Of a stretch of 64,000 nt of DNA, positions 1-64,000 are shown piece after piece; position 1 is the first letter of the stretch; the number at the start of each line of letters is the position of its first letter. This DNA comes from Calothrix sp. PCC 7716 (GTDB taxonomy: Bacteria; Cyanobacteriota; Cyanobacteriia; Cyanobacteriales; Nostocaceae), in contig NZ_AP025018.1 of the NCBI RefSeq assembly GCF_019977735.1, forward strand, positions 2,418,001 to 2,482,000, written 5' to 3'. The position numbers were made by a program, and so were the translations under genes. The notes beneath the pieces were generated by a model, which worked only from the letters and a program-made list of their open reading frames with translations, searched no databases and had not been told where the DNA came from.

Positions 1-206
1 TGATATACTTTGCCATCTACCAAGCTAACTGGGGTTTGGCGCCGATTATATAAAAACTCCATTAATATATCGAATCCATTATCACCACGACTAACTAACT
101 GGGGAATCAGCTGTTGTTGAGCTTGAAAAGACCCATCAATTAACTGGACGCGGAGTGAATCAATATCACTTGGATAGCTTGATAAAATCATTGGGTCTGT
201 CGTCAT
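1..206 (-). CDS. GUN4-like protein, N-terminal part only
   Basis: The reverse strand encodes an open frame from an ATG at 206 that runs off the left edge of the window, giving about 68 residues. It begins MTTDPMILSS and continues through QQQLIPQLVSRG, MEFLYNRRQTP and a final VDGKVY. This matches my memory of the helical N-terminal domain that precedes the porphyrin-binding GUN4 core in cyanobacteria. GUN4 proteins bind protoporphyrin and Mg-protoporphyrin and stimulate magnesium chelatase in chlorophyll synthesis. The core domain lies outside the window, so a GUN4-domain paralogue with another role is possible. A small ribbon-helix-helix gene lies just upstream on the same strand. Confidence 0.7.
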   Translation of the reverse strand, partial: MTTDPMILSSYPSDIDSLRVQLIDGSFQAQQQLIPQLVSRGDNGFDILMEFLYNRRQTPVSLVDGKVY

Positions 207-229
207 GCAATCTCTCTTAAAAACACAGT

Positions 230-409
230 CTAAAGATTTGTAGATTTGTTAAGGGAATGAGTATGGTTAGATGAAGCGAATTTGCCTAAAGTTCTGATAA
301 ATTCGCGCAAAATGTCGGTTTTTGTCCGACCCACCGCTTGACAGTGCGTTTCTAACATAGCAAACTCTTGCTCACTCACCCGAATCGTAATTTCGCGTTT
401 TTGGGTCAT
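230..409 (-). CDS. small ribbon-helix-helix DNA-binding protein
   Basis: This is a 59-residue ORF starting at ATG 409 and ending in TAG. The start MTQKREITIRVSEQEFAML has the short beta strand followed by a helix typical of MetJ/Arc/CopG-type ribbon-helix-helix proteins. The second helix is GRTKTDILREFIRTLGKF. Such proteins are dimeric repressors, often antitoxins. No toxin gene is adjacent: the next gene on the strand is the GUN4-like gene 24 bp downstream. It may be an orphan regulator. Confidence 0.7.
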   Translation of the reverse strand: MTQKREITIRVSEQEFAMLETHCQAVGRTKTDILREFIRTLGKFASSNHTHSLNKSTNL

Positions 410-763
410 TTGCTGCTATTTTGCTGTATATCTAAGAGCCTACACTAATCAGGCGCCCTTTATAGAGCAAAAATTACAAATACTTAGCATTCATATAGTC
501 AATGATTATCAGTATGTTCAAATAGTACTAATGAATGTCCCAGTCACAATCCACAATTTATTTGAACTTGCTATATAATTCGTACATTGAGATTGGAGTT
601 TGCATAGGACAAATGCATTACTTGAATTGGCTCTGATAAATAGGCGCCTCATTGATGTGAGAATAGAACAGGAAAATCTGCGGAAACGAGACGTGTTTGT
701 TTAATAAACCCGAACCTACTAACGGGTTATATTGTGTTGCGGCAAAAATTTAGGAGTGTTGTA
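410..763. other. intergenic region between divergent genes
   Basis: This 354-bp gap separates the ribbon-helix-helix gene from icd, which is transcribed the other way, so it should hold promoters for both. It contains two GGCGCC sites and an AT-rich TATATAAT stretch near 572. I could not place a convincing -35/-10 pair or a perfect NtcA site (GTA-N8-TAC). Confidence 0.5.
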
Positions 764-2185
764 ATGTACGAAAAGCTTACCCCACCTACCACGGGAGAAA
801 AGGTTACTTTTAAAAACGGTGAACCAGTGGTTCCAGACAATCCAATTATACCGTTTATTCGAGGTGATGGTACGGGGATCGATATTTGGCCAGCGACTCA
901 GAAAGTTTTAGATGCAGCAGTTGAAACCGCATATAAAGGTAAACGTCAAATTAGCTGGTTTAAAGTTTATGCAGGTGATGAAGCTTGTGATTTATATGGT
1001 ACATATCAGTATTTACCTCAAGATACTTTAACTGCGATTAAAGAATATGGTTTAGCTATTAAAGGTCCTCTTACTACTCCTGTTGGGGGTGGTATTCGCT
1101 CTTTAAATGTGGCTTTACGTCAAATTTTTGACCTTTATGCTTGTGTACGTCCTTGTCGCTATTATGCTGGGACACCATCTCCTCACAAGAACCCTGAAAA
1201 GCTAGATGTAATTGTTTACCGTGAAAACACTGAAGATATTTATTTAGGTATTGAGTGGAAACAAGGTGATGAAATTGGCGCCAGGTTAATTAAGCTTTTA
1301 AACGAAGAACTTATACCAGCGACTCCCGAACACGGTAAAAAACGAATCCCTCTTGATTCGGGTATTGGTATAAAACCGATTAGTAAAACTGGTTCGCAGC
1401 GTTTAGTTCGACGCGCTATTAAACACGCTTTAACGTTACCAAAACACAAGCAGATGGTGACTTTGGTACATAAGGGTAATATTATGAAGTACACCGAAGG
1501 CGCTTTTCGTGACTGGGGTTATGAATTAGCGACAAGTGAGTTTCGTAACGAGTGTGTTACTGAGCGCGAATCATGGATTTTAGAAAATAAAGAAAAGAAT
1601 CCTAATATTACCTTAGAAGAAAACGCGCACATGATAGACCCTGGATATGATGCGCTCACACCAGAGAAAAAAGCGCAAATAGTCAAGGAAGTTGAAACAG
1701 TTCTTAAGGCAATTTGGGATACTCACGGTGCAGGCAAGTGGAAAGATAAAATTATGGTTAATGACCGTATTGCCGACAGTATTTTTCAACAAATTCAAAC
1801 TCGTCCCGATGAGTATTCGATTTTGGCTACGATGAACCTTAACGGAGACTACTTGTCTGATGCTGCTGCTGCAATAGTTGGTGGTTTGGGTATGGGACCC
1901 GGCGCCAATATTGGTGATGCGTGTGCGGTATTTGAAGCAACCCACGGAACGGCGCCGAAACATGCTGGTTTAGACCGAATTAACCCAGGTTCGGTGATAC
2001 TGTCTGGGGTAATGATGCTTGAGTATATGGGTTGGCAAGAAGCTGCTGACTTAATTAAAAAGGGACTAGGAGGCGCCATTGCTTCGGGTCAAGTTACCTA
2101 CGACCTAGCACGGTTGATGGAACCCGCTGTTGAGCCTCTCAAGTGTTCCGAATTTGCCGACGCAATAATCAAAAGGTTCAATTAG
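764..2185 (+). CDS. icd: NADP-dependent isocitrate dehydrogenase
   Basis: The enzyme oxidatively decarboxylates isocitrate to 2-oxoglutarate. In cyanobacteria this product is the carbon skeleton for ammonium assimilation and the signal for nitrogen status. The frame is open from a GTG at 734, but cyanobacterial Icd proteins begin MY(D/E)K(I/L)TPPTTG. The ATG at 764 has an AGGAG at 752-756, so I start there (473 residues). The family signature [17 protein letters not shown] and the substrate-loop region [19 protein letters not shown] are intact. The protein is longer than E. coli Icd (416 residues), as is usual in cyanobacteria, because of an insertion in the middle containing [11 protein letters not shown]. 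Aconitase lies about 10 kb downstream on the same strand. Confidence 0.97.
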
Positions 2186-2522
2186 TTAATAATTGTTTAA
2201 CATTTGGGTGAAGAATAAAAGGAGTGAAAACCCTTGACAGCAAACGTTTTCATTTACTTTTAAAACTTTACCCTAACTCAATTCATTACTTTAGATTTTT
2301 ACACTTCAACCTTGCGGTCGAATAAACATCTTTATAAATACTACGTGTGGATGGTGATAAGAGCGTGAAGTAGTCGTTATTATTACCTATAGTCATTTCT
2401 AGACAACTAACTTTCAATTATACTGTGAGCGGTTGACAACTAAACTTTTGAAATAAGTATTAGCTAATGGCTTACAGCTAATAGGAAACCTTTATAGCAA
2501 ATTGATAAAAGTCTAAATAATT
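2186..2522. other. intergenic region between icd and the DUF2294 gene
   Basis: This is 337 bp without a credible ORF. A TTGACA at 2433-2438 is followed by AT-rich sequence and could be the -35 box of the DUF2294 promoter, but the -10 is weak. A short inverted repeat (TTAGCTAATGGC and GCTAATAGG) lies near 2460-2482. I see no strong terminator after icd. Confidence 0.35.
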
Positions 2523-2969
2523 ATGGACATCAGAAACATGACGACTACCACACCTACCCGAGGACAAATAGAACGTACACTATCACAGCGTATTCAAGGT
2601 TTCTATCGGGAACAGCTAGGACATCAACCAAGTAAAGTTACTTGTCAATTAAATGACCGCAATTTGGTAATTGTAATCGAAGATTCTATTACACCACCGG
2701 AACAATTACTAGCACAACAAGGTCATCAAGAGTTAGCAGAACAAGTCCGTTCTGATTTAGACGAAGCAATTCGGCCCCAGCTAAAAGAGATAGTGCAAGA
2801 AATTTTGAACGTTGATGTAGTTGAAGTACTTAGCGACGCTAAGTTAGAGACTGGGCGTACTGGTATGATTGTAATTTTAAGCGACCTACCCAACTTTCGG
2901 GTTCCCTCTGCTAACGCAAAACTTAGAAGACGGGATGGAAATAATCGACACGAAGAAGAATCAAACTAA
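2523..2969 (+). CDS. DUF2294 family protein
   Basis: This 148-residue protein matches the DUF2294 family. Two alpha/beta halves are visible, with TRGQIERTLSQRIQGFYREQLG at the start and DVVEVLSDAKLETGRTGMIVIL near the end. The fold has a charged C-terminal tail (RRRDGNNRHEEESN). The biochemical function is not established. The first ATG is at 2523, with a second possible start at 2538 (MTTTTPTRGQ). It converges on the response regulator gene, whose stop codon is 4 bp beyond its own. Confidence 0.8.
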   Translation: MDIRNMTTTTPTRGQIERTLSQRIQGFYREQLGHQPSKVTCQLNDRNLVIVIEDSITPPEQLLAQQGHQELAEQVRSDLDEAIRPQLKEIVQEILNVDVVEVLSDAKLETGRTGMIVILSDLPNFRVPSANAKLRRRDGNNRHEEESN

Positions 2970-2973
2970 GCGA

Positions 2974-3429
2974 TTATTCCAAACACGAATTAATGCTGGC
3001 GTGAGGATTGAGCTTTCTATCCAGGTGTTGATGTATCATAAATTCAAAGTCCTCAATCATAAAAGGCTTTGAAAGATAATCGTCAAAACCAGCGAATAAA
3101 ATACGCTCTCGATCCTCCGCTGATGCCAAGGCCGTAACAGCGACAACGGGTATATGATAAGTCAAAGGCTCCCGCTTCAAAAGCTTTACTATATCAATAC
3201 CGCTTAAACCAGGTAATAAAACATCCAACAATATCAAGTCAGGTTGATGCTCTTTAGCTATAACAACAGCACTATAGCTATCTTGCAAGCAAATAGACCT
3301 GCACCCAACAGCGTCTAGTGCATATCTCATTAGCACTAAATTATCTTCATTATCTTCCACCACTAAAACTAGAGGTGGCATAAAGCTTTGCACCTTGTTT
3401 TGATTCATAAATTCACGCGCCAGTTCCAT
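2974..3429 (-). CDS. single-domain response regulator (CheY-like receiver)
   Basis: This 151-residue protein consists of one receiver domain and no output domain. The acidic pocket is E25/D26, the phosphoacceptor is D69 in LILLDVLLPG, the switch threonine is T99, and the lysine is K121 in the SKPF motif. It would take a phosphoryl group from a hybrid or separate histidine kinase and act through protein contacts. No kinase gene is adjacent; the nearest one is at 15.4-17.6 kb. The ORF starts at ATG 3429 with an N-terminal extension of about 15 residues before the domain. Confidence 0.93.
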   Translation of the reverse strand: MELAREFMNQNKVQSFMPPLVLVVEDNEDNLVLMRYALDAVGCRSICLQDSYSAVVIAKEHQPDLILLDVLLPGLSGIDIVKLLKREPLTYHIPVVAVTALASAEDRERILFAGFDDYLSKPFMIEDFEFMIHQHLDRKLNPHASINSCLE

Positions 3430-3902
3430 TTTGCCGTCTCCAAAAGACTAACTTTGGACTACTTTGAAAAGCCAAACTTACGCAAGGCGCCTAGGGAACG
3501 GAAAAACTGCGTTTATACTAGACTGGCTTGCGCTCAACAATGATTAGTCTGCTTGTCTTTGCTCACATACAGAACTGAGGAAAGAACTTCTCAAATAGAG
3601 CGACCGCGAATACACTTCCTCGATTATAGAAACAAATAGCAGAAAATGATATCAGTATTCTTCTCAAATCTTAATAAATTTAATTATTTTTTAAAATAAT
3701 ACAAGTAAGTTTACAAATTCAATGATTTTCTGTAACTTTTGTTACTAAATCGTGAAAATAGCAACCCCGTCAGGCGTGCCCGATAATTATATGCCCTTAA
3801 TCCAAACCATCAAATAAGTAAATTTAACTATTCAATAATTCTATATATATGTACTATCAATCCCGTAGGTTGGCTTTAGCTACGCGAACCCAACAAAACC
3901 TC
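3430..3902. other. intergenic region before the translation-factor island
   Basis: This region of about 470 bp has no credible gene. It is AT-rich in the middle (3650-3730) and holds one GGCGCC near 3486. It separates the minus-strand response regulator from the plus-strand island, whose promoter begins at 3903. Confidence 0.5.
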
Positions 3903-3932
3903 TTGACATATTTTGTAGTACAAGTGTAGTAT
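3903..3932 (+). promoter_or_regulatory. promoter with a LexA-like box
   Basis: A consensus -35 TTGACA lies at 3903-3908 and a -10-like TAGTAT at 3927-3932, spaced 18 bp. Between them is TAGTAC-AAGT-GTAGTA (3916-3931), a near-dyad overlapping the -10. It differs at one conserved base from the cyanobacterial LexA consensus RGTACNNNDGTWCB. A GAGG Shine-Dalgarno follows at 3955-3958, before the ATG at 3965. This suggests damage-inducible or otherwise repressed expression of the downstream block. The promoter is read directly from the sequence; LexA control is inference. Confidence 0.5.
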
Positions 3933-3964
3933 GTAATATAGAAACAAACTAAACGAGGAAAACA

Positions 3965-4087
3965 ATGCAAGCAGCTTACTTAACAATCAACCAACCGCAT
4001 CAAAACACTACATATACCAACCAAGTAAGTAAACTAGCCATTGTTTTCCAATATGAGCGAACATCGTTTGGGACAGATAGTAATTGA
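3965..4087 (+). CDS. 40-residue leader ORF of the translation-factor island
   Basis: The ORF begins at an ATG with a well-placed GAGG 6 bp upstream and encodes MQAAYLTINQPHQNT through FGTDSN before TGA. Its last 35 bp overlap the start of the next gene in another frame. This is the arrangement expected for a leader peptide or for translational coupling. I do not recognise a domain. It could also be the remnant of an older N-terminus. Confidence 0.45.
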   Translation: MQAAYLTINQPHQNTTYTNQVSKLAIVFQYERTSFGTDSN

Positions 4088-4736
4088 GCGTCCACGTAAC
4101 GGAAGAAGAATAAGCCAAAAGAAAGTAACAGGGTATAAAAAGTTTCTCAACCAAATTACGCTTGAAGCAAGCGAAGACGGATTATTTAGTCATTACTTGA
4201 TAAAAAACAAGTGGCGTACAAAATATTTTTCTGATAACTTATCACCATTAGAGCGTTGGTTAAAATCCAAAGTTGGGCAACCTTGGGATAGTACATACAG
4301 CGAACTATGTCAAAAAGTAGAAACCAAAACGCTTGCAGGGCAACACCTGATATCTCATTTATGGCAAATGGTAGAGCGTCATGTAATATTTATTGATGGA
4401 CTACCGTATTCTCGACAAAATTTATACCACGCTTATCCTCTAGGAAAATGGAAAGATGCACTATACGTACATCCAGAAACAGGCATTCTTTGTTTAGCGA
4501 AAAAGCTACCAAGAGCTAACAAGAAAAAACCTGATGATTTGGTAGTAATAGATAAATACAAAGAGTACCGTAAAATAAATGAATTATGGTACTTGCTTAC
4601 TTTCGATATTCCATACGGCGCCATAAATAAAAAATTGCATTCAGAAATTAGAAACATAGATGGAAGAATTTACATAGCTCGCAGGCGCCAGTGTAACAAA
4701 AAAGAAATCAAATTGATTTTGCAACAAATTAAATAA
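4053..4736 (+). CDS. conserved protein of unknown function in the translation-factor island
   Basis: I start at the ATG at 4053 (MSEHRLGQIVIERPRNG, 227 residues). The frame is also open from a TTG at 4041. The protein is strongly basic at its start. Its centre carries QPWDSTYSELCQ, GQHLISHLWQMVERHV and YVHPETGILC, followed by a lysine-rich stretch and a C-terminal IYIARRRQCNKKEIK. No membrane segment or known nuclease motif is visible. The basic charge and its place in front of L7/L12 and EF-Ts paralogues suggest a role with RNA or ribosomes, but that is inference. It is the first full-length gene after the LexA-like promoter and is probably cotranscribed with the next two genes. Confidence 0.75.
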   Translation: MSEHRLGQIVIERPRNGRRISQKKVTGYKKFLNQITLEASEDGLFSHYLIKNKWRTKYFSDNLSPLERWLKSKVGQPWDSTYSELCQKVETKTLAGQHLISHLWQMVERHVIFIDGLPYSRQNLYHAYPLGKWKDALYVHPETGILCLAKKLPRANKKKPDDLVVIDKYKEYRKINELWYLLTFDIPYGAINKKLHSEIRNIDGRIYIARRRQCNKKEIKLILQQIK

Positions 4737-4822
4737 TCCCCCCAACCCCCCTTAATAAGGGGGGCTTTAAGAAAAACTTTCTTTTCTCCCCCCCTTAATA
4801 AGGGGGGGTAGGGGGGGATCAT
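4737..4822. repeat. pair of CCCCTTAATAAGGGG inverted repeats
   Basis: Two copies of the palindrome CCCCCTTAATAAGGGGG, flanked by further C and G runs, sit between the unknown gene and the L7/L12 paralogue. Each can form a GC-rich hairpin. A third copy lies at 24530-24556. They may weaken transcription into the downstream genes or simply be interspersed repeats. Confidence 0.8.
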
Positions 4823-4843
4823 AATTAAATAGGAACAAAAAAA

Positions 4844-5221
4844 ATGTCATACAAAACAATAGAAATACTCGAACAACTCAAAACCTTATCCGCACTCGAA
4901 ACAACCGAACTAGTTGAGGATATTAAAGATACATTCAATTTACATCCTGCATTTAGTTTCACAACTTGTTTCCCCATACCTCTAATAGATTACGACTATT
5001 CGGCGCCCTTTGAATTTGATGTAGTACTTTTATCGGCGCCAGCTGATAAAAAAATATCAGTATTAAAAGCAGTGCGTCAAATAACAGATTTAGGTTTAAA
5101 AGAAGCAAAAGACTTTGTGGAGTCACTACCAAAAACAATCAAATCTGGAATTATTAAACCCGAAGCTGAAGATATTAAAAAGCAACTTGAAGATGCAGGC
5201 GCCTCCGTTTCAATTAGATAA
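4844..5221 (+). CDS. divergent paralogue of ribosomal protein L7/L12
   Basis: This 125-residue protein has the two-part layout of bL12. The N-terminal dimerisation helices run about residues 5-32 (IEILEQLKTLSALETTELV). The C-terminal domain covers about 57-125, with FDVVLLSAPADKKISVLKAV, GLKEAKDFVESLP and EDIKKQLEDAGASVSI. The C-terminal domain is what recruits translational GTPases to the ribosome. The hinge is abnormal: instead of a flexible Ala/Gly-rich linker it reads FSFTTCFPIPLIDYDY. The gene is not in a ribosomal protein operon (no rplJ or rpoB nearby), so it is a second copy. It lies 45 bp upstream of an EF-Ts paralogue. Confidence 0.9.
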   Translation: MSYKTIEILEQLKTLSALETTELVEDIKDTFNLHPAFSFTTCFPIPLIDYDYSAPFEFDVVLLSAPADKKISVLKAVRQITDLGLKEAKDFVESLPKTIKSGIIKPEAEDIKKQLEDAGASVSIR

Positions 5222-5265
5222 TAATGATTTAAAACCTAGCTAAATAAAGAAGGTGTAAATGTGAA

Positions 5266-5859
5266 ATGACGAACATATCAGCAAAATTAGTCCAAACGTT
5301 ACGCAAGAAAACCAATGCTGGAATGATGGACTGTAAAAAAGCATTAATTGCGAGTAACGGTGACATTGGTCAAGCAGAAGACTGGCTAAGAAAAAAATGT
5401 GTTACTTTACTAGGAAAAATTCGAGAGCGTACTACGGCAGAAGGGGTAATTGGTAGCTATATACACACAGGTGGAAAAGTCGGTGTTTTAGTAGAAGTTA
5501 ACTGCGAAACAGATTTTGTCGCGCGTACAGAAGAATTTCAAAACCTTGTACGTAACATCGCAATGCAAATCGCAGCATCTCCAGATGTGGAGTATGTAAA
5601 AGTCCAAGATATTCCTACTGATGTAGTAGAAAAAGAAAAATCTATTGCAATGGGACGCGATGACTTAGCAAATAAGCCAGAAAACATTAGAGCCAAAATT
5701 GTTACAGGCAGAATTGAGAAGCTTTTAAAAGAAATGTGCTTACTCAACCAACCTTATGCGCGCGACTCCAATATAACAATTGAAGAACTAATTAAGCAAA
5801 ACATTGCCAAACTAGGAGAAAACATCCAAGTCAAACGATTCGTTAGATATATGATGTAG
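5266..5859 (+). CDS. paralogue of elongation factor Ts
   Basis: This 197-residue protein has the EF-Ts layout. An N-terminal UBA-like domain ([22 protein letters not shown]) is followed by the core with the nucleotide-exchange motif [13 protein letters not shown] near residues 84-96 and a C-terminal [16 protein letters not shown]-Ts recycles EF-Tu by ejecting GDP. The core is intact, so exchange activity is plausible. The divergence (for example [16 protein letters not shown] where normal copies carry AGKK) and the absence of rpsB upstream show that it is not the housekeeping tsf. It follows the L7/L12 paralogue and probably shares its transcript. Confidence 0.92.
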
Positions 5860-5868
5860 CACAGTTTT

Positions 5869-5893
5869 GTAAGGTGGGCACTGCCCACCCTAC
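5869..5893. repeat. GTGGGCACTGCCCAC interspersed hairpin
   Basis: GTAAGGTGGGCACTGCCC followed by ACCCTAC is a near-perfect palindrome. Further copies lie at 7751-7775, 23598-23622, 25621-25645 and 48650-48674. All sit at gene ends, and this one provides the TAG stop codon of the CPBP protease gene on the reverse strand. Confidence 0.9.
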
Positions 5894-6471
5894 GTTTGTT
5901 TCAACTTCCATAAATAGCTTGAAACCAAATTAGTCACAATATGAGCAACAATAGGCACAAGTAAATTACCGCTAATCAAAGCGCTATAACCAAAAATGAA
6001 TCCAACAATAGTAGCCCATGCAACATAAGGCCATTGTTGGGGGCCACTCAAATGTAAAACTCCAAAACTAACACTAGAAACAAACACAGCCAAATGACTG
6101 GCGCCTAAAGCAGGTAATAACACCCCACGAAATAATAACTCTTCGCTTAACCCAGGTAACAAACCTAACCAAATTAAATCAGGTAAAGCTAAAGGTTTTA
6201 AAACTATTTCTAGATAATAATCAGCACTGCGACGATAATCAGGACTAAAGCGATAAGCAACACCACTCAAAGCAGTAATTGCGAGTCCTAAAATAATACC
6301 CGCTCCAAATGCTGAAGAGTCCCAACGCCAAGCCATAAGTGGAACATTAGCAAATTGTAAGCAGAGTTTAGCAACTATCCATAGAATAATTGCCGTCACC
6401 CCCATAGCTATCAGCACTTGGGTGCGAGTTAAAAATGGAATTTCTGGTTCTGGGTTTTGCTGTTGCGCCAC
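5890..6471 (-). CDS. CPBP family intramembrane metalloprotease
   Basis: This 193-residue membrane protein has several hydrophobic segments. The CPBP (Abi) motifs are present: EELLFRG (glutamate pair and arginine), FGVLH (first histidine) and VAHIVTN (second histidine). The family is related to eukaryotic Rce1 CAAX proteases and the residues coordinate a metal inside the membrane. The substrate in cyanobacteria is unknown. The stop codon falls inside an interspersed hairpin repeat. Confidence 0.9.
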   Translation of the reverse strand: MAQQQNPEPEIPFLTRTQVLIAMGVTAIILWIVAKLCLQFANVPLMAWRWDSSAFGAGIILGLAITALSGVAYRFSPDYRRSADYYLEIVLKPLALPDLIWLGLLPGLSEELLFRGVLLPALGASHLAVFVSSVSFGVLHLSGPQQWPYVAWATIVGFIFGYSALISGNLLVPIVAHIVTNLVSSYLWKLKQT

Positions 6472-6579
6472 GAGTAATTTATTTAATAGTTAGGAGGAGC
6501 GGAGGGACGGGTTTAGCTGTATCTTGGTAAATAAATCGGAGATTTAGGTGAACCCGCCCGTACAGGAGTTAGGAATTCA

Positions 6580-7641
6580 TTATATATTCAAGAACCTAAG
6601 CGATGTAGTTATCGAAGTTAACGCTTCGGGGTTAACACCTGCCCTATGCGCCGCTATCACACCTACTGCTTCTAAATATGAACGTACCTGTAATGATTTT
6701 ACTCCTAGTGGTTGAGATAAGACTTTAGAATGTGTTTCGTTTTCTTCTATTGTAACAATTAAACACTTTTGACTCAAACTTAGTATTGCACTATTACCAC
6801 AAGCAGTCGCAGGTACAATCACAGCATCTACAAGACCAGCCCAAATATCATTTGGTTCACTCATATAGCCATGCTTACCTTTAACAATAAACTGCGGCGC
6901 CTTATTCAAGCCAACTAGTACGCTTGGAAGAAAAGTATAACCTATTTCCTCCGCCGCCGAACGTGGAGATAAATTTATATCCAAAGGAGGAGGCAAAAAA
7001 GCAGGTGCATGGGCACATGGTACCTCAAACTCCCGCACAATCAAATGACTAATCACCGCTTCGGCGCCAGCTATTAAGTCAACACCCTTACCCAAACGGT
7101 AATTTTTATCAGCTTCTTCATCAACTTGATCAGGAAACCGCGCCACAACAGCTACAGCGTCGGCGCCTACCTGATTTATCAAAGTATCTGCTGCCCTTAA
7201 TAAACTATCAGCATTACCAATAGTTCCCCAACTGGCGCCGGACTCCGAAGTACGTAATTCTACATTTAACGGCGCATCCGTTACTACATAATCAGTTACC
7301 GTAATTCCTAAAGTTGCCCTAGCAGCATCAACCGCTTGTAACTGCCGTAATCTTAAATCTGGCTCAATACCCTGGTCTAAAAGCAAACCTATCTTATTAT
7401 TATGAACCGGACGTAACCCCCAATCACCCGCCGCAAATTTATCAAGTCCATACCCCTCAACATACAACGCATTGGGAATGTTCCAATAAAGCATGGCACC
7501 GTTCATCACATTAGGGTGCGTAATAAGTCTATCTACAACCTGTGCCAAAGTCTTTACCACAGGTAACGCATCACCCGCATATCCGCCAATCGCGGCGCCG
7601 ATGCCAGTAGGTATAATTAAAATTGCAGTATATGGACGCAT
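6580..7641 (-). CDS. DUF3326 family protein
   Basis: This 353-residue protein matches the cyanobacterial DUF3326 family of unknown function. It starts MRPYTAILIIPTGIGA with a glycine-rich N-terminal strand-turn, and has VYWN-like ALYVEGYGLDKF, VVTDAPLNVEL and NEPNDIWAGLVD-like segments. No signal peptide or catalytic motif is recognisable. The coding strand carries five GGCGCC sites. A pair of GAAACC hairpins lies just upstream. Confidence 0.8.
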   Translation of the reverse strand: MRPYTAILIIPTGIGAAIGGYAGDALPVVKTLAQVVDRLITHPNVMNGAMLYWNIPNALYVEGYGLDKFAAGDWGLRPVHNNKIGLLLDQGIEPDLRLRQLQAVDAARATLGITVTDYVVTDAPLNVELRTSESGASWGTIGNADSLLRAADTLINQVGADAVAVVARFPDQVDEEADKNYRLGKGVDLIAGAEAVISHLIVREFEVPCAHAPAFLPPPLDINLSPRSAAEEIGYTFLPSVLVGLNKAPQFIVKGKHGYMSEPNDIWAGLVDAVIVPATACGNSAILSLSQKCLIVTIEENETHSKVLSQPLGVKSLQVRSYLEAVGVIAAHRAGVNPEALTSITTSLRFLNI

Positions 7642-7651
7642 ATAAATATTT

Positions 7652-7775
7652 GAAACCGGGTTTCTTCAACACTAAGCATAACAACCTTCACTATGTACTA
7701 AAAGAAACCCGGTTTCTCAATACACATTATGCCAAGCTGAGTAGTAAGTAGTAAGGTGGGCACTGCCCACCATAC
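7652..7775. repeat. two GAAACCCGGTTTC hairpins and a GTGGGCACTGCCCAC hairpin
   Basis: GAAACCGGGTTTC at 7652-7664 and GAAACCCGGTTTC at 7704-7716 are paired copies. They are separated by a short spacer containing AACCTTCACT, which recurs with the same pairing at 32449-32515. A GTGGGCACTGCCCAC hairpin follows at 7751-7775. These are interspersed repeats with no coding capacity. Confidence 0.85.
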
Positions 7776-7820
7776 AAATTAGTTAAGTTAATTTATACGA
7801 ATGAAGTTATTTGGCAACAA

Positions 7821-7991
7821 ATGGCAAAAACTGCCAGAATAGTGAATTGGCGCCGAAGTAGATACATGGAGTCAGTTACAGCGCTTTCTCTTGCTGCTAT
7901 AAATAAATATCGTGAAGTTTACGATTATCTGTACCCGCTAACATCAGAAGAAATTAGACAGCATTGCAATGAAGCAGTGGATTTTAACTAA
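7821..7991 (+). CDS. small hypothetical protein (56 residues)
   Basis: The ORF begins MAKTARIVNWRRSRYMES and ends TSEEIRQHCNEAVDFN. The start is basic and the end is acidic and helical. I do not recognise a family. It may be the tail of a larger gene (fragment) or a small antitoxin-like protein. It converges on the PD-(D/E)XK-like gene with a 4-bp overlap of the two stop regions. Coding status is moderately supported by the sensible amphipathic composition. Confidence 0.45.
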   Translation: MAKTARIVNWRRSRYMESVTALSLAAINKYREVYDYLYPLTSEEIRQHCNEAVDFN

Positions 7992-8590
7992 TTCTCTGCC
8001 ATCCAAACTAAAAAAGCTAAAATTTGTCCTACAGGAGGTAAAGGATAATCATTCAAATCTATCGTCAAAACCTTTTCTTGTAATTGCATGAAACGCCATT
8101 GAGTCCCATTGCAAACACAGCCATAAATCGTAGCAATGGACTGCCCTTTCATTTGGTTAAACATTTGTGCTGCTACCATCTCTGAAGCGCACTGCCCCAA
8201 ACCCGTTTTCAAGTCAGCTTTTTTTGCTTCAACCAAAATAAAAACTGGTGCTTCAATTTCAATTTGCTCTATGGAGCGACTTAATAAAAAATCACAAGTT
8301 CCGTTTAAACCTAGCGCTTCATCAACTGTAAAATCCTCGCCTGAAAAAAAGCTGATTTTTTGCTGTAAAATTTGGCGCACTTCTAATAAAACAGGGCTGA
8401 TTATTAACTCTGAACGAGCTTTCTCACTTCCTGTTGCCGTTGCTATAGGTAAACTATATTCTAAAAAATTTTGAAGTGTGCTAGAAGGTTCTAGGGGCGA
8501 TAACTGGGGTAAGAAACGCACATTTTCGCGGGTGACAATCCCAAATGCTGACTTTACACTTGTCAATGTTTTGAATTGACTGTAAGGCAC
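7988..8590 (-). CDS. PD-(D/E)XK nuclease-like protein, conserved in cyanobacteria
   Basis: This 200-residue protein carries a recognisable nuclease-fold signature. GTCDFLLSRS is followed after about 14 residues by FILVEAKKADL, giving the spaced D and E-x-K residues, and a glutamine helix follows (GQCASEMVAAQMFNQ). The family often appears as standalone genes in cyanobacteria and has been grouped with restriction-endonuclease-like folds. Target and function are unknown; no methyltransferase gene is adjacent. It starts at ATG 8590. Confidence 0.75.
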   Translation of the reverse strand: MPYSQFKTLTSVKSAFGIVTRENVRFLPQLSPLEPSSTLQNFLEYSLPIATATGSEKARSELIISPVLLEVRQILQQKISFFSGEDFTVDEALGLNGTCDFLLSRSIEQIEIEAPVFILVEAKKADLKTGLGQCASEMVAAQMFNQMKGQSIATIYGCVCNGTQWRFMQLQEKVLTIDLNDYPLPPVGQILAFLVWMAEN

Positions 8591-8654
8591 AATTTAACTC
8601 CTGTGGGATGTGTATCTTGTAGGATCAGCCGGAAAGGTGATCTATATATCTAGA

Positions 8655-8681
8655 GGCGGGCAGGGATGCCCGCTCCACAAG
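8655..8681. repeat. REP element (GGAG type)
   Basis: GGCGGGCAGGGATGCCCG followed by CTCCACAAG is the reverse orientation of the CTTGTGGAGCGGGCATCC element found at many gene ends here. A GGAG tetranucleotide flanks an imperfect hairpin, as in REP sequences mobilised by RAYT transposases. Confidence 0.8.
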
Positions 8682-8702
8682 ATAAGAAAGAATTTACAAT
8701 TT

Positions 8703-8879
8703 TTAGGGTTGTTTTGTTACTACTGCTTCTACTTTGGCTTTTTGTTGTTCGGTGTCTACAGAGGTTATTGCCCAGCGTAGGGGTTCACCTTGTTTTTTCA
8801 GTTCGGTTTCTACGGCTTTTTGTAGTTCGGTTGGGGTTTCTTGTAAATCGATTTCGGCGCTGATGAAATGTGTGGTCAT
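8703..8879 (-). CDS. small conserved cyanobacterial protein (58 residues)
   Basis: The ORF starts at ATG 8879 and encodes MTTHFISAEIDLQETP through KKQGEPLRWAITSVD to VTKQP. The regular pattern of strands and a helix and the clean composition argue that it is real. I remember closely similar short proteins in other cyanobacteria without an assigned function. It is divergent from the Hsp20 gene, with about 280 bp between them. Confidence 0.7.
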   Translation of the reverse strand: MTTHFISAEIDLQETPTELQKAVETELKKQGEPLRWAITSVDTEQQKAKVEAVVTKQP

Positions 8880-8924
8880 GGTTGTGTGTCCATATGTGTT
8901 TATAACTATAACTGGCGCCGGGAT

Positions 8925-9032
8925 GGGTTTACAATGATTTTTCGTTAATCATAATGATTTTTGGTTAACCCTACACCAAGGCGGGTTTACGATGATTTTT
9001 CGTTTTTGCCCTTGGATTTTTGGTTAACCCCT
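8925..9032. repeat. degenerate 58-bp tandem duplication upstream of hsp20
   Basis: Two adjacent units, starting at 8925 and 8983, share GGGTTTAC(A/G)ATGATTTTTCGTT at the left and GATTTTTGGTTAACCC at the right, with different middles. Each ends with the palindrome GGTTAACC. The pair lies between divergent genes, about 130-180 bp before the Hsp20 start, so it may be a duplicated regulatory site. No function is established. Confidence 0.65.
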
Positions 9033-9155
9033 ACTGCGGTATTTACTGCTTTGCTCATCCGGTTTACCTCACTGTGTGTATGCACATAATTGGCACAATA
9101 GGGACATATGCAACAAAGATTAATGAAATCGCAGCAATCAAGGGATTATTTGGAT

Positions 9156-9746
9156 ATGGCTATTATTCGTTCTTCTCGTCTAGGTGATATTCAAGCAATG
9201 CGTCGTGCAATGGATTCTATGTTTGGAGATATGATGGTACGTCAAACACAAATGGTAGCTTTCAGACCAGCGGTTGAAATGGAAGATACTGATGGAGCTT
9301 TGGTTTTACGCGCGCAAATTCCAGGTATTGATGCAAGAGATTTAGATATTCGTGTTACTAAGCAAGCGGTTGTTATCTCTGGTGAAAAGAGTGACAACAA
9401 CCAAACTGAGAAAATTGGTTATTTCCGTTCTGAGTTTACTTATGGCAAGTTCCAACGGGTAATTCAATTGCCTGTTGCAGTTGAGAATGATAAGGTGCAA
9501 GCTGATTATAAGAATGGTATTTTGTCTTTGACATTACCTAAAGCAAGCGCTGCACGTAATCAAGTTGTGAAAGTTAACTTGTTAGGCAATACTCCTGCTA
9601 CTGAGGCGCCTGCTATTCAAGAAGCAGAACATACCACAGCAGTTGAAGAAGCTCAACTTACTCCAGCAGTTAACGAAGTTGTAGCTACCGAAGTTGCACA
9701 AACTACTCAATTTGATGAAGAAACCCAAGACGTTTGGGCTGCTTAA
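9156..9746 (+). CDS. Hsp20-family small heat shock protein
   Basis: The protein contains an alpha-crystallin domain running from VAFRPAVEMEDTDGALVL through the conserved YKNGILSLTLPK. It holds unfolding proteins in a refoldable state. The frame is open from an ATG at 9108, but family members begin MA(I/L)(I/V)R and an AAGGGA precedes the ATG at 9156, so I start there (196 residues). The C-terminal tail of about 45 residues is Thr/Glu/Ala-rich and longer than usual; the usual I-x-I motif is not evident. An unusual tandem repeat lies upstream and a nested inverted repeat downstream. Confidence 0.92.
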   Translation: MAIIRSSRLGDIQAMRRAMDSMFGDMMVRQTQMVAFRPAVEMEDTDGALVLRAQIPGIDARDLDIRVTKQAVVISGEKSDNNQTEKIGYFRSEFTYGKFQRVIQLPVAVENDKVQADYKNGILSLTLPKASAARNQVVKVNLLGNTPATEAPAIQEAEHTTAVEEAQLTPAVNEVVATEVAQTTQFDEETQDVWAA

Positions 9747-9765
9747 AAGCTTGTTTCATTGCTTT

Positions 9766-9897
9766 TTGGCGAATAGTCGTTTTACCAGATATCGATATAA
9801 CGTAATCAATACTGGTAAAACGCGCTCTTATCTGTGCTAGTTAAATTTATATTCGTATCCATCAGCACGGTAAGCGAATTTTACGCCTATTCGCCAA
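9766..9897. repeat. nested inverted repeat between hsp20 and the PhoX-like gene
   Basis: An outer 11-bp inverted repeat (TTGGCGAATAG at 9766-9776, CTATTCGCCAA at 9887-9897) encloses an inner one (CGTTTTACCAG at 9778-9788, CTGGTAAAACG at 9812-9822). It lies between convergent genes. It could terminate transcription or be a small mobile-element remnant. Confidence 0.6.
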
Positions 9898-10043
9898 CAG
9901 AATAATTTATTTGGCGCCTACGCACCTGAATCATAACATATTCAATAACCGAGCGTGTTTGCCAAGTCTGGGAACTATAACGATAGATTTTCTTGGTAGT
10001 GCTATTGCTCTTTACCTGACTGAACTTTGAATAAGAAGTAGAG

Positions 10044-11303
10044 TTACCAAGGACCCCAAATAGCAAAGGTGATTCCTGGATTTTGTATGTTGACAAACAT
10101 CGTCTGAGCATCAGGAGAGAAGCAGACCCCGGCGAACTCTGATGTATTGAGGGCATTCTTAGCAAACTTGTAAAGAGTGCCAGTAGGAGTGATGCCTAAA
10201 ATGTAATCCGTTCCATCCCCATCTTCACAGAGGAAGATGTCGCGGTTGGGGACAACGACAATATTGTCTGGATTATCTAGCACGCCAGAATCGTTGGGTT
10301 CAATATAGAGTTCAACGGTATTATTACCCGGCGAATAACGCCAAATCTGCCCATCTCCAGAACTACCCCCACTCTTACAAGTGAAATAAACATAATCACT
10401 GCCATAAAAGATACCTTCTCCACCTGAAAACCTGGCGGCACCTTTGTTATACCCTTCTGTTCTGACGGTATCAGAGGTGGGGTCAGGATTGTCAATCGTC
10501 ACCCATTCCACTGCCATAGGTACATTTTTTATGAAACCTGTAGCTGTATTAATTCCAGGCAACCCTGTAATGTTTAAGGCATATAGCGAGCCACCAGCAC
10601 TCAGGTTGTTGCTATCGTTAGGAATGAAGCGGTAGAACAGCCCGTCCCCTCGGTCTTCTGTCATGTAGATATACCCAGTGTTGGGGTCTACTGCGGCAGC
10701 CTCGTGATTAAAACGCCCCATTGCTGTTAGTGGAATGGGGGTAACAAAATTAGTTCTGCTACTGGGAACTTCAAAAACATAGCCATGCTTCTTGCTGTTA
10801 TTGGTTTCAAAGGTTTCCTCACAGGTTAACCAGGATCCTAAAGGGGTAGGGCCACCAGCACAATTGCGAATGGTTCCCGCTAGGACTCCCCGATGTGATA
10901 CCAAGGTGCGGTTCGGACGAACAACCACTTTAGTGCAACCACCCTTCGCATTTGAGTTGTACTTCTTATTAATGGGAGCACCTACCCCGTTGCTAGAAGA
11001 GGGAGCGAGTTCATGATTGCGAATTAGAATTGTATTGCCATTGGAACCTGCAAAGGCGCCCATACCATCATGACCACCAGGTACCTGGTAACCATCATTC
11101 ATGGTTTGACCCGTTTCGGACAGTCTGCGGTAGGTGAATCCAAATGGTAAATCTAATACTCCATTCGGGTCGGGCACTAGATTGCCGTAGGGACCCGCAG
11201 CGATTGCAGGTTTAGCATAGAATGCTTGCAAAGGAGATAAAAGCACAGCACCTGTAGCCGATACCCCTGCCAGGGTAAAAAACTGACGTCTCGATAGATT
11301 CAA
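10044..11303 (-). CDS. PhoX-like (DUF839) Tat-exported protein
   Basis: This 419-residue protein starts with a twin-arginine signal, MNLSRRQFFTLAGV, followed by a hydrophobic stretch and an Ala-rich cleavage region around residue 35. The rest matches the DUF839/PhoX family: RNHELAP, WLTCEETFE, GRFNHEAAAVDPNTG, YMTEDRGDGLFYRF and NPDNIVV. PhoX enzymes are calcium/iron phosphatases of the periplasm. Several acidic and polar metal ligands of the family appear retained, but phosphatase activity is not proved. At 419 residues it is a short, single-domain member. No clear Pho box is visible upstream. Confidence 0.85.
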   Translation of the reverse strand: MNLSRRQFFTLAGVSATGAVLLSPLQAFYAKPAIAAGPYGNLVPDPNGVLDLPFGFTYRRLSETGQTMNDGYQVPGGHDGMGAFAGSNGNTILIRNHELAPSSSNGVGAPINKKYNSNAKGGCTKVVVRPNRTLVSHRGVLAGTIRNCAGGPTPLGSWLTCEETFETNNSKKHGYVFEVPSSRTNFVTPIPLTAMGRFNHEAAAVDPNTGYIYMTEDRGDGLFYRFIPNDSNNLSAGGSLYALNITGLPGINTATGFIKNVPMAVEWVTIDNPDPTSDTVRTEGYNKGAARFSGGEGIFYGSDYVYFTCKSGGSSGDGQIWRYSPGNNTVELYIEPNDSGVLDNPDNIVVVPNRDIFLCEDGDGTDYILGITPTGTLYKFAKNALNTSEFAGVCFSPDAQTMFVNIQNPGITFAIWGPW

Positions 11304-11845
11304 TGTATACTCCCTAATATTTTGAAAGAGGTTTAATTTATTGCAAATACATAGGCTAGATTATCTAGGATAAGCAGATTTTTTCAAATTAATAAAAGCT
11401 TAAGAAAGCTTATTATCTTATATCTTGCGCCTCACTGTATATACTCAGTCTCAGTATAAACAAGAGCAATAAAGTTACATAATTTTTATCAGCTTTTAAT
11501 ATTAAATAAATAACTTTATGCTTTATACTGAGTGCTTAAAATCTATCAAATTTTCTTGGTGAAGATGTAAGTTATCGGGTTATCAACAGCTTTCCGCTCT
11601 ACTAAGGTACAGTAGGTAAGTCAGGTTGTGTATAGTAGTCCTAAATCAGTCATAAAATCGTGCATTGTAAAAACTTTACAATCGTGTTTCTTCGTGGGTG
11701 TAATTTTTTACAAATAATTTCAAACTGCTATAGTAATTCCTCTTGACAATAGATTTGCTAATTATGCGGTGCCGATAAATTTACAACGGATATAACGGAT
11801 AATTGATTTTTCCATCTATTACATCCGTTGTATCCGTTACCTAGG
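11304..11845. other. intergenic region with a 19-bp dyad
   Basis: This region of 542 bp lies between the PhoX-like gene start and the ferredoxin gene end (both minus strand). It contains a perfect dyad, ATTGTAAA-AAC-TTTACAAT (11664-11682), which is a plausible operator or a small hairpin. Near 11790-11840 it also contains the ATCCGTT-rich interspersed repeat seen at 25669-25700 and 49805-49912. No ORF is credible. Confidence 0.55.
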
Positions 11846-12163
11846 CTATTTCCCAAATTGTTGTTGATATACAACTTCCTCTTGGTCGGTTATTATTTTC
11901 AAGTCGGAACGGGGATAGGATACACATAATAATGCATAACCATCTTTTTGTAAGTTAGGATTGATACCCATACCCTCACTTTGGTCAACTGTTCCACCGT
12001 TGGTAATTTTTGCTGCACACGTGGTGCAAACACCTGCGTGACATGAAGCAGGTAGTTCTAAACCAGCTTTTTCAGCTACTGCTAAAACTGTTTCGTCTTC
12101 AGGTACTTGAATTGTGAGAGTTTGACCCTGATGGTTGAGTTCTACGGTATATGTTTGTGTCAT
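11846..12163 (-). CDS. plant-type [2Fe-2S] ferredoxin
   Basis: This 105-residue protein has the ferredoxin cluster pattern C41-x4-C46-x2-C49 and C80. It reads SCHAGVCTTCAAKI and ends VVYQQQFGK, a C-terminal extension found in divergent ferredoxins rather than the main photosynthetic PetF. It should carry single electrons to a dedicated partner. It stands alone, with an upstream region shared with the divergent acnB. Confidence 0.93.
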   Translation of the reverse strand: MTQTYTVELNHQGQTLTIQVPEDETVLAVAEKAGLELPASCHAGVCTTCAAKITNGGTVDQSEGMGINPNLQKDGYALLCVSYPRSDLKIITDQEEVVYQQQFGK

Positions 12164-12409
12164 ATGGAGATTTGATTATAACGATACAATTGACAAATCC
12201 AACATTTTAACTTAAAAGAAGCGTATTTTACCAAAATTGTAGCTATACTTAATACGAACTCCGGAGTCAGGATAAACTACCTTTAAAGCTAGCAATAATT
12301 GGCGATACAGTAATAATTATAAGCTAGAGGCTTACAGACACTTATAACTTGGCTGTCACATTAACAAGTTAAGCTAAAAAGTTGGATTGATTGATACTTG
12401 GAGAGCAGA

Positions 12410-15055
12410 ATGCTGGAATCATACCGCAAACACGTTGAAGAAAGAGCAGCACTAGGAATACCAGCGCTGCCATTAGATGCAAAACAAACATCAGAACTAT
12501 GCGAACTACTTAAAAATCCACCTGCGGGTGAGGAACAGACATTACTGCATTTGTTACGCGACAGAGTACCACCTGGTGTTGACCCTGCTGCTTATGTTAA
12601 AGCTGGTTTCCTCACGGGTATTGCTAAGGAAGAAATTACTAGTCCTTTAGTTTCCCCAATAGAAGCGGTTGAGTTATTAGGTACAATGATGGGCGGTTAC
12701 AATGTACAATCACTCATCGATTTGTTACAAGTCCCGACCGTTTCATTATCTGAGTCCTCGGAAACTCCTTTGGTAATGGGAGGACAAGGTAAGGAACCAA
12801 TAGCTGCATATGCGGCTGCGGCTTTGAGTAAGATATTGCTCGTATATGATGCTTTTCATGATGTTATCGAATTATCTAAAACTAATCCTTTTGCTAAACG
12901 AGTTGTAGATTCTTGGGCAGAAGCGGAATGGTTTACTACCCGCGCGCAGTTACCAGAATTTATTAACGTCACTGTCTTTAAAGTACCTGGTGAAACCAAT
13001 ACAGATGATTTATCACCAGCACAAAACGCTACGACTCGTCCCGATATTCCTTTACACGCATTAGCAATGTTGGAAACTCGGCAACCAGGAAGTTTAGAGA
13101 CAATTGTCGAACTGAAGAAAAAAGGACACCCCATTGCTTACGTTGGAGATGTAGTAGGTACAGGTTCTTCGCGTAAGTCAGCTATCAACTCAGTGTTATG
13201 GCATATTGGTCAAGATATTCCTTTTGTACCCAATAAGCGTGCAGGTGGATATGTACTTGGTGGTACTATTGCCCCTATTTTCTTTAATACCGCAGAAGAT
13301 GCAGGTGCCTTGCCAATAAACTGCGATGTCACAAAAATGGAAACAGGGATGGTAATTACTATATATCCTTATAAAGGAGAAATTACCAATGAAGTTGGAG
13401 AAGTTATTTCAACATTCCAATTAAGACCTGACACAATTTTAGATGAAGTACGCGCGGGTGGACGTATACCTTTACTTATTGGACGTACCCTCACAGACAA
13501 AACGCGCGTAGCTCTAGGTTTAGAACCAAGCAAATTATTTACCCGTCCTCAACAACCTGCTGACACAGGTAAAGGTTACACCTTGGCACAAAAAATGGTA
13601 GGCAAAGCTTGTGGTTTACCAGGAGTTCGTCCTGAGACATCATGCGAACCTATTATGACAACCGTTGGTTCCCAAGATACTACAGGGCCAATGACGCGCG
13701 ATGAACTTAAAGAACTTGCATGTTTAGGTTTCAGTGCTGACCTAGTAATGCAAAGCTTCTGCCATACTGCTGCATATCCCAAACCAGTAGATATTAAAAC
13801 CCATAAAGAACTCCCCGACTTTATCGCTCAACGTGGAGGTGTAGCATTACGTCCCGGTGATGGAATTATCCACTCATGGTTAAATAGAATGTTACTACCC
13901 GACACAGTAGGAACAGGTGGAGACTCACATACACGCTTCCCTCTTGGTATTTCCTTCCCTGCAGGTTCTGGGTTAGTTGCATTTGCAGCAGCTTTAGGTG
14001 TAATGCCTTTAGATATGCCAGAGTCAGTATTAGTTCGCTTCAAAGGAGAATTACAACCAGGTGTTACATTACGCGATGTTGTAAACGCGATTCCCTACGT
14101 AGCGATTCAAAAAGGTTTACTCACAGTCGAGAAAAAGAACAAAAAGAACATTTACGCTGGAAAAATAATGGAAATCGAAGGTTTGCCAGACTTAAAAGTC
14201 GAGCAAGCATTTGAATTAACCGACGCTTCCGCCGAACGTTCTTGTGCTGGTTGTACAATTAAACTCAGTGTAGAAACAGTTTCCGAATATATTCGCTCAA
14301 ACGTAGCACTGCTCAAAAACATGGTAGCGCGCGGTTACGGTGACGCAAGAACTATCATGCGCCGTGTTGCCAAAATGGAAGAATGGTTAGCAAACCCAGT
14401 ATTAATGGAAGCAGACCCAGATGCGGAATATGCGGAAATTATCGAGATAGACTTGAACGAAATAAAAGAACCAATTGTAGCGGCGCCTAACGACCCTGAT
14501 AACGTTAAATTACTATCAGAAGTAGCAGGCGACCCAGTACAAGAAGTATTCGTAGGTTCGTGTATGACCAATATTGGGCATTATCGTGCCACAGCAAAAG
14601 TATTAGAAGGCGCCGGTCAAGTATCAGCAAGGTTATGGGTGGCGCCTCCTACACGGATGGACGAAACTCAGTTAAAGAAAGAAGGTGTTTACGATATTTT
14701 TGTGGGGGCAAACGCGCGGACAGAAATGCCAGGTTGTAGTTTGTGTATGGGGAACCAAGCCAGAGTTGAAGATGGAACAACGGTATTTTCAACTTCCACC
14801 AGAAACTTTAACAACCGCATGGGTAAAGACGCTCAGGTATATTTAGGTTCTGCCGAGTTAGCTGCTGTATGCGCGCTGCTAGGTAGAATTCCTACAGTAC
14901 AAGAGTATTTAGATATTGTAGGCACAAAGATTCAACCGTTTGCCGATAATTTGTATCGCTATTTAAACTTCGACCAAATTACAGGTTTTGAAGATGAAGG
15001 AAGGGTAATAAGCAAAGAAGAAGAGGAGAAAATTTTGGAATTAAGCGTGAAGTAG
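12410..15055 (+). CDS. acnB: bifunctional aconitate hydratase 2 / 2-methylisocitrate dehydratase
   Basis: This protein of 881 residues interconverts citrate and isocitrate in the incomplete cyanobacterial TCA pathway, supplying the isocitrate used by Icd. The start [22 protein letters not shown] is that of AcnB, with GGAGAG 5 bp upstream; a TTG 12 bp earlier is less likely. AcnB order is visible: an N-terminal HEAT-like domain, the swivel domain ([30 protein letters not shown]), then the catalytic domains. The [4Fe-4S] ligands are in SCAGCTIKL-like and [11 protein letters not shown] segments. GGCGCC sites are missing from the first 2 kb and appear only at the end. Confidence 0.96.
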
Positions 15056-15069
15056 TTTTTATGTCTTGT

Positions 15070-15096
15070 CTTGTGGAGCGGGCATCCCTGCCCGCC
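15070..15096. repeat. REP element (GGAG type)
   Basis: CTTGTGGAGCGGGCATCC continues as CTGCCCGCC just after the acnB stop. It is the canonical orientation of the family with GGAG before the hairpin. Confidence 0.85.
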
Positions 15097-15165
15097 CCCA
15101 AGTTATAAAGGGCTTGCAGAGGCGCCGACCTTACAAAATGCACAATTTATTTTAATTTCTCGCTC

Positions 15166-15300
15166 TCAATCTTCCAGAGCCTGCATAACAATATGTGGAG
15201 CTTTCTCAATAACACGGAGATACGACCGCGTTGCCGTATCGGGATATTTAGCCCCTTGTTCCCAATCCCGTAATGTGCCTAAAGGAACATGGAACTTCAT
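15166..15300 (-). pseudogene. C-terminal remnant of an XRE-type antitoxin
   Basis: The reverse strand from 15300 encodes MKFHVPLGTLRDWEQGAKYPD, then TRSYLRVIEKAPHIVMQAL. This matches the end of the helix-turn-helix region and tail of NadS/HigA-type antitoxins, in which (F/H)xxPLGTLRDWEQG and a Y-L-x-V-I pair are conserved. The first half of the helix-turn-helix is absent; the frame upstream reads unrelated sequence. No toxin gene is next to it. It looks like debris of a lost toxin-antitoxin module. Confidence 0.6.
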
Positions 15301-15417
15301 TGTCAATAGAGAGGACAAAACGATAGGGGTAAATTGTAAAAAGACAGACCTGGATAATCTTAAATTTACTGAACGATTAGTATAGAAAATATACAGCGCT
15401 GAAAGACAGAACAACAT

Positions 15418-17592
15418 CTAAACCGCCACTGCTTGCAAAGAGGGTATTTGAATTATAAATTCAGTCTGTCCAGGTCGGGAAGTACATTTCAGTAACCCGC
15501 CGTGGGTGTCTGCGATTATTTTATAACTGACAGCCAGACCCAGACCCGTGCCTTGTCCCACTGCTTTGGTGGTGAAGAAGGGGTTGAAAATCTGAGCTTG
15601 TACCGCTTCGGGAATGCCGCAGCCGTTATCGGCAATTCTGATAATCACCTGCTTGGCATCGAACAGTTCAGTACTGATTTGAATAGTCGGTACAAATACT
15701 GTTTGGCTCTCGCCGCTCATCTTTTCCCAACCTGCCGTTTCCACCACCTCTAAAGCCTCAATGGCGTTAGATAAAATGTAAAGAAAAACTTGATTCAATA
15801 GGCTAGGGTAGCATTCTACTTCTGGAAGTGGGGCATAGTTTTTAACAACCTGTATTTTTACTCCCGCTTTGGTTATAAGTCGATTGTGCAGAATTAGCAA
15901 GGTCGAGTCAATGCCTTTGTGAATGTCAACCGCTTTCAAATTGGCTTCATCCAGGCGCGAGAAGGTACGCAGGGACAGGACAATTTCGCGTATGCGCTCG
16001 GCGCCGACCTTCATGGAGGATAAAAGTTTCGGTAAATCCTCGATTAAGTACTCGTATTCAATCTCTTCCATGCAAGTCAGGACACCACGAGAGGGGTTGG
16101 GATACTCTTGTTTGTAAGCATCAAGCAAGCTCATCAAGTCCTGCACGTAACCGCCAACGTGCGCTAGATTGCCGTAGATGAAGTTGACGGGATTGTTGAT
16201 TTCATGGGCGACCCCTGCCACCAATTGACCGAGGGCAGACATTTTCTCGCTTTGGATTAACTGGACTTGGGTGTGTTGCAGTTCAGTTAGAGCCAGTTCT
16301 AGTTCGGTGGCTTTCTGTTTCAACAACGCTTCGGAGGCGATTATAGCATCGGCGTTGGCTTTGCGCTCCGTAATATCGTCAATCACAACTAGAATACCGA
16401 TGACTTTCCCTTCCTTATCTCGCAGAGGAATTTTGCTGGTGTCGAGCCAAGCTTTTTTACCGTCCGCTTGGGTCTGCGGTTCGATTATGTGCAGCTTTGC
16501 TTCATTGACATCCATTACCTCTCGGTCACACATGACAAAAAAATCAGCTTCTGCTTGCGTCCAAGCCATATCGTAGTCGGTTTTACCAATCAGGGCTTCG
16601 GGAGAGTTAAAACCGGCAATGGTGGTAAACTTTTGATTGCACCCTAAATACACTGAATTTCTATCTTTCCAGACCACGAACTGGGGCAGAACGTTAATGA
16701 TGGAGTAGAGAAATTCTTTCGACTGGCGCAGTTCTTCTTCCATAGTTTTACGCTTCGTCACGTCGCGAAAGAAGAAAATCCGCCCGTAGTAAACCCCTTC
16801 CGCGTAAATAGGGGCGGTGTATCTGTCGATTATCCGTCCGTCTTTCATCAACAGTTCGTCCTGAGCGGTTAGGCTGGGGTTGTGGTATAAATAGTTGACT
16901 TTCTCGATAAACTCCTCTGGGTCTTGCATTTGCTCAATGGCTAAAGTCATCATCCGCTGATGATCCCCCTGCTGGGCAACTTCCTGGGGCAGATGCCAAA
17001 TCCGGTAAAAATTCTGGTTGTAGAACAGGACTTGCATGTGTTCGTCCACCACAATAATCCCGTCGCGACCAGTTTCCTGCTGCGCTTGCAAAAAAGCGTT
17101 ACTGCGTTTGAGAGCGGCGACTGTCTGGTTGAGTTCAATCGTTCTAGCCTCAAGCATAGTGTTAGCTTGCTTTAGCTCCAATGTACGCTTGTCAACTAGG
17201 GTTTCCAGTTTGCTATTTAAATCTTTCAACTCTGCGTTGGCGACTTCCAACTTGGCTTGAGCCTGGTTAAGCAACAGAGGGGCATCCACCAAAAAGGAAA
17301 AGTAGCGGCGCAAAGCGATATAGGTGATAGCGATAACGGCAGTGCTGACATCGATTACAGTTTGCACTTTCAGCAGTAGGGAAGACTGGTGTACTAGATG
17401 CCGACTGTCCCAGAGCATCATCAACACGTGTCCTCCGTGTCCGAGAGCGCAACTGAAGAAGACCAAGATGGTCGCCAGCACCAGAGAGGTTTTCTGTTCT
17501 CCGCGCAGAAAGGGGCGCAAAATTAGCGAGGCGATTATAAAGTAACAGAGCGAAATTATCCCATTAGCCCCAATCAGTATTCCGTTCAACAT
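15418..17592 (-). CDS. membrane-bound PAS-PAS sensor histidine kinase
   Basis: I take the ATG at 17592 (MLNGILIGANGIISLCYF); the frame is open to a TTG at 17703. The protein starts with about three transmembrane segments (residues 4-27, 37-57, 76-93). A coiled coil (about 105-175) and two PAS domains (GIIVVDEHMQVLFYN and FVVWKDRNSVYLGCN) follow. The kinase has the phosphoacceptor H463 in AHEINNPVNF, the DNGCGIP box and GTGLGLAVS. No receiver domain is attached, so its response regulator is elsewhere. By eye the gene is clearly GC-richer than its neighbours and has a single GGCGCC in over 2 kb, which may mean different ancestry. Confidence 0.93.
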   Translation of the reverse strand: MLNGILIGANGIISLCYFIIASLILRPFLRGEQKTSLVLATILVFFSCALGHGGHVLMMLWDSRHLVHQSSLLLKVQTVIDVSTAVIAITYIALRRYFSFLVDAPLLLNQAQAKLEVANAELKDLNSKLETLVDKRTLELKQANTMLEARTIELNQTVAALKRSNAFLQAQQETGRDGIIVVDEHMQVLFYNQNFYRIWHLPQEVAQQGDHQRMMTLAIEQMQDPEEFIEKVNYLYHNPSLTAQDELLMKDGRIIDRYTAPIYAEGVYYGRIFFFRDVTKRKTMEEELRQSKEFLYSIINVLPQFVVWKDRNSVYLGCNQKFTTIAGFNSPEALIGKTDYDMAWTQAEADFFVMCDREVMDVNEAKLHIIEPQTQADGKKAWLDTSKIPLRDKEGKVIGILVVIDDITERKANADAIIASEALLKQKATELELALTELQHTQVQLIQSEKMSALGQLVAGVAHEINNPVNFIYGNLAHVGGYVQDLMSLLDAYKQEYPNPSRGVLTCMEEIEYEYLIEDLPKLLSSMKVGAERIREIVLSLRTFSRLDEANLKAVDIHKGIDSTLLILHNRLITKAGVKIQVVKNYAPLPEVECYPSLLNQVFLYILSNAIEALEVVETAGWEKMSGESQTVFVPTIQISTELFDAKQVIIRIADNGCGIPEAVQAQIFNPFFTTKAVGQGTGLGLAVSYKIIADTHGGLLKCTSRPGQTEFIIQIPSLQAVAV

Positions 17593-18196
17593 TTTAGCGG
17601 TGCTCAAGTTGGATTTGGGCTGAAGATTAAGTTTTGTAACCAACCTTCTCCCTGTCTTATAGTACCCACTAGAAAAGTCTGGGTAACGACCAAATTTAAG
17701 CAATTATGTCCAAATTTTGACATTGGGGCAATTGCTGACTATCTACAAGAAATTGGCTGCCCGCATTGGTTGGGGCAAAATTAATCTGAATATCGCCCTT
17801 CCGGGCAATGGGCACAGTTGGAGCAATTAACTTAGTGCGGGTATTTTTGAGTTAGGGAAGAATCTGTGTATTCCCGGTTGCGCCAATACTACTACGCGCC
17901 CAGTAAGGGAGATAGGCAGGAGTGAACATGATTGCGCGTTAAATAAGAGGCAAGTGCAGCGGAAGTAGTAGGTTTTTATGGAGCAGGGCTGGCATATGCT
18001 TCACGCTAATTTTAAATGCAACTTAGCCTAATCAACATGATTACAATCCCAATAACACCTGTTCAGCCTCTGTACAGTCCTCTGCACCATCTTTAGGTAG
18101 GCAATATTACTCTCTTGGGTTAGTAACTTGAGGGTTTGATGTAGAAATTCATCAAAAATAGAGAAAAGAAAGAAAGAGCCAATTAAATAGTTTCAG
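17593..18196. other. intergenic region upstream of the histidine kinase
   Basis: This is about 600 bp without a supported gene; the first 111 bp could be coding if the TTG start at 17703 is used. The rest is of mixed composition and shows short repeated segments (GGGCAATGGGCAC, GGGCGCG-like). I see no hairpin terminator and no recognisable protein fragment. Confidence 0.45.
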
Positions 18197-18454
18197 ATGT
18201 ATTACCTGTATTTAGATGCATTTCTATTTGCTTGCCCAAAATCAAGCATAAACATTCAAGAATTTGAAGAATATCTCAATAGTCTTATTAAGTGGGGTGA
18301 AGAAATAGACAATATAAGAGATGCAGGTTTAGCATCTATATATTTGTCTTTGACTAGAGATATCGCAGCAAAAACCACTTGGTCTAGTCAAGAAATGGAG
18401 AACCATAGGAAGTTACTTATAGATATCGCCTTAAAAGTGTTTTACCCGCAATAA
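18197..18454 (+). CDS. hypothetical protein (85 residues)
   Basis: The ORF encodes MYYLYLDAFLFACPKSS, then INIQEFEEYLNSLIKWGEE and a helical remainder ending KVFYPQ. The composition is protein-like. I do not recognise a family. It could be the N-terminal part of a longer gene shortened by deletion. It is alone on this strand between the histidine kinase and a repeat element. Confidence 0.5.
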   Translation: MYYLYLDAFLFACPKSSINIQEFEEYLNSLIKWGEEIDNIRDAGLASIYLSLTRDIAAKTTWSSQEMENHRKLLIDIALKVFYPQ

Positions 18455-18547
18455 TATTTTGAAGTTTGATATGAATTCTATGCCTAGGCATTACCGCTCA
18501 CTGTATCACTATTTTAATAAAGGCGCCTGTGTCTTCAGCTAGCTTTT

Positions 18548-18650
18548 ATATCATGTCCGGTTGATTGCCCATAATTCTCGACAATGTAGAGACGCGATTA
18601 ATCGCGTCTCTACGAGGATTTTATTACGGTTACGTAACCGGACATGATAT
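18548..18650. mobile_element. 103-bp nested palindromic element (MITE-like)
   Basis: Outer 15-bp perfect inverted repeats (ATATCATGTCCGGTT at 18548-18562, AACCGGACATGATAT at 18636-18650) enclose a perfect 28-bp palindrome at 18586-18613 built from GTAGAGACGCGATT and its complement. The inner palindrome recurs at 33273, 38423 and 42887. The structure suggests a short non-autonomous element into which, or with which, the 28-bp palindrome spread. Confidence 0.75.
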
Positions 18651-18696
18651 CGCATAGTATGCGTAATTTGTCAACACCTTCTACTCGACCGGCGCT

Positions 18697-19074
18697 CTAG
18701 GACACCATACTTGAATGCCCAGCTATAATCTGCCAAGTTCCTTCCCCAGACTGAGACCAAACCCTGGTAAAACGAAAAATGCCATTTGCAGGTGTGCCAT
18801 TGTAGCTGCCCGATATTTGCATTTTTACTGAGACTATCGCCACATCACCTGTTAATAAAATATGCTGCTCGGAAGCTAACAACGAGTTGAGTTTAAGGGC
18901 GCCTGATTTATGACCTGCTAAGTCCTCTTCTTTGCCTACCAAATGTCCCTGGTGGTTTGTAAAAATTAATCGAGATGATAGCAGTTCATCTAGTGCTTTC
19001 ACATCAGAGTTAAGCATTGCCAGCCTGAGCTTTTCTTCTGCCTCGATGATTTGATGCTCAATTTGATTATCCAT
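18697..19074 (-). CDS. DUF4440 / NTF2-like protein
   Basis: This 125-residue protein has the NTF2-like cone fold typical of DUF4440: an N-terminal helix (EHQIIEAEEKLRLAML), a central LDELLSSRLIFTNHQG and a C-terminal FRFTRVWSQSGEGTWQIIAGHSS. Members bind small ligands or act as association domains; the ligand is unknown. Its ATG overlaps the clpP stop by one base (TAATG), so it is translated from the clpP message. Confidence 0.88.
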   Translation of the reverse strand: MDNQIEHQIIEAEEKLRLAMLNSDVKALDELLSSRLIFTNHQGHLVGKEEDLAGHKSGALKLNSLLASEQHILLTGDVAIVSVKMQISGSYNGTPANGIFRFTRVWSQSGEGTWQIIAGHSSMVS

Positions 19075-19685
19075 TATCTTGCTGCTATTAGTTCGGGATG
19101 AATCGTCAGAGTTGGGCGCTCGATGACCCGATCTACCAAGCCATACTCCACTGCCTCCCGTGCCGACATAAAAAAGTCTCGGTCGGTGTCAAGCTCAATT
19201 TGCTCCTGAGATTTCCCCGTATAGTTAGCCATCCGCTCATTGATCTGCCGTTTCAGGTAGATAATTTCCTTGGCTTGAATCTCGATATCCACTGCCTGCC
19301 CCTGCGCGCCACCAGAAGGCTGGTGAATCATAATCCGCGAACTTGGTAAACTGCTGCGCTTGCCTTTAGCACCCGCACCGAGCAAAAAGGCGCCCATACT
19401 GGCTGCCATGCCATAGCAAATCGTGCAAACATCTGGACGAATATGGTTCATCGTGTCATAAATGCCTAAACCTGCTACCACAGAACCACCAGGAGAATTG
19501 ACGTACAGATAAATATCTTTTTGAGGGTCTTCTGCTTCTAAAAACAGCATTTGCGCCACAATTCGGTTAGCTGTATCCGAGTCGATTGCTTCTGCTAAAA
19601 AAATAATCCGTTCTCGCAGCAAGCGAGAGTAAATATCGAAGGCTCTTTCACCTCGACTCGATTGTTCAATTACGGTAGGAATCAT
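19074..19685 (-). CDS. clpP: ATP-dependent Clp protease proteolytic subunit
   Basis: This 203-residue serine protease subunit has S96 in [11 protein letters not shown]121 in IHQPSGG and D170 in TDRDFFMSA as its catalytic triad. It forms the tetradecameric chamber served by ClpC or ClpX chaperones. Cyanobacteria carry several clpP paralogues, and no clpX or clpR is adjacent, so I cannot say which one this is. It is the first gene of a two-gene unit with the DUF4440 gene. Confidence 0.96.
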
Positions 19686-19773
19686 AATGTGGAGTTCTCC
19701 AATGAAGTGGACGATTGGGTAATGGAACTTTTAATCGATTATTAATTGCCCATTACCAGTTACCGACGTAATT

Positions 19774-20202
19774 TTAAGCCACCAATGCTAATACATCTTC
19801 GATTTCTAGCAGACGCTTGAGGTAGGATACACTCTTCTTCCATCTGTAGCTCATGGTCATGCTGCTTTGAACATCAAGAGCCGTTTGAATTAGCGTTAGC
19901 TTCACTTTAGGCCCGTACTGCTCCAGCTTGAAGCGGACGTGACATGGCACAGTTCCAGTTACATCGGATGAACTAAAGGTATAAGAAAGTAGTTGCGGCG
20001 CCTGGGATTCCAATACTTCACCAATGCTTTCGGTCTCGCCATCCTGGTTGACATGCTGCACGGATGAACCCACCTGCCAGTCAGACTGAAGTTGCCCAGA
20101 GGACCAATACTGCTGGGTGAATTCTTCGCTGACGATTGCTTCCCAAAGTTGTTCGAGCGTGGTAGCAATATAGGTTACGTAAACGAAGGTGGGTTTATTC
20201 AT
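19774..20202 (-). CDS. SRPBCC/AHSA1-domain protein
   Basis: This 142-residue protein has a START-like fold: VYVTYIATTLEQLWEAI, EEFTQQYWSSG, WQVGSSVQHVN and a C-terminal helix. AHSA1-like proteins encoded next to small ArsR regulators are common and probably bind a hydrophobic ligand. The gene lies 27 bp downstream of the ArsR gene and is presumably in its operon. Confidence 0.92.
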   Translation of the reverse strand: MNKPTFVYVTYIATTLEQLWEAIVSEEFTQQYWSSGQLQSDWQVGSSVQHVNQDGETESIGEVLESQAPQLLSYTFSSSDVTGTVPCHVRFKLEQYGPKVKLTLIQTALDVQSSMTMSYRWKKSVSYLKRLLEIEDVLALVA

Positions 20203-20229
20203 GTTTAGTCTCCTTGGTATTTCTAGTTG

Positions 20230-20535
20230 TCAACCTTCGAGATTTCGCTTTAATTGACTCAATGCGTCTAGTTGAGGGCGTTCGTATTTACTCAGCCAGC
20301 GATCGTAAATCTCCTGAATCGGTACTGCGTTAAGGTAATGCAGTTTTTCTCGGCCATGCCAGACGACGACAACCAGATTTGCTGCCTCTAGTAGCGTCAG
20401 ATGTTTTGTCACGGCTTGCCGCGTCATGTCAAGGTATTCGCACAGTTCGTTTAATGTTTGTCCATTATGGGCATACAACTGGTCGAGCAACTTTCTCCGA
20501 CTCGGATCGGCAAGGGCTTTAAACACTGCATCCAT
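20230..20535 (-). CDS. ArsR-family winged-helix repressor
   Basis: This protein is about 101 residues long from the ATG at 20535 (MDAVFKALADPSRRKLLDQL). The winged helix reads TLNELCEYLDMTRQAVTKHL. There is no metal-binding ELCVC motif, so the signal is probably not a metal. Upstream in-frame starts exist at 20544 and at a TTG (20553), but these overlap the -10 box TATAAT. That implies a leaderless or very short-leader transcript using the start chosen here. It is cotranscribed with the SRPBCC gene. Confidence 0.92.
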   Translation of the reverse strand: MDAVFKALADPSRRKLLDQLYAHNGQTLNELCEYLDMTRQAVTKHLTLLEAANLVVVVWHGREKLHYLNAVPIQEIYDRWLSKYERPQLDALSQLKRNLEG

Positions 20536-20542
20536 GTTTCTC

Positions 20543-20572
20543 ATTATATGCAACCTTTTAGTTGCATGTCAA
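20543..20572 (-). promoter_or_regulatory. ArsR promoter with operator dyad in the spacer
   Basis: Read on the reverse strand, a consensus -35 TTGACA (20567-20572) and a consensus -10 TATAAT (20543-20548) are 18 bp apart. The spacer carries a perfect 7-bp inverted repeat, ATGCAAC at 20548-20554 and GTTGCAT at 20561-20567, separated by 6 bp. This is the expected position of an autoregulatory ArsR operator. Transcription would begin almost at the chosen start codon. Confidence 0.7.
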
Positions 20573-20691
20573 GCAAGTTAATCAAATCCAAAGTCCTTGT
20601 TTGTTACATGAGCGCTGCCAACCCCGACTAGCTTTCAGTTTCAAGAATTAATTACTGATACCCAAGGGAATATTCGCCTCTGTTGTAATAG

Positions 20692-20955
20692 ATTTTAACG
20701 ATTATCAACATTTACTTAAAGCACTCTTATGTTAGAGGGCTAACCCAAACAAGCGTAAAAACCCCAGGAAAAAGCCTAATTAGTCAGGAAGAACTTGAAA
20801 AATTTGACCCTGTGAAGCAACATGAAGCTTTGAGCAAGTTAATGCAAGAGTGGGAAGAAGAAGATGAGGATGAACAAGAACAAACAGAAACTTGGGAATT
20901 TCTTCGTAAAGCGTTAGATGAAGACCGTCTTTCTAACAGACCATTATTTCCATGA
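20692..20955 (+). pseudogene. degraded antitoxin partner of the PIN toxin
   Basis: The frame ending in TGA at 20953-20955 encodes TPGKSLISQEELEKFDPVKQ, then LSKLMQEWEEEDEDE and LDEDRLSNRPLFP. This is like cyanobacterial antitoxins that precede PIN-domain toxins. No ATG is found at the expected start; the frame upstream is blocked by TAA/TAG at 20686-20691. It overlaps the toxin start as ATGA, the normal arrangement for the pair. Confidence 0.6.
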
Positions 20956-21325
20956 GTCAAGTTGTATTGCTAGACTCCGGTTCTTTGGGAATGATAACAA
21001 ATCCAAAAGCATCTTCTGTAGAAGTTCAAGAATGTAAGGGACTTCCAAAAATTTAGTTCTCCATAAAAGTGGAATGGGCATCCTTGCCCGTTCAAACTGT
21101 AGGCGGGCAAGGATGCCCACCCCACAAGAAATTTTTGGGTATTTTTTTATTTGGAAGTCCCTTAGAGGAAGACCAACTGCAGAACCTTCAGCATTAGATG
21201 GTGATGTAATTTTAGCTGCACAAGCAATATTACTAGAAAATGAAGGGTATGAAGTGGTAATTGCAACAACTAACGTAGGACATCTATCACAGTTCATAGA
21301 TGCTCAGGAATGGCGCGCTATTTAA
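20952..21325 (+). pseudogene. PIN-domain toxin gene split by a MITE
   Basis: The 5' part encodes MSQVVLLDSGSLGMITNPKA, which carries the first PIN aspartate (LLDSG). The 3' part, after the inserted element, encodes RGRPTAEPSALDGDVILAAQ and continues to VVIATTNVGHLSQFIDAQEW, which carries the DGDVILAA and TTN motifs. About 70-80 residues of the middle are missing compared with the usual PIN length. A 130-bp MITE sits at the break. The toxin cannot be functional. Confidence 0.75.
21035..21164. mobile_element. MITE with TA target duplication
   Basis: TA-AGGGACTTCCAAA at the left and TTTGGAAGTCCCT-TA at the right form terminal inverted repeats at 21037 and 21162. They are bounded by TA dinucleotides, as expected for IS630/Tc1-type transposition. 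The interior (21071-21128) carries two facing REP-like hairpins (GGGCATCCTTGCCC and GGGCAAGGATGCCC). It has no coding capacity and interrupts a PIN toxin gene. Confidence 0.85.
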
Positions 21326-21452
21326 TAAAATTAGTAGTAATAATGCGCTTGTATTAATTATCCCATTGAGGGCAGGCGCCAATTTTAATCTCTCTCTGTG
21401 TTCTCTGCGTCTCTGTGGTAAAAAGAATTTAATCACTGCACAGGCGAGATGC

Positions 21453-21998
21453 CTATGCTACATTTTTCAAAGCTGGGCACTTTTCTAAAAAGCTAATACT
21501 TTTATTACTTGCATCAGGATTATTTATATGTGTAGGAGTTGGACGAATTATACCGTTAAATAAATCATCTAAGCCGTAGGGTGTGAAAAATTCCCATTCT
21601 CCTTGAATATTTACTCGTACTCCTACTGCTGTGGCTGTGTGTAACCAGTTACTAATTCCATCTTCTGTACTGTCAAAAGTCTGGCGCCCCTCACGCCATC
21701 TTCCAAAGCTAGCTTGGTTTTTAACGTCAAATATATAGTTAGGAAATTGGTTTGTTAAAGTTTCTTTGGCGCCAAGTTCCTGCGAACGTTCCCCAAGAGC
21801 ATCAAAAAAAGCAATATCAAAGTCTTTAATAACTAATTTACAATCATCACTACCAAATATATGGCGCCATACTGTATTACGAACGGCGCCACCTGCCAAC
21901 CACCAGTCAGGAAGTTGAAGTTCTGCAATAGCTGGCAATACTTCACCTACTGGAGAATTTAGAAGTATTTCTTTTAGCTGTACTTGGTTTAATGTCAT
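21453..21998 (-). CDS. nucleotidyltransferase family protein (DUF925 type)
   Basis: This 181-residue protein has a nucleotidyltransferase core: WWLAGGAVRNTVWRHIFG followed by IKDFDIAFFD, with the two catalytic aspartates in the D-x-D motif. The GGAVRN pattern is shared with the COG3575 family, whose substrate is unknown. Its ATG overlaps the TSUP stop by 4 bp (ATGA), which places it last in a three-gene operon. Confidence 0.88.
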   Translation of the reverse strand: MTLNQVQLKEILLNSPVGEVLPAIAELQLPDWWLAGGAVRNTVWRHIFGSDDCKLVIKDFDIAFFDALGERSQELGAKETLTNQFPNYIFDVKNQASFGRWREGRQTFDSTEDGISNWLHTATAVGVRVNIQGEWEFFTPYGLDDLFNGIIRPTPTHINNPDASNKSISFLEKCPALKNVA

Positions 21999-22741
21999 TT
22001 TGCTGGAAACAGAAAGAAGTAGCTAGTTATGGAAACTCCAATGCATGTAATAAAATTACGTACCCATACTGAACTGACTCTACGTGCGAGGAAAGCACTA
22101 CTATATCCACCAATTAAAGCACCAACTGCCATCAAAACCGCACTTGACCAAACAATAATGCCTGCTGCGATGAAGTGAAGTAAAGCACAAGCGTTTAAAG
22201 TCGTTGCTAGCCAGCTTTTTACAGCATTCATCGTGTGAATACTTTTAACACCCATCATTTCTAAAATAGCCAGTATTACAATACCACCACCCCCACCAAA
22301 AAAACCTCCATATATAGAAATCAAGAATTGCAAGATTATTACCAACCACATTGGTAATTGAAAACGATTTTGCAACCAGCTATTAATTCGCTTACCAAAT
22401 GCAAATAGTAACGTGGCAGTTAGCATCAGATATGGAATTAAACCAGCAAAGCTTTTAGAGGGAGTATGCAACAGTATGTATGAACCTATAGTTCCTCCTA
22501 AAACACTTGCTAAAGTCAGCACGAATAATTCCCAGCGACGAATCGTGATATCTTTACGATAAGCAAATGTTGAAGCAGCAGTTCCCACCCACATTGCTGC
22601 TGTGTTCGTTGCGTTTGCTGGTATTGGTGGAACTCCCACAAACATTAAAGCTGGAAATGCAATTAAACCTCCTCCACCTGCAACTCCATTCATGGCGCCT
22701 GCTATTATGGCAACGGTAAATAAAAATAAATTCGATAACAT
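21995..22741 (-). CDS. TSUP (TauE/SafE) family membrane transporter
   Basis: This 248-residue protein has about seven or eight hydrophobic segments and the two TSUP repeats: GAMNGVAGGGGLIAFPAL near the start and IYGGFFGGGGGIVILAIL in the second half. The family exports sulfite, sulfoacetate or other organosulfur anions; the substrate here is not known. It overlaps both neighbours (TAATG with the methyltransferase, ATGA with the nucleotidyltransferase). Confidence 0.93.
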   Translation of the reverse strand: MLSNLFLFTVAIIAGAMNGVAGGGGLIAFPALMFVGVPPIPANATNTAAMWVGTAASTFAYRKDITIRRWELFVLTLASVLGGTIGSYILLHTPSKSFAGLIPYLMLTATLLFAFGKRINSWLQNRFQLPMWLVIILQFLISIYGGFFGGGGGIVILAILEMMGVKSIHTMNAVKSWLATTLNACALLHFIAAGIIVWSSAVLMAVGALIGGYSSAFLARRVSSVWVRNFITCIGVSITSYFFLFPAK

Positions 22742-23481
22742 TAACTTTCCCTCATCGCAACAATTCGCAGGCGCCGATAATCAGCAGTCCAAGTTCCGTC
22801 TTTATATAAGATAGGTTTAAGTTGTTCTTCTACTGTTTTAATTACTTCTTGCTGTGTAGAGTTAGCAAAAAATCTACTAGCGAACATCGTTAGCCAATTT
22901 CTTAAACCTGCTTCTCCATCAGGTAAAGGTGTTGGACGGTCGAATAGTACTGCATAGCTAACATCAAAACCCTGCTTTTCTAATAAGGTGGTGTACTCTC
23001 CAATGCTAGGGAAATACCAAGATAATGGGGATTTAATTTCTAATGCTTGATAAAGTGCGTCTGTAATTAATTTGACGTTACCTTTACCACCAAATTCTGC
23101 AATAAAACGCCCTCCTGGCTTTAATGCACAGTAAATAGAATTTATTACAGCTTCTGCTTCTGGTATCCAATGCAACGTAGCATTAGAAAATACTGCATCA
23201 AATTCTATATCAAATTGGAATGAGCGCGCGTCTGCTACTGTGAATTCTAAATTCGGATAATTCAGCTTTGCTTTTTCCACCATTGCTGCATCAGCATCAA
23301 TACTTGTAACTATGGCGCCATTCTCTGCTATTTTTGCTGTCAGTTGTCCTGTACCACAGCCTACATCTAAGATTTTTTCTCCTGGTTGGGGGGAGAGTAA
23401 GTTGAGTAAGTCTTCACCGTATTTCCAGACGAACGCATGTTTACCCTCGTAAAGGGTTGCGTTCCAAGTATTTTGAAGCAT
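22741..23481 (-). CDS. class I SAM-dependent methyltransferase
   Basis: This 246-residue protein has motif I ILDVGCGTGQLTAKIAENG, motif II SIDADAAMV and motif IV FDAVFSNATLHWI. It resembles trans-aconitate 2-methyltransferase-like proteins, but the substrate cannot be assigned. It is the first gene of the operon with the TSUP and nucleotidyltransferase genes and is divergent from the LysR gene. Confidence 0.9.
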   Translation of the reverse strand: MLQNTWNATLYEGKHAFVWKYGEDLLNLLSPQPGEKILDVGCGTGQLTAKIAENGAIVTSIDADAAMVEKAKLNYPNLEFTVADARSFQFDIEFDAVFSNATLHWIPEAEAVINSIYCALKPGGRFIAEFGGKGNVKLITDALYQALEIKSPLSWYFPSIGEYTTLLEKQGFDVSYAVLFDRPTPLPDGEAGLRNWLTMFASRFFANSTQQEVIKTVEEQLKPILYKDGTWTADYRRLRIVAMRES

Positions 23482-23597
23482 TGATTTTAATTCCTAGATT
23501 TTGTGTGGCGCCTGTATTTACTAGAGTACGTAATATATAAATGTTTGTCCAATATATTTTTAGCTGTCTATTAATATATACAGAATATTACTCCTGC

Positions 23598-23622
23598 GTA
23601 AGGTGGGCAGTGCCCACCCTAC
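23598..23622. repeat. GTGGGCAGTGCCCAC interspersed hairpin
   Basis: GTAAGGTGGGCAGTGCCC followed by ACCCTAC lies between the divergent methyltransferase and LysR genes, within their promoter region. It is another copy of the family at 5869. Confidence 0.88.
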
Positions 23623-23644
23623 TCCTAACTCCTAAATTAATAAG

Positions 23645-24529
23645 ATGGAACTGCGACATTTACGTTATTTTGTGACGGTGGCTGAAGAATTACACTTTGG
23701 ACGCGCGGCAGAACGGTTACATATAGCTCAACCTCCTCTAAGTCAACAAATTCGACAATTAGAAGATGAGCTTGGTTTTCAGTTATTTCATCGTACTAAA
23801 AGAGTAGTACAATTAACTGAAGCTGGAGAAGCGTTTTTATTAGAAGTGCAGAAAATATTTAAGCAACTCGAACAAGCTGTACAAATTGGGCGCCAAACTA
23901 GTCGTGGTGAAGCAGGACAATTAGTAATTGGGTTTGTAAGTTCAACTGCATATAATGTATTACCAGAGATTTTGCGTAAATTCCGTGCTGAAATTCCAGG
24001 AGTCAAGTTAGAACTACATGAACTTACAACTGACGAACAATGGCGCCATTTACGCGAAGGTAAAATAGATATTGGTTTTGTGCGTCCTCCAATTGAAGAA
24101 CCTTTATTTGCTACCGAAACCGTATATAAAGAGCTTCTTATTGTCGCGTTACCAGAAGGACATCGATTAGCCAAAGAAACGAGTGTCTCAATCAAATCTC
24201 TTAGTAACGATGATTTTATATTATTTCCAAGGAACTTTTCCCCTGGTCTTCACGATGCAATGATTAGTTTATGTCAACAAGCTGGCTTTTACCCGAAGGT
24301 CACACAAGAAGCTATTCAAATGCAAACAATCGTCAGCTTAGTTGCTGCACAAATGGGTGTAGCAATAGTACCCTCATCACTTCAACATCTTCAGCGTACT
24401 GGTGTTATTTATAAACCTATCGAAGAGTTTGTTACTGAAGTTTATATTAATATTATCTGGCGCCGCGATGATATATCCCCAATAGTTCAAAAATTCTTAG
24501 AAATTATACTACTTAAAAACAACTTTTAG
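23645..24529 (+). CDS. LysR-family transcriptional regulator
   Basis: This 294-residue protein has an N-terminal winged helix-turn-helix (MELRHLRYFVTVAEELHFGR, AERLHIAQPPLSQQIRQLE) and a C-terminal periplasmic-binding-like sensor domain. It most resembles the BenM/CatM/CynR subgroup. It is divergent from the methyltransferase/TSUP/nucleotidyltransferase operon with a 163-bp gap, so it is the probable regulator of that operon. The effector is unknown. Confidence 0.94.
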   Translation: MELRHLRYFVTVAEELHFGRAAERLHIAQPPLSQQIRQLEDELGFQLFHRTKRVVQLTEAGEAFLLEVQKIFKQLEQAVQIGRQTSRGEAGQLVIGFVSSTAYNVLPEILRKFRAEIPGVKLELHELTTDEQWRHLREGKIDIGFVRPPIEEPLFATETVYKELLIVALPEGHRLAKETSVSIKSLSNDDFILFPRNFSPGLHDAMISLCQQAGFYPKVTQEAIQMQTIVSLVAAQMGVAIVPSSLQHLQRTGVIYKPIEEFVTEVYINIIWRRDDISPIVQKFLEIILLKNNF

Positions 24530-24556
24530 CCCCCTTAATAAGGGGGGTTGGGGGAT
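24530..24556. repeat. CCCCCTTAATAAGGGGG inverted repeat
   Basis: This is a third copy of the palindrome seen twice at 4737-4822, placed between the convergent LysR gene and the next minus-strand gene. Its position suits a bidirectional terminator. Confidence 0.75.
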
Positions 24557-24891
24557 CAATCCTCATCAAGTGCAGGAAAATACTCCTCAAACTTCCACAA
24601 ATCATCTTTATTAGCAACAAACCAAACGCGCGCTTCCTGGTTTAGCTTACTCCACACAATGGACGGCGCCACATCTGGTAAAGCATATCGGTATTCATAA
24701 CCAAGTACTCGCAAATTCTCTAATACATCATTTGGAACACCTAGTCCTTCCCAGTCAACCTCTATATCAATACCTGACATACAGCTAGCTGGGTTATACA
24801 TTAATTGTGCCGTGCGTACTAAATCAGCAAAATGTACAGGTTTAATACCAAGAAGCTGAAGCTCAAGTAATTCCTTATCCATTTGAGACAT
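24556..24891 (-). CDS. conserved cyanobacterial protein of unknown function (111 residues)
   Basis: I start at the ATG at 24891 (MSQMDKELLELQLLGIKPVH); the frame is open from 24921. The protein is acidic, with ADLVRTAQLMYNPASCMSGID, WEGLGVPNDVLENL and a C-terminal WKFEEYFPALDED. No catalytic motif is visible. It stands alone. Confidence 0.65.
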   Translation of the reverse strand: MSQMDKELLELQLLGIKPVHFADLVRTAQLMYNPASCMSGIDIEVDWEGLGVPNDVLENLRVLGYEYRYALPDVAPSIVWSKLNQEARVWFVANKDDLWKFEEYFPALDED

Positions 24892-24989
24892 AATGAAAGT
24901 AAAATAGGTAAATGTTCTCAATTGGATTTACGAACAGAGATTTTATTTTCAGTGACTCCTAAATAACTATCTTAGTTTATTTATTCAGA

Positions 24990-25272
24990 TCAATCCTCAA
25001 TTTTTAATTCAGGCACTTGAGAAAAATCCCTATAGTTTCGTGTTACCACTACTGCATGATTCGCCAGAGCAATTGCTGCAATTCGTATATCTTTCTGTAA
25101 TCGTTGTTTCGATAAAGCTGGAGTTTCTCGTACTAATTGCTGAAATTTTTCACCCGCGTTCTCATCAAAATCTAAAACCATTACTCGTTTAAATAAGGAA
25201 CAGTCCGGCTTAACTTTCCATATAGCCGCACAGTATCTTCAATATTCAGCGCGTTGTTAATTCGCGTTACCC
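24990..25272 (-). pseudogene. truncated and frameshifted VapC (PIN) toxin
   Basis: Reverse-strand sequence near 25272-25195 encodes GWVTRINNALNIEDTVRLYG, then KLSRTVPYLNE, in one frame. The frame then shifts by one base to give MVLDFDENAGEKFQQLV and on to RIAAIALANHAVVVTRNYRD, then FSQVPELKIED. These align in order with the middle and C-terminal parts of VapC toxins of the type ending LTRNxRDFxxVPxLxxE. The N-terminal third with the first catalytic aspartate is missing. The 3' end of its antitoxin gene is directly upstream. Confidence 0.7.
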
Positions 25273-25581
25273 AGCCATTAAACAATTCACACGTTCGGCT
25301 CGAAGTTCTGCTGTAAGCTCTGCAAACTCTTCATCTCCCTCAAACATCCCAATAAAATCAGTCCAAGGATTATTAGAAACTTCTAACGTTAGCACTTCAA
25401 TATTTAATAGTCTTGCTTTAACCTTCTCTTGCAAAGCTGTTATAGCTGCTTCACGACTATCACATAATGCTAGACAATTACTCAATTCTGGTACAGATTC
25501 TATAAAATCGCCTGATTGAGTTTTTTCAACCAGAACCCGAAGAAATAGCCCATTTGGACTTGCGACTGTTAAAAGATTCAT
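25267..25581 (-). CDS. antitoxin-like protein upstream of broken VapC
   Basis: This 104-residue protein has a HicB-like alpha/beta start (LFLRVLVEKTQSGDFIESVP, CDSREAAITALQEKVKARL) and an acidic tail typical of antitoxins paired with PIN toxins (NPWTDFIGMFEGDEEFAEL). Its last residues (VNCLMAG) may come from the deletion joint that removed the start of the toxin. With the toxin dead it is an orphan. Confidence 0.65.
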   Translation of the reverse strand: MNLLTVASPNGLFLRVLVEKTQSGDFIESVPELSNCLALCDSREAAITALQEKVKARLLNIEVLTLEVSNNPWTDFIGMFEGDEEFAELTAELRAERVNCLMAG

Positions 25582-25620
25582 AAACTACTTATAAGCATTA
25601 CAAAAACATTTTATCAGATT

Positions 25621-25700
25621 GTAGGGTGGGCACTGCCCACCTTACCCACTCTAGTCCTATAACTAATAACTCATCCGTTACATCCGTTCTATCCGTTGCC
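25621..25700. repeat. GTGGGCACTGCCCAC hairpin plus ATCCGTT repeat
   Basis: GTAGGGTGGGCACTGCCC then ACCTTAC (25621-25645) is followed by TCCGTTACATCCGTTC and TATCCGTTGCC (25673-25698), a second family also present near 11800 and 49880. They lie between convergent or tandem minus-strand genes. Confidence 0.8.
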
Positions 25701-25703
25701 AGT

Positions 25704-27185
25704 TTATCCTCGTTGTAAGCTACCAAATAGTTTTTGCCAATCTATATAATCAGCTTTATATTCGGTTGCCTTAACCTCGAATGTTACATTACAAGCTTTA
25801 TCATATTGAAGTGCTTGTACACAAACCTCAGCAACATCATCACGGCTAATTTTGCCTCTAATATTATCACCTTGCTCAAATACTAATTCTTTCCCACCTA
25901 CTTCTTCTGTCAATGCACAAGGACGGATAATTGTATAATTTACACCGCTTGCTCTAACACTATCTTCGCCTTTTAATTTCCAAGTAAGAATACCTCCTAA
26001 TTGGTCATTTAATCTTACTGCTGGTGGTTCTTCTTCTAAATTTATACCTGGTCTTCCTGGACGTGTGACTCCTGCGGAACTTACTAATACAAACCCTGAT
26101 AAAGGACTTCCACCGTAAGCTTTTATTGTTTCAACTTCTAAAGAAAAATTACCTGGTGAAAAATGAGGGTTCAAATCACCGTCGTATTCAAATTTACTCA
26201 ACATTAATTGAAACGAGCGAATTTGAGCAATATTAACAGGAGGACGGTCTCTTACTACTTTGGCGCGAAATACAGGAATTAACTCACTAAAAGGTACACG
26301 AATATCTATCCAGGCGCCATCTACTGTATCAAAAGAGTGACTATAACCAACACCATCCCAAGCAGAGTCACTACGCAAAAATAATTTATATCGCTTACCG
26401 TCTCCTTTGACTCGCAGTTCCACACCTTCGTAACCCGATAAATTTATGGCTGGGTCAAAGTTCTTGGTGCGTACAGAAGCGAAACCACCAGAGTTGTCTG
26501 TAGATACATTTCCTGTAAATAAAGCTGTTTCGCCAGTAAATATTATATTACTTTGGCTAACTCCACCCATCACCACATCATCTAACGCGCCCCAAACATT
26601 CTTGAGATTCTCCGAAGGTTGAGTAAAATCAAATATAGTTTTGACATCAGCCTTTGGTAAGTATTTTGCTGCTGCCTCAACTAAATTTTTCACACCTTTG
26701 TATTCAACGTTTTCAGGTGTATCACCAACTATTTCAGGCATGTAAAATTTGATGCCTTGATTATACTTCGCACGGTCGGCAGTATCTCCTTCTTTTGGTT
26801 GCACACGTACAGCAGTACAACAAATAACACCTTGAATATTCGCCATTACTAACGGTGTTAAAGTATCAGGGTTGGTAATATCTCCTACAACCATCTCAAC
26901 TTCGTTACCGAGAATTAGACGTGCTTTTTCAATATCACGCACTAAACACCGCACACGATAGCCAAGTTGATTCAATCGTCGCACAACTCGCTTACCAACA
27001 CCACCCGTGGCGCCTGCTACTAGTATTACACCCACCTGTTTTGCTCCATATAGCTGACTTTGACTATCTTGGGAACTACCTTGAAATAGATTTTGTACCC
27101 AGTTGAGTAAAGGGAAAACTTCAAAATAGCTAAGAGTCTTAATAAATCTACCTAAATCCCACGGCTGCCGATTTTTGTCGCTCAT
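25704..27185 (-). CDS. HCF173-like SDR protein with inserted CIA30 domain
   Basis: This 493-residue protein has an atypical short-chain dehydrogenase fold: VILVAGATGGVGKRVVRRL near residues 52-70, then CLVRD and GVICCTAVR. The fold is interrupted at about residues 180-345 by a CIA30 (complex I intermediate-associated 30) domain with LDDVVMGGVSQSNI and SGGFASVRTKNF. It then resumes with FVLVSSAGVTR and YTIIRPCALTEE. This order is that of plant HCF173, which binds psbA mRNA and supports D1 synthesis. A role in photosystem II protein synthesis or repair is therefore plausible but inferred. No transit peptide is present. Confidence 0.85.
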   Translation of the reverse strand: MSDKNRQPWDLGRFIKTLSYFEVFPLLNWVQNLFQGSSQDSQSQLYGAKQVGVILVAGATGGVGKRVVRRLNQLGYRVRCLVRDIEKARLILGNEVEMVVGDITNPDTLTPLVMANIQGVICCTAVRVQPKEGDTADRAKYNQGIKFYMPEIVGDTPENVEYKGVKNLVEAAAKYLPKADVKTIFDFTQPSENLKNVWGALDDVVMGGVSQSNIIFTGETALFTGNVSTDNSGGFASVRTKNFDPAINLSGYEGVELRVKGDGKRYKLFLRSDSAWDGVGYSHSFDTVDGAWIDIRVPFSELIPVFRAKVVRDRPPVNIAQIRSFQLMLSKFEYDGDLNPHFSPGNFSLEVETIKAYGGSPLSGFVLVSSAGVTRPGRPGINLEEEPPAVRLNDQLGGILTWKLKGEDSVRASGVNYTIIRPCALTEEVGGKELVFEQGDNIRGKISRDDVAEVCVQALQYDKACNVTFEVKATEYKADYIDWQKLFGSLQRG

Positions 27186-27228
27186 AATCTTAGAAGTTAC
27201 AATAACTAAAGCCTATTAATTCAATTTT

Positions 27229-27525
27229 ATGCGCGCTCGTATCGAAGAGGATTTATTATTTTTGCATCACGAAGATTTGCCCGAATACAAAAAAGGTGGT
27301 TCGGTAGTCCGTAACAGTTATTTCTGGGCACTAAAATCTATAGCTGGTAAAGCTTCACGCTATGGAGACTGGGAATATGAACAAGAAGTTTGGTTTGCGT
27401 TAGGACGAATGTTAATGTCGTTTACCGAGTCTGGGTATCTAGGACATCGCGAAACCATATTAGAATTTCCTGTCTCACAAGGAGAAATTCCCGACCCGTT
27501 TCGTTTGGTTGCGACATGGGAGTAG
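27229..27525 (+). CDS. hypothetical protein (98 residues)
   Basis: The ORF encodes MRARIEEDLLFLHHEDLPEY, then FWALKSIAGKASRYGDWEYE and a C-terminal EFPVSQGEIPDPFRLVATWE. It is compact, acidic and probably a single domain. I do not recognise it. It is in the HigB position, 24 bp upstream of a HigA-like gene, but shows no HigB/RelE motif. It is divergent from the HCF173-like gene. Confidence 0.65.
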   Translation: MRARIEEDLLFLHHEDLPEYKKGGSVVRNSYFWALKSIAGKASRYGDWEYEQEVWFALGRMLMSFTESGYLGHRETILEFPVSQGEIPDPFRLVATWE

Positions 27526-27549
27526 AAGTTCCTAGGGATAAATGGAAAA

Positions 27550-27972
27550 ATGACCCATACTTTTAACGCCAAACTTTATGGTAAACTGCTAGCCGAATAT
27601 CAACCAAAAACAATTACTACTGAAGAAGAAAACGAACAAGCAATTGCTCTTGCTCAAAACTTAGAGCATCGTCCTAATCGAACTCCGGGAGAGGAGATTC
27701 TCTTAAAATTGTTAGTGACGTTAATCGAGAAGTTTGAAGAAACGCATTATCCAATTCCTGAAGGAACACCTCATTCAATGTTAATGCATCTAATGGATGC
27801 GCGCGATATTACAAAAGAAGCATTAATTGAAGTAATAAGCTCATTGGAAGTCGTACAAGAAATTGTTAATGGTGTTCGTACTATCAATAAAGCAGAAGCA
27901 GAAGGGCTTGCAGACTATTTCCATGTGGATGTAAGTTTATTTGACACGAACTGTTTATCAAGAGTATCTTAA
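27550..27972 (+). CDS. HigA-like XRE antitoxin without a visible HigB
   Basis: This 140-residue protein has a long N-terminal helical part (ENEQAIALAQNLEHRPNRTP, EEILLKLLVTLIEKFEETHY). A C-terminal helix-turn-helix follows, with MLMHLMDARDITKEALIEVI and VVQEIVNGVRTINKAEAEGL. This is the layout of HigA antitoxins in cyanobacteria. A RelE-type HigB toxin usually lies immediately upstream; here the upstream gene is a different unknown protein. It may be an orphan regulator or pair with that protein. Confidence 0.82.
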   Translation: MTHTFNAKLYGKLLAEYQPKTITTEEENEQAIALAQNLEHRPNRTPGEEILLKLLVTLIEKFEETHYPIPEGTPHSMLMHLMDARDITKEALIEVISSLEVVQEIVNGVRTINKAEAEGLADYFHVDVSLFDTNCLSRVS

Positions 27973-28020
27973 TTGGGCGTGTTATTGACGGCGCCTAAAA
28001 TTGTTTATATGCGCCTGTTT

Positions 28021-29355
28021 TTATAACCGCGCAAAGAATTCTTCCATCTTGTAATCGTACACAACTTCCCAAAACAAACACCCATTACGTTTTACTTGAT
28101 ACACACCTTCTCTTACTTCACGGAAGTCTATAATTAAACCTTTGCGCTTTGCATTACTCAGCCTTTGAATTGCTTCCGGAGTTAATTCTGTAATGCGGCG
28201 CCGTTCTTCTCGTGTTAAAGCATCCCAAGCGGCTTGCTTATATTCTTCATTATTTGTAAGAACTTCATTAATTTCTTGCCATGAATTTGCTGTTTGAAGG
28301 TTTTGAACTAATAAATCGACAGGCGCCGAAATTTGAGATGTTACTTCTACTGCTGCGGTAAACATCTCGTAATCTTCAATTAAATCGTCTTTCTCTTCTG
28401 GTTCAAAGCTCCATACATCTTGACTATCTTCATCTTCATCGTAGTCATGCTGATAATCCAAGGTTTCTTCATTTAAATCTTCTTCTACACTTACTTGGTC
28501 GGCATCCCAAGATTCATATTTATTTATAGTTACTTGATTACAAACTAAGTCAGGCGCCGTTTCTACGTCTTTATCAATAGGCGCCGAATCTTGAGTTGTT
28601 TCTACTTCTTGGGTAACATTATTTGCTACAAAGCTACTTGCTGTTGAAAATCCATATTTGAATTCGTAACGAGCTACAAGCGCTTCCTCGACAATTGATT
28701 GAGCCGTTCTACCTTCAGTCGTCATCATCTCTTCCAACATAACCCCAACAAATTGGTTATAAATTGGGCCAATTTGACATGCGCGTTTATTATCACCTAC
28801 TAAAAAACCTGATAAAAACTGGTAATAACTTATAAAATCATTACCTTTACCAGTTACGGAGCCACGGTGAGGCATCCGAAGCCAAATACTCGGTACTTGT
28901 TCTTCTTGTTCTTCTCTCTTAGCTCTTGCCTTGTAGCAGTTTTTCATGAAGCTACGAACCAAGTCTTGAGTAATTTGGGGCACACCCTTCATTTGGGGAA
29001 TAACTGACTGGTATTTTTTGAAGTTAAGAGCGATTTGAAAAATTGTGCGCGGTTCGACTTGTGCTAGCTCATACGGGGTAAAGGTATCAAAAGCTGCTTT
29101 TACCTTTAAGTAAGCTTTTTCTTCACCTTCCCAATTAAGCTGGCTTAATAATTCTTTATATTCTTTTCTAGGTAAAGTTGCTTTTTGCTCTGCCAACCAG
29201 AACGAATAACGCAGAAGCTGCACAGTGGACGTGTATATGGCGCCTATTGGATGTACGCAATCTGAAGCAGTGTTCAAAAAATCGATGAACTGTGCGGGTG
29301 ATATTGCTAGTTCATCTGGACTGGTGATGCCGAAACCTTCTATTTGTGCCAACAT
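28021..29355 (-). CDS. large protein of unknown function with an acidic centre
   Basis: This 444-residue protein has three parts. A helical N-terminal domain of about 230 residues (AISPAQFIDFLNTASDCVHP, PYELAQVEPRTIFQIALNFK) is followed by a very acidic, low-complexity linker (about 235-330, with DYDEDEDSQDVWSFEPEEKD). A C-terminal domain carries DALTREERRRITELTPEAIQ and VKRNGCLFWEVVYDY. I recognise no enzyme motif. The XRE regulator gene on the other strand starts 172 bp upstream, so the two may share control. Confidence 0.75.
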   Translation of the reverse strand: MLAQIEGFGITSPDELAISPAQFIDFLNTASDCVHPIGAIYTSTVQLLRYSFWLAEQKATLPRKEYKELLSQLNWEGEEKAYLKVKAAFDTFTPYELAQVEPRTIFQIALNFKKYQSVIPQMKGVPQITQDLVRSFMKNCYKARAKREEQEEQVPSIWLRMPHRGSVTGKGNDFISYYQFLSGFLVGDNKRACQIGPIYNQFVGVMLEEMMTTEGRTAQSIVEEALVARYEFKYGFSTASSFVANNVTQEVETTQDSAPIDKDVETAPDLVCNQVTINKYESWDADQVSVEEDLNEETLDYQHDYDEDEDSQDVWSFEPEEKDDLIEDYEMFTAAVEVTSQISAPVDLLVQNLQTANSWQEINEVLTNNEEYKQAAWDALTREERRRITELTPEAIQRLSNAKRKGLIIDFREVREGVYQVKRNGCLFWEVVYDYKMEEFFARL

Positions 29356-29526
29356 AGTAATGATTTTTTGTTTTGTCAGGCGACTGTTTTAAACCTTTTT
29401 GAGGAATCTGGCAGGCGCCTTGTTTTTTTGCTTACAAATATTATACGATTAATACAGCGGTAAATTAATTTATTAATCAAAGTTAATGTTAATCTAGTAA
29501 TCGATAATAGAAACATAAGATGTACT

Positions 29527-29841
29527 ATGTCCGCAATAATAATGAGTACCCCTGTTCCACCAATATTCACAAAGAGAGACGACAGAAAGGCTGTACAACA
29601 ATCAAAGCTCAAAATTCGTTGCCGTCTACAAGACTTGATGGATGCTCAAGAATTGACTAAAACTGCATTATCTCAAGCTACAGGACTAACTACGGCAGCT
29701 ATTAGAGGATTGTGCGAGAACACTGCAAAACGTTATGACGTTGATACTTTAGCTGCTTTATGTGAATTTTTTGGGTGTGATCTGAATCTTTTGTTTGAGA
29801 TTATACCTAGGAACGGGAAAGATGATTTTTCTAATTCTTAG
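29527..29841 (+). CDS. Cro/C1-type XRE transcriptional regulator
   Basis: This protein of up to 104 residues has an XRE helix-turn-helix: IRCRLQDLMDAQELTKTALSQ, then ATGLTTAAIRGLCENTAKRY and TLAALCEFFGCDLNLLFE. An alternative ATG at 29542 is possible. It is divergent from the 444-residue gene and may repress it; this is inference from position. Confidence 0.88.
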   Translation: MSAIIMSTPVPPIFTKRDDRKAVQQSKLKIRCRLQDLMDAQELTKTALSQATGLTTAAIRGLCENTAKRYDVDTLAALCEFFGCDLNLLFEIIPRNGKDDFSNS

Positions 29842-30002
29842 CTGTGTTTCTGCAATGGGCGCCAGGTTATATTGCTTAAATATCGCAGGTAATGCTTCTA
29901 GTTAGCCAAAACTAATGGTATTAAAAGCAACATTCCGGAATACTGAAAACAGGCTTTGTATCACAATTAAGTATACTTTCCTGTTTACCTAAAGTAAAAA
30001 TT

Positions 30003-30626
30003 ATGTCTTTAGCTTCTAAAATTAACAATCAAAACTTAATTAACTTTCTCGTATCAAAGGCAATTTCGATTCTCAGCTTACTATACTTCGTCTCTATTCC
30101 ATTAGGATGGACAAAGACTAAATTTGAAACCGACGATGTAGTAATACTTTTTATTATCTTATTATTCAACTCTGAGCTATTAGAAAAACTAGTTAAACTC
30201 GTAATTTCCAAAGATGGTATCACGCTTGATTTAAATCAAATTAAAGAAACACAAGACAGTCAGCAACTCAGCATCCAAGCGAATCAATCCAATATCGAAG
30301 CAGTAACAAGCATAATACAACGTATTACAGCATTAGAGCAGCAAATAGCTCAAAACAAAGATGAAAAAGAACTGATTGTAAATAGTTTATTGAGCGAATA
30401 CGAGTTAAAGCATCTCGACCAATTATCAGGTAATCAGCCTTTCCTATACATAAAACAACGCACCTTTGAACAAGAGTTACGCCATTTACGTGCGTTTGGC
30501 TTTATCGAAAATTTACCTGGTAAAACAATTTCTGGAATGGCGCCTACGGGTGACTTGAGAGACTATGTAAAAATTACCCAAAAAGGTATAGATTTCTTAA
30601 GTAAGAAACAATACAATGTAGTATAA
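30003..30626 (+). CDS. membrane protein with coiled coil and C-terminal winged-helix-like domain
   Basis: The N-terminus holds two hydrophobic segments (LVSKAISILSLLYFVSIPLG and VVILFIILLF, residues 15-56). A long predicted coiled coil with many Gln and Glu follows (about 75-125). The C-terminal 80 residues (LLSEYELKHLDQLSGNQPF, LRHLRAFGFIEN, YVKITQKGIDFLSKK) resemble a winged-helix repressor domain. A membrane-anchored sensor is possible. I do not recognise a family. Confidence 0.7.
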   Translation: MSLASKINNQNLINFLVSKAISILSLLYFVSIPLGWTKTKFETDDVVILFIILLFNSELLEKLVKLVISKDGITLDLNQIKETQDSQQLSIQANQSNIEAVTSIIQRITALEQQIAQNKDEKELIVNSLLSEYELKHLDQLSGNQPFLYIKQRTFEQELRHLRAFGFIENLPGKTISGMAPTGDLRDYVKITQKGIDFLSKKQYNVV

Positions 30627-30738
30627 AAAAATATAAGTAATTTAATAAAAACTTTTGGCACAAATTCGGTGCAATTTGACAACTTTCTGTTATACCTGAT
30701 ATTTGAAAGCCTAACTCAAAATACATTTCACATATCTA

Positions 30739-31926
30739 ATGGTAAACAGCACAAGTTATCAACCGCCTATAGATAAACTCTTAACTCTTGGTTCGCAGCA
30801 CTTGAATGATGTTGCAGAACTCGGTATTGGTTCTGAGCATATTCCTGATTTAATTAAAATGGCGGTTGATGACGAGTTGCTAGGCGCCGTACAGGAGAAA
30901 GAGACAATGGCGCCAGTTCATGCTTGGCGTATATTAGGTCAACTACAAGCAACTGAGGCAATAATTCCATTAATACAATTGTTTAAGCTAGTAGATAATG
31001 ATTTAGTCAACGAAGAACTGCCAAAAGTTTACGGCAATATAGGTGCTGCGGCAATTGGGGCACTTGTAGAATATTTAGCTCAAAACCAAAATCAGCTTTT
31101 AGCGCGCGTCACTGCTATAAACAGCCTAGAAGAAATTGCGTCGCAACACCCTGATGCGAGCAATCAAGTTAAAAGCGTACTAACTCAAAGTTTACAATCG
31201 TGTAATCAAAATGAAGCCGAATTAAATGGATTTATTGTAAGTGCGCTTATTAACTTACAGACACAAGAAGCGGCGCCTATAATTAAATACGCATTCAATA
31301 CGAACCAAGTCGCTGAAGATATTGTAGGTAACTGGGACGAAGTACGACAAAGTTTAGGTATCAATTCAGACGAAGAAGTTCAAGAGTTTATACCAACTCC
31401 ACTACCTAGCATTACAGAAGCATCCACACCAGATGTAGAAGAGGCAAGCGAAGATAAAATTAATGCTTTGATTGATTTAGTAGCACAAGTCACTGAGACA
31501 CAAACTCCAACTCCAGAAAATGAACTTCTGAAAGACGAGTTAGCTTCCGAAACCGAGAATACATCTTTACTGCCAGATGAAAAAGAAGCACAGCAGGAGA
31601 TTATCGATACAGAAGAGAACTTAACTAATACGATAAATAAGGTAGAAAACGAGGTAGAAGAAGTTGCATCTGAAATTGAAGCTGGTAAAGAAACACAAGT
31701 AAGTGAAGCATCAACTAAAGTCGATGAATCGCACGAACAAACTAAAGTAGAGTCTATCGAAGCTGTTACTGTAGAATCAAAAGAAGAATCTTCTGAAGAA
31801 TCAAACTTATTGGAACAAGAAGATAATAAAGGTTTTGGGCGCCTTGCCACAAGTAAAGAAAAACCAGAGAAACCACAGAAAGCAAAGCCAAGCAAAAAGA
31901 AAAAGCGTGGTTTCAGCGATTTATAA
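30739..31926 (+). CDS. HEAT-repeat protein with acidic region and lysine-rich tail
   Basis: The N-terminal half (residues 1-210) is all helix and resembles HEAT repeats (APVHAWRILGQLQATEAIIP, ARVTAINSLEEIASQHP). The second half is disordered: acidic and rich in Glu/Ser/Thr (about 210-370). It ends in a strongly basic tail of KPEKPQKAKPSKKKKRGF type. That charge layout suggests interaction with a nucleic acid or acidic partner through the tail. The function is unknown. The neighbouring GNAT gene starts 16 bp downstream and is probably cotranscribed. Confidence 0.7.
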   Translation: MVNSTSYQPPIDKLLTLGSQHLNDVAELGIGSEHIPDLIKMAVDDELLGAVQEKETMAPVHAWRILGQLQATEAIIPLIQLFKLVDNDLVNEELPKVYGNIGAAAIGALVEYLAQNQNQLLARVTAINSLEEIASQHPDASNQVKSVLTQSLQSCNQNEAELNGFIVSALINLQTQEAAPIIKYAFNTNQVAEDIVGNWDEVRQSLGINSDEEVQEFIPTPLPSITEASTPDVEEASEDKINALIDLVAQVTETQTPTPENELLKDELASETENTSLLPDEKEAQQEIIDTEENLTNTINKVENEVEEVASEIEAGKETQVSEASTKVDESHEQTKVESIEAVTVESKEESSEESNLLEQEDNKGFGRLATSKEKPEKPQKAKPSKKKKRGFSDL

Positions 31927-31942
31927 TAAAGGGAATTAATTT

Positions 31943-32449
31943 ATGAATATTCGTTGCGAAGCTTCGCCAGATTATCTAAAAATAGCAGAAGTCATTACCA
32001 GCGCTTTTGGACAGCCAAATGAAGCTAAACTTGTCGAAGCAATACGTAATTCAGAAAATTATATTCCTGAACTTTCATTAGTTGCAGAAATTGACGGTAA
32101 CATTGTCGCTCATGTTCTATTTAGTTACATACATATTGTAAGTAATGAAATTTTACCTGTGTTAGCATTGGCGCCAGTGGCAGTTTCTCCACAGTTTCAA
32201 AACCAGGGTATAGGAACAGCTTTAGTAAAATACGGATTAGAAAAAGCAGACGAATTAGGAGAAGCATTAGTAATTGTACTTGGTCATCCCTCATTTTATC
32301 CTCGTTTTGGATTTCTTCAATCAACTTGTTACGGTATAAAATCGCCTTTTGATTCTCCAGCAGAAGCTTTTATGGTAAAACCATTGAAAAACTACGAAAT
32401 AAAATATACTGGTAACGTGGTTTATCCACAAGTATTTAACGATGTTTAA
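31943..32449 (+). CDS. GNAT family N-acetyltransferase
   Basis: This 168-residue protein has the acetyl-CoA loop as LAPVAVSPQFQNQGIGTALV, preceded by IVAHVLFSYI and followed by VIVLGHPSFYPRFGF. It is close to the YhbS group of GNAT enzymes; the substrate is unknown. It follows the HEAT-repeat gene closely. A repeat hairpin begins at its stop codon. Confidence 0.93.
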   Translation: MNIRCEASPDYLKIAEVITSAFGQPNEAKLVEAIRNSENYIPELSLVAEIDGNIVAHVLFSYIHIVSNEILPVLALAPVAVSPQFQNQGIGTALVKYGLEKADELGEALVIVLGHPSFYPRFGFLQSTCYGIKSPFDSPAEAFMVKPLKNYEIKYTGNVVYPQVFNDV

Positions 32450-32672
32450 GAAACCGGGTTTCTTTCTCACTGAATAAAATAACCTTCACTGAAAAAAATA
32501 GAAACCCGGTTTCTCAACGAAGCGCAAAAACCAAACCCCGCTCCGAGAGGTGACATGTCACGTAAGAACATACGTTAACCGAGCAGTATTGAAAGTCTTC
32601 GTTGATGTTGAGAAACCGGGTTTCTTTTCGTTTATATTAATGATTGTTGTGTTCAGTGACAAAGAAACCCGG
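32449..32672. repeat. cluster of GAAACCCGGTTTC hairpins
   Basis: AGAAACCGGGTTTCT occurs around 32449-32463, 32500-32512, 32613-32626 and 32660-32672, in alternating orientations. The spacer between the first two matches that at 7665-7703 (AACCTTCACT). The last copy lies inside the 3' end of the amidase gene and encodes its final residues (LETGFLCH). Confidence 0.85.
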
Positions 32673-34038
32673 TTTCTAAGGTTTCAAGGTATGCTGCGAC
32701 TTGAATTATTTTAGCTTCGTTGTAAGGCGCCGCTATTAACTGTACACCTAGGGGTAAAGCATTTGGACGCCGAATTGGAATTGATAAAACAGGTAAACCA
32801 ATAAAGGATAATGGTTGAGTAAATTGTCCTAGGTAAGGACGAACTAAAATTTCCTCCCCATCTAATATCATGGTTTGTTGTCCTATTAAAGGCGCCGAAA
32901 TAGGTGTGGTTGGAGCGATAATAACATCTACGTTTTGAAATATTTCTCTGACTTTATCGCGATACCATTTTCTAAATCTTTGTGCTTGTATATACCAGTT
33001 ACTGGGAATTAAGGCGCCTGCTAAAAATCTATCGCGCGTTGCTGGGTCGAAGTTTTGGGGACGGGAGCGAAGTTTTTCTAGGTGTAAGTTGGCGCCTTCT
33101 GCTGCTGTAATAATAAATGCGGCTGCACGGGCACGATGTGCTTCGGGAATGGTAACGTAATCTTTGACATTTAACGCTTCGGCTACTTTTTGAACTGCTG
33201 CAAATGCTTCTGGTTCAGCTTTTTGATTAAAATAATCATCAGCAATAGCAATTCTAATCCCATCAATATTATGTAGAGACGCGACATGTCGCGTCTCTAC
33301 AGGTGGACGTGTTGTACAAACAGGGTCTTTATCATCTGCACCTTGCAACACATTAAACACTGTCGCAATATCACGAACAGAATTTGCAAACGGGCCAATA
33401 TGGTCAAAACTACTAGAAAACAACGCTACACCCGCGCGAGATAACCTACCATAAGTTGGTTTAAAACCATATACACCGCACAAAGCTGCTGGTACACGTA
33501 TTGAACCATTAGTATCACTACCCAAAGTTATTGGTACCAAACCAGCAGCAACAGCAGCAGCAGAACCTCCAGATGAACCACCAGCTACACAAGTAATATT
33601 ATTCGGGTTACGTGTGGCGCCATAATGAAAGTTTTCAGTCACAAAACCGTAAGCATACTCATCCATATTTAGCGCACCAACGAGTATTGCACCTGCTTGC
33701 TTCAACTTCGCAATAGCAGTTGCATCTTGTGTAGCTACTGGGTTTTCAGCATTAATTAAGGCGCCTGCCAGTGTTGTTATACCCTTAATATCAAATAAAT
33801 TCTTAACGGCAAACGGGACACCAGCAAGAATACCCGCATCCTCACCCTTCTCAATTTGATTATCTATTTTTTCAGCATCAGCTAAAGCAGCTTCAGCGAT
33901 GACAGTCGTAAAGCAGTTTAATTCAACATCGCGCGTTTGAATACGAGATAGCGTAGCACGCACAACCTCGACTGCTGTCACTTCACGTGTTTTTACTGCC
34001 TTTGCTATTGATATCGCGTCGGTTAAATTTAAACTCAT
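32653..34038 (-). CDS. AtzE-type amidase (amidase signature family)
   Basis: This 461-residue amidase signature enzyme has a catalytic triad Lys79 (FAVKNLFD), Ser155 (VAGGSSGGSA) and Ser179 (DTNGSIRVPA). It resembles the AtzE subgroup, whose known member hydrolyses 1-carboxybiuret and needs a small AtzG subunit; an AtzG-like gene lies 92 bp upstream. The substrate here may differ. Two repeats lie inside the frame: a 28-bp palindrome encodes VETRHVASLH (residues 247-256), and a GAAACCGGGTTTC hairpin forms the last residues. The neighbouring AbgT transporter suggests import of an amide substrate. Confidence 0.88.
   Translation of the reverse strand: MSLNLTDAISIAKAVKTREVTAVEVVRATLSRIQTRDVELNCFTTVIAEAALADAEKIDNQIEKGEDAGILAGVPFAVKNLFDIKGITTLAGALINAENPVATQDATAIAKLKQAGAILVGALNMDEYAYGFVTENFHYGATRNPNNITCVAGGSSGGSAAAVAAGLVPITLGSDTNGSIRVPAALCGVYGFKPTYGRLSRAGVALFSSSFDHIGPFANSVRDIATVFNVLQGADDKDPVCTTRPPVETRHVASLHNIDGIRIAIADDYFNQKAEPEAFAAVQKVAEALNVKDYVTIPEAHRARAAAFIITAAEGANLHLEKLRSRPQNFDPATRDRFLAGALIPSNWYIQAQRFRKWYRDKVREIFQNVDVIIAPTTPISAPLIGQQTMILDGEEILVRPYLGQFTQPLSFIGLPVLSIPIRRPNALPLGVQLIAAPYNEAKIIQVAAYLETLETGFLCH
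33273..33300. repeat. 28-bp perfect palindrome inside the amidase gene
   Basis: GTAGAGACGCGACA and its reverse complement form a perfect palindrome that reads through in frame on the minus strand. Copies with one or two base changes occur in non-coding DNA at 18586, 38423 and 42887. The reading frame is kept because the element ends on codons that stay open. Confidence 0.9.
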
Positions 34039-34065
34039 TATTTAATATATATTGAAAAACTTTTT

Positions 34066-34092
34066 CTTGTGGGTTGGGTATCCTTGCCCGCC
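34066..34092. repeat. degenerate REP element
   Basis: CTTGTGGGTTGGGTATCC then TTGCCCGCC is a diverged copy of the GGAG REP family, between the amidase and AtzG-like genes. Confidence 0.65.
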
Positions 34093-34130
34093 TTTTAATG
34101 AACAGGCACACCCTATCCTACATGTATTTA

Positions 34131-34316
34131 CTAAGGCTCAAAAACAGGCGCCGCTTCAACATCTTCAGGTAACTCAAACTCCAAAACAACCCTAGCTACA
34201 TTACATATCCGTTCAAAATTAGTAATCACCCCATCCCTATACTCATCACGTAACTTTAAATCAACCAACAAAGCCATCTGCTCAACAAACACCCTCATCT
34301 CCAATCTCTCTTCCAT
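34131..34316 (-). CDS. AtzG-like (DUF4089) small subunit
   Basis: This 61-residue helical protein contains MRVFVEQMALLVDLKLRDEY, then RDGVITNFERICNVARVVLE, and ends in an acidic/proline tail (FELPEDVEAAPVFEP). This matches the DUF4089/AtzG pattern. AtzG supports AtzE in a way that recalls GatC supporting GatA. Its position directly upstream of the amidase gene on the same strand supports the pairing. Either Met1 or Met7 may be the start. Confidence 0.8.
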   Translation of the reverse strand: MEERLEMRVFVEQMALLVDLKLRDEYRDGVITNFERICNVARVVLEFELPEDVEAAPVFEP

Positions 34317-34359
34317 CTTCCCTTCCCTCTGTGAACTCTGTGTCTCTGTGGTAAAAATC

Positions 34360-35898
34360 TTAAAGCCTCATTGCCGCACCAGGACCTAAAGGCAAACCAA
34401 ATATAAACCATATTACAAACAAAACCGACCAACCAATCAAAAACGCAATAGAATAAGGCAGCATTAAAGAAATCAAAGTCCCTATTCCCAAACTCTTATC
34501 ATACTTCTGCCCAAAAGCCACCACCACAGGGAAATAAGGCATCAAAGGAGTAATAATATTAGTCGTCGAGTCACCAATACGGTAAGCAGCTTGTACCAAC
34601 TCTGGTGAATACCCCAACAACATAAACATCGGTACAAAAATAGGCGCCATAATAGCCCACTTAGCAGAAGCCGAACCAACAAAAATATCTATAGCAACAC
34701 TTACCAAAATAAACAATATCAACAACGGTGGCCCAGTAATACCCGTCGCCTTCAAAAAATCGGCGCCTTTAACAGCTACAATAATACCCAAATTACTCCA
34801 AGCAAAATAACTAATAAACTGAGCAGCGATAAAAGCCAAAGCAATGTAATACCCCATCGAACTCATCGCATTACCCAAATACCTCGCCACATCCTTATCA
34901 TTTCTAACCGTACCAGCAACCTTTCCGTAAACAACACCAGGAATTAAAAAAGCCAATGCAATAATAAAAACAATCCCATCAATAAACGGAGAAGGAATAA
35001 TTGTAAACTTCTCAGGGTCGCGTAAAATACCTTGCGGTGGTATCACCAACACCAAAATAAAAGCAATAAACGCCAAAAAAGCATAACCTGCCCAGCGTAA
35101 AGCCTTACGCTCAGTAGCCGTTATCTCATTCATCTCAATATCCACATCACCTGTATAGGCGCCTAAACGAGGCTCAACAATCTTTTCACAAATAAACCAC
35201 CCTATCAACGTAATTAAAAACGTTGACACAGCCATAAAATAATAATTAGCAGTAGCATTCACCTGATACTCAGGTCTTATCAACTGCGCTGCTGTCTGCG
35301 TCAAACCTGCTAACAAAGGGTCAAGCGAACTAATAAGCAAATTAGCACTAAACCCACCAGCCACTCCAGCAAAAGCAGCAGCCAACCCCGCTAAAGGATG
35401 GCGCCCAAACGCGAGAAAAATAACGGCGCCAAGAGGAACCAGCACAACATAACCAGCATCAGAAGCTACATTTGCCATTACACCAGCAAAAATAACCACA
35501 GGAGTAATTAACTTTCTAGGTGTAACCATTACCACTTCACGTAAAAGCGTAGAAAGTAAACCAGTAGCTTCAGCAACCCCCACACCCAACATCGCCACTA
35601 ACACAGTTCCCAAAGGTGGAAACTCAACAAAATTCTTTACAGCTTGCGTAAATATGCGACGAATACCATCGGGTGTAAGCAATGATACAGCAGCAACAGT
35701 TTTATTAGTACCAGGGTGAACAACTGATAAATTTGTAGAAGCAGCTATCGCGCTGACCACAATCACAAAAACTGAGAGTATGAAGAAAAGCGTTAGCGGG
35801 TCAGGCAGCTTATTACCCAATTCCTCAATAAAAGCCAAGGACTTTTCCACCCATGTTGACTTTGCCTGCTTTGTTGATGCATCTCTTGTGTTTGGCAC
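34360..35898 (-). CDS. AbgT-family transporter
   Basis: This 512-residue membrane protein has many hydrophobic helices and AbgT landmarks: LPDPLTLFFILSVFVIVVS, ANVASDAGYVVLVPLGAVIF, GGFSANLLISSLDPLLAG and a C-terminal STTNIITPLMPYFP. AbgT carriers were described for p-aminobenzoyl-glutamate uptake and also for sulfonamide export. It begins the AbgT/AtzG/AtzE unit, so it may import the amide the amidase splits. That is inference. Confidence 0.93.
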   Translation of the reverse strand: MPNTRDASTKQAKSTWVEKSLAFIEELGNKLPDPLTLFFILSVFVIVVSAIAASTNLSVVHPGTNKTVAAVSLLTPDGIRRIFTQAVKNFVEFPPLGTVLVAMLGVGVAEATGLLSTLLREVVMVTPRKLITPVVIFAGVMANVASDAGYVVLVPLGAVIFLAFGRHPLAGLAAAFAGVAGGFSANLLISSLDPLLAGLTQTAAQLIRPEYQVNATANYYFMAVSTFLITLIGWFICEKIVEPRLGAYTGDVDIEMNEITATERKALRWAGYAFLAFIAFILVLVIPPQGILRDPEKFTIIPSPFIDGIVFIIALAFLIPGVVYGKVAGTVRNDKDVARYLGNAMSSMGYYIALAFIAAQFISYFAWSNLGIIVAVKGADFLKATGITGPPLLILFILVSVAIDIFVGSASAKWAIMAPIFVPMFMLLGYSPELVQAAYRIGDSTTNIITPLMPYFPVVVAFGQKYDKSLGIGTLISLMLPYSIAFLIGWSVLFVIWFIFGLPLGPGAAMRL

Positions 35899-35984
35899 TG
35901 GTCTAGCCCTGAATATATATGTATGAATTATGACTTTAACTACTAATTCATCTATAATGTTGTAATTTGCAATACTTTTTTACT

Positions 35985-36051
35985 CTTGTGGAGCGGGCAT
36001 CCCTGCCCGCCATAGCAGAAATGGAACGGGCAAGGATGCCCATTCCACAAG
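35985..36051. repeat. paired inverted REPs (BIME-like)
   Basis: CTTGTGGAGCGGGCATCC then CTGCCCGC (35985-36010) faces GGAACGGGCAAGGATGCC then CATTCCACAAG (36023-36051). The two copies form a larger palindrome between tandem minus-strand genes. Confidence 0.88.
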
Positions 36052-36062
36052 AAACTTAATCA

Positions 36063-36380
36063 TCATACAAAATAGTCATTACGAGCTTCAAAATCGATAG
36101 TTTGATATACTGCATCAATATTCAAGGCGCCATAAATATGTGGAAAAAGTTCATTATCAGCGAGTTCATACCTAACTTCGCTTTTCACTTTATCTACATC
36201 TATATAAAGTATTATCAAACCAGCTTGGTTTTTAAAAAATCTATCTGCTGTTTTTAAAACCTGTGTAGCTGTAGAGCAATGAATAAAATCCTCAGTAACA
36301 AGAGAATCAGCCTGATAGTTGCCTGACCTAAGTGCTTCTTCCCAAACTTGGCGCCGTGTAATATGATGAATTGTCTTCAT
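36063..36380 (-). CDS. DUF952 family protein
   Basis: This 105-residue protein carries DUF952 motifs: IHHITRRQVWEEAL, EDFIHCSTATQV and LFPHIYGALN. The family is small and possibly an ADP-ribosyl or RNA-2'-phosphotransferase relative; its role is unknown. Its start is 3 bp downstream of the end of the aspartyl protease gene, so the two are probably translated from one message. Confidence 0.92.
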   Translation of the reverse strand: MKTIHHITRRQVWEEALRSGNYQADSLVTEDFIHCSTATQVLKTADRFFKNQAGLIILYIDVDKVKSEVRYELADNELFPHIYGALNIDAVYQTIDFEARNDYFV

Positions 36381-36383
36381 GCT

Positions 36384-36836
36384 TTAAATTCTAAATACTG
36401 GAGATTTAGGATGTCTGGGATTTGGAATTAAGCATCTGTTTTTACAATCCACTAGTAAATCTAATGCTTCCAAAACAGTTTGACCAATTAACACATCGTT
36501 ACCTGTAACTAATGCACTTTCAATTGTTTCACGCCCTTCCAATTGAATAATTACAGCTTCAGTTACACCAATACTCTCCTCTCTGCCATCTGCATACTGA
36601 GCTAATTCTTGACCTCTAATCTCTAGACCAAGCTGTTCTACTATTCGCATTGGTAGTACTGTACGTACAGCACCAGTATCTACAAGCCCTGTTGTCTCGT
36701 ATACTCTCAGTTTATTTGGATTTAATGACCCACGTTTTATTAACATTTCATCTAAATAATTTACAAATGTCACTTTGACCCTGACTTCTCCCATGTCTTT
36801 ACAAGCTACCCAATTAGAACAATTAAAATCTAACAT
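36384..36836 (-). CDS. retropepsin-like aspartyl protease fold protein
   Basis: This 150-residue protein has a single-domain aspartyl protease pattern: TTGLVDTGAVRTVLP (catalytic D in DTGA), a hydrophobic flap region and ALVTGNDVLIGQTVLEALDL as the second hydrophobic-glycine. A GAGG precedes the ATG at 36836 by 8 bp. Clan AA aspartyl proteases of this small type are common in cyanobacteria; the substrate is unknown. Confidence 0.85.
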   Translation of the reverse strand: MLDFNCSNWVACKDMGEVRVKVTFVNYLDEMLIKRGSLNPNKLRVYETTGLVDTGAVRTVLPMRIVEQLGLEIRGQELAQYADGREESIGVTEAVIIQLEGRETIESALVTGNDVLIGQTVLEALDLLVDCKNRCLIPNPRHPKSPVFRI

Positions 36837-36907
36837 GATTAATACCTCAGTAAAAGTATTTATGTATCAATGATAACCAACAAAGTATTTTCAGTTGTAT
36901 GAAGCAT

Positions 36908-38380
36908 TCAAATACTAGCTGGGACACAAAAGTCTGGAGCGCACAAACCTGATATTTTTAAGGTGGTTACTTCCAATGTATTTAGGTTCACTTGTCGAAT
37001 CGCATGATTGTTAGTGTCTGCTATATACAAGTTTGAGTTTAAAATGCTTAGTCCTGAAGGTTCGGAAAACTTGACATTACCTAGCACTGTTTTACACTCA
37101 CCCGTTCTAGGGTTAACTAACTTTATTTTATGGTTATAAGTATCAGCAACCCAAAGATTACCTTGTGCATATTCTACACCCATACAATGTTGTAATCTTA
37201 CTTCTTCTCCAATACCATCTTTATCACCAAATAGATATAAGTCACCACTACCGCAAATTGTTGTAACTTTGCCAGTATTTACCTCAATTGCACGAATTGA
37301 ACTACTTTCACTATCTGCTGTGTATATAAAATTACTGTTAATTGTAATACCGCTTGGTTGAGCGAATACTGAGGTATTTAACTCACCATCAAAACAAGCT
37401 TCGGCGCCAGTACCAGCATAAGTTTTAATGATATTAGTTTCCAAGTCCATCATCCAAATTTGGTGTGAACCTGCCATCGCAATATAAAGTAGATTTTCGT
37501 ACTTTACTAAATCCCAAGGAGAATTTAATGCTATATCTAATGCATTACCTTGAGTAAAGCTCAAATTACGACTTTGTGTACCTATTCCTGCTATTGTATT
37601 CACAGATTGGCGCCGTAAGTCAATTTTACGCAAAGCATGGTTCTCTGTATCAGCAACATACAGAATTTGATTTTGATTATCAAATGTCATTCCTTGTGGC
37701 GCCGAAAATTCAGTTGTATTAAAATTACCATCCTTAACTCCTGATTTTCCGCTTCCAATGGCGTGTAATAGCTCACCTTCTAAATTTGTAACAACAATAC
37801 GATGATGTCCTGTGTCTGCTATAAATAAACTTTTATGAGTTGCTAAAACTTTACTAGGAAAAGCTAATGGTGTAATTATTGGTTGTCGCTGCTTCTCTAA
37901 AATTACATCTAGTTCTTGAAGATTAATTGTGCCTTTATCTTGATGTTGTTGAATTATTTGCTGTATCAACTCGTCTAAAATTTCACGTTTCCCTTCTCCC
38001 ATAAAAGAAGCAACTACATAACCTTCTGGGTCAATTAATATAAAACTAGGATACGCGCGTACAGCATATTCTTGCCAGACTCTAAAATCTTTATCTACTA
38101 AAACAGGATGTTCGATATCGTAGCGTAAAATAGCTTGACGAATATTCTCAATATCTTTCTCATTATCAAATTTTGCAGAGTGTACACCAATAACAGTAAG
38201 GCTATCTTTGTATTTTTGTTCCAGATATTTTAAATCTGGTAGCACATGTAAACAATTTATACAGCAGTACGTCCAAAAATCTAAAATTACAATTCGACCC
38301 CTGAGTTGTTTTAATAACAAAGGTTTATCTGTATTCAACCAATTATATTGTGGTAGTTCCGGGGCCCGTACACGAACCAT
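36908..38380 (-). CDS. thioredoxin-domain plus NHL-repeat protein (NHLRC2-like)
   Basis: I start at the ATG at 38380 (MVRVRAPELPQYNWL); a GTG 12 bp upstream is alternative. The N-terminal 150 residues are thioredoxin-like, with ILDFWTYCCINCLHVLPDL, so the active-site cysteines are C-C-I-N-C. The rest (about 170-490) is a beta propeller of NHL repeats, seen in LFIADTGHHRIVVTN, LYVADTENHALRKI and LWVADTYNHKIKLVN. The same two-part layout occurs in animal NHLRC2. No signal peptide is seen. Confidence 0.9.
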   Translation of the reverse strand: MVRVRAPELPQYNWLNTDKPLLLKQLRGRIVILDFWTYCCINCLHVLPDLKYLEQKYKDSLTVIGVHSAKFDNEKDIENIRQAILRYDIEHPVLVDKDFRVWQEYAVRAYPSFILIDPEGYVVASFMGEGKREILDELIQQIIQQHQDKGTINLQELDVILEKQRQPIITPLAFPSKVLATHKSLFIADTGHHRIVVTNLEGELLHAIGSGKSGVKDGNFNTTEFSAPQGMTFDNQNQILYVADTENHALRKIDLRRQSVNTIAGIGTQSRNLSFTQGNALDIALNSPWDLVKYENLLYIAMAGSHQIWMMDLETNIIKTYAGTGAEACFDGELNTSVFAQPSGITINSNFIYTADSESSSIRAIEVNTGKVTTICGSGDLYLFGDKDGIGEEVRLQHCMGVEYAQGNLWVADTYNHKIKLVNPRTGECKTVLGNVKFSEPSGLSILNSNLYIADTNNHAIRQVNLNTLEVTTLKISGLCAPDFCVPASI

Positions 38381-38422
38381 AAAAACACTCACGTTACTTA
38401 AAATTTTTTAATTTACCACACA

Positions 38423-38450
38423 GTAGAGACGTGATTAATCACGTCTCTAC
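38423..38450. repeat. 28-bp palindrome (GTAGAGACGTGATT family)
   Basis: A perfect palindrome built from GTAGAGACGTGATT lies between the NHL gene and the lipoprotein gene. It differs from the copy at 18586 by one symmetric base pair change. Confidence 0.9.
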
Positions 38451-38456
38451 AGAGGT

Positions 38457-40019
38457 TTAATTTGATAAAGGAGCGGAAGTCATTTCAGGTAATGGCGTTA
38501 TTTCTTTTTCTGGTGTTATTTCAGGTAATGGTGTTACTTCTGGTTCCGGCGCCGGAGATAATGTAGGTTCAGGTATTGGTTCAAATGACTCGCGACGTTT
38601 AAAGTATTTACCTAATTGAATCTTTGATGGTTTTACTGGTTGTGGTGTTGGAGACTCAATAATAGGTTTTTCTACTTCAGGCGCCTCTGGTATCTTTGCC
38701 TCTGGTATTGTTACTTCTGGGGTTGGGACTATCTCAGGTAATGGTGTTGGCTTTTCATCTTCAGGTGTCGGTAAAGGTGTATTTGTAACTTCTGGTTGCG
38801 GTGTTGGCGTAATAATTACTTCTGGCAAATTAGGAGTTTCAATTGGTGTTGGTTCTATACTTGGTGCAGGCAATGGTGCTTTTATATCTCGACGTTTGAA
38901 GAAACCGCCAGATTTTGGTTTAGCTGGTTCCGTTACAGGTGGCACCATTTCTGGTTCTTTCGCTTCAGCTGTAGATTCTACAGTTGGTTCTACAGTTGGT
39001 TCTACAGTTGGTTCTACGGTTGGTGTGGGTTCAGGTAAAGGTTCTTTGGCTACATATGTAGAGTCTACTATGCTGCGTACTTGGTCAGCCGATAGTTCGC
39101 CTCTAACTATGCGAGAAAGCGTGTCTTTGCCTTTGGGTTCATAAGTAAAACTTCTAACTGTGCTGTTAAAGACGTTTTTAAGTACTTCGCCTTTACCATC
39201 TAAAAATTCCAGTTTTATCCAGTTTTTACCTGGCTTAAAGCCTTTTAAGTATATAGACTCCCAACGGTCGAGTACAAAGCTTTCATCATTAACTGTGCAG
39301 CGAATCCGCCAATCGCCGATTTCGTCTTGTAATATGTCTTTACCGTTTAATTGTAACGGCGCGTTTGTTAAGTAAAAGTCGAGAAGTATAGGTTCGGCGC
39401 CATATTCTCCATTTGGACGGTTATAGGTTAACAGGGGTTTCATAGTATCTGGGTTATGCTCATCGGTTTTAGTAAATACGTGAAATGTTGTTTGCGCGTA
39501 AGCTCCTTCGTTTTTATAACTTTCGTACCAAGGTCGTTCAGTAAAAACACGCAGAGTGTGGGTACCCGGAGGTAGGTCGGGTAGGCTTAAAGGCTGATTT
39601 AAATCATAAACTTCAATACCTGGCTGGTCATCTAAAATTACTTGTAGATGTGAGCCGAGATTAAACTGAGAATCTTTGAATATTGGTAAGTCCTTTACTT
39701 GTAGCGTCACTTCTACTGTATCTTTCGATAAAACCTCATCAGGTTTGGGAGTAATGATTGTAACCTGGGGACGGTAAGTATCTAAACTGCGTTGAAGTTC
39801 TTGAATAACCGATGGTGGGGCAACTTCTGAAATTTGATTTGTTAACTGTGGGTTATCTTTACGTCCTATGAGCGATGGAGAGGTGCTAACAGCTTTGTCA
39901 CCACAGCTAGCTAGACTTAGTACCAGTAATAGAGCAAAGAATGATTTTACTGTACCTGCAATTATCCTGTGTCGCGTTCGTAAAGGTTTGAGGGGCGCCG
40001 AAGTCATTAGCCAGTCCAT
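38457..40019 (-). CDS. cell-envelope lipoprotein with Pro/Thr/Glu-rich repeats
   Basis: I prefer the ATG at 40019 because AGGA lies 8 bp upstream; an ATG at 40067 is in frame. The basic start (RTRHRIIAG) is followed by SFFALLLVLSLASC, a lipoprotein signal whose cysteine would be lipid-modified. About 280 residues of beta-rich domain follow (VTIITPKPDEVLSKDTVEV, PPGTHTLRVFTERPWYESYK). The last 190 residues are low complexity: VEPT tandem repeats, two FFKRR/YFKRRE motifs and LPEITP repeats. A cell-wall-spanning linker is likely. I do not recognise a named family. Confidence 0.78.
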   Translation of the reverse strand: MDWLMTSAPLKPLRTRHRIIAGTVKSFFALLLVLSLASCGDKAVSTSPSLIGRKDNPQLTNQISEVAPPSVIQELQRSLDTYRPQVTIITPKPDEVLSKDTVEVTLQVKDLPIFKDSQFNLGSHLQVILDDQPGIEVYDLNQPLSLPDLPPGTHTLRVFTERPWYESYKNEGAYAQTTFHVFTKTDEHNPDTMKPLLTYNRPNGEYGAEPILLDFYLTNAPLQLNGKDILQDEIGDWRIRCTVNDESFVLDRWESIYLKGFKPGKNWIKLEFLDGKGEVLKNVFNSTVRSFTYEPKGKDTLSRIVRGELSADQVRSIVDSTYVAKEPLPEPTPTVEPTVEPTVEPTVESTAEAKEPEMVPPVTEPAKPKSGGFFKRRDIKAPLPAPSIEPTPIETPNLPEVIITPTPQPEVTNTPLPTPEDEKPTPLPEIVPTPEVTIPEAKIPEAPEVEKPIIESPTPQPVKPSKIQLGKYFKRRESFEPIPEPTLSPAPEPEVTPLPEITPEKEITPLPEMTSAPLSN

Positions 40020-40537
40020 GTAACCGCATCCTGCATCAGAACAACTTAACAAACAATTGTGGCTCATTAACGCACATAAGGGAGCAACAAAGCAAAAGTT
40101 AAATCTTCAGTTACAACCTAGCCCTTAGTATTATTCGTGACTCAGAATAATAATAAAACTAATGGTGACTATAGATTAATATGGGGTCGCTGATGCTAGC
40201 ACAGAAAAGGTTAAAACGGATAAATTTTACGAATTGTTTCGGTTTGTAAAATTTAGGAATAAAGTATTGACATTTTGACCAGTGATATAACCTAGGAGCT
40301 TGAATCTACGGGAAGTTGAGGGATTTTGAATTATTGTAAACAAGTATCTAACAATGTGGGGTATTCGACTTTATAATTCAGACTGAAACCACTCTCCACA
40401 TGAGTCCTGATCGCTGCCTAAATTTTGTTAACCCATATTGGTCAACTTAAGTTAGGATGCGAATAAGCTAAAATTTAGTCACCAAGACTCTACGTGGTGT
40501 TTATAATTCCTCAATCCCTTTATAGAGAGGAGGTCGA
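40020..40537. other. psaA upstream region
   Basis: About 520 bp (470 bp if the longer lipoprotein start is used) precede psaA. AT-rich TATAAT matches are at 40371-40376 and 40502-40507, but neither has a clear -35. A GGAGG Shine-Dalgarno sits directly before the ATG (40528-40532). A long leader with several promoters is usual for psaA, but I could not place RpaB/HLR1 sites with confidence. Confidence 0.4.
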
Positions 40538-42796
40538 ATGACAATTAGTCCTCCAGAGCGAGAGGAGAAGAAAGCAAGAGTAATCGTCGATAAAGACCCA
40601 GTACCAACTTCGTTTGAACGATGGGGACAGCCCGGTCACTTCGATAGAACTCTCGCTAAAGGTCCAAAAACCACTACCTGGATTTGGAACCTTCACGCAC
40701 TCGCCCATGACTTTGATACACATACAAGCGATTTAGAAGACATTTCCCGTAAAGTATTCGCAGCACACTTCGGTCACTTGGCTGTTGTGACACTGTGGTT
40801 AAGCGGGATGATATTCCACGGTGCCAAGTTCTCGAACTACGAAGCTTGGTTAATGGACCCCCTCAACGTAAAGCCTAGCGCTCAAGTTGTTTGGCCAATC
40901 GTTGGACAAGACATATTAAACGGTGATGTAGGCGGCGGTTTCCACGGCATCCAAATCACCAGTGGTTTGTTCCAAGTTTGGCGTGGTTGGGGTATCACCA
41001 ATACCTTCCAGTTATATTGCACTGCAATTGGTGGTCTAGTATTAGCTGGCTTGTTCTTATTTGCAGGCTGGTTCCACTACCACAAGCGGGCGCCAAAATT
41101 GGAATGGTTCCAAAACGTTGAGTCTATGCTCAACCACCACTTAGCAGTATTGTTAGGTTGCGGTTCGTTGGGTTGGACAGGTCATATAATTCACGTATCA
41201 GCTCCAATTAACAAGTTGTTGGATGCAGGGGTAGCATTGAAAGATGTGCCTTTACCTCACGAATTCATCCTCAACAAAGATTTGTTAATTGAGTTGTTCC
41301 CCAGCTTTGCTAATGGCTTAACTCCTTTCTGGACGTTAAACTGGGGTCAGTACGCTGATTTCTTGACCTTTAAAGGCGGTTTGAACCCCGTAACTGGTGG
41401 TCTTTGGATGACTGACATCGCACACCATCATTTAGCGATTGCAGTTCTCTTCATCGTTGCTGGTCACCAATACCGTACCAACTGGGGTATCGGTCACAGT
41501 ATTAAAGAGATTCTTGAGAACCACAAAGGACCTTTCACAGGTGAAGGTCACAAGGGTCTTTACGAAAACTTGACCACCTCTTGGCACGCTCAGTTAGGTA
41601 TTAACCTTGCTATGTTGGGTTCGCTGACAATTATTGTCGCGCACCACATGTACGCAATGCCTCCGTACCCTTACTTGGCAACAGATTACGCTACCCAACT
41701 GTGTATCTTCACTCACCACATGTGGATTGGCGCCTTCTTAATTGTCGGTGGTGCGGCGCACTCAGCCATCTTCATGGTGCGGGATTATGACCCTGTTGTT
41801 AACCAAAACAACGTTCTGGATCGAGTAATTCGTCATCGCGATGCAATTATCTCTCACCTCAATTGGGTATGTATGTTCCTAGGCTTCCATAGCTTTGGTT
41901 TATACATCCATAACGACACAATGCGCGCGTTGGGTCGTCCTCAAGATATGTTCTCTGACACTGCAATCCAGTTACAACCAGTGTTTGCTCAGTGGGTTCA
42001 AAACCTACACACAGTGGCGCCTGGTGCAACAGCTCCAAATGCATTGCAAGTTGTCAGTCATGCCTTCGGTGGCGGTATCGTCGCAGTCGGCGGCAAAATA
42101 GCAATGATGCCAATTGCTTTGGGTACGGCGGATTTCATGATTCACCATATCCACGCATTCCAAATTCACGTAACCGTACTGATTCTGCTTAAGGGTGTAT
42201 TATTCGCCCGCAGTTCACGCTTAATTCCAGATAAAGCGAACCTAGGCTTCCGCTTCCCTTGCGATGGTCCAGGTCGTGGCGGTACATGTCAAGTGTCTGG
42301 TTGGGATCACGTGTTCCTCGGACTCTTCTGGATGTATAACACTATCTCAATTGCAATTTTCCACTTTAGTTGGAAAATGCAGTCTGATGTGTGGGGAACT
42401 GTTGACTCAGACGGTATGGTTTCACATATCACTGGTGGAAACTTTGCTCAAAGTGCGATTACTATCAACGGTTGGTTGCGTGACTTCTTGTGGGCACAAG
42501 CCGCACAAGTCATCAACTCCTACGGTAGCGCTCTGTCTGCTTACGGTTTAATGTTCTTAGGCGCCCACTTCGTTTGGGCATTCAGCTTGATGTTCCTGTT
42601 CAGTGGTCGCGGCTACTGGCAAGAATTGATTGAATCGATTGTTTGGGCACATAATAAATTGAAGGTAGCACCTTCAATTCAGCCACGTGCTTTAAGCATC
42701 ATTCAAGGTCGTGCAGTAGGTGTGGCACACTATCTACTAGGAGGTATTGCCACAACGTGGGCATTCTTCCACGCGCACATCCTTTCAGTAGGCTAA
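40538..42796 (+). CDS. psaA: photosystem I P700 apoprotein A1
   Basis: PsaA (752 residues) is one half of the photosystem I reaction centre, carrying P700, the primary acceptors and, with PsaB, the FX cluster. The FX ligand segment [18 protein letters not shown] is intact. Histidine-rich transmembrane helices ([35 protein letters not shown]) are typical. Length is normal. The gene starts with a strong GAGGAGG-type ribosome site and is followed by psaB after 169 bp that contain interspersed repeats. Confidence 0.99.
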
Positions 42797-42809
42797 CAAT
42801 AAAAAGTAA

Positions 42810-42914
42810 TGAGTGCTGAGTGCTGAGTGACGAGTTAGAAATAATAGAATATGTATTTTTGGCTCAGAACTTAGAACTCAGCACTTGTAAAGACACGATT
42901 AATCGTGTCTCTAC
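42810..42914. repeat. AGTGCTGAGT repeats and 28-bp palindrome between psaA and psaB
   Basis: GAGTGCTGAGTGCTGAGTG (42810-42830) and its inverted counterpart CTCAGCACTT (42878-42886) are followed directly by a palindrome of the GTAGAGACGCGATT family at 42887-42914 (here GTAAAGACACGATT, one mismatch between arms). The two could fold into hairpins in the psaA-psaB message. Similar AGTGCTGAGT arrays are at 50940, 53591 and 58116. Confidence 0.85.
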
Positions 42915-42965
42915 TAACTATCAAAATCACATGACGGCTAAAGGTTAGAGGATTTATCAAAACCT

Positions 42966-45191
42966 ATGGCAACAAAATTTCCAAAATTTAGCCAGGACCT
43001 CGCACAAGATCCGACTACTCGTCGGCTCTGGTATGCGATGGCTACAGGGAATGATTTTGAAAGCCATGACGGGATGACGGAGGAAAATCTTTACCAAAAG
43101 ATTTTCGCTACTCACTTCGGTCATGTAGCAATCATTTTCTTGTGGGCATCCAGCCTCAATTTCCACGTAGCTTGGCAAGGCAACTTTGAACAGTGGATTA
43201 AAGACCCTCTCCACATTCGCCCTATCGCTCACGCAATTTGGGACCCTCACTTTGGCAAACCAGCTATCGAAGCATTCACCCAAGGTGGCGCCTCGAATCC
43301 AGTAAACATTGCTTACTCTGGCGTTTACCACTGGTGGTACACCATCGGGATACGTACTAACAACGACCTCTACATGGGCGCCGTGTTTTTACTCCTGTTG
43401 GCAGCAGTGTTCTTGTTTGCAGGTTGGTTACATTTGCAACCCAAGTTCCGTCCTAGCCTTTCTTGGTTTAAGAGTGCAGAACCCCGTTTAAACCACCATT
43501 TGGCTGGTTTGTTCGGTGTAAGCTCCTTAGCTTGGACTGGTCACTTGGTACACGTTGCTATTCCTGAATCTCGTGGACAACACGTAGGCTGGGATAACTT
43601 CCTGAGTACATTGCCTCACCCCGAAGGTTTAACACCCTTCTTTACAGGAAACTGGGCTGTATACGCACAGAATCCAGATACTGCGAATCACTTATTTGGT
43701 ACCTCGACAGGTGCAGGTACAGCAATTCTGACCTTCTTGGGCGGTTTCCACCCTCAAACAGAATCGCTGTGGTTGACCGACATGGCACACCACCACCTAG
43801 CGATTGCAGTATTATTCATCGTTGCTGGTCACATGTACCGCACCAACTTCGGTATTGGTCACAGCATTAAAGAAATGCTCAACGCCAAAAACTTCTTTGG
43901 CACCAAGACCGAAGGTCAATTCAACTTGCCTCACCAAGGGTTGTATGACACTTACAACAATTCCCTACACTTCCAATTGTCTATACACTTGGCTGCGTTA
44001 GGAACTGCATTGTCATTAGTTGCACAACACATGTACGCTCTGCCTCCTTACGCTTTCATCGCTAAGGACTACACTACACAGGCAGCACTGTACACACACC
44101 ACCAGTACATAGCCGTTGCCTTCATGCTTGGCGCCTTTGCCCACGCAGCAATTTTCTGGGTACGTGACTACGACCCCGAACAAAACAAAGGCAACGTACT
44201 TGACCGCGTGCTGAAGCACAAAGAAGCGATTATCTCGCACTTAAGCTGGGTATCCCTTTTCTTGGGTTTCCACACCCTCAGCTTGTATGTACACAACGAC
44301 GTAGTTGTTGCGTTTGGTACTCCTGAGAAACAAATTTTGATTGAGCCAGTATTTGCTCAATTCATCCAAGCATCTCACGGTAAAGTTCTGTATGGAATGC
44401 AAACATTGCTCTCTAACCCAGACAGTGTTGCTTATACCGCTTACCCTAACTACGCCAACGTTTGGTTGCCTGGTTGGTTAGATGCAATTAACAACGGCAC
44501 AAACTCTTTATTCTTAACCATTGGTCCTGGCGACTTTTTAGTACACCACGCCTTCGCGTTAGCTATCCACACCACCGTATTGATTCTTGTCAAAGGTGCT
44601 TTGGATGCTCGTGGTTCTAAATTAATGCCAGACAAAAAAGACTTTGGTTATGCATTCCCTTGTGACGGTCCTGGTCGTGGCGGTACTTGCGACATTTCCG
44701 GTTGGGACTCGTTCTACCTCGCTGCATTCTGGGCACTAAACACTGTCGGTTGGGTAACCTTCTACTGGCACTGGAAGCATTTAGGTATTTGGCAAGGTAA
44801 CGTAGCACAATTCAACGAAAACTCGACCTACTTAATGGGCTGGTTCCGCGATTATCTCTGGGCGAACTCCGCACAGTTAATCAACGGTTACAACCCATAC
44901 GGTATGAACAACCTGTCAGTTTGGGCTTGGATGTTCCTCTTTGGACACCTTGTTTGGGCAACTGGTTTCATGTTCCTCATCTCTTGGCGTGGTTACTGGC
45001 AAGAGTTGATAGAAACATTGGTTTGGGCACACGAGCGTACTCCTCTTGCGAACCTAGTTCGTTGGAAAGACAAGCCCGTTGCTATGTCCATCGTTCAAGG
45101 GCGCCTAGTTGGTTTAGCGCACTTCACAGTCGGCTACATCCTAACTTACGCAGCGTTCCTCATAGCTTCCACGGCTAGTAAATTTGGATAA
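42966..45191 (+). CDS. psaB: photosystem I P700 apoprotein A2
   Basis: PsaB (741 residues) pairs with PsaA. The FX segment [19 protein letters not shown] and the helix motifs ([37 protein letters not shown]) are present. Length is normal. It ends just before a strong Rho-independent terminator at 45222. Confidence 0.99.
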
Positions 45192-45221
45192 CTCCAACTT
45201 CACAGCTCTTAGCTAACTAAT

Positions 45222-45256
45222 AAAATCCCCTACCCATGTGGTAGGGGATTTTTTTC
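45222..45256 (+). terminator. Rho-independent terminator of psaAB
   Basis: The stem AAAATCCCCTACC pairs with GGTAGGGGATTTT around a five-base loop and is followed by a run of T. It lies 31 bp after the psaB stop. Confidence 0.9.
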
Positions 45257-45268
45257 TTGTGGTCTTGT

Positions 45269-45342
45269 CTTGTGGAGCGGGCATCCCTGCCCGCCACCAC
45301 CACCTTAAAAATTTAAACGGGCAAGGATGCCCATCCCACAAG
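45269..45342. repeat. paired inverted REPs (BIME-like)
   Basis: CTTGTGGAGCGGGCATCC then CTGCCCGCC (45269-45295) faces AACGGGCAAGGATGCCC then ATCCCACAAG (45316-45342). It lies between the psaAB terminator and the RAYT gene. Confidence 0.88.
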
Positions 45343-45478
45343 AGTTGAACCAAATATGTCAATGATAATCAAAACAATTTACTTTATATAAAATATAAGA
45401 AAATTTAAATTTTACAAAGATTCTATTTATTACTAATAAATTAGAAAATATTTTTTGGTAAATGGGAAAGATATAAAT

Positions 45479-45505
45479 GGCAGGCAAGGATGCCTGCTCC
45501 ACAAG
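45479..45505. repeat. REP element at the RAYT gene start
   Basis: GGCAGGCAAGGATGCCTG then CTCCACAAG is a single REP 25 bp before the likely RAYT start codon. It extends the frame upstream to give a spurious N-terminus (MAGKDACSTRIK). Confidence 0.8.
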
Positions 45506-45530
45506 AATAAAAACCATTTACCAAATTTCA

Positions 45531-46001
45531 ATGCAAGAAACAAACCTTAAAGCTACCGAAAGAAACTTGCCTCATTGGGAATTAGATGGCGCCACTTATT
45601 TTATAACTTTCAATACTTGGCAAAAATTAGAACTCACCCCAGAAGCAAGACAAATAGTTTTAAATAGCTGTTTATTCTTCAATAATAAAAGGTATAAAAT
45701 TCTAGTTTTAGTTGTGATGGCAGACCATGTGCATATCCTAATTGAACCTTGGCTAAAATCAGAAAATGAATATTGGTCAAACAGCAGTATTATGCACAGC
45801 ATCAAAAGTTACAGTTCCAATCAAATCTCTAAAGCCATCAAACACAAAGGTATAATTTGGCAAGATGAACGATACGACCGAATAGTTAGAGATGAACAAG
45901 AATTATTAGCAACTTGGGAATACATCAGACAAAATCCAGTAAAAGCAGGGTTTTCTAATACTCCAGAAGAATACCCATTTTTCTGGCAAGCATCAGAATA
46001 A
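45531..46001 (+). CDS. REP-associated tyrosine transposase (RAYT)
   Basis: The protein is about 156 residues long from MQETNLKATERNLPHWELDG. The IS200-like Y1 transposase motifs are clear: the HUH pair in VVMADHVHILIEP and the C-terminal catalytic region WEYIRQNPVKAGFSNTPEEY, which carries the candidate tyrosine. Such enzymes act on REP hairpins preceded by GGAG or GTAG tetranucleotides, and GGAG-type REPs flank the gene on both sides. An in-frame ATG at 45477 reads through a REP and is unlikely to be used. Confidence 0.92.
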   Translation: MQETNLKATERNLPHWELDGATYFITFNTWQKLELTPEARQIVLNSCLFFNNKRYKILVLVVMADHVHILIEPWLKSENEYWSNSSIMHSIKSYSSNQISKAIKHKGIIWQDERYDRIVRDEQELLATWEYIRQNPVKAGFSNTPEEYPFFWQASE

Positions 46002-46037
46002 AATTTTGAATATTATTAAATATCATCACTCTAATAA

Positions 46038-46122
46038 GCAACTCTTGTAAGCAAATCTTGTAAGCAACTCTTGTAAGCAACTCTTGTAAGCAACTCTTGT
46101 GGAGCGGGCATCCCTGCCCGCC
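46038..46122. repeat. 13-bp tandem repeat leading into a REP
   Basis: Five 13-bp units of GCAACTCTTGTAA (one with an A for C change) run from 46038 to 46102. The last reads CTCTTGTGG and continues into the REP CTTGTGGAGCGGGCATCC (46096-46122). The unit shares CTTGT with the REP, so it looks like slippage amplification at the REP edge. Confidence 0.85.
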
Positions 46123-46260
46123 ACCCCCCCTAACTCTCATAACACCTGCAAGCATCCAAGCAATAAAATTAAAACCATCCTTAGTAAAATATGCTTAATT
46201 AAAAAAGCAATACTATAATAACTAAGCAATGACTATGAGAAAAACACTTTATTATTTATT

Positions 46261-46467
46261 ATGAACACGAAACTAGTTGAATCTCTAGTGCAAATTATAT
46301 TATCTCTTTCCCAGGAAGAACGTACCTTATTGGAAGAAAAATTATTTTTTGATGCTTCTGACCCCTCAACTCGTGACATCATGGTACTAGCACAAAGAGG
46401 TAGAAGCTTTGATTTTCTTAACGACGAACCAGATTTATATACATTAGAAGATGGAGAGGCTGTATAA
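46261..46467 (+). CDS. antitoxin-like small protein
   Basis: This 68-residue protein encodes MNTKLVESLVQIILSLSQEE, then RTLLEEKLFFD and an acidic tail ending EDGEAV. This is like the antitoxins that precede MazF/PemK-type toxins in cyanobacteria. A mazF start follows after its TAA without a gap, but that toxin is truncated, so this gene is an orphan. Confidence 0.7.
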   Translation: MNTKLVESLVQIILSLSQEERTLLEEKLFFDASDPSTRDIMVLAQRGRSFDFLNDEPDLYTLEDGEAV

Positions 46468-46521
46468 ATGACCTTGAATAAGGGAGATATAGTTCTGCTT
46501 TTTGGCATTTTTACCAGGTGA
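46468..46521 (+). pseudogene. MazF toxin stub (first ~11 residues)
   Basis: The ATG directly after the antitoxin stop gives MTLNKGDIVLL, the standard start of MazF/PemK endoribonuclease toxins. The homology then ends and the frame closes after FGIFTR. The sequence beyond 46501 belongs to a dynamin fragment on the opposite strand, so a deletion or recombination joined the two. Confidence 0.65.
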
Positions 46522-47018
46522 GGGTATTGAGCTAGCTCTTCTTCAGCTTGCTGTAACCCAATTTTGTCTATTTTGCTGCGTAGCTTTATAAGCGTCTCTT
46601 GAAAAACAGATAAAATTTCTGAACTCAAATGCAGCACTGGCTCAGTCGCCTCAGCATCGAAAATAATTTCTGTGGGAAGCGTTGTCATCGCGGAATTACG
46701 GCTTGGCAAAATTTATTGTCCTGCTATGGCATTCACAATTGTTGACTTACCAGCTTTCATTGGCGCCACAATCGCCATTCTCAACTCAAGATTCTTAACT
46801 TTGTCCTCTTCGCTCTGTACTTGATGTTGAAACTGTACATATTTGTTATCATTATCAGTACTTAAAACGTCGCTAGCATAACCCATTAACGAGCTAATTT
46901 GCTCCAATAGATCAACAACGTCTTCTTGCAAGCCTTGAACGTTCGGCTTCAGCGCACTAGAAACCATACTTTTACCCCGTATAACGTTAAGTCCACTTTT
47001 TAGATTCTCGCTTAACAA
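46501..47018 (-). pseudogene. dynamin-like GTPase, truncated with an in-frame stop
   Basis: The reverse strand encodes 101 residues from MLSENLKSGLNVIRGKS to the P-loop APMKAGKSTIVNAIAGQ. A TAA stop (46713-46715) then interrupts the same frame, which continues ILPSRNSAMTTLPTEIIF and on to EEELAQYPHLVKMPK before homology ends at about 46501. Bacterial dynamin-like proteins are usually 600-800 residues, so most of the protein is missing. The 3' end is joined to a MazF stub. Confidence 0.8.
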
Positions 47019-47136
47019 AAATACAAAGGGTTCAGTAAAAACACAGGTAAATGCTTCTTTGTTGCTTGACTCCGCAGCTTTGCTCTTATCCTAAATACTT
47101 TGTGCAGCCATTTTAGTAATGTAAAGCCATAATATT

Positions 47137-47376
47137 ATGAGTGTAGAAACCAAAATCATCGCTCTTGTAAAATCCCTACCTCTAGATAAACAGTAGCAGC
47201 TTCTTGAATTCGCCGAATTTTTAGAGCAAAAAAATATACTTGTCCGAAAGTAAAAAGAACAACTGAGACAGCAGCTCAAAGAAGGCACCATTCGTCATGC
47301 TGAAGGCGACCTTGATGTTGCCCAAGATTGGTTTGCACATTCAGAAGAAGCACATCAGCATCGCACACAGCAATAA
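47137..47376 (+). pseudogene. DUF2281-like antitoxin with two in-frame stops
   Basis: The frame reads MSVETKIIALVKSLPLDKQ, TAG, QLLEFAEFLEQKNILVRK, TAA, KEQLRQQLKEGTIRHAEGD and ends RTQQ. The first part matches DUF2281-type antitoxins (LPLDKQQQLLEFAEFL). Stops at 47194-47196 and 47251-47253 break it. No toxin gene is seen downstream. Confidence 0.7.
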
Positions 47377-47405
47377 ATTTCTAAATAAAAAAATATCCAA
47401 AATTC

Positions 47406-47498
47406 TCTTGTGAGGTGGGCATCCTTAAGCCATCCTACCTTTGGAACAAGCAAGCTATCCTACAATTTAGGAACGGGCAAGGATGCCCATTCCACAAG
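47406..47498. repeat. REP pair
   Basis: CTTGTGAGGTGGGCATCC (degenerate, from 47406) faces GGAACGGGCAAGGATGCC then CATTCCACAAG (47470-47498), with about 45 bp of unrelated sequence between them. Confidence 0.75.
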
Positions 47499-47538
47499 AT
47501 AGTTTAATCTAAATAATATTGATACAAAACTTTAAGCA

Positions 47539-48621
47539 ATGACAACACTCTTCGATTCGATTAAAGTCGGCGCCTTAACACTACCAAATCGTATGGTAAT
47601 GGCGCCACTAACACGAGGACGGGCAGAAAGCGATGGTACACCCACTGAAATAATGGTGGAATATTACCGTCAGCGTGCAACAGCAGGATTAATAATTAGT
47701 GAAGCAACTTCTATTTCACCGTTTGGGGTAGGTTGGGTAAATGCTCCTACTATATTTAAACCCGAAGATATTACAAACTGGCAAGCTGTAACTGATGCAG
47801 TCCATCAAGCAGGTGGTCGTATATTCTTACAACTTTGGCACATGGGCAGAGTATCGCACCCTGATTTTCTCAACGGACAACAACCAGTGGGACCCTCAGC
47901 TATTGCTGCTAAAGGTGATGCCCATACCCCATTAGGTCAAAAACCTTACGTAACACCACGAGAACTAACAGTAGAAGAAATTCACGCAACTGTAGCAGAC
48001 TACGCTATAGCTACAAAAAACGCACGTGAAGCTGGATTTGATGGTGTAGAAATACACGGCGCCAATGGTTATTTAATCGATGAATTTTTACGAGACAGTG
48101 CAAATCAACGTAATGATGAATATGGTGGTGCCATACAAAACCGTGCGCGCTTCATGTTAGAAGTTGTTGAAGCAGTTGTTTCTGCTTGGAGTGCTGACCG
48201 TGTAGGTATTAGACTATCACCAGCAAATCCCTACAATGATATGAGTGATAGCGACCCCATTGGATTATTTACTTATGCTGCTGAACAATTAAATAAATTT
48301 GAACTTGCCTATTTACATGTTCTCGAAGGACTTCCTGGTAGTGTACTGGCAGGCCCAGAACCGCGCGTTACGCCTCATATTCGTCGCACGTATAATGGAA
48401 TACTCATGGTTAATGGTGGATATAACCAAGAGTTAGGCGCCGAAGCTTTAGAAAATAATGAAGCCGATTTAATAGCTTATGGAACTCTATTCATTGCTAA
48501 TCCTGATTTAGTTGAACGTTTCCACAAAGGTACAGCGCTTAATACTCCAGATTCTCATACTTTCTATACTCCTGGCGAAAAGGGTTATATTGATTACCCT
48601 GCTTTAACAGCTGTTGCCTAA
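47539..48621 (+). CDS. old yellow enzyme family flavin oxidoreductase
   Basis: This 360-residue FMN-dependent alkene reductase has NRMVMAPLTRGRA at the N-terminus, FLQLWHMGRVSHPDF, and the active-site HGANGYLIDEFLRDSAN with the substrate-binding H and N. The flavin phosphate region is MVNGGYNQ...AYGTLFIANPDL. It should reduce activated C=C bonds using NAD(P)H. It stands alone, with a repeat hairpin after its stop. Confidence 0.95.
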   Translation: MTTLFDSIKVGALTLPNRMVMAPLTRGRAESDGTPTEIMVEYYRQRATAGLIISEATSISPFGVGWVNAPTIFKPEDITNWQAVTDAVHQAGGRIFLQLWHMGRVSHPDFLNGQQPVGPSAIAAKGDAHTPLGQKPYVTPRELTVEEIHATVADYAIATKNAREAGFDGVEIHGANGYLIDEFLRDSANQRNDEYGGAIQNRARFMLEVVEAVVSAWSADRVGIRLSPANPYNDMSDSDPIGLFTYAAEQLNKFELAYLHVLEGLPGSVLAGPEPRVTPHIRRTYNGILMVNGGYNQELGAEALENNEADLIAYGTLFIANPDLVERFHKGTALNTPDSHTFYTPGEKGYIDYPALTAVA

Positions 48622-48649
48622 ATAAGAAAATTTTGATCCCCCAACTTTT

Positions 48650-48674
48650 GTAGGGTGGGCAGTGCCCACCTTAC
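48650..48674. repeat. GTGGGCAGTGCCCAC interspersed hairpin
   Basis: GTAGGGTGGGCAGTGCCC then ACCTTAC lies between convergent genes and could act as a bidirectional terminator. Confidence 0.88.
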
Positions 48675-48678
48675 ATTA

Positions 48679-49779
48679 TTAATACGTTTGCATTAGTGCT
48701 TTTTCTATTGACCCCAAAGTTTTATATGCTCTTACTATTTGATGTGCAGGAGTTTCGCGCTTTGACAATAAACCTTTAAGCGGTGCCAATAACTCAACAT
48801 CAGGGTCATTAACATTATTAAGAGCAACTTCAGCAGCGTGAATAACATCAGTTGCGCCGCCAAAAATTTCTTCGTTATCGAATGCTTCTTGGGCAGAAAG
48901 TTGATGTAACGCAGCATCGGGAACAATTGCTCGACCTGGTAAAGTTGTGTCTAGCACTAAACCCTTTAATAAAGCTAATATCCCAGCATAAATACTAAAA
49001 TCATCACAGCTATCACAAGCCTTAAATTCAATTCGACCTACTTCTGCTGGCAAACGCGCAATTTTAGTAAGTGCAGGAATACTTGAAATAAGTTGTTCTT
49101 GTTCTGCTACAAATACCCGTGTTGCCGCACGCTTTCCTGTACGAATAAACGTTCTTACTGATAATCCTTCCCATAAAGCACCCTCATAAAAAGGGGAGCT
49201 ATAGCTAAAAGGAACAATATAAGGACTGTAATAAGTTAACTTCTGACCAATCTCAATTACACGCTCTACTGGTAAATCAGCAATTGAAATATTTAAATCT
49301 GGTCCATATGAAACCATATAAATATTAACCGTTTGTTCATCTGGATATGCCTGCAACTCACTAATTTCAAAAGCATTTAACGGTGGTTGAGGTTCATATT
49401 TTGATTTGTAAGGGTTGTAACTAATTAGAACTGGAGAAAGTTCAAACTTAGATGCAACTTCGCACAGTAAAGAGAAACTCTCATTTAGCTCTGTAATAGT
49501 ATCTTGAATACTAGAGTGAATCGTAGTGCGTATCTCAATTCCTTTTGGTACGCATTCCACAAACTCTTCAGACTCTGAATAACGCTCAAACCCTTCAATA
49601 TACCATCTTTTTTTTCTAATCCCAGCATCCCCCATATGCAGGTGTAAATAATCATCAGCATACTCTGGTAATGCTTCAATTATCTGATTAAAATCAGCAA
49701 ACTTTGCACGTGAAAAATCAACAAAATTTCCTGCACGGTCAACGAAAGCAACCTCATGTTCTATGCCAAAATTAAACAT
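48679..49779 (-). CDS. glutamate-cysteine ligase-like (GCS2) protein
   Basis: This 366-residue protein starts MFNFGIEHEVAFVDRAGNFV, with the GIEHE metal/ATP-binding signature, and has EIRTTIHSS, PYIVPFSYSSPFYEG and RIEFKACDSCDDF. It belongs to the carboxylate-amine/glutamate-cysteine ligase superfamily. It is probably not the main glutathione-pathway GshA, and its substrate pair is unknown. Confidence 0.85.
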   Translation of the reverse strand: MFNFGIEHEVAFVDRAGNFVDFSRAKFADFNQIIEALPEYADDYLHLHMGDAGIRKKRWYIEGFERYSESEEFVECVPKGIEIRTTIHSSIQDTITELNESFSLLCEVASKFELSPVLISYNPYKSKYEPQPPLNAFEISELQAYPDEQTVNIYMVSYGPDLNISIADLPVERVIEIGQKLTYYSPYIVPFSYSSPFYEGALWEGLSVRTFIRTGKRAATRVFVAEQEQLISSIPALTKIARLPAEVGRIEFKACDSCDDFSIYAGILALLKGLVLDTTLPGRAIVPDAALHQLSAQEAFDNEEIFGGATDVIHAAEVALNNVNDPDVELLAPLKGLLSKRETPAHQIVRAYKTLGSIEKALMQTY

Positions 49780-50255
49780 TATTCACACCTTTAAACATTT
49801 GCGACGGATTTGAACGGATGTAACAGATAACTGATTTTTTTATTTAAGGTGCCTTAAAAAGTTACTATCACAAATAACTCATCCGTTACATCCGTTATAT
49901 CCGTTGCCAATTTACTCCTACTACTTGCTAAAGATTAGCAAATAACTTATAAATAATACTGTCTACTTAGATACATTGACCATTACAATTACCAATATTT
50001 TTTTATACAAGTACTACTTGCTCTAATGGAAAAATAATCAGAAATTATTATCAATATTGACATAAAAAATTATACTGTAATATTTCGATATAAAGTCTGT
50101 CACAAATTGATTAAATAATAAAATAAAATACTTAAACTAGAAACATGTGATAAAAATACCTAATACGAAACCCCTAAATTTCTCCATTTTCATCCTTACT
50201 GCCTTAACTTACCGTTCGCTACTATGGACATAAATACAGCTTTAGGCATGACTTT
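49780..50255. other. intergenic region between divergent genes
   Basis: This region of 476 bp holds two ATCCGTT-type repeat arms (GGATGTAACAGATAACTG near 49815; CATCCGTTACATCCGTT near 49880) that could pair as a large imperfect hairpin. About 300 bp of AT-rich sequence follow. No ORF is credible. Confidence 0.5.
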
Positions 50256-50939
50256 ATGATGAGTGCGGTAAAATCTCCTTACAGCAGCGAACAAGTGAGT
50301 GCGTGGTTGCGCGGGTTGCTCGCTATTGCTTGGGCAGATGGCGATTTCGATGACCAAGAACAGCAGTTAATTGCTAGCATTACCGAGCAAGAGTTAGCTC
50401 CTGGCTTAGTAATCGAGTCACTAGAAGATATTTCGCCAGACGAACTAGCTATTGCACTAGGTAAAGGTACACCATTAGCAGAAAATTTCTTACGAACTGC
50501 CGTGATGGTGGCAATTGCCGATGGTACATATACCAAAAGTGAAGACTACATGCTTCATGAGTTGTGCAAAGCTTTAGGTGAACCAGAAAATATTCTTGAA
50601 GCTTTACGTCACACCCTTGAACACCCAGAAAAAATTGACCCAGCAACGTCACAAGCTATAACTACAACTCCCAGTCGTCAACACCCAGATGCGCTTCATC
50701 CACTGCGTGACTGGCTAGATAAGCTCGAAATTCATGACCCCAGAGTTGCGCGTTTCTTGTGTAAAATGATTCCCTCGCAATGTCCATTTGAACGTGATGT
50801 GACTTTATTTAAGCGCAAAATAGTTCATATCCCTCCCCTATGTAAACTCAATCCCATCTACGAACAACTAGTAGGGTTGCGTTTCCGTGCGCTTTCTTAC
50901 CTAGCTGATGATTGTGGTGAGGATGTCACCCCCTACATA

Positions 50940-50942
<3 letters not shown>
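50256..50942 (+). CDS. TerB-like domain fused to a Mo-nitrogenase-C domain
   Basis: This 228-residue protein has an N-terminal TerB-like helical domain (LRGLLAIAWADGDFDDQEQ, MVAIADGTYTKSEDYMLHEL; residues about 10-125). The C-terminal PF06967-type domain has RDWLDKLEIHDPRVARFLCK, MIPSQCPFERDVTLF, VHIPPLCKLNPIYEQLVGLR and CGEDVTPYI. Three conserved cysteines sit in that domain. Despite its name the domain occurs widely in cyanobacteria and is not proof of nitrogenase. Function is unknown. The start can be 50256 or the next ATG. Confidence 0.88.
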
Positions 50943-52124
<1,182 letters not shown>

Positions 52125-52161
52125 ATAACTTCAATTTTGTTGTTTTACAATTTAAACTCTC

Positions 52162-52353
52162 ATGTTCTATCCAAGTTGGTTAGTACATACTCGTGGAATA
52201 TCAAACCACGAGGCAATTGCTGCTGTAAAAAAAACTGGTAGAAACCCCTACGAAGCAGCTTTTGCCGCTCCTTTTTACGTTAAAAATCCTTGGAAAGTTG
52301 TAACCGAACTAAATGTGCTTCTTGATAAATGCCGTGACAAACATCAGTTATAA
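52162..52353 (+). CDS. small conserved protein downstream of obgE
   Basis: This 63-residue protein reads MFYPSWLVHTRGISNHEAIA, then AVKKTGRNPYEAAFAAPFYV and a helical end. It lies 37 bp after obgE and may be cotranscribed. I do not recognise it. Composition and start support coding. Confidence 0.65.
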   Translation: MFYPSWLVHTRGISNHEAIAAVKKTGRNPYEAAFAAPFYVKNPWKVVTELNVLLDKCRDKHQL

Positions 52354-52505
52354 CCACATTGTAAAGGTATCAACATTCTGATTCCTGGCATTAGTACAAT
52401 TACATCTGGATTCGCATCAATAATTAGTTGCCAAAAAACACGATTTCCATAAAACTTCTCTGTGATTTTTAACAAAGTATCACCGGGTTCGACAGTATAA
52501 AGCAT
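52344..52505 (-). CDS. short LysM-domain protein
   Basis: The reverse strand from ATG 52505 gives 53 residues, MLYTVEPGDTLLKITEKFYG, then NRVFWQLIIDANPDVIVLMP and IRMLIPLQCGYN. This is one complete LysM domain (YTVEPGDTLxxIxxKFYG ... ANP). No signal peptide is visible, so it is either cytoplasmic or a fragment of an envelope protein. Its stop overlaps the end of the convergent small gene by 10 bp. Confidence 0.75.
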   Translation of the reverse strand: MLYTVEPGDTLLKITEKFYGNRVFWQLIIDANPDVIVLMPGIRMLIPLQCGYN

Positions 52506-52744
52506 TACCCAATCCTTTACATTTTGTAAACTTGAAACGAGCAGCAGCGTAATATCTTTAACTATTCAGTTATGTAGGCAAGGAGAGAATATTCTCTATC
52601 CTAGCAACGGCGCCTATAACCTTGAGCGGGTTAATTACATAAATTTACGAATAGTAAATTCATTTGCTTCTAGTTATATAATTAGTAATAAACTTGTCAA
52701 CTTATGCACAAGCATTGTAACAGTTACCATCAGGGCTACCAAAG

Positions 52745-53617
52745 TTGATTACAGGAACAACCAAGCTTTTAGGTGTAATAGGATATCCAGTAGAGCATTC
52801 GCTATCACCTCGGATGCACAATGCTGCCATTGCTCAGATGGGAATAGATTATGCTTACCTGCCATTTCCAATCGCACCACAAAATTTACAAGCTGCGTTA
52901 GAAGGGTTTGCAGCAATTGGAGTAGTAGGTTTTAGCGTTACCATTCCCCATAAACAAACAATTATTCCCCTATTATCCGAAATCTCAAGTCTGGCTGAAT
53001 CTGTCGGTGCTGTAAACACTGTTGTTCGTAAAGATAATCAGTGGATTGGTACAAACACCGACGTTGAAGGATTTATCGCTCCCCTACAATCAACATATAA
53101 CCGTGATTGGTCTAACACTACAGCAGTTATTTTAGGTAACGGAGGAGCAGCACGCGCAGTTGTTGCAGGATGCGCGCAATTAGGTTGTCCCGAAATTCAC
53201 ATAGTCGGACGTAACCTAAATAAATTAGTTGCCTTTCATGAAAGCTGGAACAATTCAACAATAGCTGCACATTTACATGTACATCACTGGGATAAACTAC
53301 CAAAATATATTCCACAAGCAAATCTCATTGTAAATACAACACCTATTGGCATGTATCCTCATATTGATGAGGCGCCTTTAACTCCCGAAGAAATAAATAA
53401 CTTACCAGATGGCGCCATCGCCTATGATTTAACTTATAATCCAAACCCAACAAAATTTCTCGAACTTGCCCAACAAGCCGAAGCCATAACTATAAACGGC
53501 TTAGAAATGTTAGTACAACAAGGCGCCGCTGCCTTAAAAATTTGGCTACAACGCGAAACAGTACCCGTCGATGTCATGCGTCAAGCTCTCATAGAAGTGC
53601 TGAGTAAGAAGTGCTGA
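52745..53617 (+). CDS. aroE: shikimate dehydrogenase
   Basis: This 290-residue NADPH enzyme reduces 3-dehydroshikimate in aromatic amino acid synthesis. The substrate site is GYPVEHSLSPRMHNAA with FSVTIPHKQ (catalytic Lys) and GTNTDVEGF. The NADP fold starts VILGNGGAARAVV. A TTG is used as start (frame MITGTTKLLGVIG), as the homologous start aligns there. The last residues, VLSKKC, and the stop are provided by an AGTGCTGAGT repeat (the text reads GTGCTGAGTAAGAAGTGCTGA). Confidence 0.95.
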   Translation: MITGTTKLLGVIGYPVEHSLSPRMHNAAIAQMGIDYAYLPFPIAPQNLQAALEGFAAIGVVGFSVTIPHKQTIIPLLSEISSLAESVGAVNTVVRKDNQWIGTNTDVEGFIAPLQSTYNRDWSNTTAVILGNGGAARAVVAGCAQLGCPEIHIVGRNLNKLVAFHESWNNSTIAAHLHVHHWDKLPKYIPQANLIVNTTPIGMYPHIDEAPLTPEEINNLPDGAIAYDLTYNPNPTKFLELAQQAEAITINGLEMLVQQGAAALKIWLQRETVPVDVMRQALIEVLSKKC

Positions 53618-53735
53618 GTAGAAAGTGCTGAGTGCTGAGTAAAGCTAAAAATTATGGATTACTAATAAACAATTAGAATTTAGGAGTTACCACTCAGTAC
53701 TTATCACTCAGCACTCAGCACTCAGCACTCAGCAC
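53591..53735. repeat. inverted AGTGCTGAGT arrays overlapping the aroE end
   Basis: AAGTGCTGAGTAAGAAGTGC and later GTGCTGAGTGCTGAGTA (about 53596-53641) face ACTCAGCACTCAGCACTC (53706-53735), again able to form a long hairpin between convergent genes. Confidence 0.88.
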
Positions 53736-53737
53736 TA

Positions 53738-54286
53738 TTAACTTAAAAACTTCCGTGCTAGTAAAAAGCTAGAAATTGATTTGGCATCAATAGGTTCACC
53801 GTCTAAAATGGCGTTTTCCAACTGTTCGGGACTCCAAATTAGCACTTCGATATCTTCATCATCATCTTGTGCAGGTGGTTTAGAGAGCTTTTCTAAATCA
53901 GTTGCTAGAAATGCGTAAATAATTTCATCTGAATAACCAGGTGCCAGAAAAAATTCGCCAAGTTTCTGCCACTGGTTTGCATGATAACCTGTTTCTTCTT
54001 CAATTTCCCGCTTTACTGTTTCTAATGGGTCTTCGTTTACTTCAACAGTACCAGCAGGAAACTCGATAACTCTCCCACTCACCGCAAAACGATATTGACG
54101 CACCAGTACTAGTTTACCATCTGATGTTACGGGTACTGCTAAGGCGCCTCCTGGGTGACGAATACATTCCCAATCTCCCTCAACTTGATTGGGTAAACGT
54201 AACCGATTGACTTCAAAATCAAACTTTCTTCCCTTATAGAATAAGCGCTGTTTTAGTAGCTGCGGTAATTCTCTACCTAATGGCAT
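53738..54286 (-). CDS. Nudix hydrolase, ADP-ribose pyrophosphatase type
   Basis: This 182-residue protein has a complete Nudix box: GTVEVNEDPLETVKREIEEE followed by TGY, with the REIEEE metal ligands. The preceding EFPA and following FFLAPGYSDE are typical of ADP-ribose pyrophosphatases. It lies 16 bp downstream of folK. Confidence 0.93.
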   Translation of the reverse strand: MPLGRELPQLLKQRLFYKGRKFDFEVNRLRLPNQVEGDWECIRHPGGALAVPVTSDGKLVLVRQYRFAVSGRVIEFPAGTVEVNEDPLETVKREIEEETGYHANQWQKLGEFFLAPGYSDEIIYAFLATDLEKLSKPPAQDDDEDIEVLIWSPEQLENAILDGEPIDAKSISSFLLARKFLS

Positions 54287-54302
54287 AATTAGTTAGCTTT
54301 GT

Positions 54303-54773
54303 TTATATTTTGGAACAGTTTACATCTTTAATCAGCTCTTTAATCGTTAGACCTGAAACTGGGTCTACCCAATCTGGTGCTATTTCTGCAAGTGGCACTA
54401 ACACAAAAGCACGTTCTCGCATCCGAGGGTGAGGAATTTGTAGTTTCGGTGTTTCGATAATTCGGTCTGAGTATAATAATATATCTAAATCTAAGGTACG
54501 CGGTCCCCAACGCTCACCACGCAGGCGCCCAAACTTATTTTCAATTTTTAACAATATTTCTAGCAGCAATTCTGGTATCATTTCCACTTGCAATAAAACG
54601 CAACCGTTAAGATAATCTGGCTGTGGCGGACCTACCGCTTTGGTACGATATAAACTCGATTGGGAAATTAATCTAATTCCCGGCGTTTGCGCTATCGCGT
54701 CAATCGCCCCTAATAAAATCGTGTGACTGTCACCAATATTGCTTCCTAAAGCAATCGCTGCATTATTAGACAA
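54303..54773 (-). CDS. folK: 2-amino-4-hydroxy-6-hydroxymethyldihydropteridine pyrophosphokinase
   Basis: This 156-residue protein has ALGSNIGD at the N-terminus, SSLYRTKAVGPPQPDYLNG, and the signature GERWGPRTLDLDILLY with the two catalytic aspartates. It transfers pyrophosphate from ATP to the pterin in folate synthesis. It is the first gene of a pair with the Nudix gene. Confidence 0.95.
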   Translation of the reverse strand: MSNNAAIALGSNIGDSHTILLGAIDAIAQTPGIRLISQSSLYRTKAVGPPQPDYLNGCVLLQVEMIPELLLEILLKIENKFGRLRGERWGPRTLDLDILLYSDRIIETPKLQIPHPRMRERAFVLVPLAEIAPDWVDPVSGLTIKELIKDVNCSKI

Positions 54774-54985
54774 GCTGTTTTTCCCGCTTACGCTTTATTT
54801 CAACAATTCGTATTATTAATGTATTTTATTTTACGAAATTGAATTGAAAAAATTATACGTAAGTTTTAAATAACAGTATATATAATTAAACTCTAATGGA
54901 ATGTTATACTAACACAAACGTAGTGCTTCGATTCAAAAGTTTTGATTATTCGTTAATTAGCAACTGCTTCATATGAGGAACTGAC

Positions 54986-57592
54986 GTGGTTAAGTTTACC
55001 TCTTGGTTCAAAGACAAAACCAACTTGAGTGATACGCATACAAACAATTCTGAGTTGCCATCGGGCAACGATGTTCAACCGACTGTTGAGGTTGACGTTT
55101 CAGAATTGACGACTGATGAAGAGAAGCCAAGAAAGCAAGGCAAAGGTAAGCAGTTGCGGGAACAAGTCGGGAGAGTGTCATCTACAATCGTCTCTAAACT
55201 CCCTGGTCACCCAAAACCGCTATATCGTCGGTTCTGGTTTATTGCTTTCTTAGGTTTAGGTGGTGGCGCCATTGCGGTGGCTAATACAATTTCGTCTATA
55301 GATCGAAATTTACCTCCTACTTCAGAACTTAACAGCTTGGTACGTGAGCAAACGCTGACTATTAAAGCTGTTGATGGCACAATTTTGCAGCAGTCAGGAC
55401 CTGCAACACGCGAACAACTAGCTCTTTCAGAAATTCCCGAAAAACTTAGAAAAGCTTTTATTGCTTCTGAAGACCGACGCTTTGATAAACATAACGGAGT
55501 TGATGCTCAAGGTATCGCTCGTGCTGTGGTCAATAATTTGCGCTCGCAAAATGTTGTTGAAGGTGGTAGTACTATTACCCAGCAGTTAGCGCGTATTCTT
55601 TTCCTGAAGCAAGAAAAAACCATGTTGCGTAAGGTTAGAGAAGTGCGTTTAGCTCAGAAGATGGAAAAAGAATTAAGCAAAGACATGATTTTGGAACGAT
55701 ATTTAAATCTTGTTTACCTTGGTTCTGGCGCCTATGGTGTTGGTGATGCTTCTTGGGTATATTTTAGTAAGCCAGTTAGCGAACTAACTTTGGGTGAAAT
55801 GGCTACTATCGCTGGTTTGGCACCTGCACCAAGTGTGTACGCTCCAGATAAAAACCCCGAAGCAGCAAAACAGCGTCGCAACTTAGTATTGCAGCGAATG
55901 TTTGAAGACGGTGTAATTACTGCTGCCGAAAGACAAGAAGCAGTTTTAGAAACACTTACTATTAAATCAAGCCTACCCAAACGCTTAGAAGTTCAAGCTC
56001 CTTACTTTACTAGCTTTGTTCAAAAAGAACTGCCGAAGTACGTTTCCCCCGAAGTTATAGAAGCAGGTGGGTTAACCGTAGAAACAACTCTCAACCCAAC
56101 GATGCAAGCAGCAGCAGACAAAGCTGTCGCGAAAACATTGCGAAATCAAGGACGTTGGGAAAACTTTAAACAGGCAGCATTAGTTTCAATTGACCCCCGC
56201 ACTGGACAAATTAAAGCGATGGTGGGTGGTAAAGATTTTGGTAAATACCAATTTAATCGCGTTACCCAAGCACAGCGACAACCTGGCTCAACTTTTAAAG
56301 GATTTCTTTACGCAGCAGCTATTGCTACTGGCATGAGTCCTTATGACACTTTTCAAGATAGCCCATTAGTAGTAGACGGTTACGAACCAAAGAATTTTGA
56401 TGAAGGTTATCGAGGTTCGCTTGATATGCGAACTGCCCTAACTAAATCAATTAATATTGTCGCAGTAAGAATTTTGATGAAAGTGGGCTTTAACCCCGTC
56501 ATCGACCTTGCCCAAAAAATGGGTATAAAGTCTGAACTCCGACCAATGTATTCTTTAGCACTTGGTTCTTCTGAAGTTAATTTGCTTGAATTAACAAGTG
56601 CTTATGGAAGTTTTGCGACTGAAGGGGTTCATAACGAAGTACACGGTATTACCCGTATTCTTAATCGTCGAGGTGAAGAAATTTGGAAGGCAAATTTCAC
56701 ACCCGTTCGCGCGCTTGATTCTGACAGCGCTAATATTACAACCTGGATGTTAAGAAATGTTGTAACATCTGGAACTGGTCAACCTGCACAGTTGGGCAAT
56801 CGTCCAGTAGCAGGTAAAACTGGAACGACTGATGAAGCTCGTGATTTGTGGTTTATTGGATTTATTCCACAACTTGTAACTGGGGTATGGTTGGGTAACG
56901 ATAATAATAATGTTACTTACGGCAGTAGTGCGAGTGCGGCTTACACTTGGCACGAGTTTATGGAAGAAGCTGTAAAGGGAATGTCCGTTGAACAATTTGC
57001 CGAACGTCCAAAACTCAATCGTCGTAAAGGCACTATTAAAGCTGAACCAGTTAAAGCTAGACGACTTGTCAACCGTTCATTCTCTAGTAACGAGCGCTCT
57101 GGTGATGACAGTCCTGGTGATGATTCTTCTAGACAATCGAGAAGGCGCCGCAGTAGTCAAGTAAGTTCCGACACTAACGATAACGATAACAACGAACAAT
57201 CATCAAGAAGGCGCCGACGTTCTTACCAAAGCTTCCAGCAAGATAACTCAGATGATAATACGCCACGTCGTCGCAGACGGCGTAGTCGAAGCGATGATTC
57301 CAATTCGTCGTCGAGTAGCACATCAAATAATAGCTCAGATTCTTCCTCAGAGTCTCGTCAAAGGCGCCGACGTAGAAGTTCCTCAAATTCAGATTCGTCT
57401 TCTTCGTCATCTCAACCAACGTCTTCGTCGCGTCGTCGTAGAAGTTTAGAATCTTCTTCAGATAGTGGTAGCTCTAGACCCTCACGTCAAAGAAGTTCTG
57501 GCTCCAATGGTTCAAGTAGCGGTTCAGGTAGCAACAATTCCTCACCAAACACACCATCATGGCGTGAACGTTTGAGACCCGATGGTGGTTAG
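54986..57592 (+). CDS. class A penicillin-binding protein (PBP1A family) with a long Ser/Arg-rich tail
   Basis: This 868-residue protein starts at a GTG preceded by GAGGAA. A transmembrane segment is at about 83-103. The transglycosylase domain has SEDRRFDKHNGVDAQGIARA (catalytic E162) and GGSTITQQLAR. The transpeptidase has the active serine S435 in QPGSTFKG, SIN at 488-490 and KTGTTDEARD from 611. From about 690 to the end the tail is low-complexity Ser/Arg/Asp/Asn, with RRRRRS-type clusters. It builds and cross-links peptidoglycan. Confidence 0.94.
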   Translation: MVKFTSWFKDKTNLSDTHTNNSELPSGNDVQPTVEVDVSELTTDEEKPRKQGKGKQLREQVGRVSSTIVSKLPGHPKPLYRRFWFIAFLGLGGGAIAVANTISSIDRNLPPTSELNSLVREQTLTIKAVDGTILQQSGPATREQLALSEIPEKLRKAFIASEDRRFDKHNGVDAQGIARAVVNNLRSQNVVEGGSTITQQLARILFLKQEKTMLRKVREVRLAQKMEKELSKDMILERYLNLVYLGSGAYGVGDASWVYFSKPVSELTLGEMATIAGLAPAPSVYAPDKNPEAAKQRRNLVLQRMFEDGVITAAERQEAVLETLTIKSSLPKRLEVQAPYFTSFVQKELPKYVSPEVIEAGGLTVETTLNPTMQAAADKAVAKTLRNQGRWENFKQAALVSIDPRTGQIKAMVGGKDFGKYQFNRVTQAQRQPGSTFKGFLYAAAIATGMSPYDTFQDSPLVVDGYEPKNFDEGYRGSLDMRTALTKSINIVAVRILMKVGFNPVIDLAQKMGIKSELRPMYSLALGSSEVNLLELTSAYGSFATEGVHNEVHGITRILNRRGEEIWKANFTPVRALDSDSANITTWMLRNVVTSGTGQPAQLGNRPVAGKTGTTDEARDLWFIGFIPQLVTGVWLGNDNNNVTYGSSASAAYTWHEFMEEAVKGMSVEQFAERPKLNRRKGTIKAEPVKARRLVNRSFSSNERSGDDSPGDDSSRQSRRRRSSQVSSDTNDNDNNEQSSRRRRRSYQSFQQDNSDDNTPRRRRRRSRSDDSNSSSSSTSNNSSDSSSESRQRRRRRSSSNSDSSSSSSQPTSSSRRRRSLESSSDSGSSRPSRQRSSGSNGSSSGSGSNNSSPNTPSWRERLRPDGG

Positions 57593-57675
57593 TCAGGTTA
57601 AGTATAGTACAATAAAATAATATAAAAGGTTCTCGATTTTCTCAAAATCTGGAATCTCACACCCAATAACTGCAT

Positions 57676-57716
57676 ACCCGCACAAACAACTTTTATGCTT
57701 TTTGCGCGGGTTTTTT
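57676..57716 (+). terminator. terminator after the PBP gene
   Basis: ACCCGC-ACAAA and TTTTTGC-GCGGGT form an imperfect stem with a loop of about 15 bases, followed by TTTTTT at 57711. It lies 84 bp beyond the PBP stop. Confidence 0.7.
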
Positions 57717-57882
57717 ACTATTTAAATTTATTTGTATAAAATACTACTCATCCTCAAGAAATTTAAATCTCCTTCTACAGTACTTTTGAGCATTCTCCCT
57801 ACTGGGAGATGAAGTTAGAACCTAATTTTTATACGGTCATAAGTAGCGCAGTTAGTAGCACAGTTAACAAAAGGAAATACTT

Positions 57883-58110
57883 ATGTACTTATTCATGCAA
57901 GCGGCAGGCGCCGTATCTCAAGAGCCTAGTTTTCCAGTAGCTTCAGTTGCAGTATATGTAATTGGTTTTATCGCTGCTACAACAATAGGTTCTATAGCTT
58001 GGTATAACTCAAAGCGTCCTGTAGGTTGGGAAGACAAAGAGCGTCCAAGTGTTGTACCCAAAGTTGAAAAAGAAGAAACCCCAGGTATTGGAGAACCAAA
58101 AACTGAATAA
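57883..58110 (+). CDS. Psb35-like photosystem II-associated small membrane protein
   Basis: This 75-residue protein has one transmembrane helix (VASVAVYVIGFIAATTIGSI) followed by AWYNSKRPVGWEDKERPSVV and an acidic tail ending IGEPKTE. The WYNSKRPVGWE segment matches proteins annotated as Psb35-related in cyanobacteria. Psb35 is reported to associate with CP47 and stabilise early photosystem II complexes. The link is from memory of the motif; the function here is inferred. AGGA lies 8 bp before the ATG. Confidence 0.7.
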   Translation: MYLFMQAAGAVSQEPSFPVASVAVYVIGFIAATTIGSIAWYNSKRPVGWEDKERPSVVPKVEKEETPGIGEPKTE

Positions 58111-58115
58111 AGTAA

Positions 58116-58203
58116 TGAGTGCTGAGTTTTGAGTGCTGAGTCATCATTTACTACTCAGCACTCAGCACTCAGCACTTTCAACTAATTCTTGCACTCAGCA
58201 CTT
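58116..58203. repeat. inverted AGTGCTGAGT arrays
   Basis: GAGTGCTGAGTTTTGAGTGC (58116-58135) and CTCAGCACTCAGCACTCAGC (58155-58174), with a further CACTCAGCACTT at 58192, lie between convergent genes. Confidence 0.85.
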
Positions 58204-58207
58204 TTAA

Positions 58208-58639
58208 TTAATTTTGGATTTCAATCCAACGACGGTAAAGTTTTTGAATCTGCTTTAGAATAGTGTCGGCTACTGGCTTGTTAGAATCTTTGCTATCAGA
58301 TAATTTCAACAGCTTACTCAGTAGCTTCGCTTCTTCACTCGCAACATCACCGTCACTATATATCAACCCACTAATAGACTCAATCAACTTTTGACAATCT
58401 TCGTGAGTCGGATGTTCTCCTAAGTACTCATGTACCCAGTCATAAAACTCGTTTGGTTTCACTGATAAAAATTCATACAGAAACGGTCTTATTTCCGGGT
58501 CGTTTGTCAAATTATTCGCTTGAGCGATTTGATGTAGATATTTACGCTCTTCAGGTTGGATTATACCGTCAATCCATGCGGCGCCTATCAGTATTTTTAC
58601 TTGTGTTTTTACGCTCGAATCGGTTCTCATATACTGCAA
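58208..58639 (-). CDS. TerB-like tellurite resistance domain protein
   Basis: This 143-residue protein has two TerB-type half repeats, VKILIGAAWIDGIIQPEERK and LIYSDGDVASEEAKLLSKLL. The D-G-x-x-x-x-E-E pattern probably binds a divalent metal. The start is MQYMRTDSS or the Met three residues later. TerB domains occur in stress-response proteins; a specific role is unknown. Confidence 0.88.
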   Translation of the reverse strand: MQYMRTDSSVKTQVKILIGAAWIDGIIQPEERKYLHQIAQANNLTNDPEIRPFLYEFLSVKPNEFYDWVHEYLGEHPTHEDCQKLIESISGLIYSDGDVASEEAKLLSKLLKLSDSKDSNKPVADTILKQIQKLYRRWIEIQN

Positions 58640-58693
58640 GACCTTTATGAGTGGATTTCACCTTGATGCAATCCTAACAATACAAGCGAGTAT

Positions 58694-60028
58694 TTACTGA
58701 GAATTGTTTGATTTTCTTAACCGGGTCATGAAAAAACCATCCATATTATATTGATGCGGCATCACTTTTAACCAGCCTTGCGGCATTATATAATTATTTA
58801 AGAATGAATTAGGGAAAGGTGCCTCAATTTCCCAGTTTGGGTTTGCGACTAAAAACGACTCAATAACCGCTTCATTTTCGAGTGGGTGTAATGTACATGT
58901 AGCATAGACTAATACACCACCTGGTTTTACATATTTTGCCGTGTTCGACAATAGCTCACGCTGAAGCACAGCTAATTCTTCTACACTTTCAGGAGTTTGG
59001 CGCCATCGTGCATCTGCATGACGGTGTAAGGTACCTAGTCCAGAACAAGGAGCATCAACTAAAACGCGGTCGGCAGTATTAATAAACTGTGAGAAACTTC
59101 GACTATCTCCAATACAAATTTCTATAGACTTTAATTGTAAACGACGGGCATTCTCTTCAAGTTTACGAAGCCGCGAAGCAGTACGGTCACAAGCCCATAT
59201 TTTACCTTCATCACCCATCAGTTCCGCAATATGAGTTGTTTTTCCACCCGGCGCCGCACAAGCATCAATTATCACTTCTCCTGGTTGCGGGTCAAGCAAG
59301 TGAGCTACTAGCTGCGCGCTGCTATCTTGGACACTCCACCAACCTTGTTCATAACCGGGTAAATTTTGAATGGCGCCGTTACTACCAATTAAACGTAAAG
59401 CTTGGGGTAAATAACCAAGTTTTTCATATTCAATATTACTATCGTAAAAAGCTGTTTCAACTTCTCTAATCGTCGCACGAAGCAAATTAACCCGTAAATC
59501 AATTGTCGGTGTTTGGTTCATCCATTGGCATAATTTCTCAGTTTCTTCTTCACCAAACTGTTTTACCCACACATCAATTATCCAATCAGGAAAACTATAT
59601 AAAACTCCTAACCCTTCCGCTTTTAGCTTTTCCCCCTCACGTATAAACGAGCGTAACATTCCATTCACAACAGGAGCAAGCTGTACAAAACCATTATCCT
59701 TTGCAAGTTCTACAGTTGTGTTTACAGCAGCAGAAGCGGGTATGCGGTCTTGGTACATCAATTGGTACAAACCGATATGTAAAATAGTACGCAAGTCCTT
59801 TGGTTGCTGGTGTGCTTTCTTCTTTCCAAGCAAGTCAATAAAATAATCAAGCGTTCGTTGGCGCCGAACACATCCATAAACCAATTCAGTAACGAGGCGC
59901 CGTTCATTATCAGCCAAATTCGATTTTGAATTATATTTTTGTAAAGCACGGTCAAGAGCAACATCAACAAAGGCGCCTTTATGGACATCACGCAAAGCAA
60001 TAAAAGCAATTTGACGAGCAGAAAACAT
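58694..60028 (-). CDS. rsmB: 16S rRNA (cytosine-5) methyltransferase RsmB
   Basis: This 444-residue protein has the NusB-like RNA-binding N-terminal domain (RQIAFIALRDVHKGAFVDVA, RRLVTELVYGCVRRQ) and a SAM methyltransferase domain with VIIDACAAPGGKTTHIAEL, VDAPCSGLGTLHRHADARWR (first catalytic Cys) and VYATCTLHPLENE (second). It methylates C967 of 16S rRNA. Confidence 0.95.
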   Translation of the reverse strand: MFSARQIAFIALRDVHKGAFVDVALDRALQKYNSKSNLADNERRLVTELVYGCVRRQRTLDYFIDLLGKKKAHQQPKDLRTILHIGLYQLMYQDRIPASAAVNTTVELAKDNGFVQLAPVVNGMLRSFIREGEKLKAEGLGVLYSFPDWIIDVWVKQFGEEETEKLCQWMNQTPTIDLRVNLLRATIREVETAFYDSNIEYEKLGYLPQALRLIGSNGAIQNLPGYEQGWWSVQDSSAQLVAHLLDPQPGEVIIDACAAPGGKTTHIAELMGDEGKIWACDRTASRLRKLEENARRLQLKSIEICIGDSRSFSQFINTADRVLVDAPCSGLGTLHRHADARWRQTPESVEELAVLQRELLSNTAKYVKPGGVLVYATCTLHPLENEAVIESFLVANPNWEIEAPFPNSFLNNYIMPQGWLKVMPHQYNMDGFFMTRLRKSNNSQ

Positions 60029-60050
60029 TAAATACTCATAATTTTTTAAT

Positions 60051-60085
60051 TAAGAAACCAGGTTTCTCCAAGAAACCTGGTTTCT
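60051..60085. repeat. GAAACCTGGTTTC hairpin pair
   Basis: GAAACCAGGTTTC and GAAACCTGGTTTC, separated by CCAA or similar, lie between rsmB and the invertase gene. They are variants of the GAAACCCGGTTTC family. Confidence 0.85.
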
Positions 60086-60090
60086 ATATA

Positions 60091-61551
60091 TTAATACCGC
60101 GCAGTATCAACAACGCTACCAATTTCAAACTCACACGCACGCGATACAAGTTCCTGCGGTAATTCTTCAAAGCTAACCAAAGGCAAGTGTTGAGGATTCT
60201 CAATAAGTTCTTTAGCAAGTAAAAAGCCAGCAATAGTCCAGGTTTGGTACTTCCGAGCTTGCTTACCAATCAATCTTCCCTTCTTACCGTCATAATACTC
60301 AACCCACTCATCATTCTTTAAACGTGGAGCAGCAACGGCAATTGCTTTTTTAGCAAGGTCAATACGATTCGTTTTCACAGCAGCAGCAGCCAACATCCAT
60401 AATAAAACGGGCCAACTTCCAGCATTGTGATAAGACCAAGGAATATTTTTAGGGTCACATCCAGTGACAATTCGATACTCTTCACCTTCTAAAGCAGGGA
60501 AACAAATCTTCATCGGCATGTCCCCAACTAAATTATCCCAGCGTTGGTCTACCAAATTCATAATCGCTTGCGATTGTTCTTCAGTAGCTAGTTCCGAAAT
60601 AATTGCCATCAAGTTACCAAGCGAGAAAAAGCGCGTATCGAGTTGTGACGGTCCCACATTACCCGCAAGATAACCACCATTGATAGGTAGCCATTTGTCT
60701 AGTTCATAATAAGGAAGCGAATCACTATATATATTAAATAGATTTACTGCCGCCTTTCCATATTCTTCGCCCTTAAAACGGTAAATTGCATTGAGACGGT
60801 TTATATCAATCCAGTAGTGCTGGCGAATATGAGCGCACAATAAGGGTAAACGGTTATCGATAGCAGCAACAATATTTTCGTTGTACTCACATACTAATAG
60901 TTCTCGTGCTGCACGTAGTGAAGCATAGAATAAAGCTTGAATTTCTAGAGGATGACCATAAATTCCCATCCTACGGTCAATCATGCAGGCGCCATCGGGT
61001 ACCAACAGTGTTGGGTACATATCAAAGCGATTTGCCAAGCATAATTCTACAATCAACTTGATACCAGTTTGAAATTCTGGTTGATAAGCAAAACAGAAAT
61101 CTTTGGTTGCTACGACATAAGCGCGTAACAAAATAATCCACCATAAGCAAGAGTCTACTGGTGTGACTCGTGCTATAGCATGTTCACCGAAGTCAGCGTC
61201 AAGGTATTCTTTACCATCTATTGACACAACTTTAAAACTAGCGGGCATTAATCCGCGTGCTGGTTTGTAAGCATCGAGTTCACGTTCTTTTGGTTGCAAC
61301 TTGAGAGTTTCTTCTAAGAAGTTACGAACAATATCAGTTCTACCCTTCATTAAAAATATCAGAGCAGATGACACAAAATCGCGTACAAATACTTGGTCAT
61401 AATTCAGCGCTTCTGTTGAATTATCAAATGCCGCTACAGTTCCAACTGGGCGCCCTTGATAGTACACAATAGATTTTTCTAAAGCTTCCCAAGCTTCTGC
61501 GTCGATATCGTTGTCTTTTACTGTTGTTGCTGCTAAGTCCTTAAGTTGCAT
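60091..61551 (-). CDS. alkaline/neutral invertase (GH100)
   Basis: The protein is about 486 residues from the ATG at 61551 ([15 protein letters not shown]); an AAGGAG precedes it, and an in-frame TTG lies upstream at 61578. Landmarks of GH100 are [20 protein letters not shown]-like, [33 protein letters not shown] and [14 protein letters not shown]. It hydrolyses sucrose to glucose and fructose in the cytoplasm. In heterocystous species such invertases feed sucrose arriving from vegetative cells, but that role is not shown here. Confidence 0.95.
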
Positions 61552-63314
61552 CGTCAGAAAACTCCTTTTCAATTTCAATGATTAATGGTAGAAGCGACTT
61601 TTATAAACTTGCTATCTTCATATTAACAATACTGTTTTCTGAAAAAGCAAATCTTATTATCTGCACTTTTAAATGGAAAACTATATTTACTTACTCAAAC
61701 CGCCATTAAATTAACGATTCTCGCTTGTAAACTAACTGTGTATATTGCTTGTTAAATGTAAATTAATACCTGTCTTAAGCTTTTGCGTGTACTACAAATG
61801 CTCAAATTTTACAAACTTGCACTCTCGTTTATTGAACAAGATATAACTAATTATTTCTACTACCTAGATATTTTGTTTCACAAAGAAACTCATTAGTTTG
61901 ACTTATCCGGTAAATTTAGACTTAAGTAGTTTTACCAGCTTTTACCCACAAGACGTTCAAGTTACCAGACATAATTATCTAAATACATATTAATCATAAT
62001 TTATAACCTTTTTTCACAATATGCAACATTATTTTCATAATCCACGCATTACACGTATGCTTTAGCAACATAGTTAACCTTAAATAAAATTTGAATAATC
62101 AACACAAAACCTTGAAACCCTTTATATAATTGCCTTGTACACAAATGCAAAAACTCGCAAACATTTATAAAGTGTTTGCAAAGTGTCATTTTTGACAAAT
62201 AACAAAAATTAACAAAACTAATTAATCTGATTATCAATTTAGAGCTAGATTAAATATTTTTGACACTGTTAACTTTGCTTGAGTCGTGTCAAGTATCAAA
62301 ATAGACATTTTGTCTGGCTTTGAGTATTGATAATCAACATGTTAGTTCTACGTATTCAAGCATTGAGTCAAGTTGACTATTATGTGAAGGTAAACGAGCT
62401 AATATTGTGACGATAAAATAATGCATAGCTGAAATAATAAGTGTATGTACAAAATTCTCAAATTAACTAGCAATACAAATTATTATAATCATGCTTACCA
62501 ATTTTGATAATTTTTGATATCATGATGTGAATTTACTTTTTTTACATACTAACTTTATTGGTATTAAAAAATTTTAAAGTCTTTATGTTAAATTGCGATT
62601 ATTGAATTGTAATATAATTAGACACAGGTTTATTTAGTACAAACTTTCGCAAAAGACGACTTTTAATACTAAGACAAGATATAACTCAGGTTTAACTACT
62701 GCGCTTACTATTATTTTTACTGAAAAAAGTGTAACATCTGTAAAGGGTTATACAAAACAAATACATAACAGGCAATTTATAACAAAAACTAAAGTATCTG
62801 AACTGACGAGTGACATTACCAAGATATCACCGATGTATATATGTTAGCTAGCCCAAATATACAATTACTTAGTAAAGAATGGTGAAATAATCAGCCCTAA
62901 TTTTAAAGTGACTGTAAATTTAAATTTTGGAAACTGGGTTTATGTATATATTTTTATGCCGTCCTAAGATATAAACATCCGTCAACTTGCCTAAATATCA
63001 AATAAAAATAGCTACTTGTATACATCACTGAAACTACTTAGGTAATAATTCTTATTGAAATTCCTATGCCTTGCAATATAAAGGTGTATTTATTAAAAGG
63101 TTAAGTTTATGTAAACTCAAACGAAAAAATAGTGAAATTTTCTACGTATTATCACGTGCAGAACGTGATATAGTGTTACTCTAATCAATATAGACATTTG
63201 TAACAGTCTTAATAAGTATTAATAAGTACTTTAGCTTATCATCAATTGTATAACAACGATACATTTTACACAAATTGCATTCAGTAGTAATCTGACTGTT
63301 CTATAGAATAATCT
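61552..63314. other. 1.76-kb AT-rich non-coding region
   Basis: No ORF of convincing length or composition is present on either strand. No GGCGCC is seen, in contrast to the rest of the window. Poly-T and poly-A tracts and many TTAATTA/TATAAT-like strings occur. A clear dyad lies at 63150-63170. It may hold promoters for both flanking genes, an untranslated leader or a decayed gene. Confidence 0.65.
63150..63170. promoter_or_regulatory. ATCACGT-GCAGA-ACGTGAT operator-like dyad
   Basis: TATCACGT and ACGTGATA form a perfect 8-bp inverted repeat with a 5-bp spacer, 145 bp upstream of the last gene. Its sharp symmetry in AT-rich non-coding DNA fits a dimeric regulator site, but the regulator is unknown. 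Confidence 0.45.
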
Positions 63315-64000
63315 ATGCTTAAAACAACTCAAGTTGTAGAAACTCCGTCAGTTGAACGTTTGCTTAACCTCTGGGCACAGCGTTATACACTTGGCATGAA
63401 TCGAACCTTTAATCAAAACTCACTTGGTAGTAAGTTGCTTGAGAGTGCATCTTCAAAAGGTCGAACTTTAACGGCGACCAAGCTGAAAGATAATATACTG
63501 ACCGTTAACTGCCAAATGGGATGGATACAAACGAAGACACTTTATGCCTACATACCGAATGTGATGGATTTGACGGAAGCACGTCGAATTACACAGTTTG
63601 CGTTTCGCGTATACAAAAAGTTAATCGACGTTTACCAAAAATCTCCCTGTGCAGACGAAGCGCTAACTGACGAATCGTTCTCAAACTTAGAACTACCTGC
63701 AATCCAAGAGTTAGCGTATGCACTTGAACCGACATTACTCGTGTTTCAAGAACAGCATATTGCCTCTAAAGACTGGCGTGCTTTAGGATTTATGACTACG
63801 CAATTAAATTTTACCAATAAATTAATTGCTAAAAAGCTTGAGCCAGAAGAAAAAATCCTGCTTGCTCCTTATTTAAAATTCGTTGAAGAGCAAGTAGCAA
63901 TACCTTGGCAAAGAGTTTGTGCTGCGAGTGCAAAGTATAGCGTTGATTCTGCTGAGTTTCGCTTAGTCGAAGAAATGTTACCAGCGGCGCCGTCTATTGC
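63315..64000 (+). CDS. conserved hypothetical protein, 3' end outside the window
   Basis: At least 228 residues, starting at ATG 63315 (MLKTTQVVETPSVERLLNLW) and running off the right edge. Segments include AQRYTLGMNRTFNQNSLGSK, EARRITQFAFRVYKKLIDVY and PYLKFVEEQVAIPWQRVC, largely helical. No domain is recognised. A long non-coding region precedes it. Confidence 0.75.
   Translation, partial: MLKTTQVVETPSVERLLNLWAQRYTLGMNRTFNQNSLGSKLLESASSKGRTLTATKLKDNILTVNCQMGWIQTKTLYAYIPNVMDLTEARRITQFAFRVYKKLIDVYQKSPCADEALTDESFSNLELPAIQELAYALEPTLLVFQEQHIASKDWRALGFMTTQLNFTNKLIAKKLEPEEKILLAPYLKFVEEQVAIPWQRVCAASAKYSVDSAEFRLVEEMLPAAPSI

What the first reader, a model, noticed from the sequence alone, without database searches (positions are those of the whole stretch)
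3903..5859. Island of translation-factor paralogues under an SOS-like promoter
Seen in sequence: a LexA-like promoter, a 40-residue leader ORF overlapping a basic unknown protein, then second copies of ribosomal protein L7/L12 and EF-Ts, all on one strand. Known: L7/L12 recruits translational GTPases and EF-Ts recycles EF-Tu. Both are normally single-copy housekeeping genes in other operons (with rplJ or rpsB). Inference: this is a stress-induced set that changes the GTPase centre of the ribosome, perhaps together with the unknown protein. The abnormal L12 hinge supports a specialised role. I do not know a described system with this gene order.
Basis: partly seen in the sequence, partly recalled or inferred. 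Interest (0 to 1): 0.8.

Follow-up and report, generated by a model that had tools for sequence, protein, structure and literature searches.

The report
Stress-induced spare translation-machinery genes
This cyanobacterium carries what looks like a silent second set of protein-synthesis parts (a ribosome stalk protein and two elongation factors, besides a spare set of transfer RNAs) that is probably switched on when protein synthesis is blocked, so the cell may be able to swap in a spare translation kit.

Summary
In detail: unknown protein U, an L7/L12 paralogue and an EF-Ts paralogue lie in one apparent operon; the genome has separate rplA-rplJ-rplL and rpsB-tsf copies. The "LexA-like" promoter is not LexA. 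Its box (3915-3932) matches, at 17 of 18 bases, the published operator of TrcR, a cyanobacterial repressor relieved by translation inhibitors. Allowing A, G or T at one base, that operator occurs without mismatch twice in 12.4 Mb: here and at trcR. In 80 cyanobacterial loci U usually has tRNA genes nearby (65 of 80), in some right after long tRNA arrays; the fullest order is T-(tRNA)-U-(tRNA)-L12-S-R(Ro60-like)-EF-Ts. The genome's own tRNA array, 3 kb from trcR, also encodes a second EF-Tu. In one relative, EF-Tu and EF-Ts spares lie behind neighbouring operator-like sites. L12, EF-Ts and EF-Tu paralogues each fall on one branch apart from housekeeping copies. One U homologue outside cyanobacteria lies beside RtcB, PrfH-like, RtcR and Ro60-like genes. 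Best reading: a TrcR-repressed back-up elongation and RNA-repair kit. Regulation is inferred from sequence; function is untested. TrcR and its tRNA operon are known; I found no description of the protein spares, but one key paper was not readable.

The parts
3903..3932 (+). sigma70-type promoter TTGACA-18-TAGTAT
   Evidence: 10 of 12 consensus positions (11 promoter-like sites found in 3700-6000 against 7.5 in shuffles, so weak alone); sequence
3915..3932 (+). TrcR operator GTAGTACAAGTGTAGTAT; core TGTAGTAT (3925-3932) overlaps the -10 box
   Evidence: 17 of 18 identical to the reverse complement of the motif in PMC10272220; one of two 0-mismatch sites in the 12.37 Mb genome, the other at the trcR homologue; core over the -10 box as reported for the trn operon
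3965..4087 (+). 40-codon leader ORF overlapping the start of U in the +1 frame
   Evidence: SD-preceded leader ORF in the same frame at 34 of 56 loci (1.35 expected from shuffled upstream DNA, largest 4); U has an SD-like motif of its own at 5 of 56
4053..4736 (+). U: 227-aa protein of unknown family (starts MSEHRL; QCNKKEI near the C-terminus)
   Evidence: in 24 of 100 related genomes; conserved residues; no family match; dN/dS 0.11-0.25 against four genus-mates
4747..4806 (+). two palindromes CCCCCTTAATAAGGGGG between U and L12; the U-L12 gap is 107 bp here and about 10-70 bp in the five genus-mates
   Evidence: gaps from the coordinates
4844..5221 (+). ribosomal protein L7/L12 paralogue with a hinge poor in Gly, Ala and Met
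5222..5265 (+). 44-bp gap at the place where gene S (about 140 aa) lies in the five genus-mates; S probably lost here
   Evidence: S in L124-L128
5266..5859 (+). elongation factor Ts paralogue, 197 aa, TDFV motif kept

Best explanation
The island is one operon of the TrcR regulon. In normal growth TrcR sits on the -10 box and keeps it silent. When elongation is blocked or translation RNAs are damaged, TrcR falls (reported in Anabaena, inferred here) and the operon is made together with the tRNA array, its EF-Tu and RNA-repair genes. The L12 paralogue joins or replaces the stalk and the EF-Ts paralogue recharges EF-Tu (probably including the array's own EF-Tu), so that elongation can restart on spare parts, while U, related to a protein of an RtcB-PrfH type repair cluster, helps to recognise or mend damaged ribosomes or tRNAs. 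Shown here: gene identities, second-copy status, operator match and its conservation, linkage in relatives to tRNA genes, Ro60-like and EF-Tu genes, and separation of the paralogues from housekeeping copies. Inferred: induction, incorporation of L12 into ribosomes, activity of EF-Ts, role of U.
For: Operator: 17/18 match; two 0-mismatch sites in 12.37 Mb, the other at the trcR homologue. That homologue is supported as TrcR: its only phage matches are Nodularia phages (9 records), among them both that the paper names as TrcR carriers, and an HNH gene follows its divergent neighbour as in Anabaena. A <=3-mismatch site lies within 1.5 kb upstream of U at 43 of 74 loci, against 0.45 in dinucleotide shuffles and 1 of 67 in a downstream control. 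In L168, L182, L190 and L200 a site with 2-3 mismatches lies 89-91 bp before the first tRNA of the array that precedes U. TrcR is in 92 of 100 relatives including all 24 with U. 65 of 80 U stretches hold tRNA genes. Own genome: 23 tRNAs with EF-Tu paralogue, RNA ligase and PARG-type gene, about 3 kb from trcR. G028: trcR, tRNA array with EF-Tu, and T-tRNAs-R-EF-Ts behind three operator-like sites in 20 kb. Paralogues on one side of a branch: L12 100/97 (99/98 without the hinge), EF-Ts 88/93, EF-Tu SH-aLRT 99. Constraint on U and EF-Ts. Novosphingobium U homologue beside RtcB, RF-1-domain, RtcR and Ro60 vWA genes. R is Ro60-like (hhalign 86.6%).
Against: No expression data for this operon. 31 of 74 loci have no <=3-mismatch site within 1.5 kb of U; eight of these have one further up in the stretch. 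Many loci are close kin, so counts are not independent. The spares are optional: a second L12 at the operon in 14 of 100 genomes, EF-Ts in 9 of 100, EF-Tu in 7 of 60, in two lineages. In none of 144 U/R-region stretches was EF-Tu found beside U. In the window S, R, T and the tRNAs are missing and palindromes lie between U and L12; L12 shows weaker constraint (dN/dS 0.31-0.65). G005 has an in-frame stop in U. The site before the own tRNA array has 4 mismatches. The two RtcB genes here have no <=3-mismatch site nearby. Pfam gives no RHH match for the TrcR homologue. R fails Pfam TROVE and vWA_Ro60 and is weak in PDB (E 0.027). The RtcB-PrfH link rests on one record.
Confidence: 0.62

Rival explanations
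1. RNA-repair machine: U, R, S and the L12/EF-Ts paralogues act as a damaged-ribosome recognition and repair complex; L12/EF-Ts recruit or clear factors on broken ribosomes and do not serve general elongation.
For: U homologue next to RtcB, PrfH-like RF-1-domain, RtcR and Ro60 vWA genes in Novosphingobium; RNA ligase genes within 4 kb of U in L032 and L044 (family) and one in the own array.
Against: R is absent from all seven genus genomes and S from the window, yet U, L12 and EF-Ts persist; the two RtcB genes of this genome have no <=3-mismatch operator.
Confidence: 0.25
2. Translation brake or decoy: the L12 and EF-Ts paralogues, with a changed hinge, slow or park ribosomes, or act as decoys for toxins that attack translation factors, rather than restart elongation.
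For: Hinge almost without Gly/Ala/Met (median 0.04 against 0.59) and more charged (0.39 against 0.19) in paralogues; tRNA-like elements with varying anticodons in relatives.
Against: The L12 C-terminal factor-binding region and the EF-Ts TDFV motif are kept (meaning recalled); the set travels with tRNA genes and, in two lineages, an EF-Tu.
Confidence: 0.17
3. Decaying mobile cargo: long tRNA arrays spread horizontally (recalled) and the protein genes are passengers, now degrading in Calothrix.
For: Patchy distribution (24 of 100); S, R, T and tRNAs missing in the window; palindromes between U and L12; stop codon in U of G005.
Against: dN/dS well below 1 for U (window and four genus-mates) and EF-Ts (window and five); L12 and EF-Ts paralogues each on one side of a deep branch.
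Confidence: 0.12
4. SOS (LexA) control as proposed by the first reader.
For: One-mismatch match of 3917-3930 to the recalled LexA consensus.
Against: Such matches occur as often as expected by chance (21 against 20.0); the TrcR match is far better.
Confidence: 0.03

Closest known systems
TrcR regulon of Anabaena PCC 7120 (PMC10272220; sections 7, 8, 13 and passages read)
   Same: Operator sequence and its overlap with the -10 box; a tRNA array, RNA repair and translation genes in the regulon
   Different: The paper's Table 1 and main-text term search show no L12 or EF-Ts; its supplementary gene lists were not seen; here the operon is U-L12-EF-Ts
Inducible long tRNA array (trn operon/L-array; Santamaria-Gomez 2021, seen only as a citation; content recalled and from PMC10272220)
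   Same: Silent supernumerary translation parts switched on by translation stress; U is encoded after such arrays in several genomes
   Different: Protein elongation factors and stalk protein; the window copy has no tRNAs
RtcB2-PrfH ribosome repair module (PMC9223846; passages seen)
   Same: A U homologue (31% identity) is encoded just before RtcB and a PrfH-like gene in Novosphingobium
   Different: No RtcB or PrfH in the window operon; no third protein is mentioned in the passages seen
Ro60/TROVE proteins
   Same: R of the relatives aligns over a vWA part to a Ro60-like protein and weakly to TROVE structures
   Different: R has no Pfam TROVE or vWA_Ro60 match and is absent from the genus

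Membership tests
TrcR regulon | Operator motif at the promoter, core over the -10 box | tested here: met
TrcR regulon | trcR present in the genome | tested here: met
   matches the Nodularia phages named in the paper; Pfam gave no RHH match; not compared with the Anabaena sequence itself
TrcR regulon | TrcR binds and represses; relieved by translation inhibitors | not testable with these tools
   needs binding assay and RNA measurement
SOS regulon (LexA) | LexA box better than chance | tested here: not met
Ribosomal protein L7/L12 | N-terminal dimerisation and C-terminal factor-binding domains over curated cut-offs | tested here: met
Ribosomal protein L7/L12 | Flexible Gly/Ala-rich hinge | tested here: not met
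   Gly+Ala+Met 0.08 in the window copy, 0.36-0.66 in 31 housekeeping copies
Elongation factor Ts | EF-Ts model over cut-off, TDFV motif | tested here: met
   motif in the translation
Long tRNA array (trn operon) | Dense tRNA genes in the same stretch | tested here: not met
   no tRNA in the window; at least one tRNA in 65 of 80 U stretches; own array elsewhere
RtcB2-PrfH module | rtcB and prfH next to the gene | tested here: not met
   neighbouring ORFs; own RtcB genes lie elsewhere; met only for the Novosphingobium homologue
Ro60/TROVE (for R of relatives) | TROVE or Ro60 vWA model match | tested here: inconclusive
   no match; hhalign 86.6%; E 0.027

The most novel reading that the evidence does not exclude
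Some cyanobacteria keep a silent second elongation apparatus (about 23 tRNAs, EF-Tu, EF-Ts, stalk protein L12, RNA ligase, U) under one repressor, and on translation stress assemble altered 'emergency ribosomes' served by a dedicated EF-Tu/EF-Ts pair, with U marking or repairing damaged ribosomes and a leader peptide tuning U to ribosome stalling.
Probability: 0.35. Interest if true: 0.93.

Novelty: new variant of a known kind. Interest (0 to 1): 0.78.

Why it matters
Inducible spare tRNAs are known; inducible spare protein parts of the elongation cycle under the same repressor would mean that a bacterium can swap the stalk, the EF-Tu and its recycling factor during stress. It makes ribosome heterogeneity testable with a clean genetic switch (trcR), and it gives a first functional context for U, a protein family without annotation in the libraries searched, which also occurs beside RtcB and a PrfH-like gene in a proteobacterium.

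Tried and rejected
LexA control: rejected. U in IMG/VR viral contigs: three scans, no relative. U against PDB by profile: nothing up to E 1. Leader/U-start RNA attenuator: a 10-bp helix between leader start and U start is predicted in 21 aligned loci, but 0 pairs have compensatory change, codon conservation of the first six codons is only moderately higher (0.83 against 0.65), and energy z-scores range from -3.6 to +1.8 in 22 loci; kept as an idea only (the leader ORF itself is well supported). EF-Tu, the array's RNA ligase, PARG and a 211-aa array ORF were not found in 144 stretches L031-L050 and L080-L203 (E<=1e-10, E<=1e-5). Operators at the own RtcB genes: none at <=3 mismatches. Literature: the listings show no paper whose title or abstract start describes such protein spares; Santamaria-Gomez 2021 and Burroughs & Aravind 2016 are not held, so absence from print is not established.

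Rows dropped before counts: six of 80 U loci (under 1500 bp upstream); its downstream control counted the 67 of 80 loci that were long enough; one of 13 intended EF-Ts paralogues (L148, not found by the script); seven of 34 EF-Tu loci (start pattern not matched); the leader counts used the window and 55 of 80 loci; U of L127 was left out of dN/dS because of its stop; housekeeping L12 and EF-Ts in the trees are the best-scoring 30 loci plus the own copy and, for EF-Ts, 20 further loci.
Full report
Observation. The L12 and EF-Ts genes belong to their families by curated cut-offs. The genome (12.37 Mb; its nearest U relatives are Calothrix sp. PCC 7103 and Dulcicalothrix desertica) has another rplL 95 kb downstream, behind rplA and rplJ, and another tsf of 315 aa behind rpsB. 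U has no match in Pfam, NCBIfam, PHROGs or PADLOC.

The promoter. TTGACA-18-TAGTAT at 3903-3932. The box GTAGTACAAGTGTAGTAT at 3915-3932 differs at one of 18 bases from the reverse complement of the motif that Wang et al. 2023 report before trcR with EMSA and footprinting (PMC10272220; passages, sections 8, 7 and 13). Its core TGTAGTAT overlaps the -10 box, as they report for the trn tRNA operon. The pattern GTADTACAAGTGTAGTAT has two 0-mismatch sites in the genome: this one and the one before a trcR homologue. With up to 3 mismatches there are 54 matches against 26 for the reversed control, so weaker sites are only candidates. The trcR homologue has no Pfam match, but its phage matches are nine Nodularia records, including both phages that the paper names as carrying TrcR homologues, and an HNH gene follows its divergent neighbour as in Anabaena. 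A recalled LexA consensus with one mismatch gives 21 matches in the window against 20.0 expected. TrcR, not LexA, is the likely regulator. In Anabaena, TrcR protein decreased under chloramphenicol, spectinomycin and streptomycin and repression was relieved (the paper's words).

Conservation of the operon. U occurs in 24 of 100 related genomes. The GTDB 220 scan found 87 stretches encoding a relative, of which the best 80 were kept, all cyanobacterial by title; its search peptides came from cyanobacterial sequences, so it could hardly reach further. All 24 genomes with U have a TrcR homologue, which is in 92 of 100. Of the 80 stretches, T is in 59, R in 52, L12 in 25 (and in L127), S in 20, EF-Ts in 9 and one or more tRNAs in 65. 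The fullest order is T-(tRNA)-U-(tRNA)-L12-S-R-EF-Ts (L038). R is in 32 of 100 relatives and in none of the seven genus genomes. In L168, L182, L190 and L200, 18, 16, 24 and 6 tRNA genes precede U, and an operator-like site with 2-3 mismatches lies 89-91 bp before the first tRNA; in L189, with 32 tRNAs, the site is 1.3 kb before the first. Within 1.5 kb upstream of U a site with at most 3 mismatches occurs at 43 of 74 loci, against a mean of 0.45 in dinucleotide shuffles and 1 of 67 in a stretch 3-4.5 kb downstream; many loci are close kin. In the genus, the 18-mer has 0 mismatches in the window, 1 in one genome, 3 in three, and only the 8-base core is kept in NIES-4105.

The rest of the kit in this genome. 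About 3 kb from trcR begins an array of 23 tRNAs (24 were found in the 16-kb stretch; one lies apart) interleaved with a PARG-type gene, an RNA ligase and a 211-aa ORF, and followed by an EF-Tu gene. That EF-Tu is a second copy, 83% identical to the other one, present at 96-97% in G002-G006 and at 85% in G028, that is in 7 of 60 genomes searched. It lies 9-11 kb from trcR in G002, G003, G004 and G006; in G005 the two are on different contigs. A candidate site with 4 mismatches but exact core lies before the own array. In G028 one 20-kb stretch holds trcR with an exact operator, a site with 2 mismatches before an array with PARG, RNA ligase and EF-Tu, and one with 3 mismatches before T, two tRNAs, R and the EF-Ts paralogue. 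All seven genomes with the EF-Tu paralogue have the operon-type EF-Ts paralogue; six are one genus, so this is two lineages.

Origin and constraint. Thirty-two L12 paralogues and 31 housekeeping copies lie on two sides of one branch (100/97; 99/98 without the hinge). Twelve EF-Ts paralogues and 51 housekeeping copies do so with 88/93. Seven EF-Tu paralogues and 20 housekeeping copies do so with SH-aLRT 99 in a quick tree. dN/dS against the window is 0.11-0.25 for U (four genus-mates), 0.12-0.22 for EF-Ts (five) and 0.31-0.65 for L12 (five). The hinge of the L12 paralogues has a median Gly+Ala+Met fraction of 0.04 against 0.59 in housekeeping copies, and more charged residues (0.39 against 0.19). 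The C-terminal domain of L12 and the TDFV motif of EF-Ts are kept in the window copies (meaning recalled).

U outside cyanobacteria. In the collections searched, homologues were found in Myxococcus phage Mx1 (E 3e-8 over 40% of U) and on a Novosphingobium plasmid (31% over 61%). There U is followed by RtcB, an RF-1-domain (PrfH-like) gene, HD and PhyH-family genes, RtcR on the other strand and a Ro60 vWA protein. This is one record; it suggests a role of U with damaged ribosomes or tRNAs. R, the Ro60-like protein of the cyanobacterial operons, aligns to the Ro60-like protein of that record with 86.6% probability and weakly to TROVE structures (E 0.027), but matches neither Pfam TROVE nor vWA_Ro60.

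The leader. An SD-preceded ORF overlaps U's start in the +1 frame at 34 of 56 loci; after shuffling the upstream DNA the mean is 1.35 and the largest 4; the other overlapping frame shows 2 against 1.65. U has an SD-like motif of its own at 5 of 56. This points to translational coupling or to control by the leader. Pairing between the two start regions is predicted but not supported by compensatory changes.

Mechanism. Most likely TrcR keeps the operon off; translation stress removes TrcR; spare tRNAs, EF-Tu, EF-Ts and L12 are made and U and RNA ligase (with R in other genera) act on damaged RNA. Regulation rests on sequence and on the Anabaena work; the function of each paralogue is inferred from its family. 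Results against this reading: no expression data; the paralogues are optional (L12 at the operon in 14 of 100 genomes, EF-Ts in 9 of 100); S, R, T and tRNAs are missing at the window locus; palindromes lie between U and L12; U of G005 has a stop; no operator at <=3 mismatches near the RtcB genes; EF-Tu was not found in any of the 144 stretches around U and R.

Novelty. The TrcR regulon and the inducible tRNA array are known. The listings showed no paper on L12, EF-Ts or EF-Tu spares in it; the term search in PMC10272220 gave 0 for L12 and EF-Ts, and its supplementary lists were not seen. The main paper on the array (Santamaria-Gomez 2021) is not held, so part of this may be known. I file it as a new variant of a known kind.

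Noticed in passing
L124-L203 around T and U (e.g. L164:6330, L158:7759): Two families of mostly near-identical tRNA-like scaffolds (5' UACAUACUAGC or UACAUACUUGC) with varying anticodons: before T at 33 loci (CUA in 16), after U at 43 loci (UAA 10, UGA 8, GAA 7, UAG 4 and others); a few (L189, L200) look unlike the rest. Processing punctuation, suppressor tRNAs or decoys.
   Followed up: partly
L290:13080-14306 (G000:C1:2892579-2893802): Second EF-Tu at the end of the tRNA array next to trcR.
   Followed up: yes
window 3965-4087 and 33 other loci: Conserved leader ORF with SD overlapping the start of U in the +1 frame; possible attenuator or coupling device.
   Followed up: partly
L204:7848-8612; L205:7983-8459: U homologues in Myxococcus phage Mx1 and next to RtcB/PrfH-like/RtcR/Ro60 genes on a Novosphingobium plasmid; the PrfH-like gene there reads over two frames.
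   Followed up: partly
L057, L062, L059, L054 (own genome): Operator-like sites (2-3 mismatches) near an RNA ligase gene, a phosphotransferase (APH family) gene, an AbiEii gene and a PheRS-like gene of 276 aa.
   Followed up: partly
G000:C1:3790003-3792060 (L287, L289): RtcB homologue whose match is split by about 940 bp within one 717-aa frame, perhaps an intein.
   Followed up: no
window 29545-29558 and 58423-58436: Exact matches to the recalled LexA consensus.
   Followed up: no
G005:C70:13380-14165 (L010, L030): U of this relative is split by an insertion with an in-frame TAG.
   Followed up: no
window 4747-4763, 4790-4806 and 24530-24546: Palindrome CCCCCTTAATAAGGGGG, three places in the window, none expected by shuffling.
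   Followed up: no
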